Positions 1-64,000 of a stretch of DNA of 64,000 nucleotides are shown here, piece by piece. The stretch comes from Halosimplex rubrum (GTDB lineage: Archaea; Halobacteriota; Halobacteria; Halobacteriales; Haloarculaceae), in NCBI RefSeq assembly GCF_013415885.1, contig NZ_CP058910.1, forward strand, positions 310,001 to 374,000, given 5' to 3'. The notes beneath the pieces were generated by a model. It saw only the letters and a list, made by a program, of their open reading frames with translations. It made no database searches and was not told the origin of the DNA. The position numbers were made by a program, and so were the translations under genes. Within the stretch, counting starts at the first letter, position 1; every line of letters begins with the position of its first letter.

Positions 1-870
1 ACAGCGCGGGGCGAACCGGCAGTCCGTCGCGGGGCCGGTCGGCGTCGGCACCTCGCCGTCGATGGTTGGGAGCTGCTCGTCGGGGGGCGTCCGCCCGGGG
101 ATGGACCGAAGGAGCGCCTCCGTGTAGGGGTGTTTCGGGTCGTCGAACAGCGCCCGGGTCGGCGCGCGCTCGACCACCTCGCCGGCGTAGATGACGTTCA
201 CGCGGTCTGCGGTCTCTTCGATGACGCCCATGTCGTGGGTGATGAGCAGGATCGCCAGGTCCTCCTCGCGCTGGAGGTCGTCGAGCAGGTCGAGGATCTG
301 CGCCTGGATGGTCACGTCCAGCGCGGTCGTCGGCTCGTCGCACACGAGGAGATCGGGGTCGCAAGCCAGCGCCGTCGCGATGACGGCGCGCTGTTGCATC
401 CCGCCCGACAGCTGGTGGGGGTACTCGTCCACCCGGCTGGCGGCGTCGGGGATGCCCACGTCCTCAAGCAGTTCGACCGCCCGGTCGCGGGCCTCGCGCC
501 CGCGGAGGTTCTGGTGGATCTTCAGCGCCTCGCGGATCTGGTTGCCGACGGTATAGACGGGGTTTAGCGCGCCCCCGGGGTCCTGGAAGACGATGGCGAT
601 GTCGCCGCGGTGGGCGTCCCAGGTGCCCTCGGTGAGGTCCTCGCCGCGGAAGCGGATCGACCCCTCCTCGACGGCCCCGGGGTCGTCGACCAGCCCGAGG
701 ATCGAGCGGGCGGTGACGGACTTGCCCGAGCCGGACTCGCCGACGAGCCCGACCGTCTCGCCCGCGGCGATCTCGAAGGAGACCCCGTCGACGGCGTGGA
801 TCTCCTCCCGTTCGGTGTAGAAGACCGTCCGGAGGTCCTCGACGGCCAGCAGGGGGGCGGCGTCGCTCAC
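1..870 (-). CDS. dppD: Dipeptide/oligopeptide ABC transporter ATP-binding protein (3' end outside window)
   Basis: This is the cytoplasmic ATPase of a peptide/nickel-type ABC importer. The visible 290 residues show a Walker A (GESGSGKS), a Q-loop (VFQDPGG), the signature LSGGMQQR, a Walker B ending in DEPTTALD and the switch His in THDMG. A C-terminal stretch beginning KHPYTEALLRSIPG is typical of the oligopeptide ATPase family, followed by a Cys that would belong to the usual C-terminal Cys cluster. The gene starts with GTG and overlaps the permease stop codon as GTGA, so it is translationally coupled to dppC. The C-terminus runs off the window. The substrate is inferred from family only and could be peptides, nickel or a sugar oligomer. 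Confidence 0.93.
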   Translation of the reverse strand, partial: MSDAAPLLAVEDLRTVFYTEREEIHAVDGVSFEIAAGETVGLVGESGSGKSVTARSILGLVDDPGAVEEGSIRFRGEDLTEGTWDAHRGDIAIVFQDPGGALNPVYTVGNQIREALKIHQNLRGREARDRAVELLEDVGIPDAASRVDEYPHQLSGGMQQRAVIATALACDPDLLVCDEPTTALDVTIQAQILDLLDDLQREEDLAILLITHDMGVIEETADRVNVIYAGEVVERAPTRALFDDPKHPYTEALLRSIPGRTPPDEQLPTIDGEVPTPTGPATDCRFAPRC

Positions 871-2333
871 GCGCCACCACCCCGCCCGGCCGCGCCGCCC
901 TCGGCGTCTGACTGGGGGTCGATCGCGTCGCGGATGCCGTCGCCCAGCGCGTTGAAGCCGGTGACGACGACGGTGATCAGCAGGCCCGGGATGAGCGAGA
1001 TGTGCCACGAGCCCGTCGTCACGTAGTCCTGACCGAGGTTGATCGCCCGACCCCACTCGGGGGTCGGCGCCGAGACGCCGAGCCCGAGGAACGACAGCCC
1101 GGCGATGGCGATGATGGCGCCGCCGAGCGTCATCGACCCGTAGATGAGCAGGTAGCCGGTGATGTACGGCAGCATGTGCCGGCGCATGATCACGCGGGGT
1201 TTCTGTCCGAAACTGCGGGCGGCGTCGACCCACTGGCGTTCGGACACCTGGAGAGCGGGGCCGCGGACCGACCGCCACATGTAGGTCCAGCCGGTCCCCG
1301 CGAGTATCAGCGCGAGGACGAACGCGCCGCTGTAGATCCCCCCGACCCAGGTGTCGGCTAGCACCGTCGTCAGCATGATAATAAGCAGCAGTTGTGGCAT
1401 CGCCATCACCGCGTCGGAGGCGAGCACCAGCCCGAGGTCGACCCGTCCCTTGTAGTAGGCGGCGGCCAGTGCGAGCGACCCGGCGATCAGGACGCTCAGG
1501 CCGACCGAGAGCACGCCGATGATCAGCGATATCCGCGACCCGGCGGCGATGAACGTGAACAGGTCCCGCCCGGTCGGGAGCGTGCCGAACGGGTGATACC
1601 GGCCGTAGTCGTCGTAGGTGAACGGCATCACGCGCGACTGGGTGCCCGTCGACTGGGTGTCGAGGTTGGCCTGACCGACCAGCGTCGTCTCGACGGACTC
1701 GGCCTCGGCGTCCCAGTAGCTGATCTCGTTGCTGTAGGAGTTGCGCATGTTCTTGTCGACGGTCGTCGGCCCGAGCGCGGGCGCGAACACCGCCATCACG
1801 ACGAACATGAAGACGACCGCGAGGCCGAACAGGCCCCAGGTGTGCGAGCGGAACCGGTCGACCATGTCGTCGCGGGGCGTCCACGCCAGCGAACGGATCT
1901 CCCGGCGGTAGAGGCGGTATCCGAGCATCGCCCAGCCGGCCCAGGCGAACGCGTAGGCGTAGACGAGCGCGACGCGGACCGCCCACGCGTAGGCGGGTTC
2001 CAGCCCGAGGAACGTGTCCACCCACCGCTGGCCGTTCCAGTACCCCCCGTTGGGGACCGTCTCCCGCGAGAGCAGCGTCGGGACCGACTCGGCCATCGAG
2101 CGGCCGGCCTCCAGCGCGTCGACGACCGGCGCGGCGGCGGTGGCGACGCCGGCGAGCGACACGGCCGTCCCCAGGGCGTCCGCGAGCAGGCCGACGGCGA
2201 ACGTCGCGAGCGCGCCGGCCTCCAGCGCCAGCAGGACGACCCCCGCGGCGAGCCAGACGGCCAGCGGCGAGCCCGTGGGGAGGACCGTCGATTCGCGCGC
2301 ATCGGCGGCGTCGGCGTCGTGTGCGCCCGCCAT
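867..2333 (-). CDS. dppC: ABC transporter permease, DppC/OppC type, with extra N-terminal membrane domain
   Basis: This is the second inner-membrane permease of the importer, 488 residues against about 300 for usual DppC proteins. The C-terminal half is a standard BPD_transp_1 domain with the ATPase-contacting loop around WVDAARSFGQKPRVIMRRHMLP. The first roughly 160 residues hold additional hydrophobic segments (for example VWLAAGVVLLALEAGALA) and a soluble stretch with no counterpart in the bacterial family. A long loop between about residues 190 and 260 is probably extracellular. Only one base lies between the dppB stop and this start, and it overlaps dppD by four bases. The role of the extra domain cannot be read from the sequence. 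Confidence 0.9.
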   Translation of the reverse strand: MAGAHDADAADARESTVLPTGSPLAVWLAAGVVLLALEAGALATFAVGLLADALGTAVSLAGVATAAAPVVDALEAGRSMAESVPTLLSRETVPNGGYWNGQRWVDTFLGLEPAYAWAVRVALVYAYAFAWAGWAMLGYRLYRREIRSLAWTPRDDMVDRFRSHTWGLFGLAVVFMFVVMAVFAPALGPTTVDKNMRNSYSNEISYWDAEAESVETTLVGQANLDTQSTGTQSRVMPFTYDDYGRYHPFGTLPTGRDLFTFIAAGSRISLIIGVLSVGLSVLIAGSLALAAAYYKGRVDLGLVLASDAVMAMPQLLLIIMLTTVLADTWVGGIYSGAFVLALILAGTGWTYMWRSVRGPALQVSERQWVDAARSFGQKPRVIMRRHMLPYITGYLLIYGSMTLGGAIIAIAGLSFLGLGVSAPTPEWGRAINLGQDYVTTGSWHISLIPGLLITVVVTGFNALGDGIRDAIDPQSDAEGGAAGRGGGA

Positions 2334-2334
2334 C

Positions 2335-3354
2335 TCAGGCGCCCTCCAGCCCGACGCGCGGGTCGATCACCGTGTACAGCAGGTCTTGCAGCAGATTGAT
2401 TCCGACTATCATGAGGATGAAGACGTACATGAGCGTGCCGACGAGCGGCAGGTCGCCCTGGTTGGCCGCCTGGAAGAACAGCCAGCCGATCCCGTGGATG
2501 CCGAACACCGTCTCGACGAGCACCGACCCGCCGATGAGCAGGAACGCCTCGCTCGTGATGATCGGCACCAGCGGCACCAGCGCGTTCCGGAAGATGTGCT
2601 TCCAGACGAGCGCGAAGTCCGAGACCCCCTTGGCCTTGGCCATGTCGACGAAGTCCTCGTTGCGCACTTCCAGCACCGCGGTGCGACCGATCCGCATCTC
2701 GTTGCCCATCGAGGCCGACCCGAGCACGACGGCCGCCGGCAGCACCTTCTTGGTCGCGGCGAGGAAGCCGTCGACGCTGCCGAGGCGGGACATGTCCGGG
2801 CTCCCCGAGATGGCGTCGATCGGGACGAGCAACTGCTCCCAGCTCACGCCGAAGACGGCCTGGGCGCTGCCGAGCACCGCCAGCAGCATGATCGCCAGCC
2901 AGAAGTTCGGCATGGCGCGCCAGACGATGCCGCCGAACGAGGAGACGTAGTCGGAGACGGTGTTCGAGCGCAGCCCGGCGAAAAAGCCCAGCGGCACGCC
3001 GACCATGATGGCGATGAGCACCGACCAGAAGCCCAGCCACAGCGTGCGCGGCAGGAAATCGAGGATGAGCGCGTTGACGCTGGATCCCTGGTACAGCAGG
3101 AACGTCTGCCCGAGGTCGAACGTGTACAGGTCGAGCAGGTAGTTCGCGTAGTGTTCCAGCGGCGGCTGGTTGAGGCCGAGACGCTCCTGGGCGGCGGTGT
3201 AGGCGTCGGTGTTTCGCGTCTGCCCCTCGCTGAGCAGGCGGGCCGCCGGGTCGATGGGTCCCATGAAGATGATGAACCACGTCAGCGACGTGCCGAGCCA
3301 CACCACCGGGACCGACAGCAGGAGGCGCTTGCCGAGGTACTTCAGCCGGCTCAC
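2335..3354 (-). CDS. dppB: ABC transporter permease, DppB/OppB type
   Basis: This is the first permease of the peptide-type importer, 339 residues, which is normal for the family. It begins MSRLKYLGKRLLLSVPVVWL, the usual short cytoplasmic start followed by a transmembrane helix. It carries the EAA-type coupling motif around DFVDMAKAKGVSDFALVWKH, which contacts the ATPase. About six transmembrane helices can be seen. It lies 177 bases after the substrate-binding protein gene and directly before dppC, so the order is binding protein, DppB, DppC, DppD. Confidence 0.92.
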   Translation of the reverse strand: MSRLKYLGKRLLLSVPVVWLGTSLTWFIIFMGPIDPAARLLSEGQTRNTDAYTAAQERLGLNQPPLEHYANYLLDLYTFDLGQTFLLYQGSSVNALILDFLPRTLWLGFWSVLIAIMVGVPLGFFAGLRSNTVSDYVSSFGGIVWRAMPNFWLAIMLLAVLGSAQAVFGVSWEQLLVPIDAISGSPDMSRLGSVDGFLAATKKVLPAAVVLGSASMGNEMRIGRTAVLEVRNEDFVDMAKAKGVSDFALVWKHIFRNALVPLVPIITSEAFLLIGGSVLVETVFGIHGIGWLFFQAANQGDLPLVGTLMYVFILMIVGINLLQDLLYTVIDPRVGLEGA

Positions 3355-3531
3355 GGACGGACCCCTCCGTCACCCGGCGGTCGCTGCCGCTCGTCCCGGT
3401 GCCTGCACCCGCAGGGCCGACCCCGCGCGCAGTCGTTTACGTTCATCGTGATCAGATCCAGATTGGGGGGAAACGGGCGTCGTCGGTCCGTCGCCCGCGA
3501 CCGCCGGACCGGCGCCGCCGGGAACGGACCG

Positions 3532-5499
3532 CTACTCCAGCGTGACGTCGTCGAACGCCTGGTTCTCCATCACGCCGTACATCTCCACGTCGACACCGTC
3601 GTGCCAGAAACGCTGGCTATTCGGATGGAGGAACGGGAGCTCCTGGACCGACGCCCAGTTCATCTCCTCGATGGTCTGGAACGCCTCCGCGTGGTCGGCC
3701 TCGGTCGTGCCCTCGGCGGCGTAGTTGTCCTCCCAGGCCTCGATGGCCGTGTCGCGGTACTCGTCGGTGTAGTAGCTGCCCTCGGCGCCCCAGCGGGTGA
3801 ACTGCGTGCTCGGGCTGTCGCCCCAGAGGAACCGCAAGAAGTTCTGCGGGCCGGGGTACTCCATCCCGTCGCCCAGGCCGAACACCTCCATGTCGCCGGA
3901 GATGGCCTGGCTGATGATCGTCCCGAACTCCGCCTCGGTGATCTCCATGTCGATGTACGCCGACTGCAGTTTCGGCTGGAGCCGCGTGAACACCTGCCGG
4001 TAGCCGCTGTCGCCGGAGATAGTCGTCGCCGTCACCTCGAATCGGTTGTCCTCGCCGTAGCCGGCCTCCTCCATGACGGCGCGGGCCTCGTCGAGCAGCG
4101 TCTCGCCGTAGCCGTAGGGGTAGCCGTCGGCCGCGAACTCGGTGTTGGAGGCGGCGCCGCTCTCGGCGTGGGCGTCGTAGGACTCCTCGCCGGACTGGCC
4201 GTCCTCGAAGGTGGGGTAGGGCGCCGGCGGCGTGATGTGGTAGGCCGCCTTGCCGGTGCCCTTGTAGACGCTCTCGGCGATGTCGTGCTGGTTCATCGCG
4301 TAGGCGAACGCCCGACGGACCGGCAGGGGGACCTCCAGCGTGTTGAAGACGATGTATTCGGTGGTCAGCGCCGGGATCTCGCCGTAGTTGACCGTGTCGC
4401 CGTTCTGGAACTGGTAAGTGCCGAGCGAACGGTTGCCCTGGCGCTCCTCGATGGAGACGTTGTCGGGGTTGAACGAGGCGGTCGGCATCCCCTCGTCGAG
4501 GATGTGTGCGTTGCCGTTGCGAAAGCGGCTGAGCCGCGTGTTGCCGTCGCCGACGACCGTGAACGTGATCCCGTCGAGTTCGGGAGCCTCGCCGTAGTAG
4601 TCCTCGAAGGCGGTCAGCTGGATCTGGCTGCCCTTCGTCCAGGAGTCGACCGCGAAGGGGCCGACCCCGGCGAAGGTGGGGCCCTCGCCTTCCGTGCTGA
4701 AGAACTCGTTGTAGCTGTACTCGCCGTCGTACCCCTCGATGTCGCCGACCGACCCCTCCGGGAGGACCGCGAACGTCCCGCCGGCGATCTGGAAGAGCGT
4801 GTACTGGAAGGGGGAGGCCAGCGTCATCTCGAAGGTGTAGTCGTCGACCGCCTCGACGGCCAGCGACTCCGGGACGACGTCGCTGAGCGTCTCCTCGTCC
4901 GTGGGTTCGCTCAGGCTCGCGTCCTTCTCGTGGTCGATCGTCATCGTCTCGCCGATGATGTCGTCCCGGTTGCGGGAGTTCTCGGACTCGGCGAGCCGAC
5001 GGTAGGTATAGACCACGTCGTCGGCGGTGAGCTCCGTCCCGTCGTGGAAGGTCACGCCCTCTCTCAGCGTGAACGTGTAGGTCAGGCCGTCCTCCGAGAC
5101 CTCGTAACCCTCCGCGACGGCCGGCTCGGGCGGGTACTGCCCGTCCGGAAACTCCATCAGCGGCTTGTTGTACTGGTTGTACCCCGCGCCCGACCCCTTC
5201 GCGTTGATCGGGTCCAGCGTCTGGATCGACCCGGTCGCCATCATCTGGAGCGTCCCGCCGCTCGCCGGCGACCCGTCGTCCGCGTCGTCGTCCGAGGAAC
5301 CGTCACCCGACGACCCGTCAGACGACGACCCGTCAGACGACGACCCGTCACCCGAGGAACCGTCACCCGACGACCCGTCGTCGGATGTCCCACCGCCGCC
5401 CGACTCCGACGGGTCGTTGTTGGAACAGCCGGCGAGCAGGGTCGCCGCACCCGCGCCCGCTGCAGTGAGGAACCGACGCCGAGTCTGTTTTTCTGGCAT
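3532..5499 (-). CDS. dppA: Extracellular solute-binding lipoprotein, family 5 (dipeptide/oligopeptide type)
   Basis: This is the substrate-capture protein of the importer, 655 residues. The N-terminus has a twin-arginine motif (TRRRFLTAAG), a hydrophobic segment and a lipobox (LLAGCS), so it is probably exported folded by Tat and lipid-anchored. A low-complexity Gly/Ser/Asp linker of about 50 residues follows. The mature domain has family SBP_bac_5 features such as LREGVTFHDGTELTADDVVYTYRR. I chose the ATG at 5499 over an in-frame ATG eight codons upstream because a TATA box sits about 27 bases before 5499, which suggests a leaderless transcript. The nature of the solute is inferred from family only. 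Confidence 0.93.
   Translation of the reverse strand: MPEKQTRRRFLTAAGAGAATLLAGCSNNDPSESGGGGTSDDGSSGDGSSGDGSSSDGSSSDGSSGDGSSDDDADDGSPASGGTLQMMATGSIQTLDPINAKGSGAGYNQYNKPLMEFPDGQYPPEPAVAEGYEVSEDGLTYTFTLREGVTFHDGTELTADDVVYTYRRLAESENSRNRDDIIGETMTIDHEKDASLSEPTDEETLSDVVPESLAVEAVDDYTFEMTLASPFQYTLFQIAGGTFAVLPEGSVGDIEGYDGEYSYNEFFSTEGEGPTFAGVGPFAVDSWTKGSQIQLTAFEDYYGEAPELDGITFTVVGDGNTRLSRFRNGNAHILDEGMPTASFNPDNVSIEERQGNRSLGTYQFQNGDTVNYGEIPALTTEYIVFNTLEVPLPVRRAFAYAMNQHDIAESVYKGTGKAAYHITPPAPYPTFEDGQSGEESYDAHAESGAASNTEFAADGYPYGYGETLLDEARAVMEEAGYGEDNRFEVTATTISGDSGYRQVFTRLQPKLQSAYIDMEITEAEFGTIISQAISGDMEVFGLGDGMEYPGPQNFLRFLWGDSPSTQFTRWGAEGSYYTDEYRDTAIEAWEDNYAAEGTTEADHAEAFQTIEEMNWASVQELPFLHPNSQRFWHDGVDVEMYGVMENQAFDDVTLE
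5292..5379. repeat. Direct repeats encoding the Ser/Gly/Asp linker of the binding protein
   Basis: A 28-base sequence at 5292-5319 recurs exactly at 5352-5379, 60 bases away. The DNA between is built from related 12- and 15-base units. Together they encode the GSS-D-GSS linker between the lipid anchor and the binding domain. Such repeats can expand or contract in frame, so the linker length is probably variable between strains. Confidence 0.8.
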
Positions 5500-5520
5500 C
5501 GGTGAGTGTGTCCGATTGAA

Positions 5521-5530
5521 CAATTAAATA
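5521..5530 (-). promoter_or_regulatory. TATA box of the dpp operon
   Basis: On the minus strand this reads TATTTAATTG, centred about 27 bases upstream of the ATG at 5499. The spacing fits a leaderless haloarchaeal mRNA. The surrounding 5515-5600 is markedly AT-rich compared with the rest of the window. Confidence 0.65.
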
Positions 5531-5645
5531 GGTTTTGACTCGTGATACGTTTAGATACATCCTAGAATTATAGGTATATTCATCAATATAGTCTATTTAG
5601 CTACCGCTTCGTAACACCCATACACCAGCAGCGAGAGGGACGGGT

Positions 5646-6128
5646 ATGTCGGTCGATACGGACGGCGACACGTCCCCGTGGGGACGGACGGTACGGGAAG
5701 CCAACGAGATGGCCGAAGCGCTGCGGACGGACGGCTGGGAGGTCGTCGTCGTCCGCGCGGGCCACGTCGCGCCGGTCTCGCCCGAGGGGCGCAAGACCGA
5801 CCGCGCCGGGCTGGTGTATCTCGCGCCGGACGGCGTCGCCGAGTCGCTGTCCGAGCTCGCCGAACGCGGCGAGTTCGGGCGGTCGACGGCGTTCCGGCGC
5901 CGCGTCGGTACGGATCTCTTCCTCGTGACCCGCGCGAGCGACCCCGAGCGCCGGCTGGCCGTCCTGTTGGTCGGCGGGGTCGACCTCGGACAGCCGGCGG
6001 CGGCCGATCTCGCCGCCGCGGCTCGCGAGCGCGGCCGCCTGCAGTCGCACGTCGAACTCCTCGACGGCACGCACCTGGCTACCTTCGGCCACGACCACCC
6101 CGAGGACTTCTTGCCGGAGGACCTGTGA
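5646..6128 (+). CDS. Conserved haloarchaeal hypothetical protein
   Basis: This is a 160-residue acidic soluble protein with no signal peptide or membrane segment. It begins MSVDTDGDTSPWGRTVREAN and contains an alternating strand/helix pattern (GWEVVVVRAGHVAPVSPE, RLAVLLVGGVDL). I do not recognise a catalytic motif. It resembles small domain-of-unknown-function proteins of haloarchaea, but I cannot name the family with confidence. Its stop overlaps the GTG start of the phosphoesterase gene, so the two are coupled in translation. A TATA-like TATTTAG lies at 5594-5600. The function is unknown. Confidence 0.8.
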   Translation: MSVDTDGDTSPWGRTVREANEMAEALRTDGWEVVVVRAGHVAPVSPEGRKTDRAGLVYLAPDGVAESLSELAERGEFGRSTAFRRRVGTDLFLVTRASDPERRLAVLLVGGVDLGQPAAADLAAAARERGRLQSHVELLDGTHLATFGHDHPEDFLPEDL

Positions 6129-7177
6129 GCCGGCCGATCGGTCCCGGCGGGTCCGGGACGGTACTGGCGCGACTGGCGCGGCCGACCGGCGATCCGACTC
6201 GGTTCGCGGTGGTCGCCGACCCGCACGTCGCGACCCGGGCCGAGGGCACCTCGAAGCTGTTCGAACGGACGCGAGCACACTTCGAGGCCGCGCTCGCGGA
6301 CATCGCCGGCCGCGACGTGGACGCGGTGCTGTCGCCGGGGGACCTGACCAAGGACGGCGAGCCCTGGAACTACGAGGCGGTCGACGAGGCGCTGGCCGAC
6401 CTCGACGCGCCCTTCCACGCCGTCCCCGGGAATCACGACGTCCCCAAGGAGGGTGACGACCACGACACCCCCACCCTCGGACGGTTCGTCGAGCGCTACA
6501 CGCCCGAGGACCCGGTCGCTCGCGGACCGGACGGGCTCTCCTATCGCGTTCAGGTGGGCGACCTCGACGTGATCGGGCTCAACAGTGCTGGAACGGCCGA
6601 GCGGCTGACCGACAGTCACGAGGGCCACGTCGATGCCGACCAGCGGGCGTGGCTGGCCGACCAGCTCGCGCGCGCGGGAACTGCTATCGTGTTGGTTCAC
6701 CACAACCTCCCCGAAGTGACCGGCCAGCTCGACGCCCACCGCGCGGCCGTCGAGCCCGACCTGGCGGAGATCCCGGCCATGCGCGACCCCGAGCCGCTCG
6801 TCGAGACGCTCGGCGAGGGCGACGTACCGCTCGTCCTCAGCGGCCACTACCACCTCCCGACGACGGCGGTCTCCGGCGGCTCGGCGGAACGCGGTTCCAC
6901 CGGCGCCTCCGTGAGCGAAGCGAACGGAGGCTCGTCAGAGCGACGCTCTGACGGTGTCCGCGAGATCGCGGCGCCGACAACCTGTTCGTTCCCCCAGTCG
7001 TACCTGCTCTGCGACGTGACCCCCGAAGGGACGACCGTCAGGCTGGTGCCCGTCGCCGACAGTATCGGCCTGGAGACCGCCCACGCCCGCCGGGCCGCCG
7101 ATTCGGCGACCGCCCGCGGCCTGACGGGGATCGCCGCCGCCCGCCTCGCCGCTGCTCCCCTGGTCGACGAGCGGTGA
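6125..7177 (+). CDS. Calcineurin-like metallophosphoesterase (copy 1)
   Basis: This is a predicted cytoplasmic binuclear metal phosphoesterase of 350 residues. The metal-binding motifs appear in order: ADPHV, PGDLTKDG, GNHD, VHHN and SGHYH. The C-terminal region has the block TTCSFPQSY followed by a strand with TVRLVPVAD. It is clearly paralogous to the gene at 52794-53744, sharing the motif context and the C-terminal blocks. A stretch rich in Ser, Gly and Glu just after SGHYH, encoded by two adjacent palindromes, is absent from the paralogue. The start is the GTG that overlaps the previous stop. The substrate is unknown; the next operon imports phosphate, so a phosphate-ester substrate is plausible but is inference. 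Confidence 0.88.
   Translation: MSRPIGPGGSGTVLARLARPTGDPTRFAVVADPHVATRAEGTSKLFERTRAHFEAALADIAGRDVDAVLSPGDLTKDGEPWNYEAVDEALADLDAPFHAVPGNHDVPKEGDDHDTPTLGRFVERYTPEDPVARGPDGLSYRVQVGDLDVIGLNSAGTAERLTDSHEGHVDADQRAWLADQLARAGTAIVLVHHNLPEVTGQLDAHRAAVEPDLAEIPAMRDPEPLVETLGEGDVPLVLSGHYHLPTTAVSGGSAERGSTGASVSEANGGSSERRSDGVREIAAPTTCSFPQSYLLCDVTPEGTTVRLVPVADSIGLETAHARRAADSATARGLTGIAAARLAAAPLVDER
6905..6953. repeat. Tandem palindromes inserted in frame in the phosphoesterase gene
   Basis: There are two perfect inverted repeats in a row. GCCTCCGT (6905-6912) pairs with ACGGAGGC (6924-6931), and CGTCAGAGCG (6933-6942) pairs with CGCTCTGACG (6944-6953). They lie inside the coding sequence, keep the frame, and encode a stretch missing from the paralogous phosphoesterase. 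The stem content resembles the GAGCGAAGCGA-type intergenic repeats seen elsewhere in this window. Confidence 0.75.
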
Positions 7178-7207
7178 GCCCCCGCCCGCCCGGACATCTA
7201 CTGGTGG

Positions 7208-7306
7208 CTATATACCGGTACGTACCGACCCCTGCAAACTGTTCGCACACCCACCGGAAAGTACCGCTCAGAGGGGTCTCGTACCGGGTGGTACCCCTAT
7301 TATAAA
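7208..7306 (+). promoter_or_regulatory. pst operon promoter with two TATA candidates and two palindromes
   Basis: A TATA-like CTATATACC lies at about 7208-7216, and a strong TATTATAAA at 7298-7306. The second is placed about 25 bases before a transcription start near 7330 and so fits the pstS ATG at 7340. A perfect 12-base palindrome, CGGTACGTACCG, sits at 7216-7227. A second inverted repeat, GTACC-GGGT-GGTAC, is at 7281-7294, immediately before the downstream TATA. These are good candidates for phosphate-responsive operators. Use of two alternative TATA boxes is reported for a Halobacterium pst promoter. Confidence 0.6.
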
Positions 7307-7339
7307 CCCGTTTAGTTAGGTCCCGACTCGACTGAAGTG

Positions 7340-8575
7340 ATGACGCGAGATTCGGAGCGACCGGCGGACAGGGTAACGCGGCGCAAGTTCCTGCTGACAT
7401 CCGGTGCCATCGGTGCGGCCGGGCTCGCGGGCTGTTCGGGCGGCGGCAACGACGAGACGGACACGCCCGAGCCTTCGGGCGGCGGGAGCTCCTCGGACGG
7501 CTCCGACGGCTCCTCGGGTGACGGCTCCGACGGTTCCTCGAGCGACGAGGAGACGAGCGGCGACTCCTCCAGCGGCGGGTCGAACGAACCGTCGCTGCTC
7601 ACCGGCGAGGGGTCCTCGACGGTCTACCCCATCGGGAACAAGGGCGCCTCCTACTGGAACGGGAACGCCCCGCCGAGCGACGGCGAGTACTGGGGAAGCA
7701 ACGACTCGGGCTCGGTCCCCGGCTGGTCGGAGATCGAGACGGACATGCACCTCGCGGACTACTTCGCGAGCCAGTACGGCTTCGAGGCGACCGGCGAGCG
7801 CTCGAACCCGCCCTTCCGTGCGACCATCGGCCTGAGCCACTCCGGGACCGGCTGTGAGGCGGTCACCGGCGGCCTCGTCGACATCGGTAACTCCTCGGGC
7901 CCGATCACGGCCGAACTCGACTGGAGCGAGGAGGAGGCACAGGAACGAGTCGTCGACCACGTCGTCGGCCGCGACGGCCAGCCGATCGTCGTGAGCAGCG
8001 ACATCTACGACGCGGGGATCGACCAGCTCACCGCCGAGCAGGTTCGCAAGATCTACCAGGACGAGATCACCAACTGGTCGGAGATCGGCGGCCCCGACCA
8101 AGAGATCTTCTGCATCGGCCGCGCGGTCGGGTCGGGCACGGACACCTCCTTCCGCCTCAACATGCTCGGCGACGCCGAGGCCGAGATGCCGGGCGTCGAC
8201 ACCCGCCAGGGCCAGAACCAGGGCGTCGCCCAGCTCGTCCGCCAGAACGAGGGCGCCATCGCGTACATGGCGCTGGCCTTTACCGGCGAGGCGGTCCGCC
8301 CCATCGCCCTGGAGTTCGACGGCACGGTCTACCAGACCAGCAAGGACGCCGAGAACACCATCTTCGACAGCGCCTACCCGCTCAACCGCGACCTGCACAT
8401 GTACACGCAGATCACCGAGGAGACCCCGAGCGGGACGGACATGCGCGAGGGCGCGTTCATGCGGATGTTCCTGACGCAGTTCGGCCAGCAGGTGTTCGTC
8501 GAGGACAACAACTACATCCCGCTGCCGACCGCCGACATCGAGGCCGAGATGGAGAAGCTCCCCGACACCGCCTGA
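7340..8575 (+). CDS. pstS: Phosphate ABC transporter substrate-binding lipoprotein
   Basis: This captures inorganic phosphate outside the cell and hands it to PstCA. It has 411 residues, longer than bacterial PstS because of a linker. The N-terminus has a twin-arginine motif (TRRKFLLTSG) and a lipobox (LAGCS), then about 45 residues of Ser/Gly/Asp linker. Phosphate-binding features follow: EGSSTVYPI near the start of the domain, IGLSHSGTGCEAV, and GRAVGSGTDTSFR. It is first in a six-gene operon. A GTG directly precedes the chosen ATG in frame and could also serve as start. Confidence 0.93.
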   Translation: MTRDSERPADRVTRRKFLLTSGAIGAAGLAGCSGGGNDETDTPEPSGGGSSSDGSDGSSGDGSDGSSSDEETSGDSSSGGSNEPSLLTGEGSSTVYPIGNKGASYWNGNAPPSDGEYWGSNDSGSVPGWSEIETDMHLADYFASQYGFEATGERSNPPFRATIGLSHSGTGCEAVTGGLVDIGNSSGPITAELDWSEEEAQERVVDHVVGRDGQPIVVSSDIYDAGIDQLTAEQVRKIYQDEITNWSEIGGPDQEIFCIGRAVGSGTDTSFRLNMLGDAEAEMPGVDTRQGQNQGVAQLVRQNEGAIAYMALAFTGEAVRPIALEFDGTVYQTSKDAENTIFDSAYPLNRDLHMYTQITEETPSGTDMREGAFMRMFLTQFGQQVFVEDNNYIPLPTADIEAEMEKLPDTA

Positions 8576-8608
8576 TCCGGGCCGCCGCGCGGTTTTCCTT
8601 CCGATACC

Positions 8609-9742
8609 ATGGCAACAAACCAACAGAGAGACTCCGACGGGTGGCAGTCCCGACTGGCGTCTCGGTTCGCTCGGTTCGCGGCGTTCGTACAGGACACAGA
8701 TAGCGACGCGGTAGCTGCAGGCGCTCTCGGGGCGCTGTCGCTGGTAGGCGCGTTCGCCGGCTTCCTCGTGACCTCGCCGTACACCTCGGTGTTCCTCGGC
8801 GGCTTCCTGGTCGCGGTGGCGTACGGCTGGGTGCGCCACCAGGAACTCGCGGCCCGCGGCGTCACGCTCGCGATGACCGTCTCGACGGTGGTCATCCTCG
8901 CGCTGATAACCGTCTTCATCTTCTACGAGGCCTGGCCGGTCCTGGCCGACCGGAGCGGCACGGTGTTCGGCGTCACCGTCCCCGGGCTACAGCTGTTCAC
9001 CACCTCGGCCTGGACCCCCGCCGAGGCGACCCCGAAGTACTCGATGCTCCCGATGATCCAGGGGACGGTGCTGGTGACGGTCATCGCCACCGCCGTCGCC
9101 GGCCCGCTCGGCGTCGCGGCCGCCCTGTTCATCTCGGAGATCGCCCCGCCGGCTGTCCGTGAAGTCGTCAAACCCGGCGTCGAGATCCTCGCCGGCATCC
9201 CCTCGATCGTCTACGGCTTCCTCGGATTCACGGTTCTGAGCCCGTGGGCCTCCGACGCGTTCGCCCTCGTGGGTCAGGGCACCTACCTGTTCGTCGGCAT
9301 CGTCGTCGGTCTGATGGCGCTCCCCACCGTCGTCTCGGTCGCCGAGGACGCGATCAACAGCGTCCCCGAGTCGATGAAGAGCGGCTCGCTCGCCCTTGGG
9401 ACGACCGACTGGCAGACGATGACGGCGGTCACGATCCCGACCTCGTTCTCCGGCGTGTCGGCGGCCGTGTTGCTCGGTGTCGGTCGCGCGATCGGCGAAA
9501 CGATGGCCGCGACCGTCATGCTGCGCAACACCCCGACGATCGCCGAGCCGCTGTACAACGCCTTCTACGGCTTCGAGACGCTCACCAGCCTCATCGCGGC
9601 CAACTACGGCTCCTCCAGCGGGCTCCAGAAGGACGCCCTGTTCGTCGCCGGTTGCATCCTCTTCGTCTCCGTGCTCGTCCTCAGTATCGGTTCGCAGCTG
9701 ATCGAACGTCGCATGGACCGGAAGGTCGGGGGTGTCGAGTAA
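8609..9742 (+). CDS. pstC: Phosphate ABC transporter permease PstC
   Basis: This is one of two permeases of the phosphate importer, 377 residues. An N-terminal soluble tail is followed by two extra hydrophobic helices before the usual permease core. The core contains YGFLGFTVLSPWASDAF and the coupling loop SMKSGSLALGTTDWQTM. The GVGRAIGETMAATVMLRN block is characteristic of Pst permeases. It is 33 bases after pstS, and its stop codon shares a base with the pstA ATG. Confidence 0.92.
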   Translation: MATNQQRDSDGWQSRLASRFARFAAFVQDTDSDAVAAGALGALSLVGAFAGFLVTSPYTSVFLGGFLVAVAYGWVRHQELAARGVTLAMTVSTVVILALITVFIFYEAWPVLADRSGTVFGVTVPGLQLFTTSAWTPAEATPKYSMLPMIQGTVLVTVIATAVAGPLGVAAALFISEIAPPAVREVVKPGVEILAGIPSIVYGFLGFTVLSPWASDAFALVGQGTYLFVGIVVGLMALPTVVSVAEDAINSVPESMKSGSLALGTTDWQTMTAVTIPTSFSGVSAAVLLGVGRAIGETMAATVMLRNTPTIAEPLYNAFYGFETLTSLIAANYGSSSGLQKDALFVAGCILFVSVLVLSIGSQLIERRMDRKVGGVE

Positions 9743-11391
9743 TGGCGAGCGCCACCGATTCGTCGGTCGTCCGCGGCGACACCTCGACCTACGAGACGGT
9801 CGCCGCGCTGACCGTCGGCCTGGCCGCCGTCCTCTTTTTCCTCGGGCTGGCGGCCACGGTCGAACTCGTCTCGATCACCGGGACGCTCGCCGGCCTCCCG
9901 ACGCTGACGACGCTGGGCCTGCTGCTGGTCTTGATGGGCGTCGCGGTCGCCGGGTTCGGGTTGGCCTCCTACCGAGGGATCTTCCCGACCGACCCGCGCG
10001 CGAGCGCCGGACTCGTCGCCGCGGGCCTGTTCGCGGGGCTGTGGGGACTGATCGGCTTGCTCGTCTTCGCCGAGACGCTCGGCCTCGGCCCCATCGGCGG
10101 CGTGGTCGGTGGTCTGGGCCTCGGCGCCGCCGCCTTCTTCGCGACCGCCCTCCCCCGGGAGGACATCGGCTCGACGCTGCCGGCCGGCGCGCTGGCCGCC
10201 TTCTTCGGGCTGGTCCTCCTACTGGGGATCGTCGGCCCCGAGTGGTCGTGGTCGCCGGCGAACTTCCCGGACGCCCAGGCGGTGACGTTCTTCGCGCGCA
10301 CGGTCGCCCCGTTCGCGGTCATGGCGTCGTCGCTGGTCGTCGGCTGGGCCGCGGCCAAGGCCTACGGCGGCTTCGGCGCCCGCGGCCGACACCTCGGCGC
10401 GTACCTGCTCGTCTACCTCAACGTCGTCGCCATCATCGCGATCCTCGTCGCGCTCGTCGCCTTCGTCGTGTTCAAGGGCTTCAACCCGGTCACCGAAGGG
10501 ATCGAGGTCGGCCTCGGCGTCGGCCCGACGACGACCATCGGGCTGTTCGGGCTCGGCTTCGACGTGGCCTGGCCGGTGTACTGGCCGTTCCTGATGAACG
10601 GCGCCTCCCTCTTTACCGACATCACGGGCGTGTTCCCGGCCATCGTCGGGACCGCCTGGCTGGTGATCGGCGCGGTCGTCCTCGCGGTGCCGCTGGGCGT
10701 CGGCGCGGCCATCTTCCTCACGGAGTACGCCGAACAGGGCCGGTTCACCAACGTCGTCGAGGTCGCCACGAACGCGCTGTGGTCCACGCCCAGCATCGTC
10801 TTCGGCCTGTTCGGCGCCGCGTTCCTGGTGCCGCGATTCACCCCCCAGCCCCAGAAGTCGCTGCTCTCGGGGATGATCACGCTGGGGTTCATGCTGCTGC
10901 CGCTGGTGGTCATCACGGCCCGCGAGGCGATGATCGCGGTGCCCGACGAGTACCGCGACGCCAGCGCCGCGCTGGGCGTCTCGAAGTGGCAGACGATCCG
11001 CAGCGTCGTCATCCCGGCGGCGATGCCGGGCGTCGTCACCGGCGTCATCCTCGGCGTCGGCCGCATCGCCGGCGAGACCGCCCCCCTGTTGCTGACGATG
11101 GGCGGCGGGTCGTTCGTCGCCGCCGGCCAGCGGGCGAAGGTACTCGACAGCTTCCAGCTGTCGTGGTCGCCGCCGTTCGTCACCAACCCCGAGCTCACGC
11201 AGGCGACGACGGCGCTGCCCTACCAGCTGTACCAGGTGGTCCTGACCGGCACCGGCGAGACCGCCGGCGTCAACGACGTCACCGCCTTCGGTTGGGGGAC
11301 CGCCCTGGTCCTGCTGGGCGTCGTCCTCGCGTTCTACGCGGTCGGTATCGCCACGCGACAGTACTTCCGGAGCAAACTACAGTATGAGTGA
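9742..11391 (+). CDS. pstA: Phosphate ABC transporter permease PstA, with long N-terminal membrane region
   Basis: This is the second phosphate permease, 549 residues against roughly 300 in bacteria. The first 220 or so residues form additional transmembrane helices (for example [20 protein letters not shown]) before the recognisable PstA core. The core has the coupling loop around [20 protein letters not shown] and the [15 protein letters not shown] block. The ATG begins on the last base of the pstC stop codon. The 3' end overlaps pstB by eight bases. Confidence 0.92.
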
Positions 11392-12286
11392 GACAGAACC
11401 GAAAGCGGAGAGCACAGCGCGCCCGGCGGAGACGACCGCGGGCGAGACCGACGAGCGGATCCGCGAGGAGTGGCGCGACTACGAGTTCGCCGGCGAGGCG
11501 AAACTCGCCGTCTCCAACCTGGACGTCCACTACGGCGACGACCACGCGCTGAAGGGCGTCTCGATGGACATCCCCGAGGAGAGCGTCACCGCGCTCATCG
11601 GCCCCTCCGGTTGCGGCAAGTCGACGTTCCTCCGGTGTCTCAACCGGATGAACGACCGCATCAAGGCCGCCAGCATCGACGGCTCCGTCGAACTCGACGG
11701 CGAGGAGATCTACCAGGACGGCGTCGATCTGGTCGAGCTCCGGAAGTCGGTCGGCATGGTGTTCCAGGCCCCCAACCCCTTCCCCAAGTCGATCCGCGAC
11801 AACATCACCTACGGCCCGCGCAAACACGGCGACCTCGACACGGGGTTGCTGGCGCGGCTCACCGGCCGCGACGACAGCGAGGACGCCGACGCGCTCGTCC
11901 GGCGCGCGCTCGAACAGGCGGCCATCTGGGACGAGGTCGAAGACCGGCTGGACGACAACGCGATGGGCCTGTCGGGCGGTCAGCAACAGCGGCTGTGTAT
12001 CGCTCGCTGTCTCGCGGTCGACCCCGACGTGATCCTCATGGACGAACCCGCCTCCGCGCTGGACCCGATCGCCACCTCGAAGATCGAGGACCTCATCGAG
12101 GAGCTCGCCGAGGACTACACCGTCGTCGTCGTCACCCACAACATGCAGCAGGCGGCGCGCATCTCCGACCAGACGGCCGTCTTCCTCACCGGCGGCGAGC
12201 TCGTCGAGTACGACGACACCGACAAGATCTTCGAGGACCCCGAGAGCCAGCGCGTCGAGGACTACGTCACCGGGAAGTTCGGGTGA
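11384..12286 (+). CDS. pstB: Phosphate ABC transporter ATP-binding protein
   Basis: This is the ATPase that powers phosphate uptake, 300 residues. An acidic N-terminal tail of about 35 residues precedes the standard fold. Visible motifs are Walker [10 protein letters not shown], the PstB-typical [12 protein letters not shown], a Q-loop with [13 protein letters not shown], the signature LSGGQQQR, Walker [14 protein letters not shown] and the switch His in VVTHNM. The stop overlaps the phoU start as GTGA. The insert between the Q-loop and the signature is a little longer than in bacteria. Confidence 0.95.
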
Positions 12287-12963
12287 TCGCCGTGACGCGC
12301 GAGGGATACCGGGCGTCGCTCGACGACCTGCGGGCCGACGTGCGCGCGCTGGGCGACGACGCGCTCACGCAACTCGACGACGGCCTGACCGCCCTGGAGA
12401 CCGGCGACGACGACCTCGCCGAGGCGGTGATCGACGGCGACGCCGAGATCAACGACCGCTATCTCGAACTGGAAGGCGACTGCGTTGACCTGCTGGCGCT
12501 CCAGCAGCCGGTCGCCTCGGATCTCCGGTTCGTCGCCGCCTCGTTCAAGATCCTCACCGACCTCGAACGGGTGGCCGACCTGGCGACCAACCTCGGCCGC
12601 TACGCGCTGGCGGCCGAGCGACCGGCCGACGAGGTGGATGTGCGGGCTATCGGCGCCGACGCCCGCGATCAGGTGGCGGCGGCGCTGGACGCCTACGAGG
12701 CGGGCGACGCCGAGGCCTGCCGCGCGGTCGCCGCTCGCGACGACGAACTCGACGCCCACTGCCAGCGCGCCAGCGAACGGGTCGTCCGCGACCTCCTCGA
12801 AGGCGAGGCCGGGGAGGACTCGTGGGCGGTCGAACGGGTACTGGACGACGTGTCCCGGCTCCTCCTCACGATCCGGGACCTCGAACGCGTCGGCGACCAC
12901 GGGGTCAACGTCGCCGCGCGGACGCTGTACATGATCGAGACGGACCCCGAGTTGCTCTACTGA
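12283..12963 (+). CDS. phoU: Phosphate uptake regulator PhoU
   Basis: This is a cytoplasmic helical protein of 226 residues with the two tandem three-helix PhoU repeats. The metal-binding E/D-rich helices are visible as [15 protein letters not shown] in repeat one and [17 protein letters not shown] in repeat two. It is expected to modulate Pst transporter activity and phosphate signalling. The start is taken as the GTG overlapping the pstB stop; a second GTG three codons downstream is possible. Its TGA stop overlaps the next ATG by one base. Confidence 0.92.
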
Positions 12964-13991
12964 TGCAGACGCGCAAACTCCAACAGGTCGGCGGCGGCAC
13001 GTACACGGTGTCGATCCCCAAAGAGTGGGCGAACGACCACCAGCTCGAAGCGGGCATGGAGCTGTATCTCAGTACCCACAGCGACGACTCGATCGTCGTC
13101 CGCGCCGCCGAGAAGGACGTCGACGAGCTGGCCACGGCCACCGTCGCCGTCGACGGCGACGAGCGCGCGCTGGTCCGGCGAGCGCTCCAGGCCGCCCACG
13201 CCGTCGGCTTCGAGACGGTCACGCTCGAACCGGCCGACGCGTTTACGGACGAACAGCGCCGGGCCGCCCGCTCGGTCGTCCGGAACCTCGTCGGGACCGA
13301 CCTCCTCGTGGAGAACGACGGCGAGATCACCGTCCAGCACCTGCTGGACGCCGCGAACGTCTCCGTCCGCCAGTCGGTCGTCCAGCTGCAGTTCACGGCG
13401 CTGTCGATCCACCGCACCGCGACGGACGCGCTCGTCGCCGCCGACGCCGACGCCTACGAACGGCTCCGCGGGCGCGCCGACGAGGCCGACCGGCTCTTCC
13501 GGATGGTCGCCCGCCACCTCTCGCGGTCGCTCGTCTCGCTGGAGGAGATCGACTGCCTCGGGCTCACCCGCGCGACGCTGTTCGACTACTACGTCACCGC
13601 CCGTCAGCTGGAGGGGGTCGCACGTCGGGGCGTCGGCGTCGCCCGCGCCGCCCGCCGGCTCCCCGAGCCGCTCCCCGGCCCGGTGGCCGAGAACGTCCGC
13701 GAGGCCGCCGAAGCCGCCCGGACGGTCGTCGACGACGCGACGACGGCCGTCCTCGACGACGCCGACGAGGGCCTGACCGCGATCGCGCTGGACGGACACG
13801 AGCGAGCAGTCGCCGAGATCGAGGCCATCGACGAGGCGCTGTTCGACGAGGCGACCGCCCCATTCGACGGCTCGACGGCCGCCACCGTCGCGCTGGCCCG
13901 CGCGCTCGACCACCTCACTCGCACCGCCGACCGCGGCGCCGCCGTCGCCGACGTGGCCGCCCGCGCCGCTATCCGCGAGCGAAACGTCTGA
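12963..13991 (+). CDS. AbrB-type DNA-binding / PhoU fusion regulator
   Basis: This is a 342-residue protein with an N-terminal SpoVT/AbrB swapped-hairpin domain (residues 1-45). Its [20 protein letters not shown] start and GMELYLSTHSDDSIVV are typical. Two degenerate PhoU-like helical repeats follow. The architecture suggests a DNA-binding sensor linking phosphate transport to transcription. It is the last gene of the pst operon, with a one-base overlap after phoU, so it may be autoregulatory. The palindromes in the pst promoter are candidate sites, but no binding is shown here. Confidence 0.87.
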   Translation: MQTRKLQQVGGGTYTVSIPKEWANDHQLEAGMELYLSTHSDDSIVVRAAEKDVDELATATVAVDGDERALVRRALQAAHAVGFETVTLEPADAFTDEQRRAARSVVRNLVGTDLLVENDGEITVQHLLDAANVSVRQSVVQLQFTALSIHRTATDALVAADADAYERLRGRADEADRLFRMVARHLSRSLVSLEEIDCLGLTRATLFDYYVTARQLEGVARRGVGVARAARRLPEPLPGPVAENVREAAEAARTVVDDATTAVLDDADEGLTAIALDGHERAVAEIEAIDEALFDEATAPFDGSTAATVALARALDHLTRTADRGAAVADVAARAAIRERNV

Positions 13992-14033
13992 CCGCGAGAC
14001 GTTCGCAGCCGTACTAACCGCTTCTCGACATCA

Positions 14034-14082
14034 TCGTCTCGTTTTCCGCCGCATTCGGCGGTGAGATGCCCGTACGAGACGA
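14034..14082. repeat. Nested inverted repeat between convergent genes, possible bidirectional terminator
   Basis: The outer arms TCGTCTCGT (14034-14042) and ACGAGACGA (14074-14082) are perfectly complementary. Inside them CCGCCG-CATT-CGGCGG (14046-14061) forms a second hairpin. The structure lies between the 3' ends of two convergent genes, with a short T run at 14042-14045. It could terminate transcription or be a decayed repeat element. Confidence 0.55.
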
Positions 14083-14116
14083 ATCTCGGGATCCAGACGC
14101 GTCGACCGCTCGGCGG

Positions 14117-15160
14117 TTACGCGCCCGATTCGAGGCCGTCGCGGTGCTCCTCCAGAACCGACCCCACGACGCCCCAGTCGACCGGCGGTTCGCAGTCGGC
14201 CAGGCCCGACTCGACGGCCGCGACCGCCTCGCCGAAGCGGTCGGTCCACTCGGGCTCGGCGACCGCGTCGAGTCGGTCGCCCAGCCCCTCGCGGCGACGG
14301 TCGAGGTCGTCGAGCCGACCGGCCAGGTCGTCCAGACCGCCGTCGTCGACGGGATCGGCGCCCGCGCGGTCGGCCCACGTCTGCAGGTCGTCGAGTTCGG
14401 CCCGCAGGTCGGCGACGGTGAGGCCGGTCGCGCGGTGGCTGAGCGTCGCGTCGAACCAGACTCGGGCGGGGTCGTCCGGGTCCCTCCCGGCCGCTTCGGG
14501 GTCGTCCGCGACCGCCGCCTCGATAGCGTCCGCGGCGGTCGCCAGGTCGTCGAGCGAGGTCGCGAGCGCGTCGACGTCCTCGCCGAGTTCGCGGACGCGG
14601 ACGGCGTGGTCACCGAGCCAGCGCTCGAAGTCCTCCAGATCGAACTGGATCTCGTCGGCGGTCCGCTGAACCGCCCGCGCCCGTTCGTCGACCCGGCGGA
14701 GGCCGTCGGCGACGGCGAACCGCGCGGCGGGGTCCTCGCGGTCGTCGACGACCGACTGGAGCTCCTCGCCGAGGGCGGCGGCGCGGTCGGCGACGGCGGC
14801 TACCTCGGCCTCGAAGCCGTCCAGGCGAGCCTCGACGGTCGGCAAGTCCGGGGCGTCCTCGGCGGCCGCTCGGGCGTCGTCCAGCGCGATCTCGGCGAGT
14901 TCGACCCGCGTCTCCGCGGTCGTGAGCACCTTCGAGGTGAGCTTCAGCGACTCCCCCAGAGCGTCGCGGCCGACGACGCCGTCGGCGGCGGCGAACGACA
15001 GCGCGGCCCGGACGGTCTCCGGGTCGCGGTCGGGCTCGCGGGCGCGGACGCGCTCGACGGCCGTCTCGACCGCGAGGCCGTCGAGTTCCGCACCGTCGGT
15101 TCCGTCGCCCGTTTCGATCGTTTCTCCGGCCGTGTCGGTGTCGTTCGTGCTGTCGTGCAT
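14117..15160 (-). CDS. Acidic coiled-coil protein, haloarchaeal
   Basis: This is a 347-residue protein without a signal peptide or membrane helix. Heptad-like Ala/Leu/Glu patterns through residues 85-330 predict long coiled coils. The N-terminal 40 residues are acidic and low in complexity. The segment DPETVRAALSFAAADGVVGRDALGES resembles a small helical domain. Some databases call comparable haloarchaeal proteins 'halo transducer protein', but I see no HAMP or signalling tip that would support a chemoreceptor. The function is unknown. Confidence 0.78.
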   Translation of the reverse strand: MHDSTNDTDTAGETIETGDGTDGAELDGLAVETAVERVRAREPDRDPETVRAALSFAAADGVVGRDALGESLKLTSKVLTTAETRVELAEIALDDARAAAEDAPDLPTVEARLDGFEAEVAAVADRAAALGEELQSVVDDREDPAARFAVADGLRRVDERARAVQRTADEIQFDLEDFERWLGDHAVRVRELGEDVDALATSLDDLATAADAIEAAVADDPEAAGRDPDDPARVWFDATLSHRATGLTVADLRAELDDLQTWADRAGADPVDDGGLDDLAGRLDDLDRRREGLGDRLDAVAEPEWTDRFGEAVAAVESGLADCEPPVDWGVVGSVLEEHRDGLESGA

Positions 15161-15287
15161 AGTGGCCCTCGACGCGTCGAACCCTGGTTCGGTCGCGTCA
15201 GATACCCGTCGCTACCGGAGCGGCGGATAAGACGGTGACTAAGTTCGCTATAGCGATCGGTCGAGAGGTACGGAGTGATACCGAGAG

Positions 15288-17066
15288 CTATGTATCAGCG
15301 TCGGTCGGCGCGGGGTCGGAGGGCTTCGCGCCGAAGCCGCCGGGGCCGTCGGGGATGCGGACGGTGACGACGGTGCCGTCGTCGGTGTCGAAGGAGACGG
15401 TGCCGCCGAGCGAGTCGACGCTCCACTGGACGACCCACAGGCCGATACCGGTGGCGTGTTCGAGCTGGGTCTCGGTGCCGGCGTCGAGCGGTGCCAGCTC
15501 CCCGTCGGGGATTCCGGGGCCGTCGTCGGCGACGGTCACCCGGAGCTCGCCTCCGTCGGCGGTCGCCGTCACGGAGACCGTGGGGTCGTCGACGTGGTCG
15601 ACCGAATTTTCGACAAGGTTGGCGACGACGATCCGGAGCAGTTCCGGGTCGGTCGCGGGGGTCGCGTCGCCGTCGACGTTCACGTCGACCCTCGCGGCCG
15701 CGCCGCGGTAGTCGGCGACCGCGTCGGTCAGGACGGCGTCGAGGTCGACCGTCCGGTAACGCGGCCCGTCGCGACGACACTGCTCGAACGTGCGGGCCTT
15801 CTCGCCGATGTCGATGAGTTCGCGGGCGCTGCTGTCGATGATGTCCGCGATGTCGGTCAGGCGCTCGTCGTCGCTCCGGTCGGCGATGAGTTCGGCGTTG
15901 CCGGCGACGGCGGTCATCTTGTTGCGCAGGTTATGTCGGAGCACGCGGTTGAGCACGTCGAGCCGTTGCTCGCGCCGGCGCTCGCGGGTCACGTCCTGGA
16001 AGACGAGCGTCGTCCCGACGGTCGCGCCCTTCGGGTCGGTCAGCGTCGACCGCGAGACGAGGAACTCCCGACGGCGCCCGCCCGAGCGGACGGTGACGAG
16101 TTCGTCGGCCTCGCCGGGCCCGGCGCTCGTGGGCGCACTCGCACCGACCCCGGCGGCGGCACCGCCGTCGGGGGCCGGGTCGGCGCCGACGTCGACCAGC
16201 GACGAGATGGGGGTACCGAGCAGGGTCGTCCCCTCGCGGTCGGCCTCCAGCAGGGGGTCGGCGGCGTCGTTGTAGTCGACGACGCGGGCGTCGGGGTCGA
16301 GCACGAGCACGGGCGTCCCGATGTCGTCGATCGCGGTGCGGTCGGCGGCCCGGCGGGTCGTCGGGTTCGTCTCGAACATCCCGCTCTCGACGAACGCGTA
16401 GGCGTCCAGCAGGACGTGGGGGACGAACAGCACCGCGACGAACGCCAGCGAGGGGTCCGACCCCAGGCCGAACGCCCACATCACCACTCCGATCGTCGGC
16501 GTGACGGTGCTGAGCGCGACGGCGGCGGCCTCGCGTCGATAGAGGGGGCCGTAGCTCAACACGGTGTCGACCATCAGGGCCACCGCGATGCCCGCGGTCC
16601 CCGTCCCGAGAGCGAACGCGAACAGCCCCCACGGTTCGAGCGCGTAGCTCACCGTCACCGCGGGAGCGACGGAGTCGATCCGGAACGCCCGCAGGACCAC
16701 GCCGTTGACCGGCGCCGTCGCGACGACCACCGAGGTCAGCGCCGCGACCGGCACCATCGTCCACCCGTCGAGCAGCCCGCTCCGGCCGGTGTACTCCAGC
16801 GCGAACGCCAGAAACAGCGGCCCGACCCACGCCAGCGCCGCCCAGGTCAGCGACTCCATGACGAACCGGGCACCCGGCTCCGAGACGGCCAGCGACGCGC
16901 CGGCCAGCAGACAGAACAGTCCCTGTGCGACCAGCGTCGCGACGAGCCAGCCGGCCCCCGGCTTGCCGAGGTGGCGCCGCAGGTAGGCGACCAGCGCGAA
17001 CGTCCCACCCGCCGCCGCCAGCGACCCGACCGCCAGCCACGACGAGAGTGCGGCGAATCCGCTCAC
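15288..17066 (-). CDS. 7TM-sensor PAS histidine kinase
   Basis: This is a membrane sensor kinase of 592 residues. Residues 1-215 hold about seven transmembrane helices, matching the N-terminal 7TM region of many haloarchaeal kinases. A PAS domain follows (IGTPVLVLDPDARVVDYND) and ends in VFQDVTRERRREQR. The H box is VLRHNLRNKMTAVAGN, the N box NLVENSVDH, and the G boxes ADDGPGIP and GIGLWVV. The start is the GTG at 17066; longer reading through upstream DNA gives no membrane-like sequence. No response regulator is adjacent, so its partner is unknown. Confidence 0.88.
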   Translation of the reverse strand: MSGFAALSSWLAVGSLAAAGGTFALVAYLRRHLGKPGAGWLVATLVAQGLFCLLAGASLAVSEPGARFVMESLTWAALAWVGPLFLAFALEYTGRSGLLDGWTMVPVAALTSVVVATAPVNGVVLRAFRIDSVAPAVTVSYALEPWGLFAFALGTGTAGIAVALMVDTVLSYGPLYRREAAAVALSTVTPTIGVVMWAFGLGSDPSLAFVAVLFVPHVLLDAYAFVESGMFETNPTTRRAADRTAIDDIGTPVLVLDPDARVVDYNDAADPLLEADREGTTLLGTPISSLVDVGADPAPDGGAAAGVGASAPTSAGPGEADELVTVRSGGRRREFLVSRSTLTDPKGATVGTTLVFQDVTRERRREQRLDVLNRVLRHNLRNKMTAVAGNAELIADRSDDERLTDIADIIDSSARELIDIGEKARTFEQCRRDGPRYRTVDLDAVLTDAVADYRGAAARVDVNVDGDATPATDPELLRIVVANLVENSVDHVDDPTVSVTATADGGELRVTVADDGPGIPDGELAPLDAGTETQLEHATGIGLWVVQWSVDSLGGTVSFDTDDGTVVTVRIPDGPGGFGAKPSDPAPTDADT

Positions 17067-17252
17067 ACTCGATCCACGGACCCCGCCGGGGTCAGCGTCG
17101 TACCTAACCAGATTGGTACCGACCGGCCAGCAGGTATGAGTCAGTTCGCTGTGGATTGACTCGGCGATGGCAACGACTGGACCGCCCCTCGCGAGAGCCG
17201 GCGCCGTCGCGGTGATCGGGCGACGAGCGCGCGCGACGGCGGGGACGAGGGC

Positions 17253-17336
17253 GTGCCCGGCCGGTGGATACTCGTCGTTCTCGTGCTCGCACTGGCGACG
17301 CTGGCCGGCGTCCTGGTCGCGCTCGGCGGGCCCTGA
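17253..17336 (+). CDS. Possible single-helix small membrane protein (start uncertain)
   Basis: From the GTG at 17253 the frame encodes 27 residues, almost entirely one hydrophobic helix (WILVVLVLALATLAGVLVAL) ending GGP-stop. The same frame stays open upstream to a TGA at about 17158 and reads as a charged, Arg/Asp/Gly-rich stretch, as expected for a cytoplasmic tail, but contains no standard start codon. Either the protein is tiny, or the gene starts with an unusual codon, or it is a remnant. It sits in the 320-base space between the divergent kinase and the 3' end of argS; I see nothing else there. Confidence 0.35.
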   Translation: MPGRWILVVLVLALATLAGVLVALGGP

Positions 17337-17386
17337 GCGGGAGCGAGTCGCAGCCGTCCGGTCGCGGACCGCGTCGAAGTCCCGCC

Positions 17387-19150
17387 CTACATCGAGTCCG
17401 GCGCGGCGACGCCCAGGAGGCCGAGGGCGTTGCCGACGGTCTCGCGGGCGGCGGCGACCAGCGCGAGCCGGGCGCGGCGGGTCGCCTCGTCCTCGGCGGT
17501 CAGGACGGGACACTCCCGGTAGAAGGCGTTGAACTGCTCGGCGAAGCTACGGGTGTAGGTGGCGACGCGGTGGGGTTCGAGCTCCTCGGCGGCCTCCTCG
17601 ACGACCGCGGGGAAGCGGGCGACCGTCCGCAGGAGGTCGCGCTCGGCGTCGGTGGCGAGCAGGTCCGGATCGATACTCTCGGCCGTTTCGAGCCCCTCGC
17701 CCTCGGCCTCGCCGAGGATGCCGCAGGCCCGGGCGTGGACGTACTGGACGTACGGCGCCGACTGGGCCTCGAAGTCCAGCGCGCGCTCCCACTCGAAGGT
17801 GATCGACTTGGTGGGTTGCTTGGAGACGATGTCGTAGCGCACGGCGCCGGTCCCGACCTGTTCGGCGATGCGTTCCACGTCCTCGCTGTCGAGGTCGTCG
17901 TCGCGCAGGCGGTCGTCCAGCCGGTCCTCGACCTCGCTCCGCGCGCGGTCGATGGCCTCGTCGAGCAGGTCGTCGAGGTCGACGCCGGTCCCCTCGCGGG
18001 TGGACATCCCCTCGCCGCCGGGGAGGTTCACCCACGAGTAGAACACCTGGTCGAGCCGGTCGGTGTCGTGGCCCAGCAGTTCAAGCGTCTCGTTGAGCTG
18101 CTCGAAGGTGAGCTTGTGGTCCTCGCCGATGACGGTGACGGCGCGGTCGTAGTTCTCGAACTTCCACTCGTGGTGGGCGATGTCGCGGGTCGTGTAGAGG
18201 GTGGTGTCGTCCGAGCGCAGGAAGACGAGGTTCTTCTCGAAGCCGTGGTCGGACAGATCGAGCTGCCAGGCCTCGTCCTCGTAGACGGCCTCGTCGAGGT
18301 CCTGCAGGCGCTCGACCACGTCGTCGGTCGCGCCCGAGCGCATGAACCGCGTCTCCTTGACGAACTCGTCGAACTCCGCGGGGAGTCGTTCCAGGGTCTG
18401 GGTCATCCCGTCGAGCACGCCGTCGACGACCTCGCCGACCCGCTCGTAAGTTTCCTCGTCGCCGGCTTCGAGCCCCTGCATGATGGCCTCGATCTCCGCT
18501 TCGGCGGCCTCGGCGTCCTCGTCGTCGGCGTCTTCGAGGTAGGCGTTGCCTTTGCGGTAGTAGCGGACGAGTTCGTAGTCGGATTTGTCGCGGTCGGGCT
18601 CGGGCAGGTCGGACTCGTCGAAGGTCTCGTAGGCCCAGGTGAACACGGCGACCTGGCGGCCGGCGTCGTTGACGTAGTAGTGGGTGTCCACGTCGTAGCC
18701 GGCGAAGTCGAGCACGCGGGCGAGCGCGTCGCCGACGATGGGGTTGCGGGCGCGACCGACGTGGACCGGGCCGGTCGGGTTCGCGCTGGTGTGTTCGACG
18801 ACGACGGAGGTGTCGCGGTCGTCGAGCCGGCCGTACTCGGCCGACTGGGCGCGCTCGACGGTGTCGGCGACGTAGCGGTCGGCCGGGAAGAAGTTGATGT
18901 ACGGTCCCTGGGTGTCGACGCGGCCCAGATAGTCGTAGCCGGCGGGGTCGATCTCGCTCGCCACGTCGGCGGCCACCTTCGGCGGCGGCGCGCCCACCTC
19001 GCCCGCCAGGCGGAAGGCGACGCTGGAGGCGACGGCGGCGTCGACGTCCTCGGGCGGGCGCTCGATGCCCAGGTCCTCGGTCGGCAGGTCGAGGGCCGAG
19101 AGCGCCGCCTGCAGGGCGTCCTCGACCTCCGAGCGCAGGGAGAGATACAT
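17387..19150 (-). CDS. argS: Arginyl-tRNA synthetase
   Basis: This charges tRNA-Arg with arginine, 587 residues, which is normal. It has the class I HIGH-type motif as HVGR at about residue 130 in [18 protein letters not shown]. The KMSKS region is replaced by [12 protein letters not shown], as in many archaeal ArgRS. The N-terminal additional domain and the C-terminal anticodon-binding domain ([20 protein letters not shown]) are both present. It stands alone with its own start. Confidence 0.95.
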
Positions 19151-19277
19151 ACCTCCCGGTTTTCGAGCGGCGGATATAGGAATGACGAATGCCGCCGGGG
19201 CGAGCCCGGCGGCTCCCGCGACGTGTCTGTCGCCGGGGCGATCTCGGTCGGCCCCGTTCGTGTCTATCGCCGGGGCG

Positions 19278-19946
19278 TCACTGCCCGCCCGGGCCTTCCT
19301 CGTAGGGCTGGACGACGACGAAGCCGTCCGACCCCTCGAAGTCGAGCTGGTAGGTCTCGCCGGAGGACTGGCCGATCGCGTCGCTGAGGCTGCGGTCGGT
19401 CTCGATGCCCGGCGAGAGGTTCGCGCTCCAGGCGACGGTCGCGTCGGGGTCGGTCCGCACCGGCGGCTCCAGCACGAGCGGGTCGCCGTGAGTCGTGACC
19501 GCGACCGTGCCCGGTCCGGAGAGGAAGACGTTGGTCAGCCCGGCGGCGGAGGCGCCGCCGATGCTGCCGATCGTGTTGATCTCGTAGTCCACGTCGGCCC
19601 CGAAGGCGAGCACGTCCTCGCCGTTGACCGAGATGGACTCGCCGGCGTCGAGGTCGAGGAGCTGGATCCGCTTCTCCCGGTCGGCCACGTAGACGTGGCC
19701 CCGGCCTTCGACCTCCATCACGGGCGTCCCCTCGCTGGAGGCGGCCTCCTTGATGAAGCCGGTGAGCCCGCCCTCTGCGGAGGACTTGCCGGTGAACGAG
19801 AGGTCGCCCTCGTAGGCGACCATCGCGCCGGCCTTGGTCATCACCGAGCCGTCGACCGCGATGTCGAGCAGCTTGCTGTTCTCCAGTTGGAACGAGTCGC
19901 CGCCCTCGTCGGGGGCGTTCTCGCTGACGAAGTCGTCGAGTTGCAT
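19278..19946 (-). CDS. AIM24 / TIGR00266-type protein
   Basis: This is a 222-residue protein of the AIM24 family, which folds as a double beta-helix barrel. Family-like segments are [27 protein letters not shown] and the Gly-rich [20 protein letters not shown]. The mitochondrial namesake affects cristae organisation; the bacterial and archaeal function is not established. It follows the MinD gene on the same strand after 68 bases that contain a strong hairpin. An imperfect 18-base direct repeat (19223-19240 and 19260-19277) lies just after the stop. Confidence 0.82.
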
Positions 19947-19953
19947 GGACCAA

Positions 19954-19979
19954 TCCAGAGCCGCGTGCGCGGCTCTGGA
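19954..19979 (-). terminator. Strong hairpin between minD and the AIM24 gene
   Basis: TCCAGAGCCGCG and CGCGGCTCTGGA form a perfect 12-base inverted repeat separated by two bases. It lies 36 bases past the MinD stop codon and 8 bases before the AIM24 start. No T tract follows, so it may be an mRNA-processing or attenuation structure rather than a terminator. Confidence 0.5.
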
Positions 19980-20014
19980 CGGGCGTTCGAGCGCCCGCGA
20001 CTAATAACCTGCCG

Positions 20015-20821
20015 TCAGCCGAACAGCCCGAAGCGGCCGCCCGAGTCGTCGTCTTCGTCCTCGTCGTCCTCGTCGTCGACGAACCAGTCGCGGTCGACGG
20101 CGGTCTCGATCTCGTCGATCTCCGTGCCTTCGAAGAAGATGCCGATCAGGTGCTCGGTCAGCCGCACGTAGGCGTCGGCGGCGGGGCTGGGCGGGGCGTT
20201 GAGCACGAGCGGCTCGTCGGCGGTCGCCTCGATGTCGTCGGGGACCACCGCGAGCAGCTTCGAGTCGAAGCGGTCGGCGATGGCCTCCACGTCGGTCTCG
20301 GTGGTCGTCCGGTTGAGGACGGTGCCGATGACCTCGCCGTCGACCCGCTCGGCGAGTTCGGCCGTCTTGATCGCGTCGCCGACGGCCACGTCGTCGGGCG
20401 TCGTGATGAGGACGACGCCGTCCGCGAGGCCGAGGGGGACGGTCGTCTCGTGGCTGAGGCCGGCGCCGGTGTCGATGAGGACCACGTCGTAGGCGTTGCG
20501 CAGCGTCTTGATGACCTTCTTGAGCTTCGCGGGGTCGGCGTCGGCGAACGCCTCCAGGCTCTGCTCGCCGGGGATGATCGTGATCCCGCCCTGCACGTCG
20601 GTGAGCGCGTCGCTGACGGCGCGACCGCCGGCGAGGACCTGGTGAATGCTGGTCTCCGGCTCGACGCCGAGCATCGCACCGAGGTTCGCCATTCCCAGAT
20701 CGGCGTCGACGACGACCACGTCGTAGCCCTCCTCCTCCATGGCCGCCGCGACGTTGACCGCGGTCGTCGTCTTGCCGACTCCACCTTTCCCACCGGCAAC
20801 TGTACAGACGTAGCCCGCCAT
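20015..20821 (-). CDS. minD: MinD/ParA-family ATPase
   Basis: This is a 268-residue deviant Walker ATPase. It starts MAGYVCTVAGGKGGVGKTTT, the signature deviant P-loop, and has DADLGMANLGAMLGVE and DTGAGLSHET as switch regions. Haloarchaea encode several MinD paralogues, some of which position archaella and chemosensory arrays rather than the division site. The C-terminus is unusual: a run of Asp and Glu followed by GGRFGLFG, which could act as a membrane or partner-binding tip in place of the classical amphipathic helix. The cellular role is unknown. Confidence 0.88.
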   Translation of the reverse strand: MAGYVCTVAGGKGGVGKTTTAVNVAAAMEEEGYDVVVVDADLGMANLGAMLGVEPETSIHQVLAGGRAVSDALTDVQGGITIIPGEQSLEAFADADPAKLKKVIKTLRNAYDVVLIDTGAGLSHETTVPLGLADGVVLITTPDDVAVGDAIKTAELAERVDGEVIGTVLNRTTTETDVEAIADRFDSKLLAVVPDDIEATADEPLVLNAPPSPAADAYVRLTEHLIGIFFEGTEIDEIETAVDRDWFVDDEDDEDEDDDSGGRFGLFG

Positions 20822-20989
20822 TGTGCTAGGTCAAATCACGGGGACCACATAAAGCCGCCGTCCGTTCCGACGCTCGTCGGACGCTCGTCGGTCGGTTACA
20901 GGCGGTCGCGAGGCCTTCGAGAGGTGGATCGCGGCCGCCGCCCGGAGAGGTCAACACTTACTTAGCCCCGAGCGCCCGAACCATGGACA

Positions 20990-22234
20990 ATGAGTGAGCA
21001 ACAGGAACAGTCGGACAAACAGAAATACGAGTTCCGCAAGGTCATCGAGGAGCTCAAGGGCTACAGCGGGTCGGGGACGCAACTGGTCTCGATCTACATC
21101 CCGGAGGACCGCCAGGTCAGCAGCGTCGTCGCCCACGTCACCCAGGAGCACAGCGAGGCGGCCAACATCAAGTCCAAGGACACCCGCACGGCCGTCCAGG
21201 ACGCCCTGACCTCCATCAAGGACCGGCTGCGCTACTACGACACCTACCCGCCGGACAATGGGATGGTCGTCTTCTCGGGGTCGATCGACACCGGCGGCGG
21301 CCGCTCGGAGATGATCACCCGCACGCTGGAGAGCCCGCCCCAGCCCATCGAGTCGTTCCGTTACCACTGCGACTCCGATTTCCTCACCGAACCGCTCGAG
21401 GAGATGCTCGCCGACAAGGGCCTGTTCGGCCTGATCGTCCTCGACCGACGCGAGGCCAACGTCGGCTGGCTGCGCGGCAAGCGCGTCGAGCCCGTCAAGT
21501 CCGCCTCCTCGCTCGTGCCGGGCAAGCAGCGCAAAGGTGGTCAGTCCGCCCAGCGATTCGCCCGACTGCGCCTCGAAGCGATCGACAACTTCTACCAGGA
21601 GGTCGCGGGGATGGCCAACGACCTCTTCGTCGACGAACGCCACGAGATGGACGGCATCCTCGTCGGCGGCCCCTCGCCGACCAAAGACGAGTTCCTCGAC
21701 GGCGACTACCTCCACCACGAACTCGGCGACATGGTCCTCGGGAAGTTCGACGTGGCTTACACCGACGAGTCCGGCCTGCACGACCTCGTCGACGCCGCCC
21801 AGGACGTGCTCGACGAGCACGAGATGCTCCAGGACAAGAAGTACATGGAGCAGTTCTTCGACGAACTCCACGACGGCGACCAGGCGACCTACGGCTTCGG
21901 TCCCACCCGCGAGAACCTCAACATGGGCGCCGTCGAGACGCTGCTGCTCAGCGAGGACCTCCGTCAGGACGTGGCTATCTACGACTGTCCGGAGGGCCAC
22001 ACCGAGCGGGAACTGCTCGGACAGACCGAGAGCCTCGACGACGACCGGGCCTGTGATCGCTGCGGCGAGGAGATGGACGGCGAGCGCGAGGACGCCATCG
22101 ACCACCTCATGACGCTCGCCGACCAGCGCGGCACCGAGACCTACTTCGTCTCGACGGACTTCGAGAAGGGCGAACAGCTCCTCTCGGCGTTCGGTGGCAT
22201 CGCCGGCATCCTGCGGTACTCCACTGGCGTCTAG
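20990..22234 (+). CDS. prf1: Peptide chain release factor aRF1
   Basis: This recognises all three stop codons and triggers peptidyl-tRNA hydrolysis. It has 414 residues, as expected. The stop-codon-reading NIKS motif is at residues 59-62 and the catalytic GGQ at 183-185 (within RKGGQSAQR). The C-terminal domain keeps the Cys-rich zinc-binding segment CPEGHTERELL...CDRCGEE. A TATA-like element (CTTACTTAG, near 20957) lies about 30 bases before the ATG. Confidence 0.96.
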   Translation: MSEQQEQSDKQKYEFRKVIEELKGYSGSGTQLVSIYIPEDRQVSSVVAHVTQEHSEAANIKSKDTRTAVQDALTSIKDRLRYYDTYPPDNGMVVFSGSIDTGGGRSEMITRTLESPPQPIESFRYHCDSDFLTEPLEEMLADKGLFGLIVLDRREANVGWLRGKRVEPVKSASSLVPGKQRKGGQSAQRFARLRLEAIDNFYQEVAGMANDLFVDERHEMDGILVGGPSPTKDEFLDGDYLHHELGDMVLGKFDVAYTDESGLHDLVDAAQDVLDEHEMLQDKKYMEQFFDELHDGDQATYGFGPTRENLNMGAVETLLLSEDLRQDVAIYDCPEGHTERELLGQTESLDDDRACDRCGEEMDGEREDAIDHLMTLADQRGTETYFVSTDFEKGEQLLSAFGGIAGILRYSTGV

Positions 22235-22618
22235 ATCCCGCGTCGCTCACCGGTTCTCCGTCGATTTTCCGACCGACCAGCCGCGGTGCCGTCCGCGGAC
22301 GGCCGACGGTCGAGCGACTCGCGAGTAACCGGTCGGTATCGAGCGAGAGAGAGAGTGTCGCCGGCGTACCCGGGAGGCGGGGGGGGGAGTGCCTCCGTCG
22401 GGCCACCACCGGCGACGCGAAATGGGTGCTGGTGGTTAGGGGGGATTGGGGGGAGACGACGACGGGTCCTACGTGTCGTCGCGGCGGCACCTGGCGTCGA
22501 TGCCGCGATATCTAGTACGACCCCGTGATGTAAATGCGGTGTACCTAACAGAGTAGGCGTCCGGGGAGAGCGAGCGGAAAGCATGGCCTACCAGGGGTTG
22601 GATCGCCGGACAGCACGG
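22235..22618. other. Intergenic region with G-rich hairpin, no convincing gene
   Basis: This is 384 bases between convergent genes. GGAGGC (22373-22378) and GCCTCC (22391-22396) form a stem around a loop with nine consecutive G. Two further runs of six G follow at 22439-22444 and 22448-22453. A GA-dinucleotide tract lies near 22342-22354. The last 100 bases (22500-22560) are AT-richer. An open frame on the minus strand here gives a low-complexity product and is not supported. Confidence 0.6.
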
Positions 22619-23011
22619 TCACAGCAACTGTTCGAGCTGCCGTCGGCGCGCCCGCAGGTCCGCCTCGGCGTCGACGCTCGGGTCGTCGGCGAGGCGGTCG
22701 AGCGCGAGTAGCGGGTCGGTACCGGCGCGCTCGACGCTCGCCAGTAGCTCGGAGATCTCCGCGCGGTTGGTCGCCAGCGACGGGATCAGCCCGACCATGA
22801 GCACGAACGGGACCGCCGCCTCGTCGTTCGACGGGACGGCGTCGCCGACCGTCGTGAAGTCGGGCACCTCGGCGGGCGGGTCGGCGACCGGTCGAAGGAC
22901 GAGACAGCGGGTGCAGATCTCGGCGCCGGGGCTCTCGCCGGGCAGGGCGTCGCGGTACTGCTCGGGGACGGCGAAGGCGAGCGTCGGCGCGCCGCAGTCG
23001 GGACAGGTCAC
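22619..23011 (-). CDS. DUF6276-like zinc-finger protein
   Basis: This is a 130-residue protein starting at GTG. The N-terminus has a CPDCGAPT knuckle and a second pair CTRCLVLRP near residue 35, which together could bind one zinc. The C-terminal half is helical (AEISELLASVERAGTDPLLALDRLADD). It matches what I recall of the haloarchaeal DUF6276 family; the function is unknown. It lies downstream of atpD on the same strand, 82 bases away. Confidence 0.78.
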   Translation of the reverse strand: MTCPDCGAPTLAFAVPEQYRDALPGESPGAEICTRCLVLRPVADPPAEVPDFTTVGDAVPSNDEAAVPFVLMVGLIPSLATNRAEISELLASVERAGTDPLLALDRLADDPSVDAEADLRARRRQLEQLL

Positions 23012-23093
23012 GTTCGTGCGTGCGCGCGGGCGTGACTAAACGCTGCCGGGGGAGAGAACGGAGACGGCGCTGGAAAACGGGTGGGCGGCGGCC

Positions 23094-23786
23094 TCAGTCG
23101 TCGGCCGGGACGGCCTGCTCTGCTTCGTCTTCCTCCTCCTCGGCTTCTTCGGCGGCCTCCTCGCGTTCCTTCTTGTCTTTGATCTTCTTCATGCGGAAGA
23201 TTTCCTCGCGCTCCTGCTCCTCGAGCTTCTGCTCGATGTACTCCTCGTTGGCACGCAGTTCGGGCAGCAGCTTGAACTCCAGGGCGTTGACGCGCCGTTT
23301 GGTGGTCTCGATCTCGTCGAGCATCTTCTTCATCGCCGTCTCGACCTCGGCGGCGAGGATGATCTGGTCGAGCAGCTCCTCGTAGGCCTCGGCGGCCTCG
23401 TCGATGCGGGCGCTAGTGCCGAGGACGCCGTAGCCCCGCTCGTCGAGACTCTTGGAGACCTTCGTCGAGTCGATCTGGGGGATGTAGACGCCCATGACGC
23501 TCTTGGACTCGGTGGTCAGCTCGGGGTGTTCCTTGAGCGCGGCGGCCGCGCCCCGCACTGCGACGTCGCCGTCGAGCGCGCGGGCCATGTTGATCGCGTT
23601 CTGGGCCTCCTCGTACTTCTCGTCGAGGTCCGCGCGAACGTCCTGGGCCTCGTCGAGGATGTCCATGAACTCCATGATGAGGCCGTCGCGTTTCTGCTCC
23701 AGCGTGTCGTGCCCGCGCTCGGAGAGCTCGATGCGCTCCTCGATCCGCATGAGCTCCTTGCGAGTGGGTTTGACGTCCTCGGCCAT
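23094..23786 (-). CDS. atpD: A-type ATP synthase subunit D (central stalk)
   Basis: This is the central rotor stalk of the archaeal A1Ao ATP synthase, 230 residues. The long antiparallel coiled coil is evident from both termini: [30 protein letters not shown] at the start and [14 protein letters not shown] at the end. A highly acidic C-terminal tail is typical for halophiles. It is separated from subunits H-I-K-E-C-F-A-B by the bat-bop-crtY-blh cluster, all on the same strand. Whether it is co-transcribed with blh is not clear, as 160 bases of repeat-rich DNA lie between them. Confidence 0.95.
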
Positions 23787-23821
23787 TTGATCCCCGGTTG
23801 TCGGCGTAGGCAGTTAACCGT

Positions 23822-23937
23822 TTTCAGTCGGAGCGAGGTCGAGCGTAGCGAGACCTCAGGAAGCGAACGGCGCGAAGCGCCGTGAGCCGCGGGGTCGAAC
23901 GGAACGAGCGCCGCCGAACGAGCGATGGCACTCCGGT
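23822..23937. repeat. GAGCG-type intergenic repeats with several short hairpins
   Basis: The gap between blh and atpD contains GAGGTCGAGCG-TAGCGAGACCTC and CGGCGCGAAGCGCCG hairpins. Around them are variations of AACGAGCG and GAGCGA. The same word family appears downstream of the methyltransferase gene (38043-38360). These look like degenerate multi-copy haloarchaeal intergenic repeats. Confidence 0.5.
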
Positions 23938-23946
23938 CGCGCCTCG

Positions 23947-24984
23947 CTACCAGTACCCCGCGATCCGGTCGAGCCACGTCACGACGACCACGTGGGGCAG
24001 CGTCAGCACGGCGATAGCCACGAGGTAGACGCCGGTCGCACCCGCCAGCGTGGGTTCGGGCGCCGGCGCCGCCCACCACAGTGCCCCACAGCCGACCAGC
24101 GCGACGAGCGTCGGGAGTGCGGCCTCTCGGGCGAACCGGCCGAGCGCGGGCGCGAGCCGGCCGCCTTCGAGCGCGGCGACCGCCCGGTCGTCCAGCGTGA
24201 GGACGCGCGCGACGTGACGGGGGGCGTGCCAGCAACAGAAGTACAGCCCGACGGCGAACACGGGCGGGACGACGAGGAAGTAGGCCCACAGGAGGAGCGT
24301 TTCGCCGGCGTCGACCGCCCACCCGCGTCGGTGGCCGGCCGCCCGATAGCCGACCGCGAGTGTCGCGAGCGTCAGCGCCGCCAGCGCCGCGCCGAGCGCC
24401 AGCCGCGCGTCGGTCGTAAACGGCCAGGCGGGCACCGACCCGCCGAAGGGGGCGACGAAGGAGGTCAGGACCGCGCGGTAGCGGTCCGGGAAGGCGAGCA
24501 GCGGGACGCCCATCGGCAGCGCGCCGCGGACGGCCAGCGTCAGCGCGCGCCGCCACCGCGCGTCGAGGTGGTCGGCGTCCAGCAGTTCCCGGAGCGGGTG
24601 GATCTCGCCCTGGCCCCAGTGGAACCACGTCAGCGCGAGGAAGGCGACCGCGGCGGCCAGCGGTACCGTGAACCACGCGACGGCGTAGGCGCCGCCGCCG
24701 AGCAGGTAGACGACGCCGACGACCGCGAGCCACCGGGGGGCGAGTCGCCCGGTCGCCGCCCGGGGGAGCGCCGCCCAGTCGACGGCGCCGTGGGGCAGGC
24801 CGAAGGCGACGACGCTGACGACCAGCGGGGCGTAGCGCCACGTCGGCGGGACCGACAGGCCGCCGGCGAACGCGAGCGTCGCGGCGGCGACGGGGATCCA
24901 CGGTATCCAGACCGCGAGCGCGCGCAGGGGCGCGCGGGCGGCCGGCGGGACGCGGTCGTCGGCCCGGTCGCGGGCTAGCGCCAT
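23947..24984 (-). CDS. blh: Brp/Blh-type beta-carotene 15,15'-dioxygenase
   Basis: This membrane enzyme cleaves beta-carotene into two retinal molecules, the chromophore of bacteriorhodopsin. It has 345 residues and about eight to nine hydrophobic helices. Conserved His positions typical of the family are visible: FGLPHGAVDW, LTWFHWGQGEIHPL, CCWHAPRHVARV and LPHVVVVTW, consistent with an iron site. It overlaps the end of crtY by ten bases, so retinal precursor synthesis and cleavage are co-expressed. The start is the ATG at 24984. Confidence 0.93.
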   Translation of the reverse strand: MALARDRADDRVPPAARAPLRALAVWIPWIPVAAATLAFAGGLSVPPTWRYAPLVVSVVAFGLPHGAVDWAALPRAATGRLAPRWLAVVGVVYLLGGGAYAVAWFTVPLAAAVAFLALTWFHWGQGEIHPLRELLDADHLDARWRRALTLAVRGALPMGVPLLAFPDRYRAVLTSFVAPFGGSVPAWPFTTDARLALGAALAALTLATLAVGYRAAGHRRGWAVDAGETLLLWAYFLVVPPVFAVGLYFCCWHAPRHVARVLTLDDRAVAALEGGRLAPALGRFAREAALPTLVALVGCGALWWAAPAPEPTLAGATGVYLVAIAVLTLPHVVVVTWLDRIAGYW

Positions 24985-25697
24985 CGGTGGACCACCCAGC
25001 GGAACAGGACGACTCCCTGGACGACGAAGCAGTTCGTCACGACGAAAAACAGCATCTCCTCGACCGGGAGGCCGGCGACCGCCAGTCCCGTGGTGTAGGT
25101 GTCGGCGATGGTCCACACGCCCGCCTGGATGGCCAGGCGGTCGACCGCCCAGAGGTACGCCGACGGGACCATCACGGCGACGGCGACGCGGGCGCGGGCG
25201 CCCCAGAGATACCGCCAGCCGACCGCCCACTGCAGCGCCAGCACCGGACCCGCCCACGCGAGGATCGCGCCGAGATACGTCGTCGCCGGCGCGGTCAGCG
25301 CGAGGAGTCCGACGGCGCCGACGGCGAGGCCCGCCGCGGCCCCGAGGAGGCGCTCGCGCCGCGTGTGGGTGACGCCTTCGAGGATCGGGCCGGCGACGTG
25401 CAGCGTCCACAGCGTCGTGAGCGCGGGCTGGAGGACGAAGAAGGCGATCTCCTCGTAGGGGACACCCCACAGGCGACCCGCGACCGTCCCCGAGCCGTAG
25501 GACCACACGCCCATCGAGATGAGCAGGCGGTCCCACGGCATCGTGTAGGCGACCGCGAGCACCGTCACGACCGCCAGTCCCGCCGCGCCGACCCGCCAGT
25601 TGACACTGTCGCGACGGTGGTGAGCCGTCGCCGTCAGCGCCGCTAGGACGGGCAACACGTACAGCGCGTGGAACTGGACGTAAGTCAACGAGCTCAT
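24975..25697 (-). CDS. crtY: Lycopene beta-cyclase, heterodimer-type fused (CrtYcd)
   Basis: This converts lycopene to beta-carotene in the membrane. It has 240 residues and about seven hydrophobic helices. The two halves are related: each contains a P-x-E-E motif (VPYEEIAFFVLQ and LPVEEMLFFVVTN), as expected for a fusion of the small c and d cyclase domains. It stands between bop and blh and supplies the substrate for the dioxygenase. The next gene starts before this one ends. Confidence 0.93.
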   Translation of the reverse strand: MSSLTYVQFHALYVLPVLAALTATAHHRRDSVNWRVGAAGLAVVTVLAVAYTMPWDRLLISMGVWSYGSGTVAGRLWGVPYEEIAFFVLQPALTTLWTLHVAGPILEGVTHTRRERLLGAAAGLAVGAVGLLALTAPATTYLGAILAWAGPVLALQWAVGWRYLWGARARVAVAVMVPSAYLWAVDRLAIQAGVWTIADTYTTGLAVAGLPVEEMLFFVVTNCFVVQGVVLFRWVVHRWR

Positions 25698-25885
25698 CGA
25701 GTCGATCTCCGGAAACCGCGACCGTAGTCGGTTCGGGCCGATTCTCGGCCGTGATACTGTTCGGCTGCGACGACGGCCCGCGGGGGCGGGCCGGCTCGGC
25801 TACCACCAGGTCGACGTCGAGCGGCGTCGTGTCGGCTGCGGCTCGGTGCGCGGCGACCGCGTTCGGTCGCCGTAGCGGCTCGTCG

Positions 25886-26668
25886 TCAGTCGTCGGCGGT
25901 CGCGGCCGCGCCGGTGCCGCTCGCGGCGGACACGTCGTCGAGGACCTGCCGGCTCGACAGCAGCAGGAACCCGAAGCCGACCTTCGCGACCAGGTCGAGT
26001 ACCATGAACCCGGCTGTCTCGACGAACAGGACGCTCCCGCTGACTTCGGGGAGCAGCCCCAGCCCCTCGGTACCGGCCAGCCACCACACCGGGTAGACCA
26101 GCCAGACCGCGACGATCAGGTTGCGTAACTGTGCGAACTTCGCACCGACGTCGCTACCCAGCTCCTGGGCCTGCTCGGTGAGCGTCCCGAACAGGAAATA
26201 CAGCAACACCAGCAGGAAGCCGGTGCTGATACCCCACCAGACCAGCCGGCGGGCGCCGTCGTCGAGGCCGGCCGCCACGAAGTTCCCGCCGGCCAGCGTC
26301 GCGATCGCGCCGGTACCGATCATCAGCGCGTCGAGGCTGACCAGCGTCGTCAGCTGGTTGCGGTTGGCCCGCGCCAACAGTCCCAGGTCGATCAGCAACA
26401 GCGGCGTCGTGAACAACCAATCGGTGTACCGCGCCCAGTAGATGCTGAGCTCCTCGCCGGCGACGGTGACCGTCGTCAGCCCGAAGCCGGTGGCCATCGC
26501 GAGGTAGTTCACCCCCGCGATCGCCGTGATCAGTATCGTCACGATGTAGAATTCCTGGCGCTTCTGGTCCTCCTCGCCCCAACCGCGGGCGATGAAGTAC
26601 AGCATACCCAGGAACATCCCTATCGTCCCGATCCACAGCCAAATTTGTTCGCTCCCTGGTGATGGCAT
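25886..26668 (-). CDS. bop: Bacteriorhodopsin (light-driven proton pump)
   Basis: This is a seven-helix retinal protein of 260 residues. Key residues by comparison with bacteriorhodopsin: R80 (R82), D83 (D85, Schiff-base counterion), T87 (T89), D94 (D96, proton donor), D113 (D115), E201 (E194), E217 (E204), D225 (D212) and K229 (K216, retinal Schiff base). All proton-pump residues are kept, so this is an outward H+ pump and not a halorhodopsin or sensor. The start [14 protein letters not shown] resembles Haloarcula cruxrhodopsins. The segment between helices F and G is about six residues longer than in the relatives I remember. A Bat-type activating site lies upstream. Confidence 0.96.
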
Positions 26669-26687
26669 GACTACAGTAGACACTGGG

Positions 26688-26696
26688 GATTTTTGC
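26688..26696 (-). promoter_or_regulatory. Probable TATA element of bop
   Basis: On the minus strand this reads GCAAAAATC, roughly 20-28 bases before the bop ATG. bop transcripts in Halobacterium have almost no leader, so this spacing is right. The box is weak, as in other activator-dependent bop promoters. Confidence 0.5.
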
Positions 26697-26710
26697 CCCA
26701 AAAGAAAGAT

Positions 26711-26724
26711 ACCCAACTAGTTGG
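26711..26724 (-). promoter_or_regulatory. Bat-type upstream activating sequence of bop
   Basis: The sequence ACCCAACTAGTTGG matches the published consensus for the bop regulon activating site, ACCcnactagTTnG, at every position. Its core CCAACTAGTTGG is a perfect 12-base palindrome. It lies 43-56 bases upstream of the bop ATG, just before the TATA-like element. No second copy was seen before crtY, blh or bat. Confidence 0.8.
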
Positions 26725-26886
26725 AGAGCCGTGACAACTGCGCGTGAGAGTCACAAACACTCTCTAGAAGAGGGCTCAATCGTCGTCACTCGCCCGATCG
26801 CTAAATCCGGGTCGATTCCGATGCCGACGGCGGGACGCATTCGGCTGCGTCTCCGGTATAAAAACAGCCGTGTGTGCGAGCGATGG

Positions 26887-28872
26887 CTACCCGTACAGTT
26901 CTTCGAAGACCTTCCGCTGGGCGGCCCGGAGGTGCTGGTGGAACGTCGAGCGGCCGATGTCCATGGCGGCGGCGAGATCTTCCCCGTTGGTCTCGCGGGG
27001 CCACTCGAAGAAGCCGCCGACGATGGCGGTCTGGAGCGCGGTCGACTGGCGGTCGGTGAGCCGGTCGTCGATGCGAGCGCGCACGTCCTGGCGGCTCTCG
27101 GCCGGGCGCTCGTGCTCGCGGTAGGCCGACAGGTCCGCGCCGTCGATCCGGTCCTCGACGACCTCGACGACCGTCCGCGGCTGGGCCTCCGGGGGGATCT
27201 CGACGGTCAGGTCGCCGGTGCCGCCCGCCGCCGACATCGCGGCGACCCGTCCGCCCCGGTCGACCAGGAGGTCGACCAGCGGCGACTCCCCCACGGTGAA
27301 CTCGACGACCGAGCGCCCGTCGCTCGTCGTCACCGGCGTACACGCGGTCACGTCCTCGCGGGCGCTCGCGGCCTCGACGACCGCCTCCGGCTCGGCGTCC
27401 GTCTCGAAGAAGAACGTCGTCGCCCCGGCCTCGCGCGTGACGGTGCCGGTGTGGACGAACTCGGCGTCGAGGGCGGCCGAGAGCCCGACGAAAAAGGGGT
27501 CCTCGCCGGTCAGCGAGAACGCCAGCTCCGTCACGTCGTCCGAGCCGAGCAGCCGCTGGGAGGTCAGGGCGTGCAGCGCCATCGCGGTCGACTGTGCGAC
27601 CGCCGCGAGCACGCGCTGTTCGGGCTCGGGCAGGTCGGCGCCGGTCCGGAGGCCGACGACGAGGACGCCGTAGCTCACGTCGCCGTACTGCAGCGGCAGG
27701 GCGGCCAGCCCGCCCGCCCCGCCGTCGACCAGCCCGTCGTAGACCGACGGGACCGCGTCGGCGACGACGAACTGCGCGTCGCCGGTCCGGGCCGCCCTCG
27801 CCGCCGGGTCCTCGCCGTCCGTCGGGAGGTCGATATCCGGCGGGTCCGCGACGCCCGCCCACGTCCCCGGACGGATGGTGTCGGTCGCGGGCTCGGCCTC
27901 GCCGACCCACGCCAGCGCGTACTCCTCGGTCTCGACCAGCCGGTCGGCCACCGCCCGCTCGACCGCCGAGCGGCTCCCCGCGCTCAGCAGTTCGCTCGTC
28001 ACGTCCGTCACCAGCCCGTCCAGCCGGTCGAGCAGCGCCTCGACTTTCTCGCGCTCGGCCCTGGCCCGCTCGGCCTGGCGCTGGGCCTCCCGCTCGGCCT
28101 CGACGCGCTCGGTTACGTCCTCCTGGAACCCCACGTAGTGGGTCACCTCGCCGGTCGAATCGCGGACCGGCGCGATGTGGACGCGGTTCCAGAAGCGCTC
28201 GCCGTCGTCGGTGTAGTTGACCAGTTCGGCGGTGACGGGCTCGCCCGCGTCGATCGCCGTCGCCATCGCGGCGATCTCCGACTCCGCCGAGTCGTCGCCC
28301 TGCATGAAGTTGCAGTTGCGACCCAGCACGTCGGCCGTCTCGTAGCCGGTCAGCTCCTCGAAGGCCTCGTTGATGTAGATCAGCGGCGTGTCCCGCCGTT
28401 TCCCGTCGGCGATCGTGATCCCCACCGGCGCCTCGTCCATCGCCCGGTCTTTCAGCTCCTCGGTGACTTCGGCAAAGCGGCGGTCGCCCGCCTCGATCGC
28501 CGCGTCGAGGGCGTCGACCAGCGCGCCCAGTTGCTTCTCCGGCGGGTCGCGGGGCACGTAGTCGGTCACTCCGGCGGCGATGGCGTCGCTGGCCAGGTGT
28601 TCGTCGCCGACCGCGGTGAAGACGAGAAATGGTAGGTCCTCGGTCCGGTCGCGAACGTCGGCCAGCAGGTCCAGCCCCGACCCGTCGGGCAGCCGCCGCT
28701 CGCTGACGACGGCGGCCGGGGGGTCGGTGGCGACCGCGTCCAGCGCCGCCGCCGCGTCCCTGGCGCGCTCGGGCGTGTAGCCCGCGTCGCGGAGCGCGTC
28801 GACGACCGGCGCCGCGCGCTCGTCGTCGGGGTCGACGTAGAGGACCCGCGGCCCCGCAGTGGAGCGAGTCAT
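26887..28872 (-). CDS. bat: Bacterio-opsin activator Bat, receiver-like + LOV/PAS + GAF + HTH_10
   Basis: This is a transcriptional activator of 661 residues. Residues about 8-125 form a receiver-like domain in which Glu58 (SERRLPDGSG) stands where the phosphorylated Asp should be. Residues about 145-255 are a PAS domain with the LOV signature GRNCNFMQG (Cys187), the later LVNYTDDGERFWN and a Gln in VGFQEDVT, as in flavin-binding blue-light domains. A coiled linker, a GAF-like region (about 290-430) and a Bat-specific region follow. A C-terminal HTH_10 ends near GRSTFHQHLRAAQRKVFEEL. It lies directly upstream of bop. An ATG nine codons earlier (28899) is possible. Confidence 0.92.
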   Translation of the reverse strand: MTRSTAGPRVLYVDPDDERAAPVVDALRDAGYTPERARDAAAALDAVATDPPAAVVSERRLPDGSGLDLLADVRDRTEDLPFLVFTAVGDEHLASDAIAAGVTDYVPRDPPEKQLGALVDALDAAIEAGDRRFAEVTEELKDRAMDEAPVGITIADGKRRDTPLIYINEAFEELTGYETADVLGRNCNFMQGDDSAESEIAAMATAIDAGEPVTAELVNYTDDGERFWNRVHIAPVRDSTGEVTHYVGFQEDVTERVEAEREAQRQAERARAEREKVEALLDRLDGLVTDVTSELLSAGSRSAVERAVADRLVETEEYALAWVGEAEPATDTIRPGTWAGVADPPDIDLPTDGEDPAARAARTGDAQFVVADAVPSVYDGLVDGGAGGLAALPLQYGDVSYGVLVVGLRTGADLPEPEQRVLAAVAQSTAMALHALTSQRLLGSDDVTELAFSLTGEDPFFVGLSAALDAEFVHTGTVTREAGATTFFFETDAEPEAVVEAASAREDVTACTPVTTSDGRSVVEFTVGESPLVDLLVDRGGRVAAMSAAGGTGDLTVEIPPEAQPRTVVEVVEDRIDGADLSAYREHERPAESRQDVRARIDDRLTDRQSTALQTAIVGGFFEWPRETNGEDLAAAMDIGRSTFHQHLRAAQRKVFEELYG

Positions 28873-29012
28873 GTCCCGGAGTACCGGTCGGGCCGCCAAG
28901 AGCGTTGTCCTCGCGCGGAACCGTGGCCCGCCCCCGACCGCAACCCGGTCCCCTCGAGTGCGGTCTCGCCACTGGGCGAGCGGCGACCCGAAAAAGTGCG
29001 TCGGCGAGCGCG

Positions 29013-30428
29013 TCAGTCGGCGGCGACTTCGGCCTCGACGTCCTCGCGGTAGTACTCGTCGATGTTCTCCTCGTCGATGCGGTTGAGCTCCTCTTTCGGG
29101 AGCATCGAGAGCAGATCCCAGCCGATGTCCAGCGTGTCGTCGATGTCGCGGTCGGTGCCGTACCCCTGCTCGATGAACTCCTCCTCGAACTCCTCGGCGA
29201 AGTCGAGGTACTTGTTGTCGCGCTCCGAGAGCGCCTCGCGACCGACGATGTTCACGAGGTCGCGCAGGTCCTCACCCTCCGCGTAGGCGGCGTACAGCTG
29301 GTCGGAGACGCCACCGTGGTCGCCGCGAGTGAGTCCCTCGCCGATCCCGTCGTCCATCAGGCGCGACAGCGACGGCAGCGGGTCGATCGGCGGCTGGATG
29401 CCCTGGCTGTTGAGGTCGCGGTCGACGAGAATCTGCCCCTCCGTGATGTACCCCGTCAGGTCCGGGATCGGGTGGGTGATGTCGTCCGAGGGCATCGTCA
29501 GGATCGGGATCTGCGTGATGGAGCCCTCCTGACCCTTGATTCGGCCGGCCCGCTCGTAGAGCTGGGCGAGGTCGGTGTACATGTACCCCGGGTAGCCACG
29601 ACGGCCCGGGACCTCCTCGCGCGCGGCGCCGATCTCGCGCAGCGCCTCACAGTAGTTGGTCATGTCCGTCAGGATGACCAGGACGTGATAGCCCTTGTCG
29701 AAGGCGAGGTACTCGGCGGTGGTCAGGGCCAGTCGCGGCGTGACCGTCCGCTCGACGGCGGGGTCGTCCGCGAGGTTCATGAAGACGACCGAGCGTTCGA
29801 GCGCGCCCGTGCGCTCGAAGTCGTCCATGAACTCGTTGGCCTCCTCGGCGGTGATACCCATCGCGCCGAAGATCACCGCGAACTCGGTGTCCTCGTCGTC
29901 GCCGCCGTCGCCCTCTTCCTCCGGGACGGAGGCCTGACGGGCGATCTGCAGGGCCAGGTCGTTGTGCGGCAGGCCCGACCCCGAGAAGATCGGGAGCTTC
30001 TGGCCGCGGACGAGCGTGTTCATGCCGTCGATGGCCGACACGCCCGTCTGGATGAAGTCCTCGGGGTACTCCCGGGAGTAGGGGTTGATCGCTTCGCCGA
30101 CGATGTCGCGTCGCTCGTCGGGGACGATGTCCGGGCCGCCGTCGATCGGGTTCCCGGAGCCGTCCAGCACCCGTCCGAGCAGGTCCTCGGTGACGGGCAT
30201 CTTCATCGTCTCGCCGAGGAACCGGACCGACGAGTCCGTGTCGATGCCTTCGGTGCCTTCGAACACCTGGATGGCGACGTGGTCCGACGAGGAGTCGAGC
30301 ACCTGACCGCGGCGGGTCTCGCCGTCGCCGGTCTCGATCTCGACGATCTCGTCGTAGCCGATCGGCTCGTCGGTCTCGACGTGGACCAGCGGGCCGCTGA
30401 TTTCCGTGATTGTCTGGTATTCTTTCAT
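29013..30428 (-). CDS. atpB: A-type ATP synthase subunit B
   Basis: This is the non-catalytic nucleotide-binding subunit of the A1 head, 471 residues. It starts [19 protein letters not shown] and contains the family segments [45 protein letters not shown] and [21 protein letters not shown]. It lacks a Walker A lysine motif, as expected. An acidic insert ([13 protein letters not shown]) is a halophile feature. It is two bases after atpA and is the last of the contiguous ATP synthase genes before bat. Confidence 0.96.
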
Positions 30429-30430
30429 CG

Positions 30431-32197
30431 TTAGTACAGGGAGCGCAGTTGTTCCGCGATGTCGTCTTCGAGGTCGTCGACGAACTCGTCGACCTCGTCG
30501 TCGGGCGTCGTGCCGATGCGGTTCAGGCGCGGCGCGGCGTCGATGCCCGTGATCTCGTCGATCGGGACGCCCGCGTCGAGGGCGTCGATCGCCTCGTCGT
30601 TGAACGTCCGGATCGCGCCGAGGATCCGGTAGGTCTTCTCCGGCGGGCAGTAGCGGTCGACGTCGTGCAGCGCGTTCTGCTGGAGCCACGCCTCCTTGAT
30701 GAAGCGGGCGACTTCCAGCGTCAGCTGCTGGTCTTCGGGCAGGGCGTCCTTGCCGACGAGCTGGACGACCTCCTGCAGTTCGCCGTCCTCGTCGAGGATG
30801 TCGATCGCCCACTGGCGCTGCTCGGGCCAGTCGTCGGCGACGTTGTCCTCGAACCACGGGTCCAGCTGGTCCCGGTACAGCGAGTACGAATCGTTCCAGT
30901 CGATCGCCGGGAAGTGACGTTTCTCCGCCAGGTCAGAGTCCAGCGCCCAGAACGTCTTGACGATGCGCAGCGTGTTCTGGGTGACCGGCTCGGAGAAGTC
31001 ACCGCCGGGCGGCGAGACGGCCCCGATCGCCGAGATGGAGCCCTCGGTGCCGTTGATGTTGTCGAAGTAGCCGGCCCGCTCGTAGAACTGCGACAGGCGG
31101 GCGGCCAGGTACGCGGGGTAGCCCTCCTCGCCGGGCATCTCCTCGAGGCGCGAGGAGATCTCGCGCATGGCCTCGGCCCACCGCGAGGTGGAGTCGGCCA
31201 TCAGCGCCACGTCGTAGCCCATGTCGCGGTAGTGCTCCGCGATGGTGATCCCCGTGTACACGCAGGACTCTCGGGCGGCGACGGGCATGTTCGAGGTGTT
31301 GGCGATGAGGCAGGTCCGGGCCATCAGCGCGTTGCCGGTCTGGGGGTCCGGAAGCTCCGGGAAGTCGTCGATGACCTCCGTCATCTCGTTGCCCCGCTCG
31401 CCACAGCCGATGTAGACGACGATGTCGGCGTCGGCGAATTTCGCCAGGGACTGCTGGGTGACGGTCTTGCCGGAGCCGAACGGCCCCGGGATCGCGGCCG
31501 TCCCGCCCTTCGCGAGCGGGAACAGGCCGTCGAGGATGCGCTGGCCCGACGTGAGCGGCTCCGTCGGCGTCTGCTTGTCCTCGGTCGGTCGGGCCGAGCG
31601 GACCGGCCACTCCTGGCGCATCTGGACTTCCTCGCCGTTGTCGAGTTCGGCGACCGTCTCCTCGACGGTGAAGTTGCCCGACTCGATGGCGACGACTTCG
31701 CCGCCCTCGTAGTCGGGCGGCACCATCACCTTGTGGTCGATACTGGGCGTCTCGGGGACGACGCCGACGATGTCGCCGGCCTCGACCTCGTCGCCCTCGG
31801 AGACTTCGGGGGTGAACTCCCAGGTCTTCTCGAGGTCGATACCGGGGGCGTCGACGCCCCGGTCGAGGAACGCCGACCCCATCTTGTCTTCGAGGACGTC
31901 GAGCGGGCGCTGGACGCCGTCGTAGATGGAGTCCAGCATGCCCGGCCCGAGGTCGACCGACAGCGGCGAGCCCGTCCCTTCGACGGGTTCGCCCGGGGCG
32001 ACCGCGGAGGTCTCCTCGTAGACCTGGATCGTCGTAATCGCTCCCTCGATCTCGATGACCTCGCCCATCAGTCCCTCTTCGCCGACGTAGACGACGTCGT
32101 TCATCTTCGCGTCGAGGTTCTTGGCCGTGACGACCGGCCCCGACACGCTCTCGATGACGCCGTCCTCGCGAACGGTCGTGTCTGTTGCTTGGCTCAT
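30431..32197 (-). CDS. atpA: A-type ATP synthase catalytic subunit A
   Basis: This is the catalytic ATP-forming subunit, 588 residues. The P-loop is [12 protein letters not shown], with [11 protein letters not shown] and [27 protein letters not shown]-type regions following. The family-specific non-homologous insert (about residues 110-190) is present. No intein interrupts the P-loop, although inteins occur in this gene in some archaea. It is separated by one base from the end of atpF upstream. Confidence 0.97.
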
Positions 32198-32198
32198 G

Positions 32199-32522
32199 TT
32201 AGTCTTCCTCCATCAGGTCGATGCCGATGGCGCGTTTGATCTGCTCGCGCAGTCCGCTGGACCCGGCCTCGCCACCGAGGGTGACCAGCACCGGCTCCAC
32301 GCTCGTTTCGACGTCCGAACGGACGCCCCGGGAGAGGTGGTCCAGATCCTCGTCGTGCATCACGAGGATGCCCACGTCGTCGTCGTCCAGCATCTCCCGG
32401 ACCGCGTCGTCGAGCTGTTCGTCCTTGTCGTCGTCGGGCACGTCCGCGAACTCCCGCACCCCGGCGAGTCGGAAACCGGTCGTGAAGTCCGGGCTGCCGA
32501 CGACGGCGATCTCCTGGCTCAT
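32199..32522 (-). CDS. atpF: A-type ATP synthase subunit F
   Basis: This is a small regulatory/coupling subunit of the central stalk, 107 residues with a Rossmann-like pattern. It begins [22 protein letters not shown] and contains [15 protein letters not shown], matching subunit F. It overlaps atpC by four bases (ATGA) and is followed immediately by atpA. Confidence 0.94.
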
Positions 32523-33577
32523 TGTACCACCAGTTCGTCCCGGATCTGCTCCGGCGAGAGACCCGCCTCTCGGCCGCGCGCGACCGCGCGGATGTTGTTG
32601 ATCTCCCGCTCCTTGGCGAGTACGTACGACAGCACCGGACAGACGGATAGGGGATAGCGGTTGGAAAGCGTGTCGGCGTACGCCAGCAGCGCCGCGTCGA
32701 GCGCGTGCTCGAACTCGATGAGGCTGTCGGCCTCGTCGAGCACGCGCAGCGCCTCGTCGAGGTCGTCGCCGTAGGTGCTGTCGCGGATCCGCTCGACCAG
32801 CGCCGCCTCGTCGTCGACCAGCTGGCGCAGCTCCTCGGCGTCGAACAGCCGGCCGCCCTCGATGAAGTACTCCGCCGGGTCCATATCCGTCTCGGTGCGG
32901 GCGAGCCGGAGGACGTTCCGGACGTTCCGGAAGTCGATCTCCGCTCGCAGGAACTGCACGTACAGCTGGGTCGGACGGTTCGGGTTGGTCGGCAGCCCCT
33001 CGATGAGCGTCTCGTAGAACCGCCGGTCGACCGCGTTCTCCAGCGGCACCAACAGTCCGGTGTCCTCGTAGTCTTCCATGGCCGCCTCGAGGGACTCGCC
33101 GAAGATGGTGCCCTCCAGCGCGGCGACGATGTCGTCGACGGACTCGGCCTCGACCAGCCGTCGTAGCAGGTCCTCGGAGAACTCGCCCGCGCGGATGAGG
33201 TCGTCCTCTACGTCGGCCGCCTCGGCGCCCGAGTAGACGCCGCGCAGGACCGTCTTGACGTTCCACGCGTCGAACTTCCGGAGGTACCGGACGACGTAGT
33301 CGTACAGTCGCCCCTCCGACCACCGCAGCAGGTCCTCGAAGTGCTTGGCGAGGTTCTGGTTCAGCGCGTACTCGATGAGGTCGACCCCGTCGTGACGGGC
33401 GCCGAGCCGGTTCATCTCGGTCTCGTACTCCGACTCCTCCATGAAGCGGGCGATCTCGCCCGGCCCCATGCGGATCAGCTTCCGGTAGTCGTCGCTGTCG
33501 AACAGCGACGCCCGACGGGACCGCACTCGGGCGTTGACGTACTCGTAGTTGCTGGTCTCGTAGTCGGGCGCGCTCAT
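32519..33577 (-). CDS. atpC: A-type ATP synthase subunit C
   Basis: This is the socket subunit linking the central stalk to the membrane c-ring, 352 residues, almost entirely helical. It begins with NYEYVNARVRSRRASLF, and ends AKEREINNIRAVARGREAGLSPEQIRDEL, a hallmark of the V/A-type subunit C (d) family. The ATG overlaps the atpE stop by four bases. Confidence 0.95.
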   Translation of the reverse strand: MSAPDYETSNYEYVNARVRSRRASLFDSDDYRKLIRMGPGEIARFMEESEYETEMNRLGARHDGVDLIEYALNQNLAKHFEDLLRWSEGRLYDYVVRYLRKFDAWNVKTVLRGVYSGAEAADVEDDLIRAGEFSEDLLRRLVEAESVDDIVAALEGTIFGESLEAAMEDYEDTGLLVPLENAVDRRFYETLIEGLPTNPNRPTQLYVQFLRAEIDFRNVRNVLRLARTETDMDPAEYFIEGGRLFDAEELRQLVDDEAALVERIRDSTYGDDLDEALRVLDEADSLIEFEHALDAALLAYADTLSNRYPLSVCPVLSYVLAKEREINNIRAVARGREAGLSPEQIRDELVVQ

Positions 33578-34155
33578 TGGTCTTCGAACAGGCGGGTGCT
33601 GATCTCCCGGAGTTCGTCCTCCCAGACGTCCTCCAGCACCGAGTCGAACGTGTTGTTCACCCGGACCCGCGAGGTGTCGCTCTCGACGACGACGCCGCCG
33701 AGACACTCGCGCTCGCCGGCGAACTCGTAGCCGTACTCCTCGGCGAGGTCGGCCAGCAGCTCCTCGTCGTCGGCGCGACCGTACACGCGCACGTCGTCGC
33801 CGTCGTCGAACTCCTCGCTGGCGGCGTCGAGCAGGGTCCGCGTCAGCTCCTCGCGGCGCTCGCCGTCGAGGTCGGCCAGCTCGGCTTCGACGGCCGCGCG
33901 GACCTCCTGGAGCACGTCGCGGCGGGCGCCGAGACGCTCCTGTTTGGCCTCGAGGTTCGCGCTCGACAGCATCTGCTCGCGCTCCTGTTCGATCGTGGCC
34001 TCGACCTCCTGGGCGCGCTCCTCGCGGATGGCCTCGGCGTCGGTTTCGGCCTCCGAGATGAGTTCGTCTTCCTGTGCCTCGGCGTCGGCCCGAATCTCCT
34101 CCGCACGTGCGCGGGCCTCGTCTCGAATGTCCTCTACGACTGTATCGAGGCTCAT
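33574..34155 (-). CDS. atpE: A-type ATP synthase subunit E (peripheral stalk)
   Basis: This peripheral stalk subunit has 193 residues. The N-terminal 90 residues are a charged coiled coil (DEARARAEEIRADAEAQEDE), and a globular C-terminal domain follows with CLGGVVVESDTSRVRVNNTF. It pairs with subunit H encoded at the beginning of the operon. It is 24 bases after atpK. Confidence 0.94.
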   Translation of the reverse strand: MSLDTVVEDIRDEARARAEEIRADAEAQEDELISEAETDAEAIREERAQEVEATIEQEREQMLSSANLEAKQERLGARRDVLQEVRAAVEAELADLDGERREELTRTLLDAASEEFDDGDDVRVYGRADDEELLADLAEEYGYEFAGERECLGGVVVESDTSRVRVNNTFDSVLEDVWEDELREISTRLFEDQ

Positions 34156-34179
34156 GTGTGATAGTAAAGTTCGGTGCGG

Positions 34180-34437
34180 TCAGTAAGCCGACGGGACGAT
34201 GAAGATGGTGACGAACGCGATAATGATCAGCGTCTCGGGCAGGGCCGTGAAGATCAGCGCCTGCACGAACATGTCATCGTCCTCGGCGACAGCCCCGATG
34301 GCTGCGGAACCGATACCACGCTGGGCGTAACCGGTCGCGAGCGCGCCGAGACCGACGGCGATCGCCGCGGCCGCCTTGGGTGTGAGTGCGGGACTACTGG
34401 ACGCCTGCTGCAGTGCGAGTGCGAGAGTGTCGATCAT
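34180..34437 (-). CDS. atpK: A-type ATP synthase c-ring subunit K
   Basis: This is the proton-translocating proteolipid of the rotor ring, 85 residues with two helices. The second carries the ion-binding Glu in ALPETLIIIAFVTIFI. A Gly-rich first helix (AAAIAVGLGALATGYA) is typical. Its own upstream TATA-like element suggests extra transcription of this high-copy subunit. Confidence 0.95.
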   Translation of the reverse strand: MIDTLALALQQASSSPALTPKAAAAIAVGLGALATGYAQRGIGSAAIGAVAEDDDMFVQALIFTALPETLIIIAFVTIFIVPSAY

Positions 34438-34496
34438 TGTTGTATAGGGTGTGTCGCGACGGTTCCGTTCCGTACACGGTCGAATTGCTCTATCGT

Positions 34497-34507
34497 GGGC
34501 ATAAAGC
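34497..34507 (-). promoter_or_regulatory. Possible internal promoter ahead of atpK
   Basis: On the minus strand the sequence AGCTTTATGCC lies about 65 bases upstream of the atpK ATG, inside the 227-base gap between atpI and atpK. It resembles a haloarchaeal TATA box. An internal start here would raise the level of the c-ring subunit. Confidence 0.4.
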
Positions 34508-34664
34508 TTCCCAAATCAACCGAATACAAACCCACGCCAACCGTTTCCAAGGATCACTCTCTCCGGTGGGGCGGCCCCGGCCGCCGAACGGCGCCGGTCA
34601 CCGACCGATCGGCGTCGCCACTCGCTGCGTGTCGGCGAACGCGGAGAGCGAAAGCGCGGGCGGC

Positions 34665-36908
34665 TCAGGACTGGTCGTCGGCGGTGTAGGTCCGCTCGGT
34701 CCCGAACGGCTGGTAGGCCGTGCCGTTGCCCTCGTAGAACTTCTCGAAGAACTCGAAGAACTCCAGGCGGATCGACTGGATGCCCGAGGAGGTGACCCCC
34801 AGGATCAGCACGACGAGGTTCCCGACGATCAGGACGAACACGCCGAAGACCGCCATCGCCGGGCCCATGTGGACCATCCCCGGGAAGAGGATCGCCGCGC
34901 CCTCGTAGTGTTCGAGGGCGTACTCCGGGCCGTAGGTGAGCATGAAGTGCCACTCGGCGCCGTACTCGGTCGGGATCTCGTAGGCCCCCCAGAACAGGAG
35001 GTTCACCGCGAAGGCCATGCCGGCCTTCGCCAGGAGGACCGCGGCGATCCGCAGGTACGACAGGGTGTGAGCCAGCACGACGTGGATCTCGATGAGTTCG
35101 TGGACCGGCCCGATGGCCAGCAGTGCCATGCCGAGGCCGACCATGCCGAGGCCGACCCAGCCGATCTCGGCGGGGAACCCGGCGAAGCCCAGTTCGAAGG
35201 CGGCCGCGTGTCCCTCGTCGAACGTCTCGAACAGCAGGTCGGGCTTGGCGCCGTCGAACAGGCGGCTGAAGATGAAGATCCACAGCCCGTTGAGCGCCAG
35301 TATCCACGACCCCGTCTCGAGGATCGCTTCCTTCACGCCGTGCAGCGAGACGTTCTCGACGAACTCCAGCACGTACGCGGTGTTGAGGTGCAGCAGGCCA
35401 AAGAGTGCGGTGACGAGGAACCAGGTGTTGGCCCAGTAGCTCGTCGCCGGCGAGAGGCCCTTCTCGATGGGCGCGTGGTTGAGCCCGACGACACCCTCCC
35501 AGAACTGCGAGGCGACCAGATGCAGACCGAATATCTCGCCGTAGAGGAACCCGAATATCGCCGTCGCGACGCCGCAGACCGCGGTGATGACGCCGAAGTT
35601 CTTGAACGCGTCCGAGTCGTAGTTCCGGATCATGTAGTAGCCGACCCCGGTGTAGATCAGCCCGTAGCCCACGTCACCGATGATGAACCCGAACATCAGC
35701 GGGAAGGTCAGAAAGAGGATGAGCGTGGGGTCGAACTCCGAGTAGTTGGGTCGGCCGACGGCCTTCGTGAGGAGTTCGAACGGCTGGCTCACTCCGTTGT
35801 CCTGGATGACCGGCGGGTCGTCGTCGCCGCCCATCGTGACCGTTCCGCCGTCCGTCCGGGCCGTCTGCGGTTCGGCCTCGTCCTCGTCGGCCGCAGCGGT
35901 CGCCCCTTCCTCCTCGACGCCGCCGGTGCCGGCACCGGTGGCCTCGGGCGTGTGGTCGACCGCTTCGGTCGTCGCGGCGTGGCCGTGGCGGTCGTACTCG
36001 GCGACCTCGAGCTCCTCGACGTCGACGTGGTCGTCGACGGCGTCGGCCAGCGCGCGCTCGAACTCGTCGGCCCGCTCGCTCGGGATCCACCCCTCGGCGA
36101 CGAAGGCGTTCTCGGTCGTCGCAAAGGAGAGCGGCGCCTCCGCCTTCCGGGCGCGGATCGAGAGCTTCTCCTCGGCGGCCAGCAGGAAGCCGGCCACGTC
36201 GTAACGCAGTTCCTCGAGCCGGTCTTCGACCGTATCGAGCTTCGACTCCAGTTTCTGCTCGCGGTGTTCGAGCTCGGCGAGCACGTCCTGCGGGTCGCCC
36301 TCCTCGTGGGGAACGTCGATGGCGGTGAAATCGGCCTCGACGACCGCGCTCTGGAGGGTGTCCTCGTCGGTCCGCGCGAACGCGGCGACGACGCCGTCCT
36401 CGGCGAACACCTGCGTCGCGACGTCCAGGTCGGCCAGGGCCCGCTCGACGCCGTCGGCGCTGCCCTCGCCGACCGCGACCGAGAGCGAATCGTAGCCCCA
36501 CAGCAGGTCCAGGTCGATGCCCAGCGTCGCGAAGGGGTCCATCGCGGCGATCTCCTCCTCGACCTCGCGGAGCTCGCTCTCGGTCTCGGTGCGTTCGTCG
36601 TCGAGCTCGTTGGCCTCGGTCCGGATCTCTTCGAGCTCCGTCTCGAGGGTCTCGTCGGTGACGATCCGGCTGGGGCCGGCGTCCTCGGGCTCGACGCCGA
36701 GGATGCTCTTGAGCGAGCGGACGGTGACGAGTTTCTCGGAAGCCTCGTCGCCCCCCTCCATGGGGTTGCCGTTGTCGAAGCCCTCCCAGCGGCCGTCGTA
36801 GTCGGTGAAGTGGACGAGGTGCAGGTCGTGGACGGTCTCGATGACGTCGTCCATGACGGCTTTCGAGCCCGTCACGGACACCTTGCTCATTCGCTTAGGT
36901 CTGAACAT
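34665..36908 (-). CDS. atpI: A-type ATP synthase membrane subunit I (a-subunit)
   Basis: This is the stator membrane subunit that forms the proton half-channels, 747 residues. The N-terminal half is cytoplasmic and coiled (about 1-370). An acidic, Ala/Gly-rich insertion follows (about 320-370), then about eight transmembrane helices. The essential Arg is in LAHTLSYLRIAAVLLAKAG. Two starts are possible: ATG 36908 (MFRPKRMSKV), overlapping atpH by 14 bases, or ATG 36890. I prefer the longer because related proteins start with a similar extra few residues. Confidence 0.93.
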   Translation of the reverse strand: MFRPKRMSKVSVTGSKAVMDDVIETVHDLHLVHFTDYDGRWEGFDNGNPMEGGDEASEKLVTVRSLKSILGVEPEDAGPSRIVTDETLETELEEIRTEANELDDERTETESELREVEEEIAAMDPFATLGIDLDLLWGYDSLSVAVGEGSADGVERALADLDVATQVFAEDGVVAAFARTDEDTLQSAVVEADFTAIDVPHEEGDPQDVLAELEHREQKLESKLDTVEDRLEELRYDVAGFLLAAEEKLSIRARKAEAPLSFATTENAFVAEGWIPSERADEFERALADAVDDHVDVEELEVAEYDRHGHAATTEAVDHTPEATGAGTGGVEEEGATAAADEDEAEPQTARTDGGTVTMGGDDDPPVIQDNGVSQPFELLTKAVGRPNYSEFDPTLILFLTFPLMFGFIIGDVGYGLIYTGVGYYMIRNYDSDAFKNFGVITAVCGVATAIFGFLYGEIFGLHLVASQFWEGVVGLNHAPIEKGLSPATSYWANTWFLVTALFGLLHLNTAYVLEFVENVSLHGVKEAILETGSWILALNGLWIFIFSRLFDGAKPDLLFETFDEGHAAAFELGFAGFPAEIGWVGLGMVGLGMALLAIGPVHELIEIHVVLAHTLSYLRIAAVLLAKAGMAFAVNLLFWGAYEIPTEYGAEWHFMLTYGPEYALEHYEGAAILFPGMVHMGPAMAVFGVFVLIVGNLVVLILGVTSSGIQSIRLEFFEFFEKFYEGNGTAYQPFGTERTYTADDQS

Positions 36909-37227
36909 TCACCGCCTCCTCGAACTGTGTCACGACGTACTCGACGACCGCCTCCTCGCGTTCCTCGGCGCGCGCCTCGAGCGCCTCACGCTCCTCGGCA
37001 CCCTCTTCGAGGATGCGTTCGCGCTCGGTCTCGATCTCTTCGCGCGCGTCCTCGAGACGCTCTTCGGCCTCCGCGTCGGCCGCTTCGCGGGCCTGCTCGC
37101 GGATCTCGTCGGCCCGCTCGCGGGCCTCGGCGATCGTCTCCTCGGCGTCCTCCTCGGCCTCGGCGACGATCTCGTCCGCCTCCTGTTCGGCGTCTTTGAC
37201 TCGGTCGAGAACCTCTGGCCTTGGCAT
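36895..37227 (-). CDS. atpH: A-type ATP synthase subunit H (peripheral stalk)
   Basis: This is the peripheral stalk partner of subunit E, 110 residues, nearly all heptad coiled coil rich in Glu, Ala and Arg (EEDAEETIAEARERADEIRE). It is the first gene of the synthase operon. A weak TATA-like element (CCAAATAGG) lies about 35 bases before the ATG on the minus strand. Confidence 0.92.
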   Translation of the reverse strand: MPRPEVLDRVKDAEQEADEIVAEAEEDAEETIAEARERADEIREQAREAADAEAEERLEDAREEIETERERILEEGAEEREALEARAEEREEAVVEYVVTQFEEAVNVQT

Positions 37228-37424
37228 TTGCTAATCGTGGGGAGATCCGTTCAGGGCCTATTTGGTAGTTGCGAAGTGTCCCCGGTCGAACGTCCCGAAA
37301 CGCGCCCACACGACCACGCTGGAGAGCCGGACCGCCCGCGGGGTCGGGCGAACGGGACCGACCCGCTCCGCGCGAAGCGTCGGAAAACGGGGGAACTATG
37401 CCGATCTGGACCCAACCACCGCCA

Positions 37425-38042
37425 ATGGCCGTCCAGGACAAGACGCGCGCCCGGATCTTCTACAAGTACCTCTCGAAGGTGTACGACCAGGTCAACCCGT
37501 TCATCTGGACCGAGGAGATGCGGACGGAGGCGCTGGATCTGTTGGACATCGGCCCCGACGACCGCGTCCTCGACGTGGGCTGTGGCACCGGCTTCGGCAC
37601 CGAAGGCATCCTCGAACACACCGACGACGTCCACGGCCTGGACCAGAGCGTCCACCAGATGGAGAAGGCCTGGGAGAAACTCGGCAAGCGCGACCCCGTC
37701 AGCTTCTACCGCGGCGACGCCGAGCGCCTGCCGTTCAAAGACGACACCTTCGACGTGGTGTGGTCCTCGGGCTCGATCGAGTACTGGCCCGACCCCGTCG
37801 CCGCGCTGGCGGAGTGTCGCCGCATCGCCAAGCCCGGCGGGCAGGTCCTCATCGTCGGCCCGAACTACCCCTCCAACACCGTCTTCCAGAAGCTCGCCGA
37901 CGCCTTCATGCTGTTCTACGGCGAGGACGAAGCCGACCGGATGTTCCGCGAAGCCGGCTACGAGCGGTTCCGCCACGTGACGATGGGCCCCTCCTACAGC
38001 CCCGAGGTCGCGATCACGACCGTCGCCGACGTGCCCGAATAG
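37425..38042 (+). CDS. SAM-dependent methyltransferase, quinone-type
   Basis: This is a class I methyltransferase of 205 residues. Motif I is VLDVGCGTGFGTEGIL, the acidic residue after it is in VHGLDQS, and motif II/post-I regions are FYRGDAERLPFKDDTFDVVWSSGSIEYWPD. The segment YKYLSKVYDQVNPFIWTEEM and the order of motifs resemble 2-methyl-6-phytylbenzoquinone-type enzymes, so a role in respiratory quinone methylation is likely but inferred. I chose the ATG at 37425 by family resemblance; ATG 37398 is also in frame. The last 17 codons and 86 bases of flanking DNA recur downstream around a distinctive element. Confidence 0.88.
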   Translation: MAVQDKTRARIFYKYLSKVYDQVNPFIWTEEMRTEALDLLDIGPDDRVLDVGCGTGFGTEGILEHTDDVHGLDQSVHQMEKAWEKLGKRDPVSFYRGDAERLPFKDDTFDVVWSSGSIEYWPDPVAALAECRRIAKPGGQVLIVGPNYPSNTVFQKLADAFMLFYGEDEADRMFREAGYERFRHVTMGPSYSPEVAITTVADVPE

Positions 38043-38354
38043 TCGCTCGCGAGCGGAGCGTGGTCCGAACGAAGTGAGGACCGCGGCGGCGAACGGCGAG
38101 TGGACCGAGCCGTGAGCGGAGCGAGCGCTTTTCACCCACGTTTTTCGACGAGCGGTACCCGGAGCGAGCGAAGCGATCGAGGATACCCGAGGAGAAAAAG
38201 GTGGATGCAGGTTCCTCCTACAGCCCCGAGGTCGCGATCACGACCGTCGCCGACGTGCCCGAGTAGTCGGCTCGCGGGCGGAGCGCGGTCCGAACGAAGT
38301 GAGGACCGCGGACGGCGAACGGCGAGTGGACCGAGCCGCGAGCGGAGCGAGCGC
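37990..38354 (+). repeat. Gene-end-duplicating element E1 (after the methyltransferase)
   Basis: Copy 1 (37990-38128) covers the last codons, the stop and 86 bases downstream of the methyltransferase. Copy 2 (38214-38354) repeats it with about four substitutions and two single-base insertions. Between them, 38129-38213 is a core with TTTTCACCCACGTTTTTC, then GGTACCCG, then GAGGATACCCGAG, then GAAAAAGGTGG. The core ends are imperfect inverted repeats: CCAC-G-TTTTTC against GAAAAA-G-GTGG. The core is shared with a second element at 42961-43269. This accounts for essentially all of the 320 bases before the next gene. Confidence 0.85.
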
Positions 38355-38362
38355 GGGGTTCG

Positions 38363-39652
38363 TCAGTTGGCGAAGAACCGTTCGCGGACGGTCCGGCCGC
38401 CGGCAGTCGTCACTTCGATGCGGACGGCCTGTTTCGGGGTGAGCGTCCAGAGGCGCCCGTCGTCGCCGGTCGACCCCACGTCGTCGCCGTTGATCGTGAC
38501 GTTCGCGGCGAGGGCGTCGCCGGTCAAGTTGTCCCTGACCACGATCTGCATCGGGCCGGTCGCGTGCGTGCGATTGACGGTCAGTTCGACGCCCTGGCTC
38601 GTGTTGGTCGTGGCGGTCAGGGGCGTGTTTTCGAGGGGCTTGGTCTGTAACTCGCGGAACGGCGACTCCGTGCGTCCGTCGAGGTAGGTGTCGAGCGTGC
38701 CGTGGGAGTGGCGCAGCGACACGTAGTAGATGGAGGTGTTGCCGATGGGCTCGACCGTCGGTCCGGAGCGAGCGTTCAAACTCGCCCAGGGGTAGAGCTG
38801 AGTCATCCGCCCGATGGCGTTTCCGACCCCGTTCGGGTCGGCGTCCGTGACGAACCGGTCCCGGCCGACCTGCTCGCGGTTCTGGCCGAGATAGGCCTCG
38901 CGGTAGTACTGCGACCGCTCGATCGACGAGAGGACGGTCCCCGTCTGGGACGTGACGGTGTAGGCGGGGACGGACGTGCGCTCGCCCGCCATAGCGCTCC
39001 CCAGCTGGGCGCGGACGGGCCCGTGTAGCGAGAGGAGGTCGCCTTCGAGGTTGTTCATCTTCGTGTCCAGGTCCGAGGGCAGTTCGAGCCCCGTCGCGCT
39101 GCGGATCCGGGCGAACTGGTCGCCGGTGGCGCGGGCGGTCGCGTCGAGCGCCGCCAGCTCCCGCAGGAACTCGCGGGTGTCGATCTCGCCGGCGTTGTAG
39201 TCGTCGATGAGCCGGTTCCGACGGAGTTCGAGCCGCTGGACGCGCTCGCCGAGGCGCTCGACCTCCTCGTGGAGGAGCCTCGACCGCGCGCGCTCGCCCG
39301 TCGTGTTCTCGTAGCGCTCTTCGAACGTGAGCGACGCGTACCGACCACGGAGACCGGCCACGTCCCGCTGGAGGGCGCCACCGATGTTCAGCCCCACCCG
39401 CTGGTGGTCGGCGGCCTCGACGGACCCGTCGCTGATCCCGAGATAGTTCGAGGTGTTCTGTTCCGCGGTGTCCGTCGACAGCCCGGCGGCGTCGGCCGAC
39501 GCGCCCAGCGGCGGTCCGGCGCCGGACTCGAGGGCGCGGTCGGGAACGGCCCCAGAGTCGGTTCCGAGCGACCCCGCGGCGACCGCCTGTGTCGCCGGTG
39601 CCGCGACGAGCAGGGCCAGGACCGCGAGGAGGACAGGGCGGTTCGGAGACAT
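38363..39652 (-). CDS. Secreted or membrane-anchored haloarchaeal protein, coiled coil
   Basis: This is a 429-residue protein with an N-terminal hydrophobic segment (RPVLLAVLALLVAAPATQAVA) that reads as a Sec signal peptide. A coiled-coil region follows at about 115-165 (ERARSRLLHEEVERLGERVQ). The C-terminal region is an Ig-like beta domain (LTGDALAANVTINGDDVGST) with many Asn-x-Thr/Ser sites, so it is probably N-glycosylated outside the cell. I do not recognise the family with certainty. It is divergent from a membrane HTH gene, and the pairing may be functional. The start is set by a TATA box 28 bases upstream. Confidence 0.83.
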   Translation of the reverse strand: MSPNRPVLLAVLALLVAAPATQAVAAGSLGTDSGAVPDRALESGAGPPLGASADAAGLSTDTAEQNTSNYLGISDGSVEAADHQRVGLNIGGALQRDVAGLRGRYASLTFEERYENTTGERARSRLLHEEVERLGERVQRLELRRNRLIDDYNAGEIDTREFLRELAALDATARATGDQFARIRSATGLELPSDLDTKMNNLEGDLLSLHGPVRAQLGSAMAGERTSVPAYTVTSQTGTVLSSIERSQYYREAYLGQNREQVGRDRFVTDADPNGVGNAIGRMTQLYPWASLNARSGPTVEPIGNTSIYYVSLRHSHGTLDTYLDGRTESPFRELQTKPLENTPLTATTNTSQGVELTVNRTHATGPMQIVVRDNLTGDALAANVTINGDDVGSTGDDGRLWTLTPKQAVRIEVTTAGGRTVRERFFAN

Positions 39653-39674
39653 CGGATACACTCTTTCGTCGCCG

Positions 39675-39685
39675 GTTACAAAAAC
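39675..39685 (-). promoter_or_regulatory. TATA box of the secreted coiled-coil gene
   Basis: The minus strand reads GTTTTTGTAAC, centred about 28 bases before the ATG at 39652, consistent with a leaderless mRNA and with the choice of that ATG over one 15 codons upstream. Confidence 0.6.
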
Positions 39686-39752
39686 CCATCTACTCACGAT
39701 ACCGCCGCGAGACGTGGAGAGAGCCGCAGACGTTTCAAAAGCAACGGAGACG

Positions 39753-39758
39753 TTTTAA
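39753..39758 (+). promoter_or_regulatory. TATA box of the membrane HTH gene
   Basis: TTTTAA lies about 40 bases before the ATG at 39797, which gives a leader of about a dozen bases. It argues against the in-frame ATG at 39758, which overlaps the box itself. Confidence 0.55.
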
Positions 39759-39796
39759 TGAAAAGCGTTTTCCGCTCCGGCCGAAATGAGTCGAGT

Positions 39797-41176
39797 ATGT
39801 CCCCGCGGTCGTTCGCCGTCGTCGTCACCGTACTCCTCCTCCTCCCGGTCGGGGTCGTCCCAGCCGCGACGCTCGGGGACGAGGTGGGCGCGAGCCCGGC
39901 GGACCACGCCGGAATGGTCGACGGGAACGCCGCCCCGCACAACGGCTCAATCGACCCGGGAGAGTTCGAGATGCGGGTCGAGATGGCCGCCGATGGCGAC
40001 GCGCGGTGGCGCGTGAAGACCGTCGTGTCGGACTCGATCACGACAGGCGACGAGCGGCGGGCGTTCCGCGAGTTCGTCGACGAGTTCAACCGGAGCGAGT
40101 CGCCGCTCACCTTGAACTCGTTCGTGGAGGCCGCGGACAACGCCAGCGGCGTGACCGGTCGGGAGATGACGATCCGGAACGTCGAGCGCCACCACGCGCT
40201 GCACGACGAGACCGGCGCCGTCTGGGTCACGTTCACGTGGACGAACTTCGGGCGGACGAGCGGCGACCTGCTCGCCATCGACGACGCGTTCAACACCTCC
40301 TCGGGCGTGTGGCTCTCGTCGCTGCCGGCGGGCGATACGCTGGTCGTCGTCCCGCCGAGCGGGTACGGTATCAGCAGCGCGCCGACGAGCGGCCCCGCCG
40401 CGGCGTCGAGTCTCGCGGGCGGTGTCGCCAGGTGGGAGGGGCCACAGGACTTCGGCCAGCGCGGGCCGTGGATCGTCTACTCCGGCGACGCGGCGTCCCC
40501 GACACCGACGCCCACGGCCGGACGACCGCCGACGGTGACGCCGACCGGCACCCCCGGCGGCCCCGCGACGGGCACGGGAACGTCACCCGGTGGCCCCGGC
40601 AGTGACGGCGACGGCATCGCGGGCGCGCTGCCGTTCGTGGTCGTCGCCGTCGTCGGCGGGGCGAGCGCCGCCGTGCTCGTCGCGTACATGCGTCGCGAGG
40701 ACGACGGGCTGGGCGGACTCGTCGGCTCCGGCGACGAGCCCGACGCCGGCGCGGCGGCCGCCGACGGCGCCGTGGCGGACGGCGAGACGGCCGATACCGC
40801 CGTCGGCGGCGCATCACCGGCCGACGACGCGGCCACCGCCGGTACCGGCGGTGCCGCGGGGGCCGCCGGGAGTGCCGCGGGCGCCGGCGGGTCGACCGCC
40901 GACGCCGACACCGACGCGGAGAGGGCCGACGAAGCCGACGACGGCATCGACGAGGACCTGCTCAGCGACGAGGAGCGCGTCGAGCGGTTGATCGAGCGCA
41001 ACGGCGGCCGGATGAAGCAGGCGGCCATCGTCCAGGAGACGGGCTGGTCGAACGCGAAGGTCTCGCAGTTGCTCTCGGCGATGGACGACGACGACCGGAT
41101 CGACAAACTCCGTATCGGCCGGGAGAACCTCATCTCGTTCCCCGACGAGGACGTGACCGATCTCGACTCCGAGTAG
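39797..41176 (+). CDS. Membrane-anchored helix-turn-helix regulator
   Basis: This is a 459-residue protein with a signal-like N-terminus, an extracellular beta-rich domain (about 50-215) beginning FEMRVEMAADGDARWRVKTV, a Pro/Thr-rich stalk, and one transmembrane helix (ALPFVVVAVVGGASAAVLVAYM). A long acidic, Ala/Gly-rich cytoplasmic linker leads to a winged HTH (EERVERLIERNGGRMKQAAI, then TGWSNAKVSQLLSAM). The topology puts a sensor outside and a DNA-binding domain inside. It is divergent from the secreted coiled-coil gene at 38363-39652, which may share its signal. The ligand and targets are unknown. Confidence 0.86.
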   Translation: MSPRSFAVVVTVLLLLPVGVVPAATLGDEVGASPADHAGMVDGNAAPHNGSIDPGEFEMRVEMAADGDARWRVKTVVSDSITTGDERRAFREFVDEFNRSESPLTLNSFVEAADNASGVTGREMTIRNVERHHALHDETGAVWVTFTWTNFGRTSGDLLAIDDAFNTSSGVWLSSLPAGDTLVVVPPSGYGISSAPTSGPAAASSLAGGVARWEGPQDFGQRGPWIVYSGDAASPTPTPTAGRPPTVTPTGTPGGPATGTGTSPGGPGSDGDGIAGALPFVVVAVVGGASAAVLVAYMRREDDGLGGLVGSGDEPDAGAAAADGAVADGETADTAVGGASPADDAATAGTGGAAGAAGSAAGAGGSTADADTDAERADEADDGIDEDLLSDEERVERLIERNGGRMKQAAIVQETGWSNAKVSQLLSAMDDDDRIDKLRIGRENLISFPDEDVTDLDSE

Positions 41177-41245
41177 GCCGAGTGTTCTCGCGGTAGCGAC
41201 CCGTTTCGCGGCGAAAACGCCGAACAACGGTCGCCCCCTCGGAAA

Positions 41246-41253
41246 CGTTTAAC
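41246..41253 (+). promoter_or_regulatory. TATA box of etfBA
   Basis: CGTTTAAC is centred about 29 bases before the etfB ATG at 41279, fitting a leaderless transcript. Confidence 0.6.
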
Positions 41254-41278
41254 CGCCGAGCGGGCCAACCCTCGGGGC

Positions 41279-42070
41279 ATGAAGGTCCTCGTCACAGTCA
41301 CGGACGTGGCGGTCGTCGACGACGAGTTCGAGATCGACGGACTCGACGTCGACGAGCGGTATCTCACCTACGAACTCAACGAGTGGGACGACTACGCCGT
41401 CGAGGAGGCCGTCCGGATCGCCGAAGACGGCGAGGACGTGGAGGTCGTCACCGTCACCGTCGGCCCGGAACGCTCCGAGGAGACGATCCGGAAGGCGCTG
41501 GCGAAGGGCGCCGACCGCGCGGTCCGGGTCTGGGACGACGCCATCGCCGGGCGCGAGCTGCTCGACGCCGAGACCAAAGCCGAGCTGCTGGCGGCGGTCG
41601 CCCGCGAGGAGGAGCCCGACCTAGTCCTCTCGGGCGTCCAGAGCGGCGACGACAGCTTCGCCGCGACCGGCGTCACGCTCGCCGAGAAGCTCGGCGAGGA
41701 GTGGGCGGCGGTCGTCAACCAGCTGGACCTCGACGCCGACGCGGGCGTCGCCTCGGTCCACCGCGAGCTGGAGGGCGGCGTCGAGGAGCTGACCGACGTG
41801 GAGCTGCCCGCCGTCCTGACCATCCAGACGGGGATCAACGAGCCGCGCTACGCCAGCCTGCGGGGCATCCGCCAGGCCCAGAACAAGCCCCTCGACGTGC
41901 AGACGCTCGGCGACCTGGGTCTCGACGAGAGCGCGCTGGAGACGCCGCTGCGCTGGACGGCGACCTACGAACCGGAGAGCGAGGGCGAGGCGACCGTCTT
42001 CGAGGGCGGCGCCGACGAGACGGCGGGTGAACTCGCCGCCGTCCTCCGCGAGGAGGGGGTGGGTCAATGA
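41279..42070 (+). CDS. etfB: Electron transfer flavoprotein beta subunit
   Basis: This is one half of the FAD-containing electron carrier that links acyl-CoA and other dehydrogenases to the respiratory chain, 263 residues. Family features are YELNEWDDYAVEEAVRIAED near the start, LSGVQSGDDSFAATGV, and the end segment with ELPAVLTIQTGINEPRYASL. The stop overlaps etfA by four bases. No dehydrogenase gene is adjacent, so its electron donors are elsewhere. Confidence 0.94.
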   Translation: MKVLVTVTDVAVVDDEFEIDGLDVDERYLTYELNEWDDYAVEEAVRIAEDGEDVEVVTVTVGPERSEETIRKALAKGADRAVRVWDDAIAGRELLDAETKAELLAAVAREEEPDLVLSGVQSGDDSFAATGVTLAEKLGEEWAAVVNQLDLDADAGVASVHRELEGGVEELTDVELPAVLTIQTGINEPRYASLRGIRQAQNKPLDVQTLGDLGLDESALETPLRWTATYEPESEGEATVFEGGADETAGELAAVLREEGVGQ

Positions 42071-43020
42071 CGGTCCTGGCCGTCGCCGAACACCGCCGCG
42101 GCGAGTTGCGCGACGTGAGCCACGAACTCGCGGGCGCCGGTCGCGAACTGGCCGACGCCACCGACTCGGAGCTACACCTCGCGGTCGTGAGCGGCGACGT
42201 GGATGCCTTCGGGGAGGCGTTGGTCCGCGAGGGCGTCGATCGGGTCCACACCGTCGACTACGGCGAGGAGTTCAACCACGACGTGTCCGTCCAGGCCGTC
42301 GAGCAGCTTGCGGGCGAACTGGACCCCGACTACCTGCTCGTCCCCCACACCGTCAACGGCCTCGACTACGCGCCCGCCGTGGCCGAGCGGCTGGGCCTGC
42401 CGATCGTGACCGACGCCGTCGATATGGCGGTCGACGGTAACCTCGCCGTCACCCGCGAGATGTACGGATCGAAAGTCGAGACGACCATCGAGGTCGACGC
42501 CGACCGGGCGGTCGTGACGCTCCGACCCGCGGAGTGGCCCCAGGCGCCGACGGGCGGCGACGCGACCGTCGAGCCCTTCGACGTGAGCATCGACGAGTCC
42601 GCGGTGCGCTCGACCGTGACCGGCTTCGAGGAGGTTGCGGGCGGCGACGTGGACATCTCCGAGGCCGACGTGCTCGTCTCGGTCGGCCGGGGCATCGAGG
42701 AGGAGGACAACCTCGACATCATCCGGGACCTGGCCGAGGCGCTGGACGCCACCGTCTCGGCCTCGCGTCCGGTCGTCGACAGCGGCTGGCTCCCGAAGAA
42801 CCGCCAGGTCGGCCAGAGCGGAAAGGTCGTCACGCCCGACGTGTACATCGCCATCGGGATCTCCGGCGCGGTCCAGCACGTGGCGGGGATGAAAGGCGCG
42901 GACACGATAATCGCCATCAACACGGACCCCAACGCGCCCATCTTCGACATCGCCGACTACGGCATCGTCGACGACCTGTTCGAGGTCGTGCCGGCGCTGA
43001 CCGAGCAGTTCGGTGGGTAG
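42067..43020 (+). CDS. etfA: Electron transfer flavoprotein alpha subunit
   Basis: This is the partner of EtfB that binds most of the FAD, 317 residues. The C-terminal FAD domain shows ASRPVVDSGWLPKNRQVGQSGK, TPDVYIAIGISGAVQHVAGM and NTDPNAPIFDIADYGIVDDL, all diagnostic. The final 20 codons, beginning at GIVDDLFEVV, are repeated after the gene around an intergenic element, so the protein end exists twice in the DNA. Confidence 0.95.
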   Translation: MTVLAVAEHRRGELRDVSHELAGAGRELADATDSELHLAVVSGDVDAFGEALVREGVDRVHTVDYGEEFNHDVSVQAVEQLAGELDPDYLLVPHTVNGLDYAPAVAERLGLPIVTDAVDMAVDGNLAVTREMYGSKVETTIEVDADRAVVTLRPAEWPQAPTGGDATVEPFDVSIDESAVRSTVTGFEEVAGGDVDISEADVLVSVGRGIEEEDNLDIIRDLAEALDATVSASRPVVDSGWLPKNRQVGQSGKVVTPDVYIAIGISGAVQHVAGMKGADTIIAINTDPNAPIFDIADYGIVDDLFEVVPALTEQFGG

Positions 43021-43269
43021 GGGCCGTCGCCGCTGGCGCCGAAAGGCGCGACGCGCCGTTCGAGCCCACGCTCGCAGGCTCGCGACGCCGGTTCACCGCG
43101 CCGAACCGTGTGAGGCGCGGTCTTTTTCGCCCACGTTTTTGCCGCGAGTGGTACCCGCAGGGCCGACGGCCCGAGGATACCCGAGCGGGAAAAAGGTGGT
43201 ACTGGCATCGTCGACGACCTGTTCGAGGTCGTGCCGGCGCTGACCGAGCAGTTCGGCGGGTAGGGCCGG
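42961..43269 (+). repeat. Gene-end-duplicating element E2 (after etfA)
   Basis: Copy 1 (42961-43026) is the last 20 codons of etfA, including the stop, plus six bases. Copy 2 (43204-43269) is identical except for one substitution. Between them lies a 95-base stretch with small hairpins (43027-43121), then the core at about 43122-43200. The core holds CCCACGTTTTT, GGTACCCG, a GGGCC-GAC-GGCCC hairpin, GAGGATACCCGAG and GAAAAAGGTGG. The core matches E1 block by block although the surrounding genes are unrelated. The rest of the gap to 43433 shows no gene. Confidence 0.87.
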
Positions 43270-43433
43270 TGTCTGCGGCGTCGTGCGCGACTCTGTTCTC
43301 GCAGAAGACATTTACCGGCGATGGGCCACCGGGCCGCCAACGGACTCCGTCCCCTGGTGTTCGGCGCCGCCGTGGCACTGACCGGGTGGCGGTTTCGTCA
43401 GCTACTTGCGGGGCTGTTCCTAAGCGTGGGGCG

Positions 43434-44276
43434 ATGGAGTACCTGGAGAGTCGTCGGGGACGCGTCGAGGAACGGCTGGAGGCGACCCTCGACGCCGTCG
43501 AACCCGACGAACTCGGCGACGAGGTCCGCCACGTCGTCCTCTCGGGAGGCAAACGGGTGCGGCCGACGGTGACGGTGCTGGTCTGCGAGGCGCTGGGCGG
43601 CGACGTCGATACCGCCGTGGAGTTCGCGGTCGGCATCGAACTCGTCCACAGCGCGTCGCTGGTCGTCGACGACATCATCGACCGCTCCGAGCTGCGCCGC
43701 GGGACGCCCTCGGCGTGGGCGGAGTTCGGCCACGGCCCCGCGATCATCGCCAGCGACGGCCTGCTCGGCGAGGCGTTCGCCCTCTTCTCTTCGAACGAGC
43801 GGGCGATGCAGGCCGTCTCCGAGTCGATGGTCGAACTCGGCGAGGGCGAGGCGACCGAACTCGTCGCCCAGCCGGCCAGCGAAGCGGAGTACATGGAGCT
43901 CGCCCGCCGGAAGACCGGCGCGCTGTTCCGCGCCGCGGCGGAACTCGGGGCGATCGCCGCTGAGGCCGACGCCTACACCGTCGAGAACTTCGGGAAGTAC
44001 GCCGAGCGCGTCGGCGTCGCCTTCCAGATGCGCGACGACGTGCTCGACGCCACCGCCGACTCGGAAGAGTTGGGCAAGCCCACCGGCCACGACGCCGCCA
44101 TGGAGCGCCCGTCGCTCGTGCAAGTCGCGGATCTCTCCCCCGAGGAGGCCAACGACCGCGCCCACGAGCAATCGCAAGTGGCGCTCGACGCGCTCGGGTC
44201 GGTCGACGCCGAGGACTCGAAAGCGATGGACTACCTGCGCGACCTGGCGGAGTTCGTCGTTGTTCGGGAGCGGTAG
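43434..44276 (+). CDS. idsA: Polyprenyl (geranylgeranyl-type) diphosphate synthase
   Basis: This builds C15-C25 isoprenyl diphosphates for archaeal lipids and carotenoids, 280 residues, somewhat shorter than usual (about 330-350). It has the first Asp-rich motif DDIID with SLVVDDIIDRSELRRGTPS and the second MRDDVLDAT. The substrate-binding GGKRVRPTVTVL is near the N-terminus. The start is taken at ATG 43434; no in-frame upstream sequence resembles the family. The chain length cannot be decided from the sequence alone. Confidence 0.9.
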   Translation: MEYLESRRGRVEERLEATLDAVEPDELGDEVRHVVLSGGKRVRPTVTVLVCEALGGDVDTAVEFAVGIELVHSASLVVDDIIDRSELRRGTPSAWAEFGHGPAIIASDGLLGEAFALFSSNERAMQAVSESMVELGEGEATELVAQPASEAEYMELARRKTGALFRAAAELGAIAAEADAYTVENFGKYAERVGVAFQMRDDVLDATADSEELGKPTGHDAAMERPSLVQVADLSPEEANDRAHEQSQVALDALGSVDAEDSKAMDYLRDLAEFVVVRER

Positions 44277-44293
44277 CCGGAGCTTCTCGCGGC

Positions 44294-44692
44294 CTACCGG
44301 GAGCGGTCCCAGTCGAACCGACGGACGGTTTCGAGGACACCGGCGGAGAGTATCGACAGCGTGCCGACGGAGACCGCGTAGCCCGCGGTGGTGGCCGTGT
44401 ACGGGTCGAACACGACCCCGACGACGGTCACCGCGGAGCCACAGATGCCGCCGACGAGCGCGGCCGCGGCGCGGACCCGCGGCGGCGCGACGGCCCAGAC
44501 GAGCGCGAGACAGGCCGCACCGACGGCGAGCGCCCACTTGAGCACGGGACGGACCCCAACGTGCGCGAGGCGCGGGTCTATCCACTGCGCCCGAGCGAAC
44601 GCGACGGCGAGAACGACACCGAGAGCCAGCAGTAGCGCGGGACGGGTCGACCATCGCTCGTGCTGTGACCACAACTCCTCGGCGGGTGGCAC
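44294..44692 (-). CDS. Small haloarchaeal membrane protein, four helices
   Basis: This is a 132-residue protein starting at GTG 44692, with about four hydrophobic helices (LLLALGVVLAVAFARA, WALAVGAACLALVWAV, AALVGGICGSAVTVVGVVF, AVSVGTLSILSAGVLE). I do not recognise the family. The frame stays open upstream to 44803 but would overlap the next gene. It is convergent with the prenyl synthase, 17 bases apart. Confidence 0.68.
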   Translation of the reverse strand: MPPAEELWSQHERWSTRPALLLALGVVLAVAFARAQWIDPRLAHVGVRPVLKWALAVGAACLALVWAVAPPRVRAAAALVGGICGSAVTVVGVVFDPYTATTAGYAVSVGTLSILSAGVLETVRRFDWDRSR

Positions 44693-44751
44693 GCTTCGAC
44701 GGTCGTTCCGCGAGCCGATAAGACCACCTCCGGTCTCCGGTCGAAACGGGC

Positions 44752-44931
44752 CTACTCGTCGTCCGCCGCGGGCACGACCGCCTCGGCGCCGCAATCGGGA
44801 CACTCGTCGTACTCGGTTGAAAAGCGAGCGTCGCAGGCCTCACACCGGTAGTCGTGACTGTCCTCGGCCGCCTGCTTGGCGCTCTGCTTGAACTCCTCGA
44901 CCTCCCGGCCGAGCCTGTTGAAGATGCCCAT
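44752..44931 (-). CDS. Small zinc-ribbon protein
   Basis: This is a 59-residue protein with a helical N-terminus (FNRLGREVEEFKQSAKQAAE) and a C-terminal zinc ribbon, CEACDARF...CPDCGAE, with two CxxC pairs. Such short proteins are common in haloarchaea; the function is unknown. The chosen ATG is four codons downstream of another in-frame ATG at 44943. Confidence 0.75.
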   Translation of the reverse strand: MGIFNRLGREVEEFKQSAKQAAEDSHDYRCEACDARFSTEYDECPDCGAEAVVPAADDE

Positions 44932-44997
44932 CGGTCGTCCCATAGGAGGGTGCCGATCGGGATAAGCCTCGTGGCGCCCCCGTCCGGTCGCGGTCCC

Positions 44998-46221
44998 CTA
45001 GCCGCCGTCGAAGTGTACGTCGGCGAAGTCGAGGACGGCGTCGAGATACCCCTCGTTCAGGGTGTGACCGGTCTCGCGGCGGTAGTGACAGAGCGAACCG
45101 ACGGTCTCGTCGCCGATCGCGTCATCACCGTACAGCGGGAGGTCGTCGCCGATCCCCTCGGCGCCGAGCAGTTCCCAGACGGGCTCGGCGGCGCGGACGG
45201 CGTCCAGGGCGCGGCCGGGGTTAGTCCAGTAGTCGCGGGCGCCCGCGGTATCGATGAGCGGGCGGGGCGCGACGAGCGCGGCGAGGGAGTGGCTGTCGAC
45301 GGGGAGCCGGTCGACCTGGCCGTCGAAGGCCGCGTAGGTGTCGGCGAACCACCCCGGGAACATCCCGGTGATGTCGCCGATCCCCTCCTGATCGTTGTCG
45401 CGGTCGAGCGCCGTCCCGCCCGTCCCCGACTGGTGGGGCGCGACGAGGCCGACCCGCTCGTCGGTCGCGCCCGCCAGCAGCGCAGCCTTGCCACAGCGGG
45501 AGTGGCCGAGGACGGCGATCTCGCCGGCGCGGACCGCCTCCATCGGACGGAGCGCGTCGACACAGCGCTGGAGCCCCCAGGCCCACGCCGCGAGGACACC
45601 CCACTCGGTACCCGGCGGGCCGGGCAGATCGTCGTCGTAGTACGGGCGGATCCCGTCGGCGGGGTCGCCGCTGTCGGGGTCGACATCGGCGAGTTGGTAG
45701 GTGGCGAAGCCGTAGCCCCGCGAGAGGATCTGGTCGACGCACCAGTAGTCGGCGGCGACGCCGCGCTCGGCGGCCCCGTCCCCGCGGCCGCCGTGTTCGC
45801 GGGCGGTGTCGGTGATCGTGACCGCCGGGTCGTCGACGGCGGCGTGGTTGCCCCGCCAGTTCAACCCCAGCAGGACCGGGACAGACCGACCGGCGTCGAC
45901 GGCGTCGCTCGGCAGGAAGACGGCGAGGGTTATCGAGGGCGCGTCGGCCGGCAGGGCCGCGAACGCGATCTCGGTCTCGACGAGCGTCGCCGCACCGTCG
46001 AGAACGTCCGCGGTGCGCTCGGTCGCCGTCTCGATCTCCGGTGGGTCGGGCGCGTAGCCGTAGACGTAGTGGCGGAGCGACCGGCGGAGTTCCGCCCGGC
46101 GCTCGCGCCAGTCGGCGGCGGTCTCGACGGGGGAGCCGTCGCGGAACTCGAGAAGCGGGGGCAACTCGTCGGTCGGCCGACACCGCGACGGCGGGGGTAA
46201 CTCGTCGTCGTCTCGGGACAC
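44998..46221 (-). CDS. CE15-like alpha/beta-hydrolase (glucuronoyl/acetylxylan esterase family)
   Basis: This is a 407-residue hydrolase starting at GTG, without a signal peptide. The nucleophile elbow is VLGHSRCGKAALLAGA, matching the GHSRxGK motif of bacterial carbohydrate esterase family 15 proteins. The SGTGGTA segment after it, FPGWFADTYAAF and LPVDSHSLAALVAPRPL also align with this family, and the latter holds a candidate catalytic His. The usual second acidic residue is not obvious. In bacteria such enzymes cleave ester links between lignin and glucuronoxylan, or remove acetyl groups. In a haloarchaeon the substrate is unknown. Confidence 0.8.
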   Translation of the reverse strand: MSRDDDELPPPSRCRPTDELPPLLEFRDGSPVETAADWRERRAELRRSLRHYVYGYAPDPPEIETATERTADVLDGAATLVETEIAFAALPADAPSITLAVFLPSDAVDAGRSVPVLLGLNWRGNHAAVDDPAVTITDTAREHGGRGDGAAERGVAADYWCVDQILSRGYGFATYQLADVDPDSGDPADGIRPYYDDDLPGPPGTEWGVLAAWAWGLQRCVDALRPMEAVRAGEIAVLGHSRCGKAALLAGATDERVGLVAPHQSGTGGTALDRDNDQEGIGDITGMFPGWFADTYAAFDGQVDRLPVDSHSLAALVAPRPLIDTAGARDYWTNPGRALDAVRAAEPVWELLGAEGIGDDLPLYGDDAIGDETVGSLCHYRRETGHTLNEGYLDAVLDFADVHFDGG

Positions 46222-46299
46222 GTCCGCCCCGGTCGGCCGCCAGCGACAAGGCGTTTGCCCCCTGTGCGGGGGCGGCGGGCGTCGGGAGACGCCGGCGGG

Positions 46300-46755
46300 C
46301 TACTCGTCGGCGTACTCCTTGCGGAAGCCGCGGAACTCGGTGCGGTGGGCCTCCTCGTCGGCGAGCAGGGTCACCGCCAGGTCCTCGGTGAGCGGGTCGT
46401 CGGCGTCCTCGGCGGCGTCGATGAGGTCGTGGTAGGTCTCGATGGCGTCGGACTCGGCGTCGAGGACGCCGTCGATGACGGCGAGCACGTCCGTCGAGTC
46501 CTCGGGCGGCTGGAGGCTGTCCTGGTGCGCGGTGAACTCCGCCGAGCCCGGAGGGCGAGCCTCCAGCTGCTTGAGTCGCTGACCGATCTCCTCGGCGTGG
46601 CCCAGCTCCTCCTGAATGTCGGTCTGCAGGCTCGCTTTGACCTCTTCGGCGTGGATGCCGTCGAGGACGATCGCGTTCGTCTGGTAGTTCATCACGGTCT
46701 CGATCTCGTCGCTGTAGGCGCGTTTCAGCAGGTCGACGACGCGGTCTGAGGTCAT
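46300..46755 (-). CDS. Ferritin-like diiron protein
   Basis: This is a 151-residue four-helix protein. The metal ligands appear as two E-x-x-H motifs, QEELGHAEE and DEEAHRTEF, with acidic partners in SDEIETVMNYQ and ESDAIETYHD, as in the ferritin/rubrerythrin superfamily. No rubredoxin domain is present, so it is closer to bacterioferritin- or Dps-like proteins. Its role in iron storage or peroxide handling is inferred. An ATG 18 codons upstream gives an unlikely extension. Confidence 0.8.
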   Translation of the reverse strand: MTSDRVVDLLKRAYSDEIETVMNYQTNAIVLDGIHAEEVKASLQTDIQEELGHAEEIGQRLKQLEARPPGSAEFTAHQDSLQPPEDSTDVLAVIDGVLDAESDAIETYHDLIDAAEDADDPLTEDLAVTLLADEEAHRTEFRGFRKEYADE

Positions 46756-46923
46756 AACAGTCGGAGGTACGGTCGCCAGCGTGATAGGGGTGTCGCGGGA
46801 GACGGTCACGCGGTCGCGCGAAGCGAGGAGCGTCCACGGGCAGCGACCGAGTCACCGCAGTCGACCACAGCGAGCCGTTCCGGGAGGCCAACGGCTTTCG
46901 GCGTGGGCGACTGGTCCGCGTCG

Positions 46924-47064
46924 ATGACACGCTCGGCCGTCCAGCTGTACGCGCTCCGCGACGTCGACCGCCCGTTCACCGAGGTCCTCGAACTGGTCGC
47001 CGACGCCGGCTTCGACAACGACAGCGAGTGGCTGATCTACGAGTACGAGGGCGCGAACCGTTGA
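46924..47064 (+). pseudogene. Internally deleted sugar-phosphate isomerase/epimerase remnant
   Basis: This is a 46-codon open frame. Its first 30 residues (QLYALRDVDRPFTEVLELVADAGFD) look like the N-terminal strand-helix of xylose-isomerase-like TIM-barrel proteins. The remainder (DSEWLIYEYEGANR) looks like the far C-terminal region of the same family. About 200 central residues that should lie between are missing, yet the frame is intact. I read it as a gene collapsed by internal deletion; a genuine tiny protein is less likely. Confidence 0.6.
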
Positions 47065-47124
47065 CTCGCTGGAGCGGGCGGGCGAGCGGACGAACGGCCT
47101 CGTCTGAGCGGCGGCGACCGACCG

Positions 47125-47931
47125 CTACGCGTTCCAGGGGCCGAACGCGGGGTCGATGACGCGGTGCTCGCGCTCGACGTCGTCGATGCGGGCGATATCC
47201 TCGTCGTCGAGTTCGAGGTCGCGAGCGGCGACGTTCTGGCGCATGTGCTCGCGGCTGCTGGCCTTGGGGACGACGGCGACGTTGTCCTTCGAGCAGAGCC
47301 AGGCGAGCGACACCGTCGCGGGCGTGGCGTCGTGTTTCTCTGCCACCTCGCGGACGGCGGGCACGTCGAACACCGCGCCCTGCGCGAGCGGGGAGTAGGC
47401 GACCAGCCAGTGGTCGTGTTCGCGGGCGTAGGCACGCAGTTCGTCCTGCTGGAGGAGAGGATGGCACTCGACCTGGTGGGCGGCGACCGGTGCGTCGAGG
47501 GAGTCGCGGGCCTCGTCGAGCAGGTCGGGCGTGAAGTTCGACAGCCCGACGTGGCGGACGACGCCCTCGTCGCGCAGTTCGTCGAGCGCCCGCAGCGTCT
47601 CGTCGGGGTCGTAGCTGTCGGCCGGCCAGTGGACGTACAGCAGGTCGATTGCGTCGACGCCGAGGCGGTCGCGGCTCGCCGCGGCCGTCTCGAGCACGTC
47701 CGCGTAGGCGAGGTTGCCGGCGGCGAGCTTCGTCGCGACGAAGACGTCCTCGCGGTCGACGGCGGCGTCGGCGATCCCCTCGCCGACGTAGGTCTCGTTG
47801 TCGTAGTCCTGAGCGGTGTCGACGTGGCGGTACCCCTCGTCGAGGGCGGTCGCGACGTTGTCGCGCCACTGACCGCGGTCGTCGTCGGAGTACGTGCCCA
47901 GCCCGATCCGTGGGAGCGCGTCGGTCGGCAT
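47125..47931 (-). CDS. Aldo/keto reductase
   Basis: This is an NAD(P)H-dependent oxidoreductase of 268 residues. The catalytic tetrad is visible: Asp and Tyr in HVDTAQDYDNE, Lys in VATKLAAGN and His in LLYVHWPAD. The cofactor region is VVPKASSREHMRQN. It resembles 2,5-diketo-gluconate reductase-like enzymes. The physiological substrate is unknown. The start MPTDALPRIGLGTYS fits the family; longer frames upstream are not conserved in appearance. Confidence 0.9.
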   Translation of the reverse strand: MPTDALPRIGLGTYSDDDRGQWRDNVATALDEGYRHVDTAQDYDNETYVGEGIADAAVDREDVFVATKLAAGNLAYADVLETAAASRDRLGVDAIDLLYVHWPADSYDPDETLRALDELRDEGVVRHVGLSNFTPDLLDEARDSLDAPVAAHQVECHPLLQQDELRAYAREHDHWLVAYSPLAQGAVFDVPAVREVAEKHDATPATVSLAWLCSKDNVAVVPKASSREHMRQNVAARDLELDDEDIARIDDVEREHRVIDPAFGPWNA

Positions 47932-48040
47932 CGTCCGCCCCGTCGGACTCGGCCGTCTTCGGGGTACCGGTCGCGGCAGCGTCTCGAGAGACTGCGACGG
48001 ATCGGTGGACACATGGGCGACGACGGTCCAACCCAGCACG

Positions 48041-48703
48041 ATGGACATCGACTGGCGGGCGCGGGCGAGCGAGGTGTGGACCGTCCCGAACCTGATCTCG
48101 CTCTCCCGGCTGCCACTCGTGGCGGGGATCGTCCTCGCCGTGGACTCCCCGGTTCGCTACGCGCTGTTCGCGCTCGTCGTCCTCTCGGACGGCGTCGACG
48201 GCTGGGTGGCCCGCCGGCTCGACCAGACGACGGAACTCGGCGCGCTCATGGACCCGGCGCTGGACAAGCTCACCGCCCTGGTCCTCGTCGTCGCCCTCTT
48301 TCCGGCGACGGGGCTCGACGCCGCCTATCTGGTCTTCTTCTTCGCGCGGGACGCCTTCGTCGTGGCGCTGGTTCCCCTGGTCCCCGTGCTCGCCTTCGAG
48401 ACCGAGAAGGTGAAAGCGCGGCTGCCGGGGAAGGTCGTCACGAACCTGCAGTTCCTGGCGATGGTGGCGATGCTGGTGCCGGCCGTCGCGGCGACCGAGG
48501 CGCTGCTCTGGGCGCTCGCGGTCGCCTCGGCGGTCGCGATCACCGACTACGTCGTCTTCGTGGCGCGCGAGCAGACCGACCGCGGGTGGGTCAACGACTG
48601 GCGCGGGACGGCGGTCGCGGCCGTCGCCGTCACCCTGACGTTCGCCGTCGTCGTGCGGCTGCTGCTCGCCGATCAGCTCGCCGAGGCGCTAGCGGCGCTG
48701 TAG
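48041..48703 (+). CDS. CDP-alcohol phosphatidyltransferase
   Basis: This is a membrane enzyme of 220 residues that joins a CDP-activated lipid to an alcohol. The full family motif D-x2-DG-x2-AR-x8-G-x3-D-x3-D is present in DGVDGWVARRLDQTTELGALMDPALD. About five to six transmembrane helices follow. It may make archaetidylglycerol phosphate or archaetidylinositol-type headgroups; the acceptor cannot be determined. It is divergent from the aldo/keto reductase. Confidence 0.9.
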   Translation: MDIDWRARASEVWTVPNLISLSRLPLVAGIVLAVDSPVRYALFALVVLSDGVDGWVARRLDQTTELGALMDPALDKLTALVLVVALFPATGLDAAYLVFFFARDAFVVALVPLVPVLAFETEKVKARLPGKVVTNLQFLAMVAMLVPAVAATEALLWALAVASAVAITDYVVFVAREQTDRGWVNDWRGTAVAAVAVTLTFAVVVRLLLADQLAEALAAL

Positions 48704-48741
48704 ACCCGGAACGGCGCTGTGGGGCGGGAGACCGGCGACGG

Positions 48742-49539
48742 CTAGAGGAGGCCGCCGTCGCTCCCGTAGGCGTTCATGTCGGCGAAGCGGTCGGGGTAGT
48801 CGCCGGCGGGGTGGGTCGGCTCGTCGCCGGGGAGGACGACGCGCTTGAACTTGTCGTGGGAGTTCTCCCAGCCCAGATGGGCGAACTCGACGCGCCGTTT
48901 GAGCTGGTGGACGAAGCCGTCGCGGTGGTACATCCGGCGGGGGGCGCCCGAGCGCAGCGCCGCGACGAGGTCGGACGCGGTGTCGACGGGGCGGTCGAAG
49001 GCGACCCAGGCCTCGCCGATCGTGGCCGTGAGGTGGGCGTACGACGAGAGGAAGGTCGGCAGCCCCGACTCGCGGGCGATCTCGCGGGCGCGGCGGTCGT
49101 CCCACGGCCAGTGTTTCGGGTTGTACACCTCGACGGCGTCGATGTCGTCGGCGTGGCCGGCGATGTCCCCTTCGGTCATGCTGAGCGTGAGGAACTCGGG
49201 GTGAGGGACCAGCACGGCGGCGTCGTGGCCGGCGATCTCGGCCATGGTGTCCTCGAAGCTGAGGAAGTCGGGGACCGGTTCGTCGGGGTCGACGGCGAGG
49301 ACGTGCTTGCGGGTGGACCACTTGCCGGTGAAGTACTCCCGGCCGGGCACCACCAGGAGGTCGTCGTCGGAGAAGCGAGCGGCGCGCTCGCGGATCGTCG
49401 AGAGGTGGGTGAAGTGGGGGGCGTAGACGATGGCGTCGAGGCCGACGGCCTTGGCCCGGCGGACGACCCCCTCGTCCAAGACCTTGACGTGGAGGTCGAC
49501 GCGGGACTCCCCGTCGGTCGATGCGCCACCCTGAGCCAT
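48742..49539 (-). CDS. PHP-type metal-dependent hydrolase
   Basis: This is a 265-residue protein with PHP-like metal motifs: DLHVK near the N-terminus, YAPHFTHLSTIRERAARF, VPHPEFLTLS in the middle and SSYAHLTATIG later. The fold is a TIM-like barrel in the histidinol-phosphatase/PolC-N superfamily. The substrate is unknown; possibilities include phosphoesters. A TATA box is well placed for a leaderless mRNA. Confidence 0.82.
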   Translation of the reverse strand: MAQGGASTDGESRVDLHVKVLDEGVVRRAKAVGLDAIVYAPHFTHLSTIRERAARFSDDDLLVVPGREYFTGKWSTRKHVLAVDPDEPVPDFLSFEDTMAEIAGHDAAVLVPHPEFLTLSMTEGDIAGHADDIDAVEVYNPKHWPWDDRRAREIARESGLPTFLSSYAHLTATIGEAWVAFDRPVDTASDLVAALRSGAPRRMYHRDGFVHQLKRRVEFAHLGWENSHDKFKRVVLPGDEPTHPAGDYPDRFADMNAYGSDGGLL

Positions 49540-49561
49540 GCCACGAACTACGCAAGCCGGA

Positions 49562-49570
49562 CTTTATGTG
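49562..49570 (-). promoter_or_regulatory. TATA box of the PHP gene
   Basis: The minus strand reads ACATAAAGT, centred about 27 bases before the ATG at 49539. Confidence 0.55.
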
Positions 49571-49589
49571 TTACGAAGCCGGGAAGCGC

Positions 49590-49605
49590 GCAGTCGGGCG
49601 ACTGC
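49590..49605 (-). terminator. Hairpin after the 49655-50092 gene
   Basis: GCAGTCG-GG-CGACTGC forms a seven-base stem 50-65 bases past the stop codon at 49655 and just ahead of the PHP promoter. It could separate the two transcripts. No T tract is evident. Confidence 0.4.
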
Positions 49606-49654
49606 GGGCCGGCGGCGCGTCGCGCGGTGCGCGGCCGGCTCGCCGGCGGGACAG

Positions 49655-50092
49655 CTACCGGAACTTCCGGGCGAGGTCGGCCAGTCCGGCGGCCTTGCGG
49701 CCGGCGGCGAGGAACGAGCCGAGGACGACCATGAAGACGTAGAGGCCCAGCGTCGAGAGCCAGACGACGAGCATGGCGGCGACGGCAGCCCAGTTGTTCA
49801 GGTAGTAGAAGGCGCCGATGGTCATCGCGGTGCCGTAGAGGAGCACGAGGTAGGGACCCCACCCGGTCGCGTGGCCGCGGCGCTGGCGTTTGCGGACGTA
49901 GCGGCGGAGCTCCTCGCGGATGTCGTCGCGGTGGACCGTCTTCTCGTCGATGCGGGTCCGCAGCGCATCCAGTTCCTCGCGGAGCTCGTTGACTTCGGCG
50001 TCAACCCCCGCCTCTTCCGACCCCGGACTCGGGGAGGCCGTGCGCTCGTCGCCCGCGGCGGAGTCGTCGTCGGCACCAGTGTCGGCGGTCAT
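49655..50092 (-). CDS. Small membrane protein with coiled-coil N-terminus
   Basis: This is a 145-residue protein. It has an acidic tail, then a short coiled coil (EVNELREELDALRTRIDEK), a basic segment (RRYVRKRQRRGHATG) and two hydrophobic helices (YLVLLYGTAMTIGAFYYL and AAMLVVWLSTLGLYVFMVVL). It is a recurrent haloarchaeal hypothetical in my recollection, with no known role. Its ATG overlaps the stop of the YihY/BrkB gene by four bases, so the two membrane proteins probably act together. Confidence 0.75.
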   Translation of the reverse strand: MTADTGADDDSAAGDERTASPSPGSEEAGVDAEVNELREELDALRTRIDEKTVHRDDIREELRRYVRKRQRRGHATGWGPYLVLLYGTAMTIGAFYYLNNWAAVAAMLVVWLSTLGLYVFMVVLGSFLAAGRKAAGLADLARKFR

Positions 50093-50952
50093 GGGCGCGT
50101 ACCTCCACTGTCGCCTGGCTCCCCCTTGGTGTTGGTGGTCCGGCGCCCCCGGTCGGCCAACACCGCGTTCACCGCCGCCCCCACCAACAGGACCGTCGCC
50201 CCCGCGTAGTACCACGTCACCAGCAACAGGACGACCCCCAACACCCCGTACACGTCGAACTGGCCGGCCATCCCCGCGTAGAGCCGGAATCCGGTCCCCA
50301 GCAGCGTCCAGCCGACCGCCGCGAAGACGGTCCCCGGGAGCGCCTCGCGGAGGTCGGCGTCGGTGTCGGGGAAGATCACGAACAGCGGGAAGAAGACGAC
50401 GCTCAACACGACGACCAGGGCGACGGTTCCGAGGGAGCCGGCCAGCGCGACCCCGGCGTAGCTGACGGCGACGCCGACGCCCACGAGCGCCGCCAGCCCG
50501 AACCCGACCGCGCCCAGCGCGACCGCCGCGTCACGCACTTTGCCCACCATCGACTCCGCCGCCTCCGTCCCGTAGATCCGCGAGAACGCGATGTCCAGCC
50601 CGCGGAACACCTTCAGCGTGCTCCAGGCGAGCAGCGCGACGCCGACGAGCGTCGCCGGCGTCGCCCCCGCGGCGTCGACCAGCGTCGACCGCACCAGGTC
50701 CTGGCCAACCGGCGAGAGCGCGCTCCCGGTCGCCGCCACGACCTCGGCGGCCAGTTCCGGGCCGCCCAGCGTCGACGCCACGACCAGCAACAGCAGCAGC
50801 GCCGGCAGCAGCGACACGAACGCGTAGTAGGCGATGCCCGCCGCCAGGAAGGTGACTTCCCGCTCGCGCACGAGCGCGACGACGGCCCTGCCGACGGCGA
50901 CCGCTTCCCGGCCGCCCGCTCGCGCCCGCTCGCCGACCGACTCCGGTTGCAC
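50089..50952 (-). CDS. YihY/BrkB family membrane protein
   Basis: This is an integral membrane protein of 287 residues with about six helices. Family features are AGIAYYAFVSLLPALLLLLVV in the first helix and YGVLGVVLLLVTWYYAGATVLLVGAAVNAV near the end. The family is named from bacterial homologues once mistaken for RNase BN; the molecular function is not established. It starts at GTG and is coupled to the downstream small membrane protein. Confidence 0.9.
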   Translation of the reverse strand: MQPESVGERARAGGREAVAVGRAVVALVREREVTFLAAGIAYYAFVSLLPALLLLLVVASTLGGPELAAEVVAATGSALSPVGQDLVRSTLVDAAGATPATLVGVALLAWSTLKVFRGLDIAFSRIYGTEAAESMVGKVRDAAVALGAVGFGLAALVGVGVAVSYAGVALAGSLGTVALVVVLSVVFFPLFVIFPDTDADLREALPGTVFAAVGWTLLGTGFRLYAGMAGQFDVYGVLGVVLLLVTWYYAGATVLLVGAAVNAVLADRGRRTTNTKGEPGDSGGTRP

Positions 50953-51093
50953 GCTCTCGTCTGCGGGCCTGGGCCACTAATAGCCGCGGGCTCCGGCCGT
51001 CGGTCCCGGTCCGACGGGCGGCGCTCGCGTCTCAGTCCGGTGGTCAGACCGCGTGACGAAAGGACCAAGGCGCGCCCGCCGTCCCGTAGGTGT

Positions 51094-51483
51094 ATGGACC
51101 GGGGACTCGACGAGGTCGTGATGCGCGGGACGGTCGTCCTGCTCGCCGGGGGCTTGCTCCTGGTCGCCGCCGGATCGGCGGGCGTCACCGGCTCGCTCGC
51201 GCTCGCAGTCGCGCTCGTCCTCGTCGGCCTCGCCCTCTATCTCGTCTCCGAGCGGGTCGGCTCGACCGAACGGGACGGCGGCCTCGGGCCGCGCGAGGTC
51301 GCGACCGACGTCTGGCTCGGCCCGTTCCTCGCGGCCGCCGTCGTCGGCGTCTACCTCGGCGCGACCGCCGGCGAGGTGCAGGCGCTGGGCGGCCTCCTCG
51401 GCCTCGTCGGCATGCTCAACTACTTCCTGCGACCGTTCTACCACCTGCTGTACGGCTTCACTCGGCGCGTCCGCGCGCTCTGA
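51094..51483 (+). CDS. Small four-helix membrane protein
   Basis: This is a 129-residue protein with about four hydrophobic helices (VVLLAGGLLLVAAGSAGV, ALAVALVLVGLALYLV, LGPFLAAAVVGVYLGAT, QALGGLLGLVGMLNYFL). I do not recognise a family. It is divergent from the YihY/BrkB gene. Its TGA stop is followed in the same frame by 20 further sense codons and a second stop, discussed under the following feature. Confidence 0.7.
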   Translation: MDRGLDEVVMRGTVVLLAGGLLLVAAGSAGVTGSLALAVALVLVGLALYLVSERVGSTERDGGLGPREVATDVWLGPFLAAAVVGVYLGATAGEVQALGGLLGLVGMLNYFLRPFYHLLYGFTRRVRAL

Positions 51484-51583
51484 GAGGACCTGATCGCCAC
51501 GGTCGCCGAGGACCTGTCGGTCGAGTTCCGCCAGGACGAGTGCTGAGGGGTATCCACGGGACGAGTGCTGAGGGGTATCCACG
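51484..51583 (+). repeat. In-frame post-stop coding remnant with exact tandem 25-base repeat
   Basis: After the stop at 51481-51483, the same frame continues EDLIATVAEDLSVEFRQDEC and then stops again. This reads like a real C-terminus. The end of it, with 12 bases of flanking DNA, is duplicated exactly in tandem: 51534-51558 and 51559-51583. Thus the second stop and its context occur twice. It may be a gene remnant or an ancient longer C-terminus cut off by a stop mutation. Confidence 0.55.
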
Positions 51584-51611
51584 CCCCGCCTCGCCCCCGG
51601 CCGCGCCGCGG

Positions 51612-52730
51612 TCAGTCCTCGACGGCGGCGGCGCGCATCTCGGTCACGTCGGCGTCGGTCTTGAACGTCGTCCCGCCGTAGTGAGTGCGCGAGGCCGCGT
51701 GGCCCGCGTCGCGCAGTCGCCCGACGAACTCGTCCATGGCGACGGCGCCGACGCCCCAGCGCTTGCACAGCCGGTGCTGGTCGTAGTGGGTCGGCTCGTC
51801 GAGCTCCGCGGCGACCGTCTCGCAGAGCTCGCGGGCCCGTTCGGCGGTGCCCATCCCGTCGTCGACTTCCTCGCGGACCGCCTCGGCGAACTCCGGGTCG
51901 CAGGTCCGTCCCAGCCAGATGGGGCCGGCCGTCTGGATCGCCTCGCCGCACTCGGGACACCACTCGGTCGGGTCGGCGATCAGCCCGGGCGTCGCCTCGC
52001 GGTAGAGGCAGTGCTCGCAGTGGTCGACGTAGCCGAGTTCGTCGACGAGAGCGTTGGCCGCTCGCGCGCCCGAGTCCAGCCGGAGGTAGGTGCGGGCGTA
52101 GTGTTTCGTGGCGTGGCTGAACACGGGCCGGGCGGCCAGGTCGTAGCGGGCGGCGGTGCGCACGAGCGCCGAGAGCAGCACGCGCATGCCCATCTCGGCG
52201 TGGTACTCGGTGTTTCGCGGGACCGCCGAGTAGTGGCGGACGCCGCTCTCGAAGTGGGCGCCACAGAGCGGTGCGGTGTCGGTCGCGGTGATACAGACCA
52301 GGCGGCTCGCCCCCCTGAATGCGGCGTCGGCGAAGGGGATGGGGGTGCCGAACGGGTCCACGTCCACCACGTCGAACGTCTCCTCGTGCATGACGGCGTT
52401 GGCGTCGCGGTGGAGGACCCGCCCCTCCAGATCGTTGCGCGCCATGTTCTCGCGGGCGAGGTCGACCGCGTCGGGGTCCACGTCGCAACAGGTCGCGTCG
52501 AACCCCTCGGCGGCGGCGCGAACGCCGCGGATCCCGGAGGCGGCGTTGGCGTCGAGGTAGCGGGGGGTGCGGTCGGCGTCGTCCGTCCGCTCGGCCTCCA
52601 TCGCGCGCAGGACGGCGACGGTCAGGTCGCGGTTGAGCTCCTGAACGGGGTTGAAGAACACGTTCTCTCCCACGCCGGCGTCGGCCTGTTCGGGAACCTC
52701 GACCGTCACGTCGCCCTCGGTCACGCGCAT
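51612..52730 (-). CDS. trm1: tRNA (guanine(26)-N2)-dimethyltransferase
   Basis: This methylates G26 of tRNA using SAM, 372 residues. Features are [20 protein letters not shown] near the start, [18 protein letters not shown] as the SAM-binding loop, [14 protein letters not shown] as the catalytic region and a zinc ribbon with CEHCLY and CPECGE pairs. The Trm1-specific C-terminal region ([16 protein letters not shown]) is present. The chosen ATG is 11 codons inside a longer basic frame. Confidence 0.95.
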
Positions 52731-52793
52731 ACGCCCACGACTCCGGCGACGGCGAAAAGCCATGCGTTTGCCGCTCGTCCCGGCCTGCTCGGC

Positions 52794-53744
52794 TCAGTCG
52801 CCGAGCCGGCCGACCAGTCGCCGCTCGGCCAGTTCGCAGACGACCCGCCCCAGCGGTTTCCCGTCCCGCGCCAATCCGTGGGCCTCGGCGACGCCGTCGG
52901 GGTCGGCCAGCGGGACCAGCCGGACGGTCGTCCCCTCGGGGCCGACTTCGAGGTGGACCGAGGTCTGCGGGAACGAGCAGGTCGCGGGCGCGAGCAGCTC
53001 CGCGGGGCCGCCGTGGGAGACGACCGCGGGGACGTGCTGGTGGCCCGACAGCGCGAGCGGCGCATCGTGCTCACAGAGCAGGCCCGCGACCGCGTCGGCG
53101 TCCCACAGACGGAAGTTCCGCCAGCGGTCGCCCTCCGGGCGCTCGGGCAGGCGAGCGACGGGGTGGTGGACCGCGACGACCGGTCGCTCGGCGTCGGCGA
53201 GCCGCTCGGCGAGCCAGGCCCGCTGGGCGGACCCGACGCGCCCGCCCCAGGTGTCCCGGAGGTCGTCGCCGGCGGCGGTGTCGAGGCCCAGCAGCGTCAC
53301 GTCGCCGACCTCCCACGCGAACGGCAGCGGGCCGTAGCGCTCGGCGAACCGCTCGACCGACGGCGTGGCGTGGTCGTCGAAGGCCTTCGGCACGTCGTGG
53401 TTGCCGGGGATCGCCCGCCACGGCACCGAGAGGTCGGCGAGCGCGTCGTCGACGGCGTCGAACTCCGCCGGGTGTCCGTCCCGCGTGAGGTCGCCGGCGA
53501 TCAGCGCGGCGTCGGCCCGGGCGTTCGCGACCGCGACGGCCGTCCGCAACCGCGCGAGCGTCCGGTGGTACACCTTCCAGGTGCCCCGCTCGGCGACGGC
53601 GACGTGCGGGTCCGCGATCACCGCCAGCGTCACCGCGGGGTCGCTGCGCGGGCGGTCGAGCCGCGCGAAGACCGGACCGGGCGCGGCCTTCCCGTCGGCG
53701 CCGCCCGCCCCGCCAGTCGCCTCGGCGCGGTCCGCGCCCGTCAC
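52794..53744 (-). CDS. Calcineurin-like metallophosphoesterase (copy 2)
   Basis: This is a 316-residue paralogue of the gene at 6125-7177. The metal motifs in order are IADPHV, AGDLTRDG, GNHD, VHHPV and SGHQH, and the C-terminal block TCSFPQTS is shared. It lacks the palindromic insertion of copy 1. It starts at GTG overlapping the stop of the ABC ATPase gene, so it is the fifth gene of the importer operon. The context suggests it hydrolyses a phosphate ester brought in by that importer, but no substrate is shown. Confidence 0.87.
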   Translation of the reverse strand: MTGADRAEATGGAGGADGKAAPGPVFARLDRPRSDPAVTLAVIADPHVAVAERGTWKVYHRTLARLRTAVAVANARADAALIAGDLTRDGHPAEFDAVDDALADLSVPWRAIPGNHDVPKAFDDHATPSVERFAERYGPLPFAWEVGDVTLLGLDTAAGDDLRDTWGGRVGSAQRAWLAERLADAERPVVAVHHPVARLPERPEGDRWRNFRLWDADAVAGLLCEHDAPLALSGHQHVPAVVSHGGPAELLAPATCSFPQTSVHLEVGPEGTTVRLVPLADPDGVAEAHGLARDGKPLGRVVCELAERRLVGRLGD

Positions 53745-54763
53745 GGCTCCGAGAGGACGTGGACGCGGTCGGTGTCGAGGCCGAGCGACACGCGGTCGCC
53801 GGTCGCCGGCGCGTCGGCGGGGTCGACACGGAGCGTGACCGACTCCCCGTCGGGCAGGTCCGCGACGGCGCGGACGTGCTCGCCGAGGTAGAACCGCTCG
53901 CGGACGGTCGCCTCGAACGGTCCCTCGCCCACCTCGAACGCCTCCGGCCGGGCGACGACGGTCACCTCGCCCTCGTCGCCGTTGGGCGCGGGGGTCGTCG
54001 CGTGGCCGAAGTTCAGCCGGCCGTCCCCGGCGGTCGCGGCCAGTCGGTTCGACGTGCCGACGAAGTCGGCGACGAACCCGTTGGCCGGCTCCTCGTACAC
54101 CTCCGCCGGGGTCCCGACCTGCTCGACGCGGCCGTCGTTCATGACGGCGATGCGGTCGCACATCACCATCGCCTCGCTCTGGTCGTGGGTGACGTACAGC
54201 GCCGTCACGTCCAGGTCGTCCAGCAGGGCGCCGATCTCCTCCTGCAGGCGGGTCTTGAGCTTGGCGTCGAGACCGGTCATCGGCTCGTCCAGCAGGAGCA
54301 CGCGGGGTTCGATCGCCAGCGCCCGCGCGAGGCCGACCCGCTGTTGCTGGCCGCCCGACAGCGTCGTCGGGTCCCGGTCGGCGAGTTCGCCGATGTCGAG
54401 CAGCTCCAGCAGCTCGGTCGCGCGCTCGGCCCGCTCGTCGGCGGGCACGTCGCGCATCTTCAGCCCGAACTCGACGTTGCCCCGGACGGTCATGTTGTCG
54501 AACAGCGCGTACGACTGAAAGACCAGCCCCACGTTGCGCCGCTCGGGCGGGACGTTCGTGATGTCGTCATCACCGAAACGCACGGCGCCGTCCGTGGGCG
54601 TCTCGAAGCCCGCGACGGTCCGCAGGGTCGTCGTCTTCCCGCAGCCCGACGGCCCGACGAGGCCCAGCGTCTCGCCCGGTTCGACCGTCAACGACACGTC
54701 GTCGACGGCGGTCGTCTCCCCGAACACCTTTCGTACGTCGTCCAGTTGCACTCGTTCTGCCAT
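53741..54763 (-). CDS. ABC transporter ATP-binding protein (PotA/iron/thiamine type)
   Basis: This is the ATPase of a CUT1/PotA-like importer, 340 residues. Motifs: Walker A GPSGCGKTTTLRTVAG, Q-loop VFQSYALFDNMTV, signature [15 protein letters not shown], Walker B VLLLDEPMTGLDAKL and THDQSEAM. A C-terminal TOBE-type domain follows (about 245-340). It overlaps both neighbours by one to four bases. The sequence fits spermidine, iron, thiamine or phosphonate importers equally well. Confidence 0.92.
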   Translation of the reverse strand: MAERVQLDDVRKVFGETTAVDDVSLTVEPGETLGLVGPSGCGKTTTLRTVAGFETPTDGAVRFGDDDITNVPPERRNVGLVFQSYALFDNMTVRGNVEFGLKMRDVPADERAERATELLELLDIGELADRDPTTLSGGQQQRVGLARALAIEPRVLLLDEPMTGLDAKLKTRLQEEIGALLDDLDVTALYVTHDQSEAMVMCDRIAVMNDGRVEQVGTPAEVYEEPANGFVADFVGTSNRLAATAGDGRLNFGHATTPAPNGDEGEVTVVARPEAFEVGEGPFEATVRERFYLGEHVRAVADLPDGESVTLRVDPADAPATGDRVSLGLDTDRVHVLSEP

Positions 54764-55707
54764 TATCTGACGCCTCCGATGGAGAAACCGCGCTGGCCGG
54801 TCGCCTGCAGCGCGACGGTGACGCCGGCCACGATCAGGAAGTACAGCGAGACGGCCGCCGCCGTCTGCAGGATGCTGCTGTTGGTGATGTTGTTGTAGAG
54901 GAAGATGGAGAACGGCCGCGGGCCCCGCGAGTACACCATGTACGAGAAGTTGAACTCCGCGGCCGCGAGCGTCCAGCAGACGATCGCCCCCGAGAGGATC
55001 CCCCGCTTGGCGCTGGGGACGATGACGGTGAGGAAGGTTCGCGGCCAGGAGGCCCCGAGCGAGCGGGCGCTCTCCTCTAACTGGCGCAGGTCCATCGACT
55101 CGAACGACGACTGGACCGCGAGGATCATGTAGGGGATCTTCAGCAGCGAGTAGCCGATCACCAGCGCCGCCGCGCTCGGGAGGCCCGGGTAGGTCCGCAG
55201 GAAGGCGATGCCTAAGATTACGCCCGGGACCAGCGGGAGGACGGCGGCCGTGTTCAGCCAGCCGACGCCGGGGAAGTCGTAGCGGGTCACGGCGTAGGCG
55301 ATCGGCACGCCGACGACGAGGTTGATCAACACCCCGCAGAGCGCGATCACGAGGCTGAACACCAGCGAGGCGCCCATGATCGTCACCGAATAGCCGCCGG
55401 GTAGGGCGATCGTCGCGCTGCCGAGCGCCCGCTGTGCGCCGACCGTCTGCTGGAGACCGAGGACGTGGCGCCAGTTGTCGAGCGTGCCCAGGCCCCGCGG
55501 GAGGACGCCCGTCCAGTCGCCGGCGAACGAGGCGACGAGCGTGAGCGCGACCGGGGCGACGAGGAAGACGACGGTCACGCCGATCAGCGCCGTGACCGCC
55601 CGGCGACCGACCGCCGTCGAGAGCCGGGCGAGCCGGCCGGGGTCGCGGTCGGGAACCGCCCGCGCGGTGTCCGCGCTCGCGCCGGTCGTCCCGGTGTCGG
55701 GACTCAT
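54763..55707 (-). CDS. ABC transporter permease 2
   Basis: This is a 314-residue permease with about six helices and the EAA coupling loop around LEESARSLGASWPRTFLTVIVP. An acidic N-terminal tail of about 35 residues precedes the first helix. It pairs with permease 1 encoded immediately upstream and overlaps it by four bases. Confidence 0.9.
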   Translation of the reverse strand: MSPDTGTTGASADTARAVPDRDPGRLARLSTAVGRRAVTALIGVTVVFLVAPVALTLVASFAGDWTGVLPRGLGTLDNWRHVLGLQQTVGAQRALGSATIALPGGYSVTIMGASLVFSLVIALCGVLINLVVGVPIAYAVTRYDFPGVGWLNTAAVLPLVPGVILGIAFLRTYPGLPSAAALVIGYSLLKIPYMILAVQSSFESMDLRQLEESARSLGASWPRTFLTVIVPSAKRGILSGAIVCWTLAAAEFNFSYMVYSRGPRPFSIFLYNNITNSSILQTAAAVSLYFLIVAGVTVALQATGQRGFSIGGVR

Positions 55708-56684
55708 CCGGTCACCTCCGCGCTGGTGTACCGGAGCCCGACGAACGTGAAGGCGAGCGTGAACGCGAAGAAGACGACTGCCAGCGCCGACGCCATCGAC
55801 AGGTTCCACCCGGTCGACAGCTCCTGGTCGAACCGGAAGGTGACCACCGACAGCGCCTTCAGCACGAGGACGGTCCCGAAGATGGCCAGCGCCGTCCGGA
55901 ACGTGAGGATGAGCGCGCCGACGACGCCGGGGCGGATCTGCGGGAGCGTCACGTACCGGAACGTCTGCCAAGGGGTCGCGCCCAGCGCGCGGGCGGCCTC
56001 TTCGGCGTCGGTGTTGACCTCGGCGTAGCTGCCCCGCAGCAGGAAGGTGGCCCGAGGGATCATCGAGTAGCAGTACCCCAGAAACAGGCCGGCGATCGCC
56101 AGGGCGGTCCCGGGTGGCTGGCCGGTCAGCGCCAGATCGACCGGGTCCATCCCCGAGACCGCGGCAAAGAAGTTCGTCAGCACGCCCGTCCGGGCGAACC
56201 ACACCATGATCATGAACGCGACGACGATCCCCGGCAGGCTGATGGGGAAGGAGATGAGCGTGACCAGCAGCCCCTCGCGGGGCAGGTCGTAGTTCTCCAG
56301 GCCGTGGGCGACGGCGATCCCGACGGCGACGCTGACGACGGTCGTCGCCGCACCGAACCACAGCGAGTTCCAGACCACCTCGCCGTAGACGGGGTCGGCG
56401 CTCACGCCGCCCCCGACGACCGGCAGGTACGCCAGTATCGACAGCGCGAGCGTCCGGAAGTTCCCGAACTGGAGGCCCTGGATCGCCGCGGACGACTCCG
56501 AGAGGCTCATCCGGACCAGATACACCAGCGGGACGAACGCGCCGACGACCGCCAGCAGGAGGAACGGGGCCACCAGCGCGGCGATCCGTCGGCGCTCGCG
56601 GTCGCGCTCGGTCACCGGCGCGAGGAGCCGCTCGCTCCGGGTCCGGAGCCGACCGACCAGTTTTTCGTCGTCGAGCGTGGACAT
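55704..56684 (-). CDS. ABC transporter permease 1
   Basis: This is a 326-residue permease with the coupling loop NTDAEEAARALGATPWQTFRYVTLPQ and about six helices. Its ATG shares a base with the stop of the solute-binding protein gene (TGATG). A periplasm-facing loop rich in Gly and Val separates helices one and two. Confidence 0.9.
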   Translation of the reverse strand: MSTLDDEKLVGRLRTRSERLLAPVTERDRERRRIAALVAPFLLLAVVGAFVPLVYLVRMSLSESSAAIQGLQFGNFRTLALSILAYLPVVGGGVSADPVYGEVVWNSLWFGAATTVVSVAVGIAVAHGLENYDLPREGLLVTLISFPISLPGIVVAFMIMVWFARTGVLTNFFAAVSGMDPVDLALTGQPPGTALAIAGLFLGYCYSMIPRATFLLRGSYAEVNTDAEEAARALGATPWQTFRYVTLPQIRPGVVGALILTFRTALAIFGTVLVLKALSVVTFRFDQELSTGWNLSMASALAVVFFAFTLAFTFVGLRYTSAEVTG

Positions 56685-57823
56685 CAGTAGCCCGTCAGGC
56701 CGACGCCCTCGCCGATCTGCTGGATGATGCTCTCCTGGTTGTCGACCATCTTCTCGTAGTCGACGCCGAACTGCGTCTCCTCGTAGCGGCTCTGGTCGGG
56801 GAACTCGTCGGGCATGTCGAGCTCGGAGGCGCGGATCGGGCGGACGTAGGCGTCGAGGAACTGCCGCTGGCCCTCCAGCGAGAGCACGTAGTCCATGAAC
56901 AGCTTCGCCGCGTCGGGGTTGGGCGCGTCGGCGAGCATCCCGTAGCCGTAGGGGTTCTGCATGGCACCGGGCTCGCCGTCCGGCCCAGCGAGGAGGCTCA
57001 CTCCGACCTGGTCCTCGCCGACGGCGTCGGAGTTGTACTTCAGGTCCAGCCCGGTGTAGTCGTACTCGACGAAGGTCACGACGTTGCCGGAGGTGAAGTC
57101 GCCCTCGAGGTTGCCCCGGAAGGTCGCGCCCATCTCCTGCAGTTCGTTGTAGTAGTCGACGACCGGCCCCACGTCGTCGAGCGAGCCGCCGTAGGCGTTG
57201 TTGATCGACAGCGCGCCGGCGAGCCCGACCGCCGCCTCGGGCGGCTGGAAGACGAGGTCCTGGGCGATGTCGGGGTTCTTCAGATCCTCCCAGGTCTCGG
57301 GCGGCTCGATGCCGCGCTCCTCGTAGATGTCGGCGCGGTAGGTGACCGTCGTGGTCATCTGCCGCGTGGCGGTCATGTGACCGTTGTCCGTCTTGAGCTT
57401 GTCCGGCACTTTGTCCCAGTTGGCGGGCTTGTAGTCGGTGGTGAAGTCGTCCTGCATCGCGAGGATGCCGTAGGTGTACCCGCCGTTGTACGCCGAGTGG
57501 GTCGGGTCCTGGGCGTTGGCGCGGATGTCCTGGAGCGCCTCGCCCGACGACCGCTGGTCGTCGTTGAGCGCGACGCCGTACTCGGACTCGAACGACTCCA
57601 TGATCGCCCCCCAGTTCGACCACCCGGTCTGGACCGCGTAGATGTACAGCGTCTCCGGGAAGTTGGAGGGGCTAACCGTCGTCTGATAGTCGCCGTACCC
57701 CACCTCGTAGCCCTCGGGGGTCGCCGTCCCGCCCGACCCGCCGGAGACCGAACAGCCGGCCAGGGCTGCCGCCGCCGCGCTCGCGCTCACACCCGTCAGG
57801 AACTCGCGTCGTGACCGTGACAT
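56684..57823 (-). CDS. Solute-binding lipoprotein, family 1 / PotD-like
   Basis: This is the extracellular binding protein of the second importer, 379 residues. It has a twin-arginine leader (SRSRREFLTGVSASAAAAAL) and a lipobox (LAGCS). The mature part shows TLYIYAVQTGWSNWGAIMES near the start and PPETWEDLKNPDIAQDLVFQ, typical of iron, polyamine and phosphonate binders. No Cys or Tyr clusters for iron can be called with certainty. It is the first gene of a five-gene operon that ends in a phosphoesterase. Confidence 0.9.
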   Translation of the reverse strand: MSRSRREFLTGVSASAAAAALAGCSVSGGSGGTATPEGYEVGYGDYQTTVSPSNFPETLYIYAVQTGWSNWGAIMESFESEYGVALNDDQRSSGEALQDIRANAQDPTHSAYNGGYTYGILAMQDDFTTDYKPANWDKVPDKLKTDNGHMTATRQMTTTVTYRADIYEERGIEPPETWEDLKNPDIAQDLVFQPPEAAVGLAGALSINNAYGGSLDDVGPVVDYYNELQEMGATFRGNLEGDFTSGNVVTFVEYDYTGLDLKYNSDAVGEDQVGVSLLAGPDGEPGAMQNPYGYGMLADAPNPDAAKLFMDYVLSLEGQRQFLDAYVRPIRASELDMPDEFPDQSRYEETQFGVDYEKMVDNQESIIQQIGEGVGLTGY

Positions 57824-57973
57824 ACAGGACAGACTGATAGTCACCCCCGAAAAGAGGTTGCTAAGACCCCTATATTCCGGACCCCGAACGTCCCCCCGCC
57901 ACACACCGATCGGTAACGGTCCGGACGGCTATTGACAGCTACCGAGACGGGCGCGTCGAACCGACCGCGACGC

Positions 57974-58744
57974 TCACTCCGCGTCGACCGCCGCGACGAC
58001 CGCCTCGGCCAGCGCCTCGAAGTCGGCGACTTCGGGGACCACGTCGACGGCGACGCCGGCGTCGGCCGCCGTCTCGGCGGTGGGGTCGCCGATGACGCCC
58101 ACGACCGCGTCGGCCAGCCCGTCGATCGCCTCGTCGCGGACGCCCCGCTCGTCGGCCGCCGCGAGGAAGTGCCGGACCGTCAGCGACGAGGTGAACGCGG
58201 CGCCGTCCAGCCGGCCCTCGGCAGCCAATTCGGCCGACTCGCCGGCGTCTGCCGGGCGCTCCAGCCGGTAGAGGACGGTCTCGTGGACGTACGCGCCGGC
58301 GGCTTCGAGCCCGGTGAGCAGGACCGCCGAGCCGTGGTCCGAGCGGGCCACCTCGACGCGGGCGCCGCCCACCTCGGCTTCGAGTTCCTCGACCAGACCC
58401 GACGAGGAGAACTCCGCGGGCACCCGATCCACGTCGTAGTCGTGCGCCCGGAGCACGTCGGCGGTCGGCTCACCGATGGCGCAGACGGTCGCCTCGCCCG
58501 GCTCCCAGCGCTCGTCCGGTCCCCCGTCGTCGGCGCGTTCGCCCGCGACCAGTTCGACGCCGGTCTTGCTGGTGAACACCACGTAGTCGGCGTCGGTGCG
58601 AGGGTGGGCGCCGGTCGGGTCGACCGTCAGCATCGGGTCGGCGACGGCCTCGGCGCCCAGCGATTCGAGCAGTTCCACGGCCGCGTCGAGCCGCTCGTCG
58701 GGCGGCCGAAACACGGCGACCCGGGGGCGGTCCGCGGCGCTCAC
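57974..58744 (-). CDS. hemD: Uroporphyrinogen-III synthase
   Basis: This closes hydroxymethylbilane with inversion of ring D to form uroporphyrinogen III, 256 residues. The family is poorly conserved; YVVFTSKTGVELVAGE, CAIGEPTADVLRAHDYD and AAFTSSLTVRHFLAA are recognisable. The GTG start overlaps the cobA stop by four bases. The order hemC-cobA-hemD makes one branch-point operon for heme-like, siroheme and cobamide synthesis. Confidence 0.9.
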   Translation of the reverse strand: MSAADRPRVAVFRPPDERLDAAVELLESLGAEAVADPMLTVDPTGAHPRTDADYVVFTSKTGVELVAGERADDGGPDERWEPGEATVCAIGEPTADVLRAHDYDVDRVPAEFSSSGLVEELEAEVGGARVEVARSDHGSAVLLTGLEAAGAYVHETVLYRLERPADAGESAELAAEGRLDGAAFTSSLTVRHFLAAADERGVRDEAIDGLADAVVGVIGDPTAETAADAGVAVDVVPEVADFEALAEAVVAAVDAE

Positions 58745-59550
58745 CCGTCGATCCCTCCGTTCGATTCGATCCCCGCCGCCTCACCGTCGGGCGCGTCGCC
58801 GCCGTACCCGCGGAGGAACTCGGCGAGTCGGTCGCGCTCGCCGGCCACGTCGCCGATCACGGTGATCGCGGGCGGGGAGATCCCGACCTCGTCGCGAGCG
58901 TCGACGATGGTGTCCAGCGTGCCCGTCGCGACCTGCTGGTCCGGCCAGGTCGCCCGCTCGACCAGCGCGACCGGGGTGTCCGAGTCCATCCCGGCCTCGC
59001 GGAGCGCGGCGGTGTAGTCGGGCAGTTTGCCGACGCCCATCAGGACGACGATGGTGCCGCCGGTCGCAGCGAGGGCCCCCCAGTCGACCGCCGACTCGTC
59101 CTTGGTCGGGTCCTCGTGGCCGGTGACGAACGACACCGAGGAGGCGTGGTCGCGGTGGGTGACCGGGATCCCGGCGACGGCCGGACCGGCGATGGCGGAG
59201 GTGACCCCCGGGACGACCTCGAAGGGGACGCCGTGGTCGGCGAGGTAGGCGGCCTCCTCGCCGCCGCGGCCGAAGACGAACGGGTCGCCGCCCTTCAGGC
59301 GGACGACCGTCTCGCCCGCCTCGGCGAGTTCGACCAGCCGCTCGTTGGTGACCGACTGGGGCGTCCGGTCGCCGCCCGCTCGTTTGCCCACGTCCTCGCG
59401 TTTCGCCTCGGGGATCAGCCCCAGGATCTCCGGGCCGGGCAGCTTGTCGTGCAGCACTACGTCGGCTTCCTCCAGCAGGCGCCGGGCCTTGACGGTCAGC
59501 AGGTCGGGGTCGCCCGGGCCGGAGCCGACGAGGTAGACGGTGCCGGTCAC
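58741..59550 (-). CDS. cobA: Uroporphyrinogen-III C-methyltransferase (SUMT)
   Basis: This adds two methyl groups from SAM to make precorrin-2, the precursor of siroheme and cobalamin and, by the alternative archaeal route, heme. It has 269 residues. Family features are [56 protein letters not shown] and the region VVLMGVGKL. It starts at GTG overlapping hemC. Siroheme from this pathway would be needed by an assimilatory nitrite reductase, and a nitrate reductase-like gene lies 3 kb away. Confidence 0.94.
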
Positions 59551-60806
59551 TTCTCGTCACCCGCGCTGTCGTCGGCACCGCCCCCGTCGCCCCCCTCGGC
59601 GGCGCGTCCGTCGTCCTCGTCGGGCGTGTCCGGCGAGGCGCTGGCGGCGCCGCTCTCCTCGTCGGCAGTCCGTCGCGCCTGTTCGATCAGGTCGGCGGCG
59701 CCGGCGTCGGCCAGGTCCGCCGCGAACTCCCGGGCGGCCTCGGCGTGGTTCTGGACGGGCAGTTCGCGCGCCTCGCGGACTTCCTCCTCGCCCTCGCGGT
59801 CGAGCACGCGGACGCTCGCGCGGACGACCGAGCCCTGAAGGACGGCGTAGATGCCCACGGGCGCGACGCAACCGCCGCCGAGCTCGCCCAGGATCGTGCG
59901 CTCGACGGTCGCCTCGACCCGCGTGGGCGAGTGGTCCAGCACGCTCCGCAGGTCCTCGGCGAGGTCGCCGTCGCGGGCGGTCACCGCGAGCGTCCCCTGG
60001 CCCGGCGCCGGGACGAACCCGTCGGGGTCGAGCTGGCGGTGTTCGACGTGGTGGAGCAGGCCCGCCCGCTCCAGACCCGCCTCCGCGAGGACGATGGCGT
60101 CGTACTCGACGTCGGGGTCCCGTTCGAGCGCCCGCCGCTGGAGTTCGGTCAGGTCCTCGAACCACTCCTCGACCGTGCGGTCGTACTCCGAGTCGTCGTC
60201 CGCGTCCTCGCCGTCTCCGTCCGCCTCCCCGTCCTCGTCGCCGTCGTCGAGCTGTTTGTACTCGGCCATGTCGTCGATCTCCTCGTCGGCCTCGGCGACG
60301 ACGCGCCGTTCGTGCTCGGCCAAAAGCGGCGGCGCGAGCAGCTTCTGGACGCGCGTGTCGACGTTGCCCCGGAGCGGCTGCACGTCCAGGTCGTCCCGTT
60401 CGGCGAGCAACTGCGCGCCTCTGCGGAGGCTGGAGGTGCCGACCGTCGCGCCCTCGGGCAGGCCCGAGAGGGAGACGCCGTCGCGGGTGACCAGCACGTC
60501 CCGCGGCGCGGCCCGCTCGGGGACGCCCGCGACGACCATGTCCTCGGGCATCTCCGTGGGCATGTCCTTCATCGAGTGGACGGCGGCGTCGCAGTCGCCG
60601 TCGAGCACCTCCTCGTCGAGCGCGCGGACGAACGCCCCCGTCTTCCCGAGTTCGTGGATCGCCTCGTCGGTGATCTGGTCGCCCGCGGTCTCGACCTCGA
60701 CGAGCTCCACGTCGAAGCGGCGGTTCTCCAGCCGTTCCTTGATGGTAGCGGCCTGGCGAAGCGCCAGGTCGGACCCGCGCGTCCCCAGCCGCAGCGTCGT
60801 ACTCAT
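59547..60806 (-). CDS. hemC: Hydroxymethylbilane synthase with acidic insertion
   Basis: This polymerises four porphobilinogen units, 419 residues against about 310 in bacteria. The N-terminus (LRLGTRGSDLALRQA) and the dipyrromethane-binding Cys (ELGGGCVAPVGIYA) are intact. The extra length comes from a very acidic insertion after about residue 170 (DDGDEDGEADGDGEDADDDS) and from an acidic, Gly-rich C-terminal tail. It is first in the hemC-cobA-hemD operon. Confidence 0.93.
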   Translation of the reverse strand: MSTTLRLGTRGSDLALRQAATIKERLENRRFDVELVEVETAGDQITDEAIHELGKTGAFVRALDEEVLDGDCDAAVHSMKDMPTEMPEDMVVAGVPERAAPRDVLVTRDGVSLSGLPEGATVGTSSLRRGAQLLAERDDLDVQPLRGNVDTRVQKLLAPPLLAEHERRVVAEADEEIDDMAEYKQLDDGDEDGEADGDGEDADDDSEYDRTVEEWFEDLTELQRRALERDPDVEYDAIVLAEAGLERAGLLHHVEHRQLDPDGFVPAPGQGTLAVTARDGDLAEDLRSVLDHSPTRVEATVERTILGELGGGCVAPVGIYAVLQGSVVRASVRVLDREGEEEVREARELPVQNHAEAAREFAADLADAGAADLIEQARRTADEESGAASASPDTPDEDDGRAAEGGDGGGADDSAGDEK

Positions 60807-61182
60807 TACCCCTCAGTGGTCGGGCCGTGGTGAAAAGCACACCACTTCCGCGCTCGCTCGACGTTCGGTTCGAGCCGGTAGTTGGTCTCGCTGCTGGCGT
60901 CGTGAAACGGAGTCGAGCGACAGCGACCGCCGGGGATAGCACTCGATGGACGCCTTCGACGCGCTCGCGGTCGCTGTCCGTGGGCGACCCGAGCGTCGCC
61001 CGCGTGGTCCGAGCGACCAGCCCTCGCCGCTCGCAGGCTGCGCTTCTCGTCCACCGTCGGAGCGTGCGTCGACAGTGCTCTCACCCCGTCTTTCGCGGCG
61101 GCGTCGGAAAACCCACCGTCCACCCCGCCGCGAAAGAGACGGTGGAGCAACCTTGATTGGGCCTCGCTCCGACGCCTCGCAC
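60807..61182. other. Intergenic region with one long imperfect hairpin, no gene seen
   Basis: This is 376 bases between divergent hemC and the HIT gene. GTCTTTCGCGGCGG (61088-61101) pairs with CCGCCGCGAAAGAGAC (61125-61140) apart from a two-base bulge. It is about 45 bases upstream of the HIT start, so it may influence that promoter. The remainder is GC-rich and holds no frame with protein-like composition. Confidence 0.55.
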
Positions 61183-61611
61183 ATGAGCGACGATTGCATC
61201 TTCTGTTCGATCGTGGCCGGGGAGATCCCGAGTCGCACCGTCTACGAGGGCGACGACGTGCTGGCCTTCCTCGACGCGAACCCGCTCGCGCCGGGACACA
61301 CGCTCGTCATCCCGAAGGCCCATCACGAACACGTCCAGGACATGCCGACCGACCTGGCCGGGGACGTGTTCGCGGTGATGCAGCGGTTGGTCGACCCGGT
61401 CGAATCGGCGGCCGGCGCCGACGGCTCGACGGTCGCGTTCAACAACGGCGAGGTCGCGGGCCAGGAGGTCCCCCACACGCACGGCCACATCGTGCCGCGC
61501 TTCGAGGACGACGGCAGCCGCCCGATCCACTCCATCTTCGGCGAGCGGCCCGATCTGGACGACGACGAACTCGACGATATCGCGGCGGCCATCGCCGAGA
61601 GCGCCGAGTGA
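61183..61611 (+). CDS. HIT family nucleotide hydrolase/transferase
   Basis: This is a 142-residue protein of the Hint branch. CIFCSIVAGEIPSRTVYEGD is at the N-terminus and the catalytic triad of His is in HTHGHIVPR. Members hydrolyse adenosine phosphoramidates or dinucleoside polyphosphates. The CxxC at the start may bind zinc. It stands alone. Confidence 0.92.
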   Translation: MSDDCIFCSIVAGEIPSRTVYEGDDVLAFLDANPLAPGHTLVIPKAHHEHVQDMPTDLAGDVFAVMQRLVDPVESAAGADGSTVAFNNGEVAGQEVPHTHGHIVPRFEDDGSRPIHSIFGERPDLDDDELDDIAAAIAESAE

Positions 61612-61695
61612 GTCCGGCTCCGGACGGACCACCGGTTCGGACCGGCCGCCGGCCGACGCATAGGTTTTTCAACCAGTAGGCGGCCAAGCGGGGAC

Positions 61696-62448
61696 ATGAC
61701 CGGAACGCAGGGAAGCGGCGAGTGCTACGCGGTGGTCGGGGGCGTCGGCGGCGCGGGCGCGACGCGGTTGTCGGTCGAGTTCGCGGCGACGCTGGCGCGG
61801 GCCGGCCGGGACGCGGCGGTCGTCGACGCGGCGTTCGCGACCCAGGGGCTGTCGGCGTTCGTACCCGAGCGGATCGAACCGGACGTGACGCGCGTGCTGA
61901 CCGACGACCGGCCGCTGGCCGAGGCGGAGACGCGGCTCGGACTCGACGTGCCGGGGTCGGTGACCGTCGCGCCGGCGCGGACGCCGTTCGAGCGCCTCGC
62001 GCGCGCGAAGACCAGCGAGTGCGCCCGCCGACTGGCCGAGCGGCTGTCGGCGGCGACCGACCGCTACGACGCCGTCTTCGTGGACGTGCCGCCCGTGGGG
62101 GCCAACCAGGCGGTCGCGGCCGTGACCGCCGCCGACGCCGTGGCGCTGGTCGTCCCCGACGCCGAGCGCGGCAGCGACGCCGTCCCCCGAACCCGCGACC
62201 GACTGGCGGACGTGGACGCCGCGGTCGACACCGTCGTCGCGAACCTCGCGGGCGAGGACCGGACCGTCGAGGCGGCCGACGCGGTCGTCCCGGCGGGCGA
62301 GACGAAGGCGCTCTCCGCGGCACCGGCCGCCGTCGAACCGATCGAGTTCGCCGTCGCCGTCGCGTCGGCGGTCGAGACGCTCACCGGCGCCGACCTCGAC
62401 CTGCCCGAACCGGAGCCCTCGTCGATGACCGATTATCTGCCCGGGTAG
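61696..62448 (+). CDS. ParA/MinD-like protein with degenerate P-loop
   Basis: This is a 250-residue protein with the ParA/MinD fold: AVVGGVGGAGATRLSVEFAA in place of the P-loop, VVDAAFATQGLSAF in place of switch I, and VFVDVPPVG in place of switch II. Both lysines of the deviant Walker A (GKGGVGKT) are missing, as is the conserved Asp pair. It probably does not hydrolyse ATP in the usual way and could be a partner or regulator. Similar proteins exist in haloarchaea as far as I recall, but the role is unknown. Confidence 0.8.
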   Translation: MTGTQGSGECYAVVGGVGGAGATRLSVEFAATLARAGRDAAVVDAAFATQGLSAFVPERIEPDVTRVLTDDRPLAEAETRLGLDVPGSVTVAPARTPFERLARAKTSECARRLAERLSAATDRYDAVFVDVPPVGANQAVAAVTAADAVALVVPDAERGSDAVPRTRDRLADVDAAVDTVVANLAGEDRTVEAADAVVPAGETKALSAAPAAVEPIEFAVAVASAVETLTGADLDLPEPEPSSMTDYLPG

Positions 62449-62611
62449 CCCCCGCTCGATTCCCGCCGCGCTCGAATCGTCCACGCGTCGGCCCGAACCG
62501 CACACCGGCAGCGACGGGGTCGAAGCGACGGAACTGACCGTCCGTTTCGATCGTGTCGGTATGTGTTTTAATCATTCAAGGGATAGTGTTTAGTGTAGGA
62601 CGTATAGACTA

Positions 62612-62642
62612 GTAGACGACAGAATGGTTTGTGTTCGTCTAC
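62612..62642 (+). promoter_or_regulatory. Inverted repeat upstream of the nitrate reductase-like gene
   Basis: GTAGACGA (62612-62619) and TCGTCTAC (62635-62642) are perfect complements 15 bases apart, 59 bases before the GTG start. The surrounding 62560-62660 is AT-rich and contains TATA-like words (TTTTAAT near 62564, GTATAGAC near 62601). This is a candidate operator for nitrogen-source control; no regulator gene is adjacent in view. Confidence 0.5.
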
Positions 62643-62700
62643 ATTGTCGTGGAAAATCGGGACAAACCGAAACGCCGGCGCGGTCGGGGGCGGTCGAGTC

Positions 62701-64000
62701 GTGAGCGACTGGGTGCCGACGACGTGTATGCGCTGTGCGGTCGGCTGCGGGCACCTCCAGCGAGGGGCCGACATCGGGAACGGGATCGACGTGGTGCGCG
62801 GCGACGCGGCCCACCCGGTCAACCAGGGGCTGGCCTGCCAGCGCGGCGTGCGCGAGACCTCCGACCCCGAGGGGGAGTGGCTGACCCGACCGATGGTGCG
62901 CCGCGACGGCGAGCTGGTCTCGACGACCTGGGACGTGGCGCTGTCGGAGGCGCTGAGCGCCTTCCAGGGGATCGAGGAGTACCCCGACGGCGAGGTCGCC
63001 GTCCTGGGCAGCGGCCAGCAGACCAACGAGGCCGCCTACGCGCTGGGCAAGCTCGCCCGCGGCGGCTTCGGGACCCGCTACTACGACGCCAACACGACGC
63101 TGTGTATGGCCAGCGCCGTCACCGCCTACTACCAGGCGTTCGGGAGCGACGCGCCCCCCTGCAGTTACGACGACATCCCGGAGGCCGAGGCCCACGTCGT
63201 CTGGGGGGCCAACCCGGCGGCGGCCCACCCCGTCATGTTCCGGTGGATCCGCCAGGCGGCCAGCGAAGACGGCGTCGAGCTGATCGCGGTCGACCCCGTG
63301 GCGACCGAGACGGCCGACCACGCCGACGCCCACGTCGCGCCCGAGCCCGGACAGGACCTCGCGCTCGCGCGGGCGGTGCTCGCCCGGGTCGTCGAGACCG
63401 ACCGCGTCGACGAGTCGTTCGTCGCCGAGGCGACCGAGGGGTTCGACGAGCTGCGGGCGGCGCTCCCCGACAGCGAGACCGCCGCCGAGCGGGCGGGCGT
63501 CTCGATGGACGACGTGGACCGTCTGGCGGACGCCTTCGCTCGCGACGCGCTGTGTTACTGGGGGATGGGCGTCAACCAGCACGTCCAGGGGACCGACATC
63601 TCGCGGGCGCTGATCGACGTCTGTCTCGCGACGGGCAACCTCCGGCCGGGCAGCGGCCCGTTCTCGCTGACTGGACAGGCCAACTCGATGGGGACCCGTG
63701 TCTGCTCGTGCAAGGGGAGCTGGCCGGGTCAGCGCCCGTTTCAGGACCCCGACGAGCGCGCGTTCGTCGCCGACGAGTGGGGCGTGCCCGTCGACCGGCT
63801 CCCCGACGACGCCGGCCCCGGTCCGGTCGGGACGTTCGACGCGTTCGACGACGAGGTCGCGGTCGCCTACACCGTCGCGACCAACCCGGTCGCCGGGATG
63901 CCCGACGCGAGCGCGGCGAAGGCGGCGCTCGAGGACACGTTCCTCGTCGCCCAGGACGCCTTCCGGACCGAGACCACCGAACTCGCCGACGTGGTGTTGC
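62701..64000 (+). CDS. nasA: Molybdopterin oxidoreductase, assimilatory nitrate reductase-like (3' end outside window)
   Basis: The first 433 residues are visible. Four Cys that ligate a [4Fe-4S] cluster are at 9, 12, 16 and 46 (CMRCAVGCG and ACQRG). The molybdopterin domain shows GSGQQTNEAAYALGKLARGGF, VVWGANPAAAHP, ELIAVDPVATETADHADAHV and YWGMGVNQHVQGTDISRAL. It resembles cytoplasmic assimilatory nitrate reductases and lacks a Tat leader, which disfavours a respiratory enzyme. The start is GTG. A formate dehydrogenase-like or other bis-MGD enzyme is possible, since the Mo-ligand region cannot be assigned with certainty. Confidence 0.85.
   Translation, partial: MSDWVPTTCMRCAVGCGHLQRGADIGNGIDVVRGDAAHPVNQGLACQRGVRETSDPEGEWLTRPMVRRDGELVSTTWDVALSEALSAFQGIEEYPDGEVAVLGSGQQTNEAAYALGKLARGGFGTRYYDANTTLCMASAVTAYYQAFGSDAPPCSYDDIPEAEAHVVWGANPAAAHPVMFRWIRQAASEDGVELIAVDPVATETADHADAHVAPEPGQDLALARAVLARVVETDRVDESFVAEATEGFDELRAALPDSETAAERAGVSMDDVDRLADAFARDALCYWGMGVNQHVQGTDISRALIDVCLATGNLRPGSGPFSLTGQANSMGTRVCSCKGSWPGQRPFQDPDERAFVADEWGVPVDRLPDDAGPGPVGTFDAFDDEVAVAYTVATNPVAGMPDASAAKAALEDTFLVAQDAFRTETTELADVVL

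Follow-up and report, generated by a model that had tools for sequence, protein, structure and literature searches.

The 3' end of a class I SAM methyltransferase (MTase) gene of Halosimplex rubrum is present twice, and this repeat is real and not isolated, being one of dozens of haloarchaeal cases found around a small non-coding hairpin element. There is a fair likelihood that the arrangement arose when a short non-coding element became lodged in the 3' end of the gene, with the gene end copied, the original end displaced, and the two copies homogenised afterwards. The locus lies in the window analysed here, a stretch of 64,000 nucleotides (positions 310,001 to 374,000 of contig NZ_CP058910.1), in which the etfA gene carries a second example (Table 1). 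Genomes and loci are designated by G and L numbers, with G000 being the genome that contains the window.

Table 1. Features of the MTase and etfA gene-end repeats in the window (positions are those of the window) and representative junctions, with the bases added in copy 2 given in brackets.
Feature	Positions	Strand	Basis	Junction
Class I SAM methyltransferase gene (Methyltransf_11), 3' end duplicated; stop TAG 38040-38042	37428..38042	+	ORF; Pfam PF08241 E=2.9e-26	
MTase copy 1 (A), ATG junction trinucleotide to stop TAG; working end of the gene	37983..38042	+	Sequence, alignment, junction table	
z: 3' hairpin region and T-run (TTTTCA), from stop codon to E core	38043..38134	+	Sequence; z compared across loci	
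E core, 70-nt imperfect palindrome CCCACGTTTTT...GAGCGGTACC...ACCCGA...AAAAAGGTGG	38135..38204	+	Pattern family, fold, stems across loci	
MTase copy 2 (A'): ATG, extra CA, gene end up to TAG	38205..38266	+	Alignment, relatives, junction table	
z copy 3' of copy 2 (the 86-base extension)	38267..38354	+	Alignment; relatives	
Convergent neighbour gene (DUF7096/DUF7094/Fn3_arc)	38363..39697	-	Pfam	
etfA gene	42067..43020	+	Pfam PF00766, PF01012	
etfA copy 1 (A), junction trinucleotide TAC to stop	42958..43020	+	Alignment, junction table	
E core at etfA	43130..43199	+	Pattern search	
etfA copy 2 (A'): TAC with a T added, then the gene end up to its stop	43200..43263	+	Alignment, junction table	
Junction, MTase (G004)				ATG[CA]GGGCCC
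Junction, etfA				TAC[T]GGCATC
Junction, argF				CTG[CC]GGACC
Junction, thiolase				CAG[C]GGCGCG
Junction, DHH-type gene				ACT[C]GGACG

A preliminary description of this DNA had counted about four substitutions and two one-base insertions between the MTase copies over about 140 bases from 37990, with one of the substitutions being GAA/GAG in the last Glu codon. These differences are reproduced when 37980-38213 is aligned with 38204-38420, and both insertions fall in copy 2. The repeat begins earlier than 37990, with the ATG trinucleotides lying at 37983 (copy 1) and 38205 (copy 2); copy 2 starts directly after the E core (hereafter E), with CA added after the ATG and another one or two differences upstream of 38214. 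The spacer between the copies as originally delimited (38129-38213) is not unique filler, since 38135-38204 is a member of a genome-wide repeat family, and the earlier interpretation left out this hairpin element that bounds the copies. Misassembly is a general risk with direct repeats, but the probability of an assembly artefact is close to nil given that the repeats occupy orthologous places, that the copies have diverged, and that they recur in the assemblies of several genera, including single-contig ones.

A similarity search of the H. rubrum genome with the MTase-repeat stretch returned 32 matches, many of them stopping at the right end of the palindrome, and a strict palindrome pattern was found at no fewer than 17 places (reversed control, 0); the pattern is present in at least 59 of the 96 genomes of the family with zero control matches, all counts of E made by pattern being lower bounds. 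Across the order, the strict GGTGG form is concentrated in the family to which the window belongs, with scattered copies elsewhere, and the E family is centred on this one haloarchaeal family (Halosimplex, Halomicrobium, and Haloarcula-type genera). E cores vary between loci; the outer stem CCAC/GTGG with its T-run/A-run is kept, and the inner motif GAGYGG...ACCCGA occurs in 55 of the 96 distinct cores. The sides of the middle stem covary, with the first pair being paired in 42 of 55 cores versus 24 in shuffles and the second in 28 versus 16, and pairing at the fourth position of this stem was not above shuffles. RNAalifold, applied to the cores apart from L241, retained the outer and inner stems, with two inner pairs varying on both sides and the outer stem hardly varying at all. 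The fold of the MTase E core itself is modest (z-score -1.77), and a search of 37900-43500 with the Rfam covariance models gave no relevant match. Subterminal palindromes are present (the z hairpin and the E core palindrome), and the hairpins and T-runs of z and E suggest a putative transcription terminator.

Several variants of the family were also observed. Three identical GATGG-type E cores in the H. rubrum genome (G000:C1:2284156, 3479642, and 3714189; L036, L039, and L041) share the left hairpin region and a CTGYACT right flank, which together suggests recent spread. At the argF locus of the same genome (L009, 1225-1293), the E core lies in the opposite orientation to its flanks, which looks like a flip of the hairpin in situ, and at the Spt5-like gene (L019, 428-601), two identical gene ends (47 of 47 bases) enclose a hairpin-rich spacer that has no recognisable E core. 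A variant of the E family in genome G066 (L148-L157) has T6/A6 runs, and CGGACCAAAAAGGTGG comes after some of its copies. A viral origin of E was considered and rejected, as the five pattern matches in IMG/VR look like chance, without the inner motif or a repeat; a search of plasmids for E yielded two weak partial matches only. Elsewhere in the window (5271-5390), a 15-base tandem repeat (family D11) apparently encodes an Asp/Pro/Ser-rich stretch.

The association of E with repeated gene ends was measured by comparing the 60 bases after each E with the 350 bases before it, using mismatched loci as the null and a 1% threshold. A repeat was detected at 63 of the 112 unique E sites, which were fetched by pattern or similarity with orthologues included and are thus neither all independent nor a random sample, and it always started 0-11 bases after E. 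Together with the orthologous MTase loci in five Halosimplex species, this result excludes chance as the origin of the MTase repeat. The frequency differs between forms of the element: among sampled GGTGG-type sites, 58 of 82 carry a repeat (Halosimplex 27/34, Halomicrobium-type 21/30, Haloarcula-type and others 10/18), compared with 1 of 18 GATGG-type sites and none of the seven sites of the G066 variant. What is repeated is usually the terminal 27-80 bases of the gene upstream, stop codon included, in the orientation of E. At many loci the repeat ends within five bases of the stop, and at others, the MTase gene included, it extends further. The unit between the two gene-end copies measures a few hundred nucleotides at most, and at most loci no second E follows copy 2.

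The junctions between E and copy 2 follow a common form. Among the 63 aligned, copy 2 mostly consists of three gene bases at the end of E, one or two added bases, and then the rest of the gene end (Table 1); the fourth junction base is C in 39 of the 63, and a minority of junctions show a substitution or no change. Apart from the junction change, the amidase copies of G044 match throughout a stretch of about 50 bases, and the change therefore probably arose in the event itself rather than by later drift. To our knowledge, no standard transposition mechanism explains an insertion of one or two bases after exactly three, which counts against an insertion.

The direction of change can be read from loci that are empty in some genomes and occupied in others. 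In the Haloarcula-type genomes G045, G057, and G269, the MTase locus is empty, with the gene and its TAA followed by native DNA (CAGCGA... in G045 and G269, TCGCGA... in G057). The occupied alleles of G068, G250, G093, G279, and G087 contain the gene end, TAA, a hairpin, the T-run, E, a second gene end, its stop, and then ACAGCGA.... As the native downstream DNA adjoins copy 2, and as copy 1 ends at the stop where the element begins, copy 2 in these Haloarcula-type genomes is the original gene end, and copy 1 together with the two-hairpin element is the addition. The same direction was found for the DHH-type gene (occupied versus seven empty genomes), a comparison in which G057 was noted for a copy 1 tail (GTDTEQ) that differs from the native tail (GVDTDR) kept by copy 2. 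The amidase locus is likewise empty in G056 and G031 and occupied in G044. The empty and occupied alleles compared belong to different species, several percent apart, which counts against an insertion. The order of events at the window's own MTase repeat can only be inferred, since no Halosimplex relative has an alignable empty site at this locus, a further point against an insertion; from the Haloarcula-type empty sites, its copy 2 is interpreted as the displaced original gene end.

The MTase and etfA repeats share one architecture and belong to a single type of structure. The preliminary description had concluded from the pair that the duplicated length is not fixed; lengths do vary, but the two are not unrelated duplications, both being repeats of the ancestral type near the stop with or without later overruns. 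Longer arrays of the form A-E-A-E-A occur at the thiolase gene of H. rubrum (two E, three gene ends) and at argF in G001, and the Spt5-like gene of G044 contains three 182-bp units over a 19-base remnant common to G031 and G056. These arrays suggest, as far as their sequences indicate, that the repeats recombine, and an allele with a single copy may have lost the element or may never have been occupied. In the terminal gene-end copy of argF in G001 and G002 (L178 and L176), GAC TGA stands in place of the GAA TAG or GAG TAA of the first copies, a changed in-frame stop common to the two species.

Plain tandem duplication followed by deletion would also explain some of the tandem arrays and single-copy E sites. 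In this reading, E is an ordinary intergenic terminator hairpin at which replication stalls, the nascent strand returns by slippage to the gene end and recopies it, and the second E decays. Such an origin would account for the complete A-E-A-E arrays (argF in G000 and G003, thiolase in G000), for the terminal copies with truncated E at thiolase in G004 and G006, and for a clear recent expansion in G044. It would also suit argF in G005, which is arranged as A-z-E-Y with copy 2 absent and which, taken alone, would fit an order in which E came first and the repeat later, against an insertion. Tandem duplication is nonetheless considered unlikely, because the second E is missing after copy 2 at most loci, because at empty sites the gene end that matches copy 2 is followed directly by native DNA with no E, and because at argF in G003 the z regions are the same (z = z') but E1 differs from E2, so that E1 is not a fresh copy of E2.

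The MTase repeat was found in five Halosimplex genomes with an identical ATG-CA junction and is absent in three. The event is therefore old, and the shared junction bases lend no support to the recent simple duplication that the preliminary description had entertained. In Halorussus amylolyticus (L077) and the Haloarcula-type genomes, this gene also carries a repeat, at a slightly different position, and given this difference in position the events there may be independent. When the locus was aligned across relatives and the sharing of substitutions between copies within a species was examined, as had been proposed earlier, the two copies were found to be alike within species and to differ between species. 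Within-species identity of A and A' at the MTase gene averages 0.969 in six genomes, versus a permutation mean of 0.842, and is the best of 720 permutations; the observed value was reached by 6 of 720 permutations at the thiolase gene, 3 of 720 at VOC, and 2 of 120 at argF, and by none of 20,000 for the five loci together. Gene conversion between the copies, one of the two possibilities raised at the outset, is thus strongly supported by the permutation test (0/20,000). More exactly, the concerted evolution of A and A' in these sequences speaks for either conversion or re-duplication that recurred with the same junction. Two reports describe efficient gene conversion between chromosome copies in Haloferax volcanii (PMC8223754, PMC11276520). 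Going by those accounts, the process homogenising A and A' is likely the same, but its partners here would be direct repeats of a single locus, separated by about 150-300 bp.

Comparison among species also bears on the 86 bases downstream of the stop. In the MTase genes of G003, G004, G006, and G007, copy 2 departs from copy 1 at the stop or within about 30 bases of it. In G288, the copied hairpin and T-run extend to a shared CGCCC, at which native DNA resumes, and in the gene at L236, copy 2 of G056 has been re-homogenised beyond the stop and the copy of G044 has diverged. For these reasons, the 86-base extension is most plausibly a later conversion tract that overran the stop. The ancestral repeat ends at or near the stop codon, and the variable length is explained by later overruns.

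Similarity between A and A' could alternatively be maintained by selection, if E and A' formed a functional arrangement such as a regulatory 3' UTR or a scaffold-plus-guide RNA. The E core is structured, some genes (MTase, argF, and Spt5-like) carry the arrangement in several genera, and the terminal A' of argF in G001 and G002 retains a stop (GAC TGA) despite its changed codons, all of which would be expected of a functional unit. The arrangement is absent, however, in many species at any given gene, A' may hold an indel (MTase in G003) or be reduced to some 19 nt (the Spt5-like genes of G031 and G056), and gene conversion alone accounts for the similarity of the copies; a functional arrangement is accordingly rated as improbable. 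The guide-RNA version, with E as the scaffold, is given only minor weight because A' can be so short or can carry an indel.

The history favored here, an element lodged in the gene 3' end followed by homogenisation, would proceed as follows. The element, about 85-170 nt long, consists of two hairpins joined by a T-run (z and the E core) and would have become lodged in the MTase gene at its 3' end. As observed, the gene runs into copy 1 of its last codons and stops there, the element comes next, and copy 2 starts directly at the right end of the element. The element would spread as DNA, by insertion or by replication template switching near gene ends and terminators, a mode that is favored but held loosely. 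The process would copy the gene end through the stop, leaving three gene bases and one or two extra bases, and selection would keep only those events that rebuild the gene. Homologous recombination between the direct repeats would then homogenise A and A', and would sometimes overrun the stop (the 86 bases), expand the array (A-E-A-E-A), or delete the element. Within a genome, many genes show this architecture, and some of these genes show it in several genera. No enzyme for the insertion of E was identified, and this counts against an insertion.

The candidate enzymatic systems fared poorly. Retro-insertion, in which reverse transcription of an E RNA into the gene end leaves long, variable target-site duplications as with SINEs, would match the variable repeat lengths, the fixed right end, and the extra junction bases; it is very improbable, as among the 96 family genomes the RVT_1 domain was found in only one (G077), which has no exact-pattern E, and in none of the E-rich genomes nor that of H. 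rubrum. A diversity-generating retroelement was rejected because the copies show few differences and no adenine pattern and because the H. rubrum genome is without RVT_1. An IS200/IS605 TnpA was likewise rejected, since Y1_Tnp does not track E: no match was obtained in the E-rich genomes G001, G031, G045, G052, and G057, and the domain is present in the E-free G035. A mini-element mobilised by an integrase was discarded because the junctions are not conservative, most having one or two extra bases after the first three.

E resembles several known elements in part. The PATEs and SMRs of Haloquadratum walsbyi are transposase-free and reported without target duplications, and the mobilisation of SMRs has been termed enigmatic (PMC3119063). 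Like E, these are short, palindromic haloarchaeal repeats in which another repeat may nest within the palindrome; unlike them, most GGTGG-type E are flanked by copies of roughly 20-180 bp of a gene 3' end, and the insertion points are not one fixed tetranucleotide. E shares the palindrome of IS605-derived PATEs and MITEs, but not their association with Y1_Tnp in the genome nor their lack of target duplications, direct repeats being present at the 63 sites described above and the empty sites being single-copy. A second hairpin repeat was observed nested inside E between CGCCACC and GGACCACG, with ACC on both sides, at L049 (MTase in G002), L263 (G044), and L179 (argF in G004), and similar remains were found at L180 (argF in G006) and L171 (nuoI in G006). 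This nested repeat resembles SMR elements, which target palindromes.

Integrase-borne elements (tRNA-gene islands and similar) integrate at the 3' ends of genes, which they restore. The E loci are alike in that the upstream copy rebuilds the gene and, at the Haloarcula-type loci, the original end is displaced downstream; they differ in that E contains no integrase, is very short, occupies a different gene each time, and carries one or two extra bases at most junctions in place of a conservative crossover. REP/REPIN sequences are intergenic imperfect palindromes in many copies associated with RAYT transposases (PMC3116915, PMC2817692). E is similar in being an imperfect palindrome located between genes in many copies, and dissimilar in that the presence of Y1_Tnp does not track it. 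As far as is known to us, gene-end duplication does not form part of descriptions of REP/REPIN. An earlier description of the arrangement of a gene-end repeat with E was not found among open-licence papers.

Taken as a family, E may tentatively be proposed, at somewhat less than even confidence, to be a protein-free archaeal element that inserts into the 3' ends of protein-coding genes, rebuilds the gene from a copy of its last codons, and displaces the original end, hitting different genes and recognisable by its junction signature and concerted copies. If this is correct, a number of haloarchaeal housekeeping genes (the MTase gene, argF, etfA, nuoI, the thiolase and Spt5-like genes, and others) would end in a copy of their last codons that replaces the displaced original. 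The loci would then offer a tractable natural system for studying how a tiny non-coding repeat invades gene ends without breaking genes, with a junction signature available for study, as well as a system for studying how gene conversion acts on short direct repeats in polyploid archaea. The gene tails and spacers of such genomes would be mosaic, which would affect annotation, terminator mapping, and phylogenies that include gene ends.
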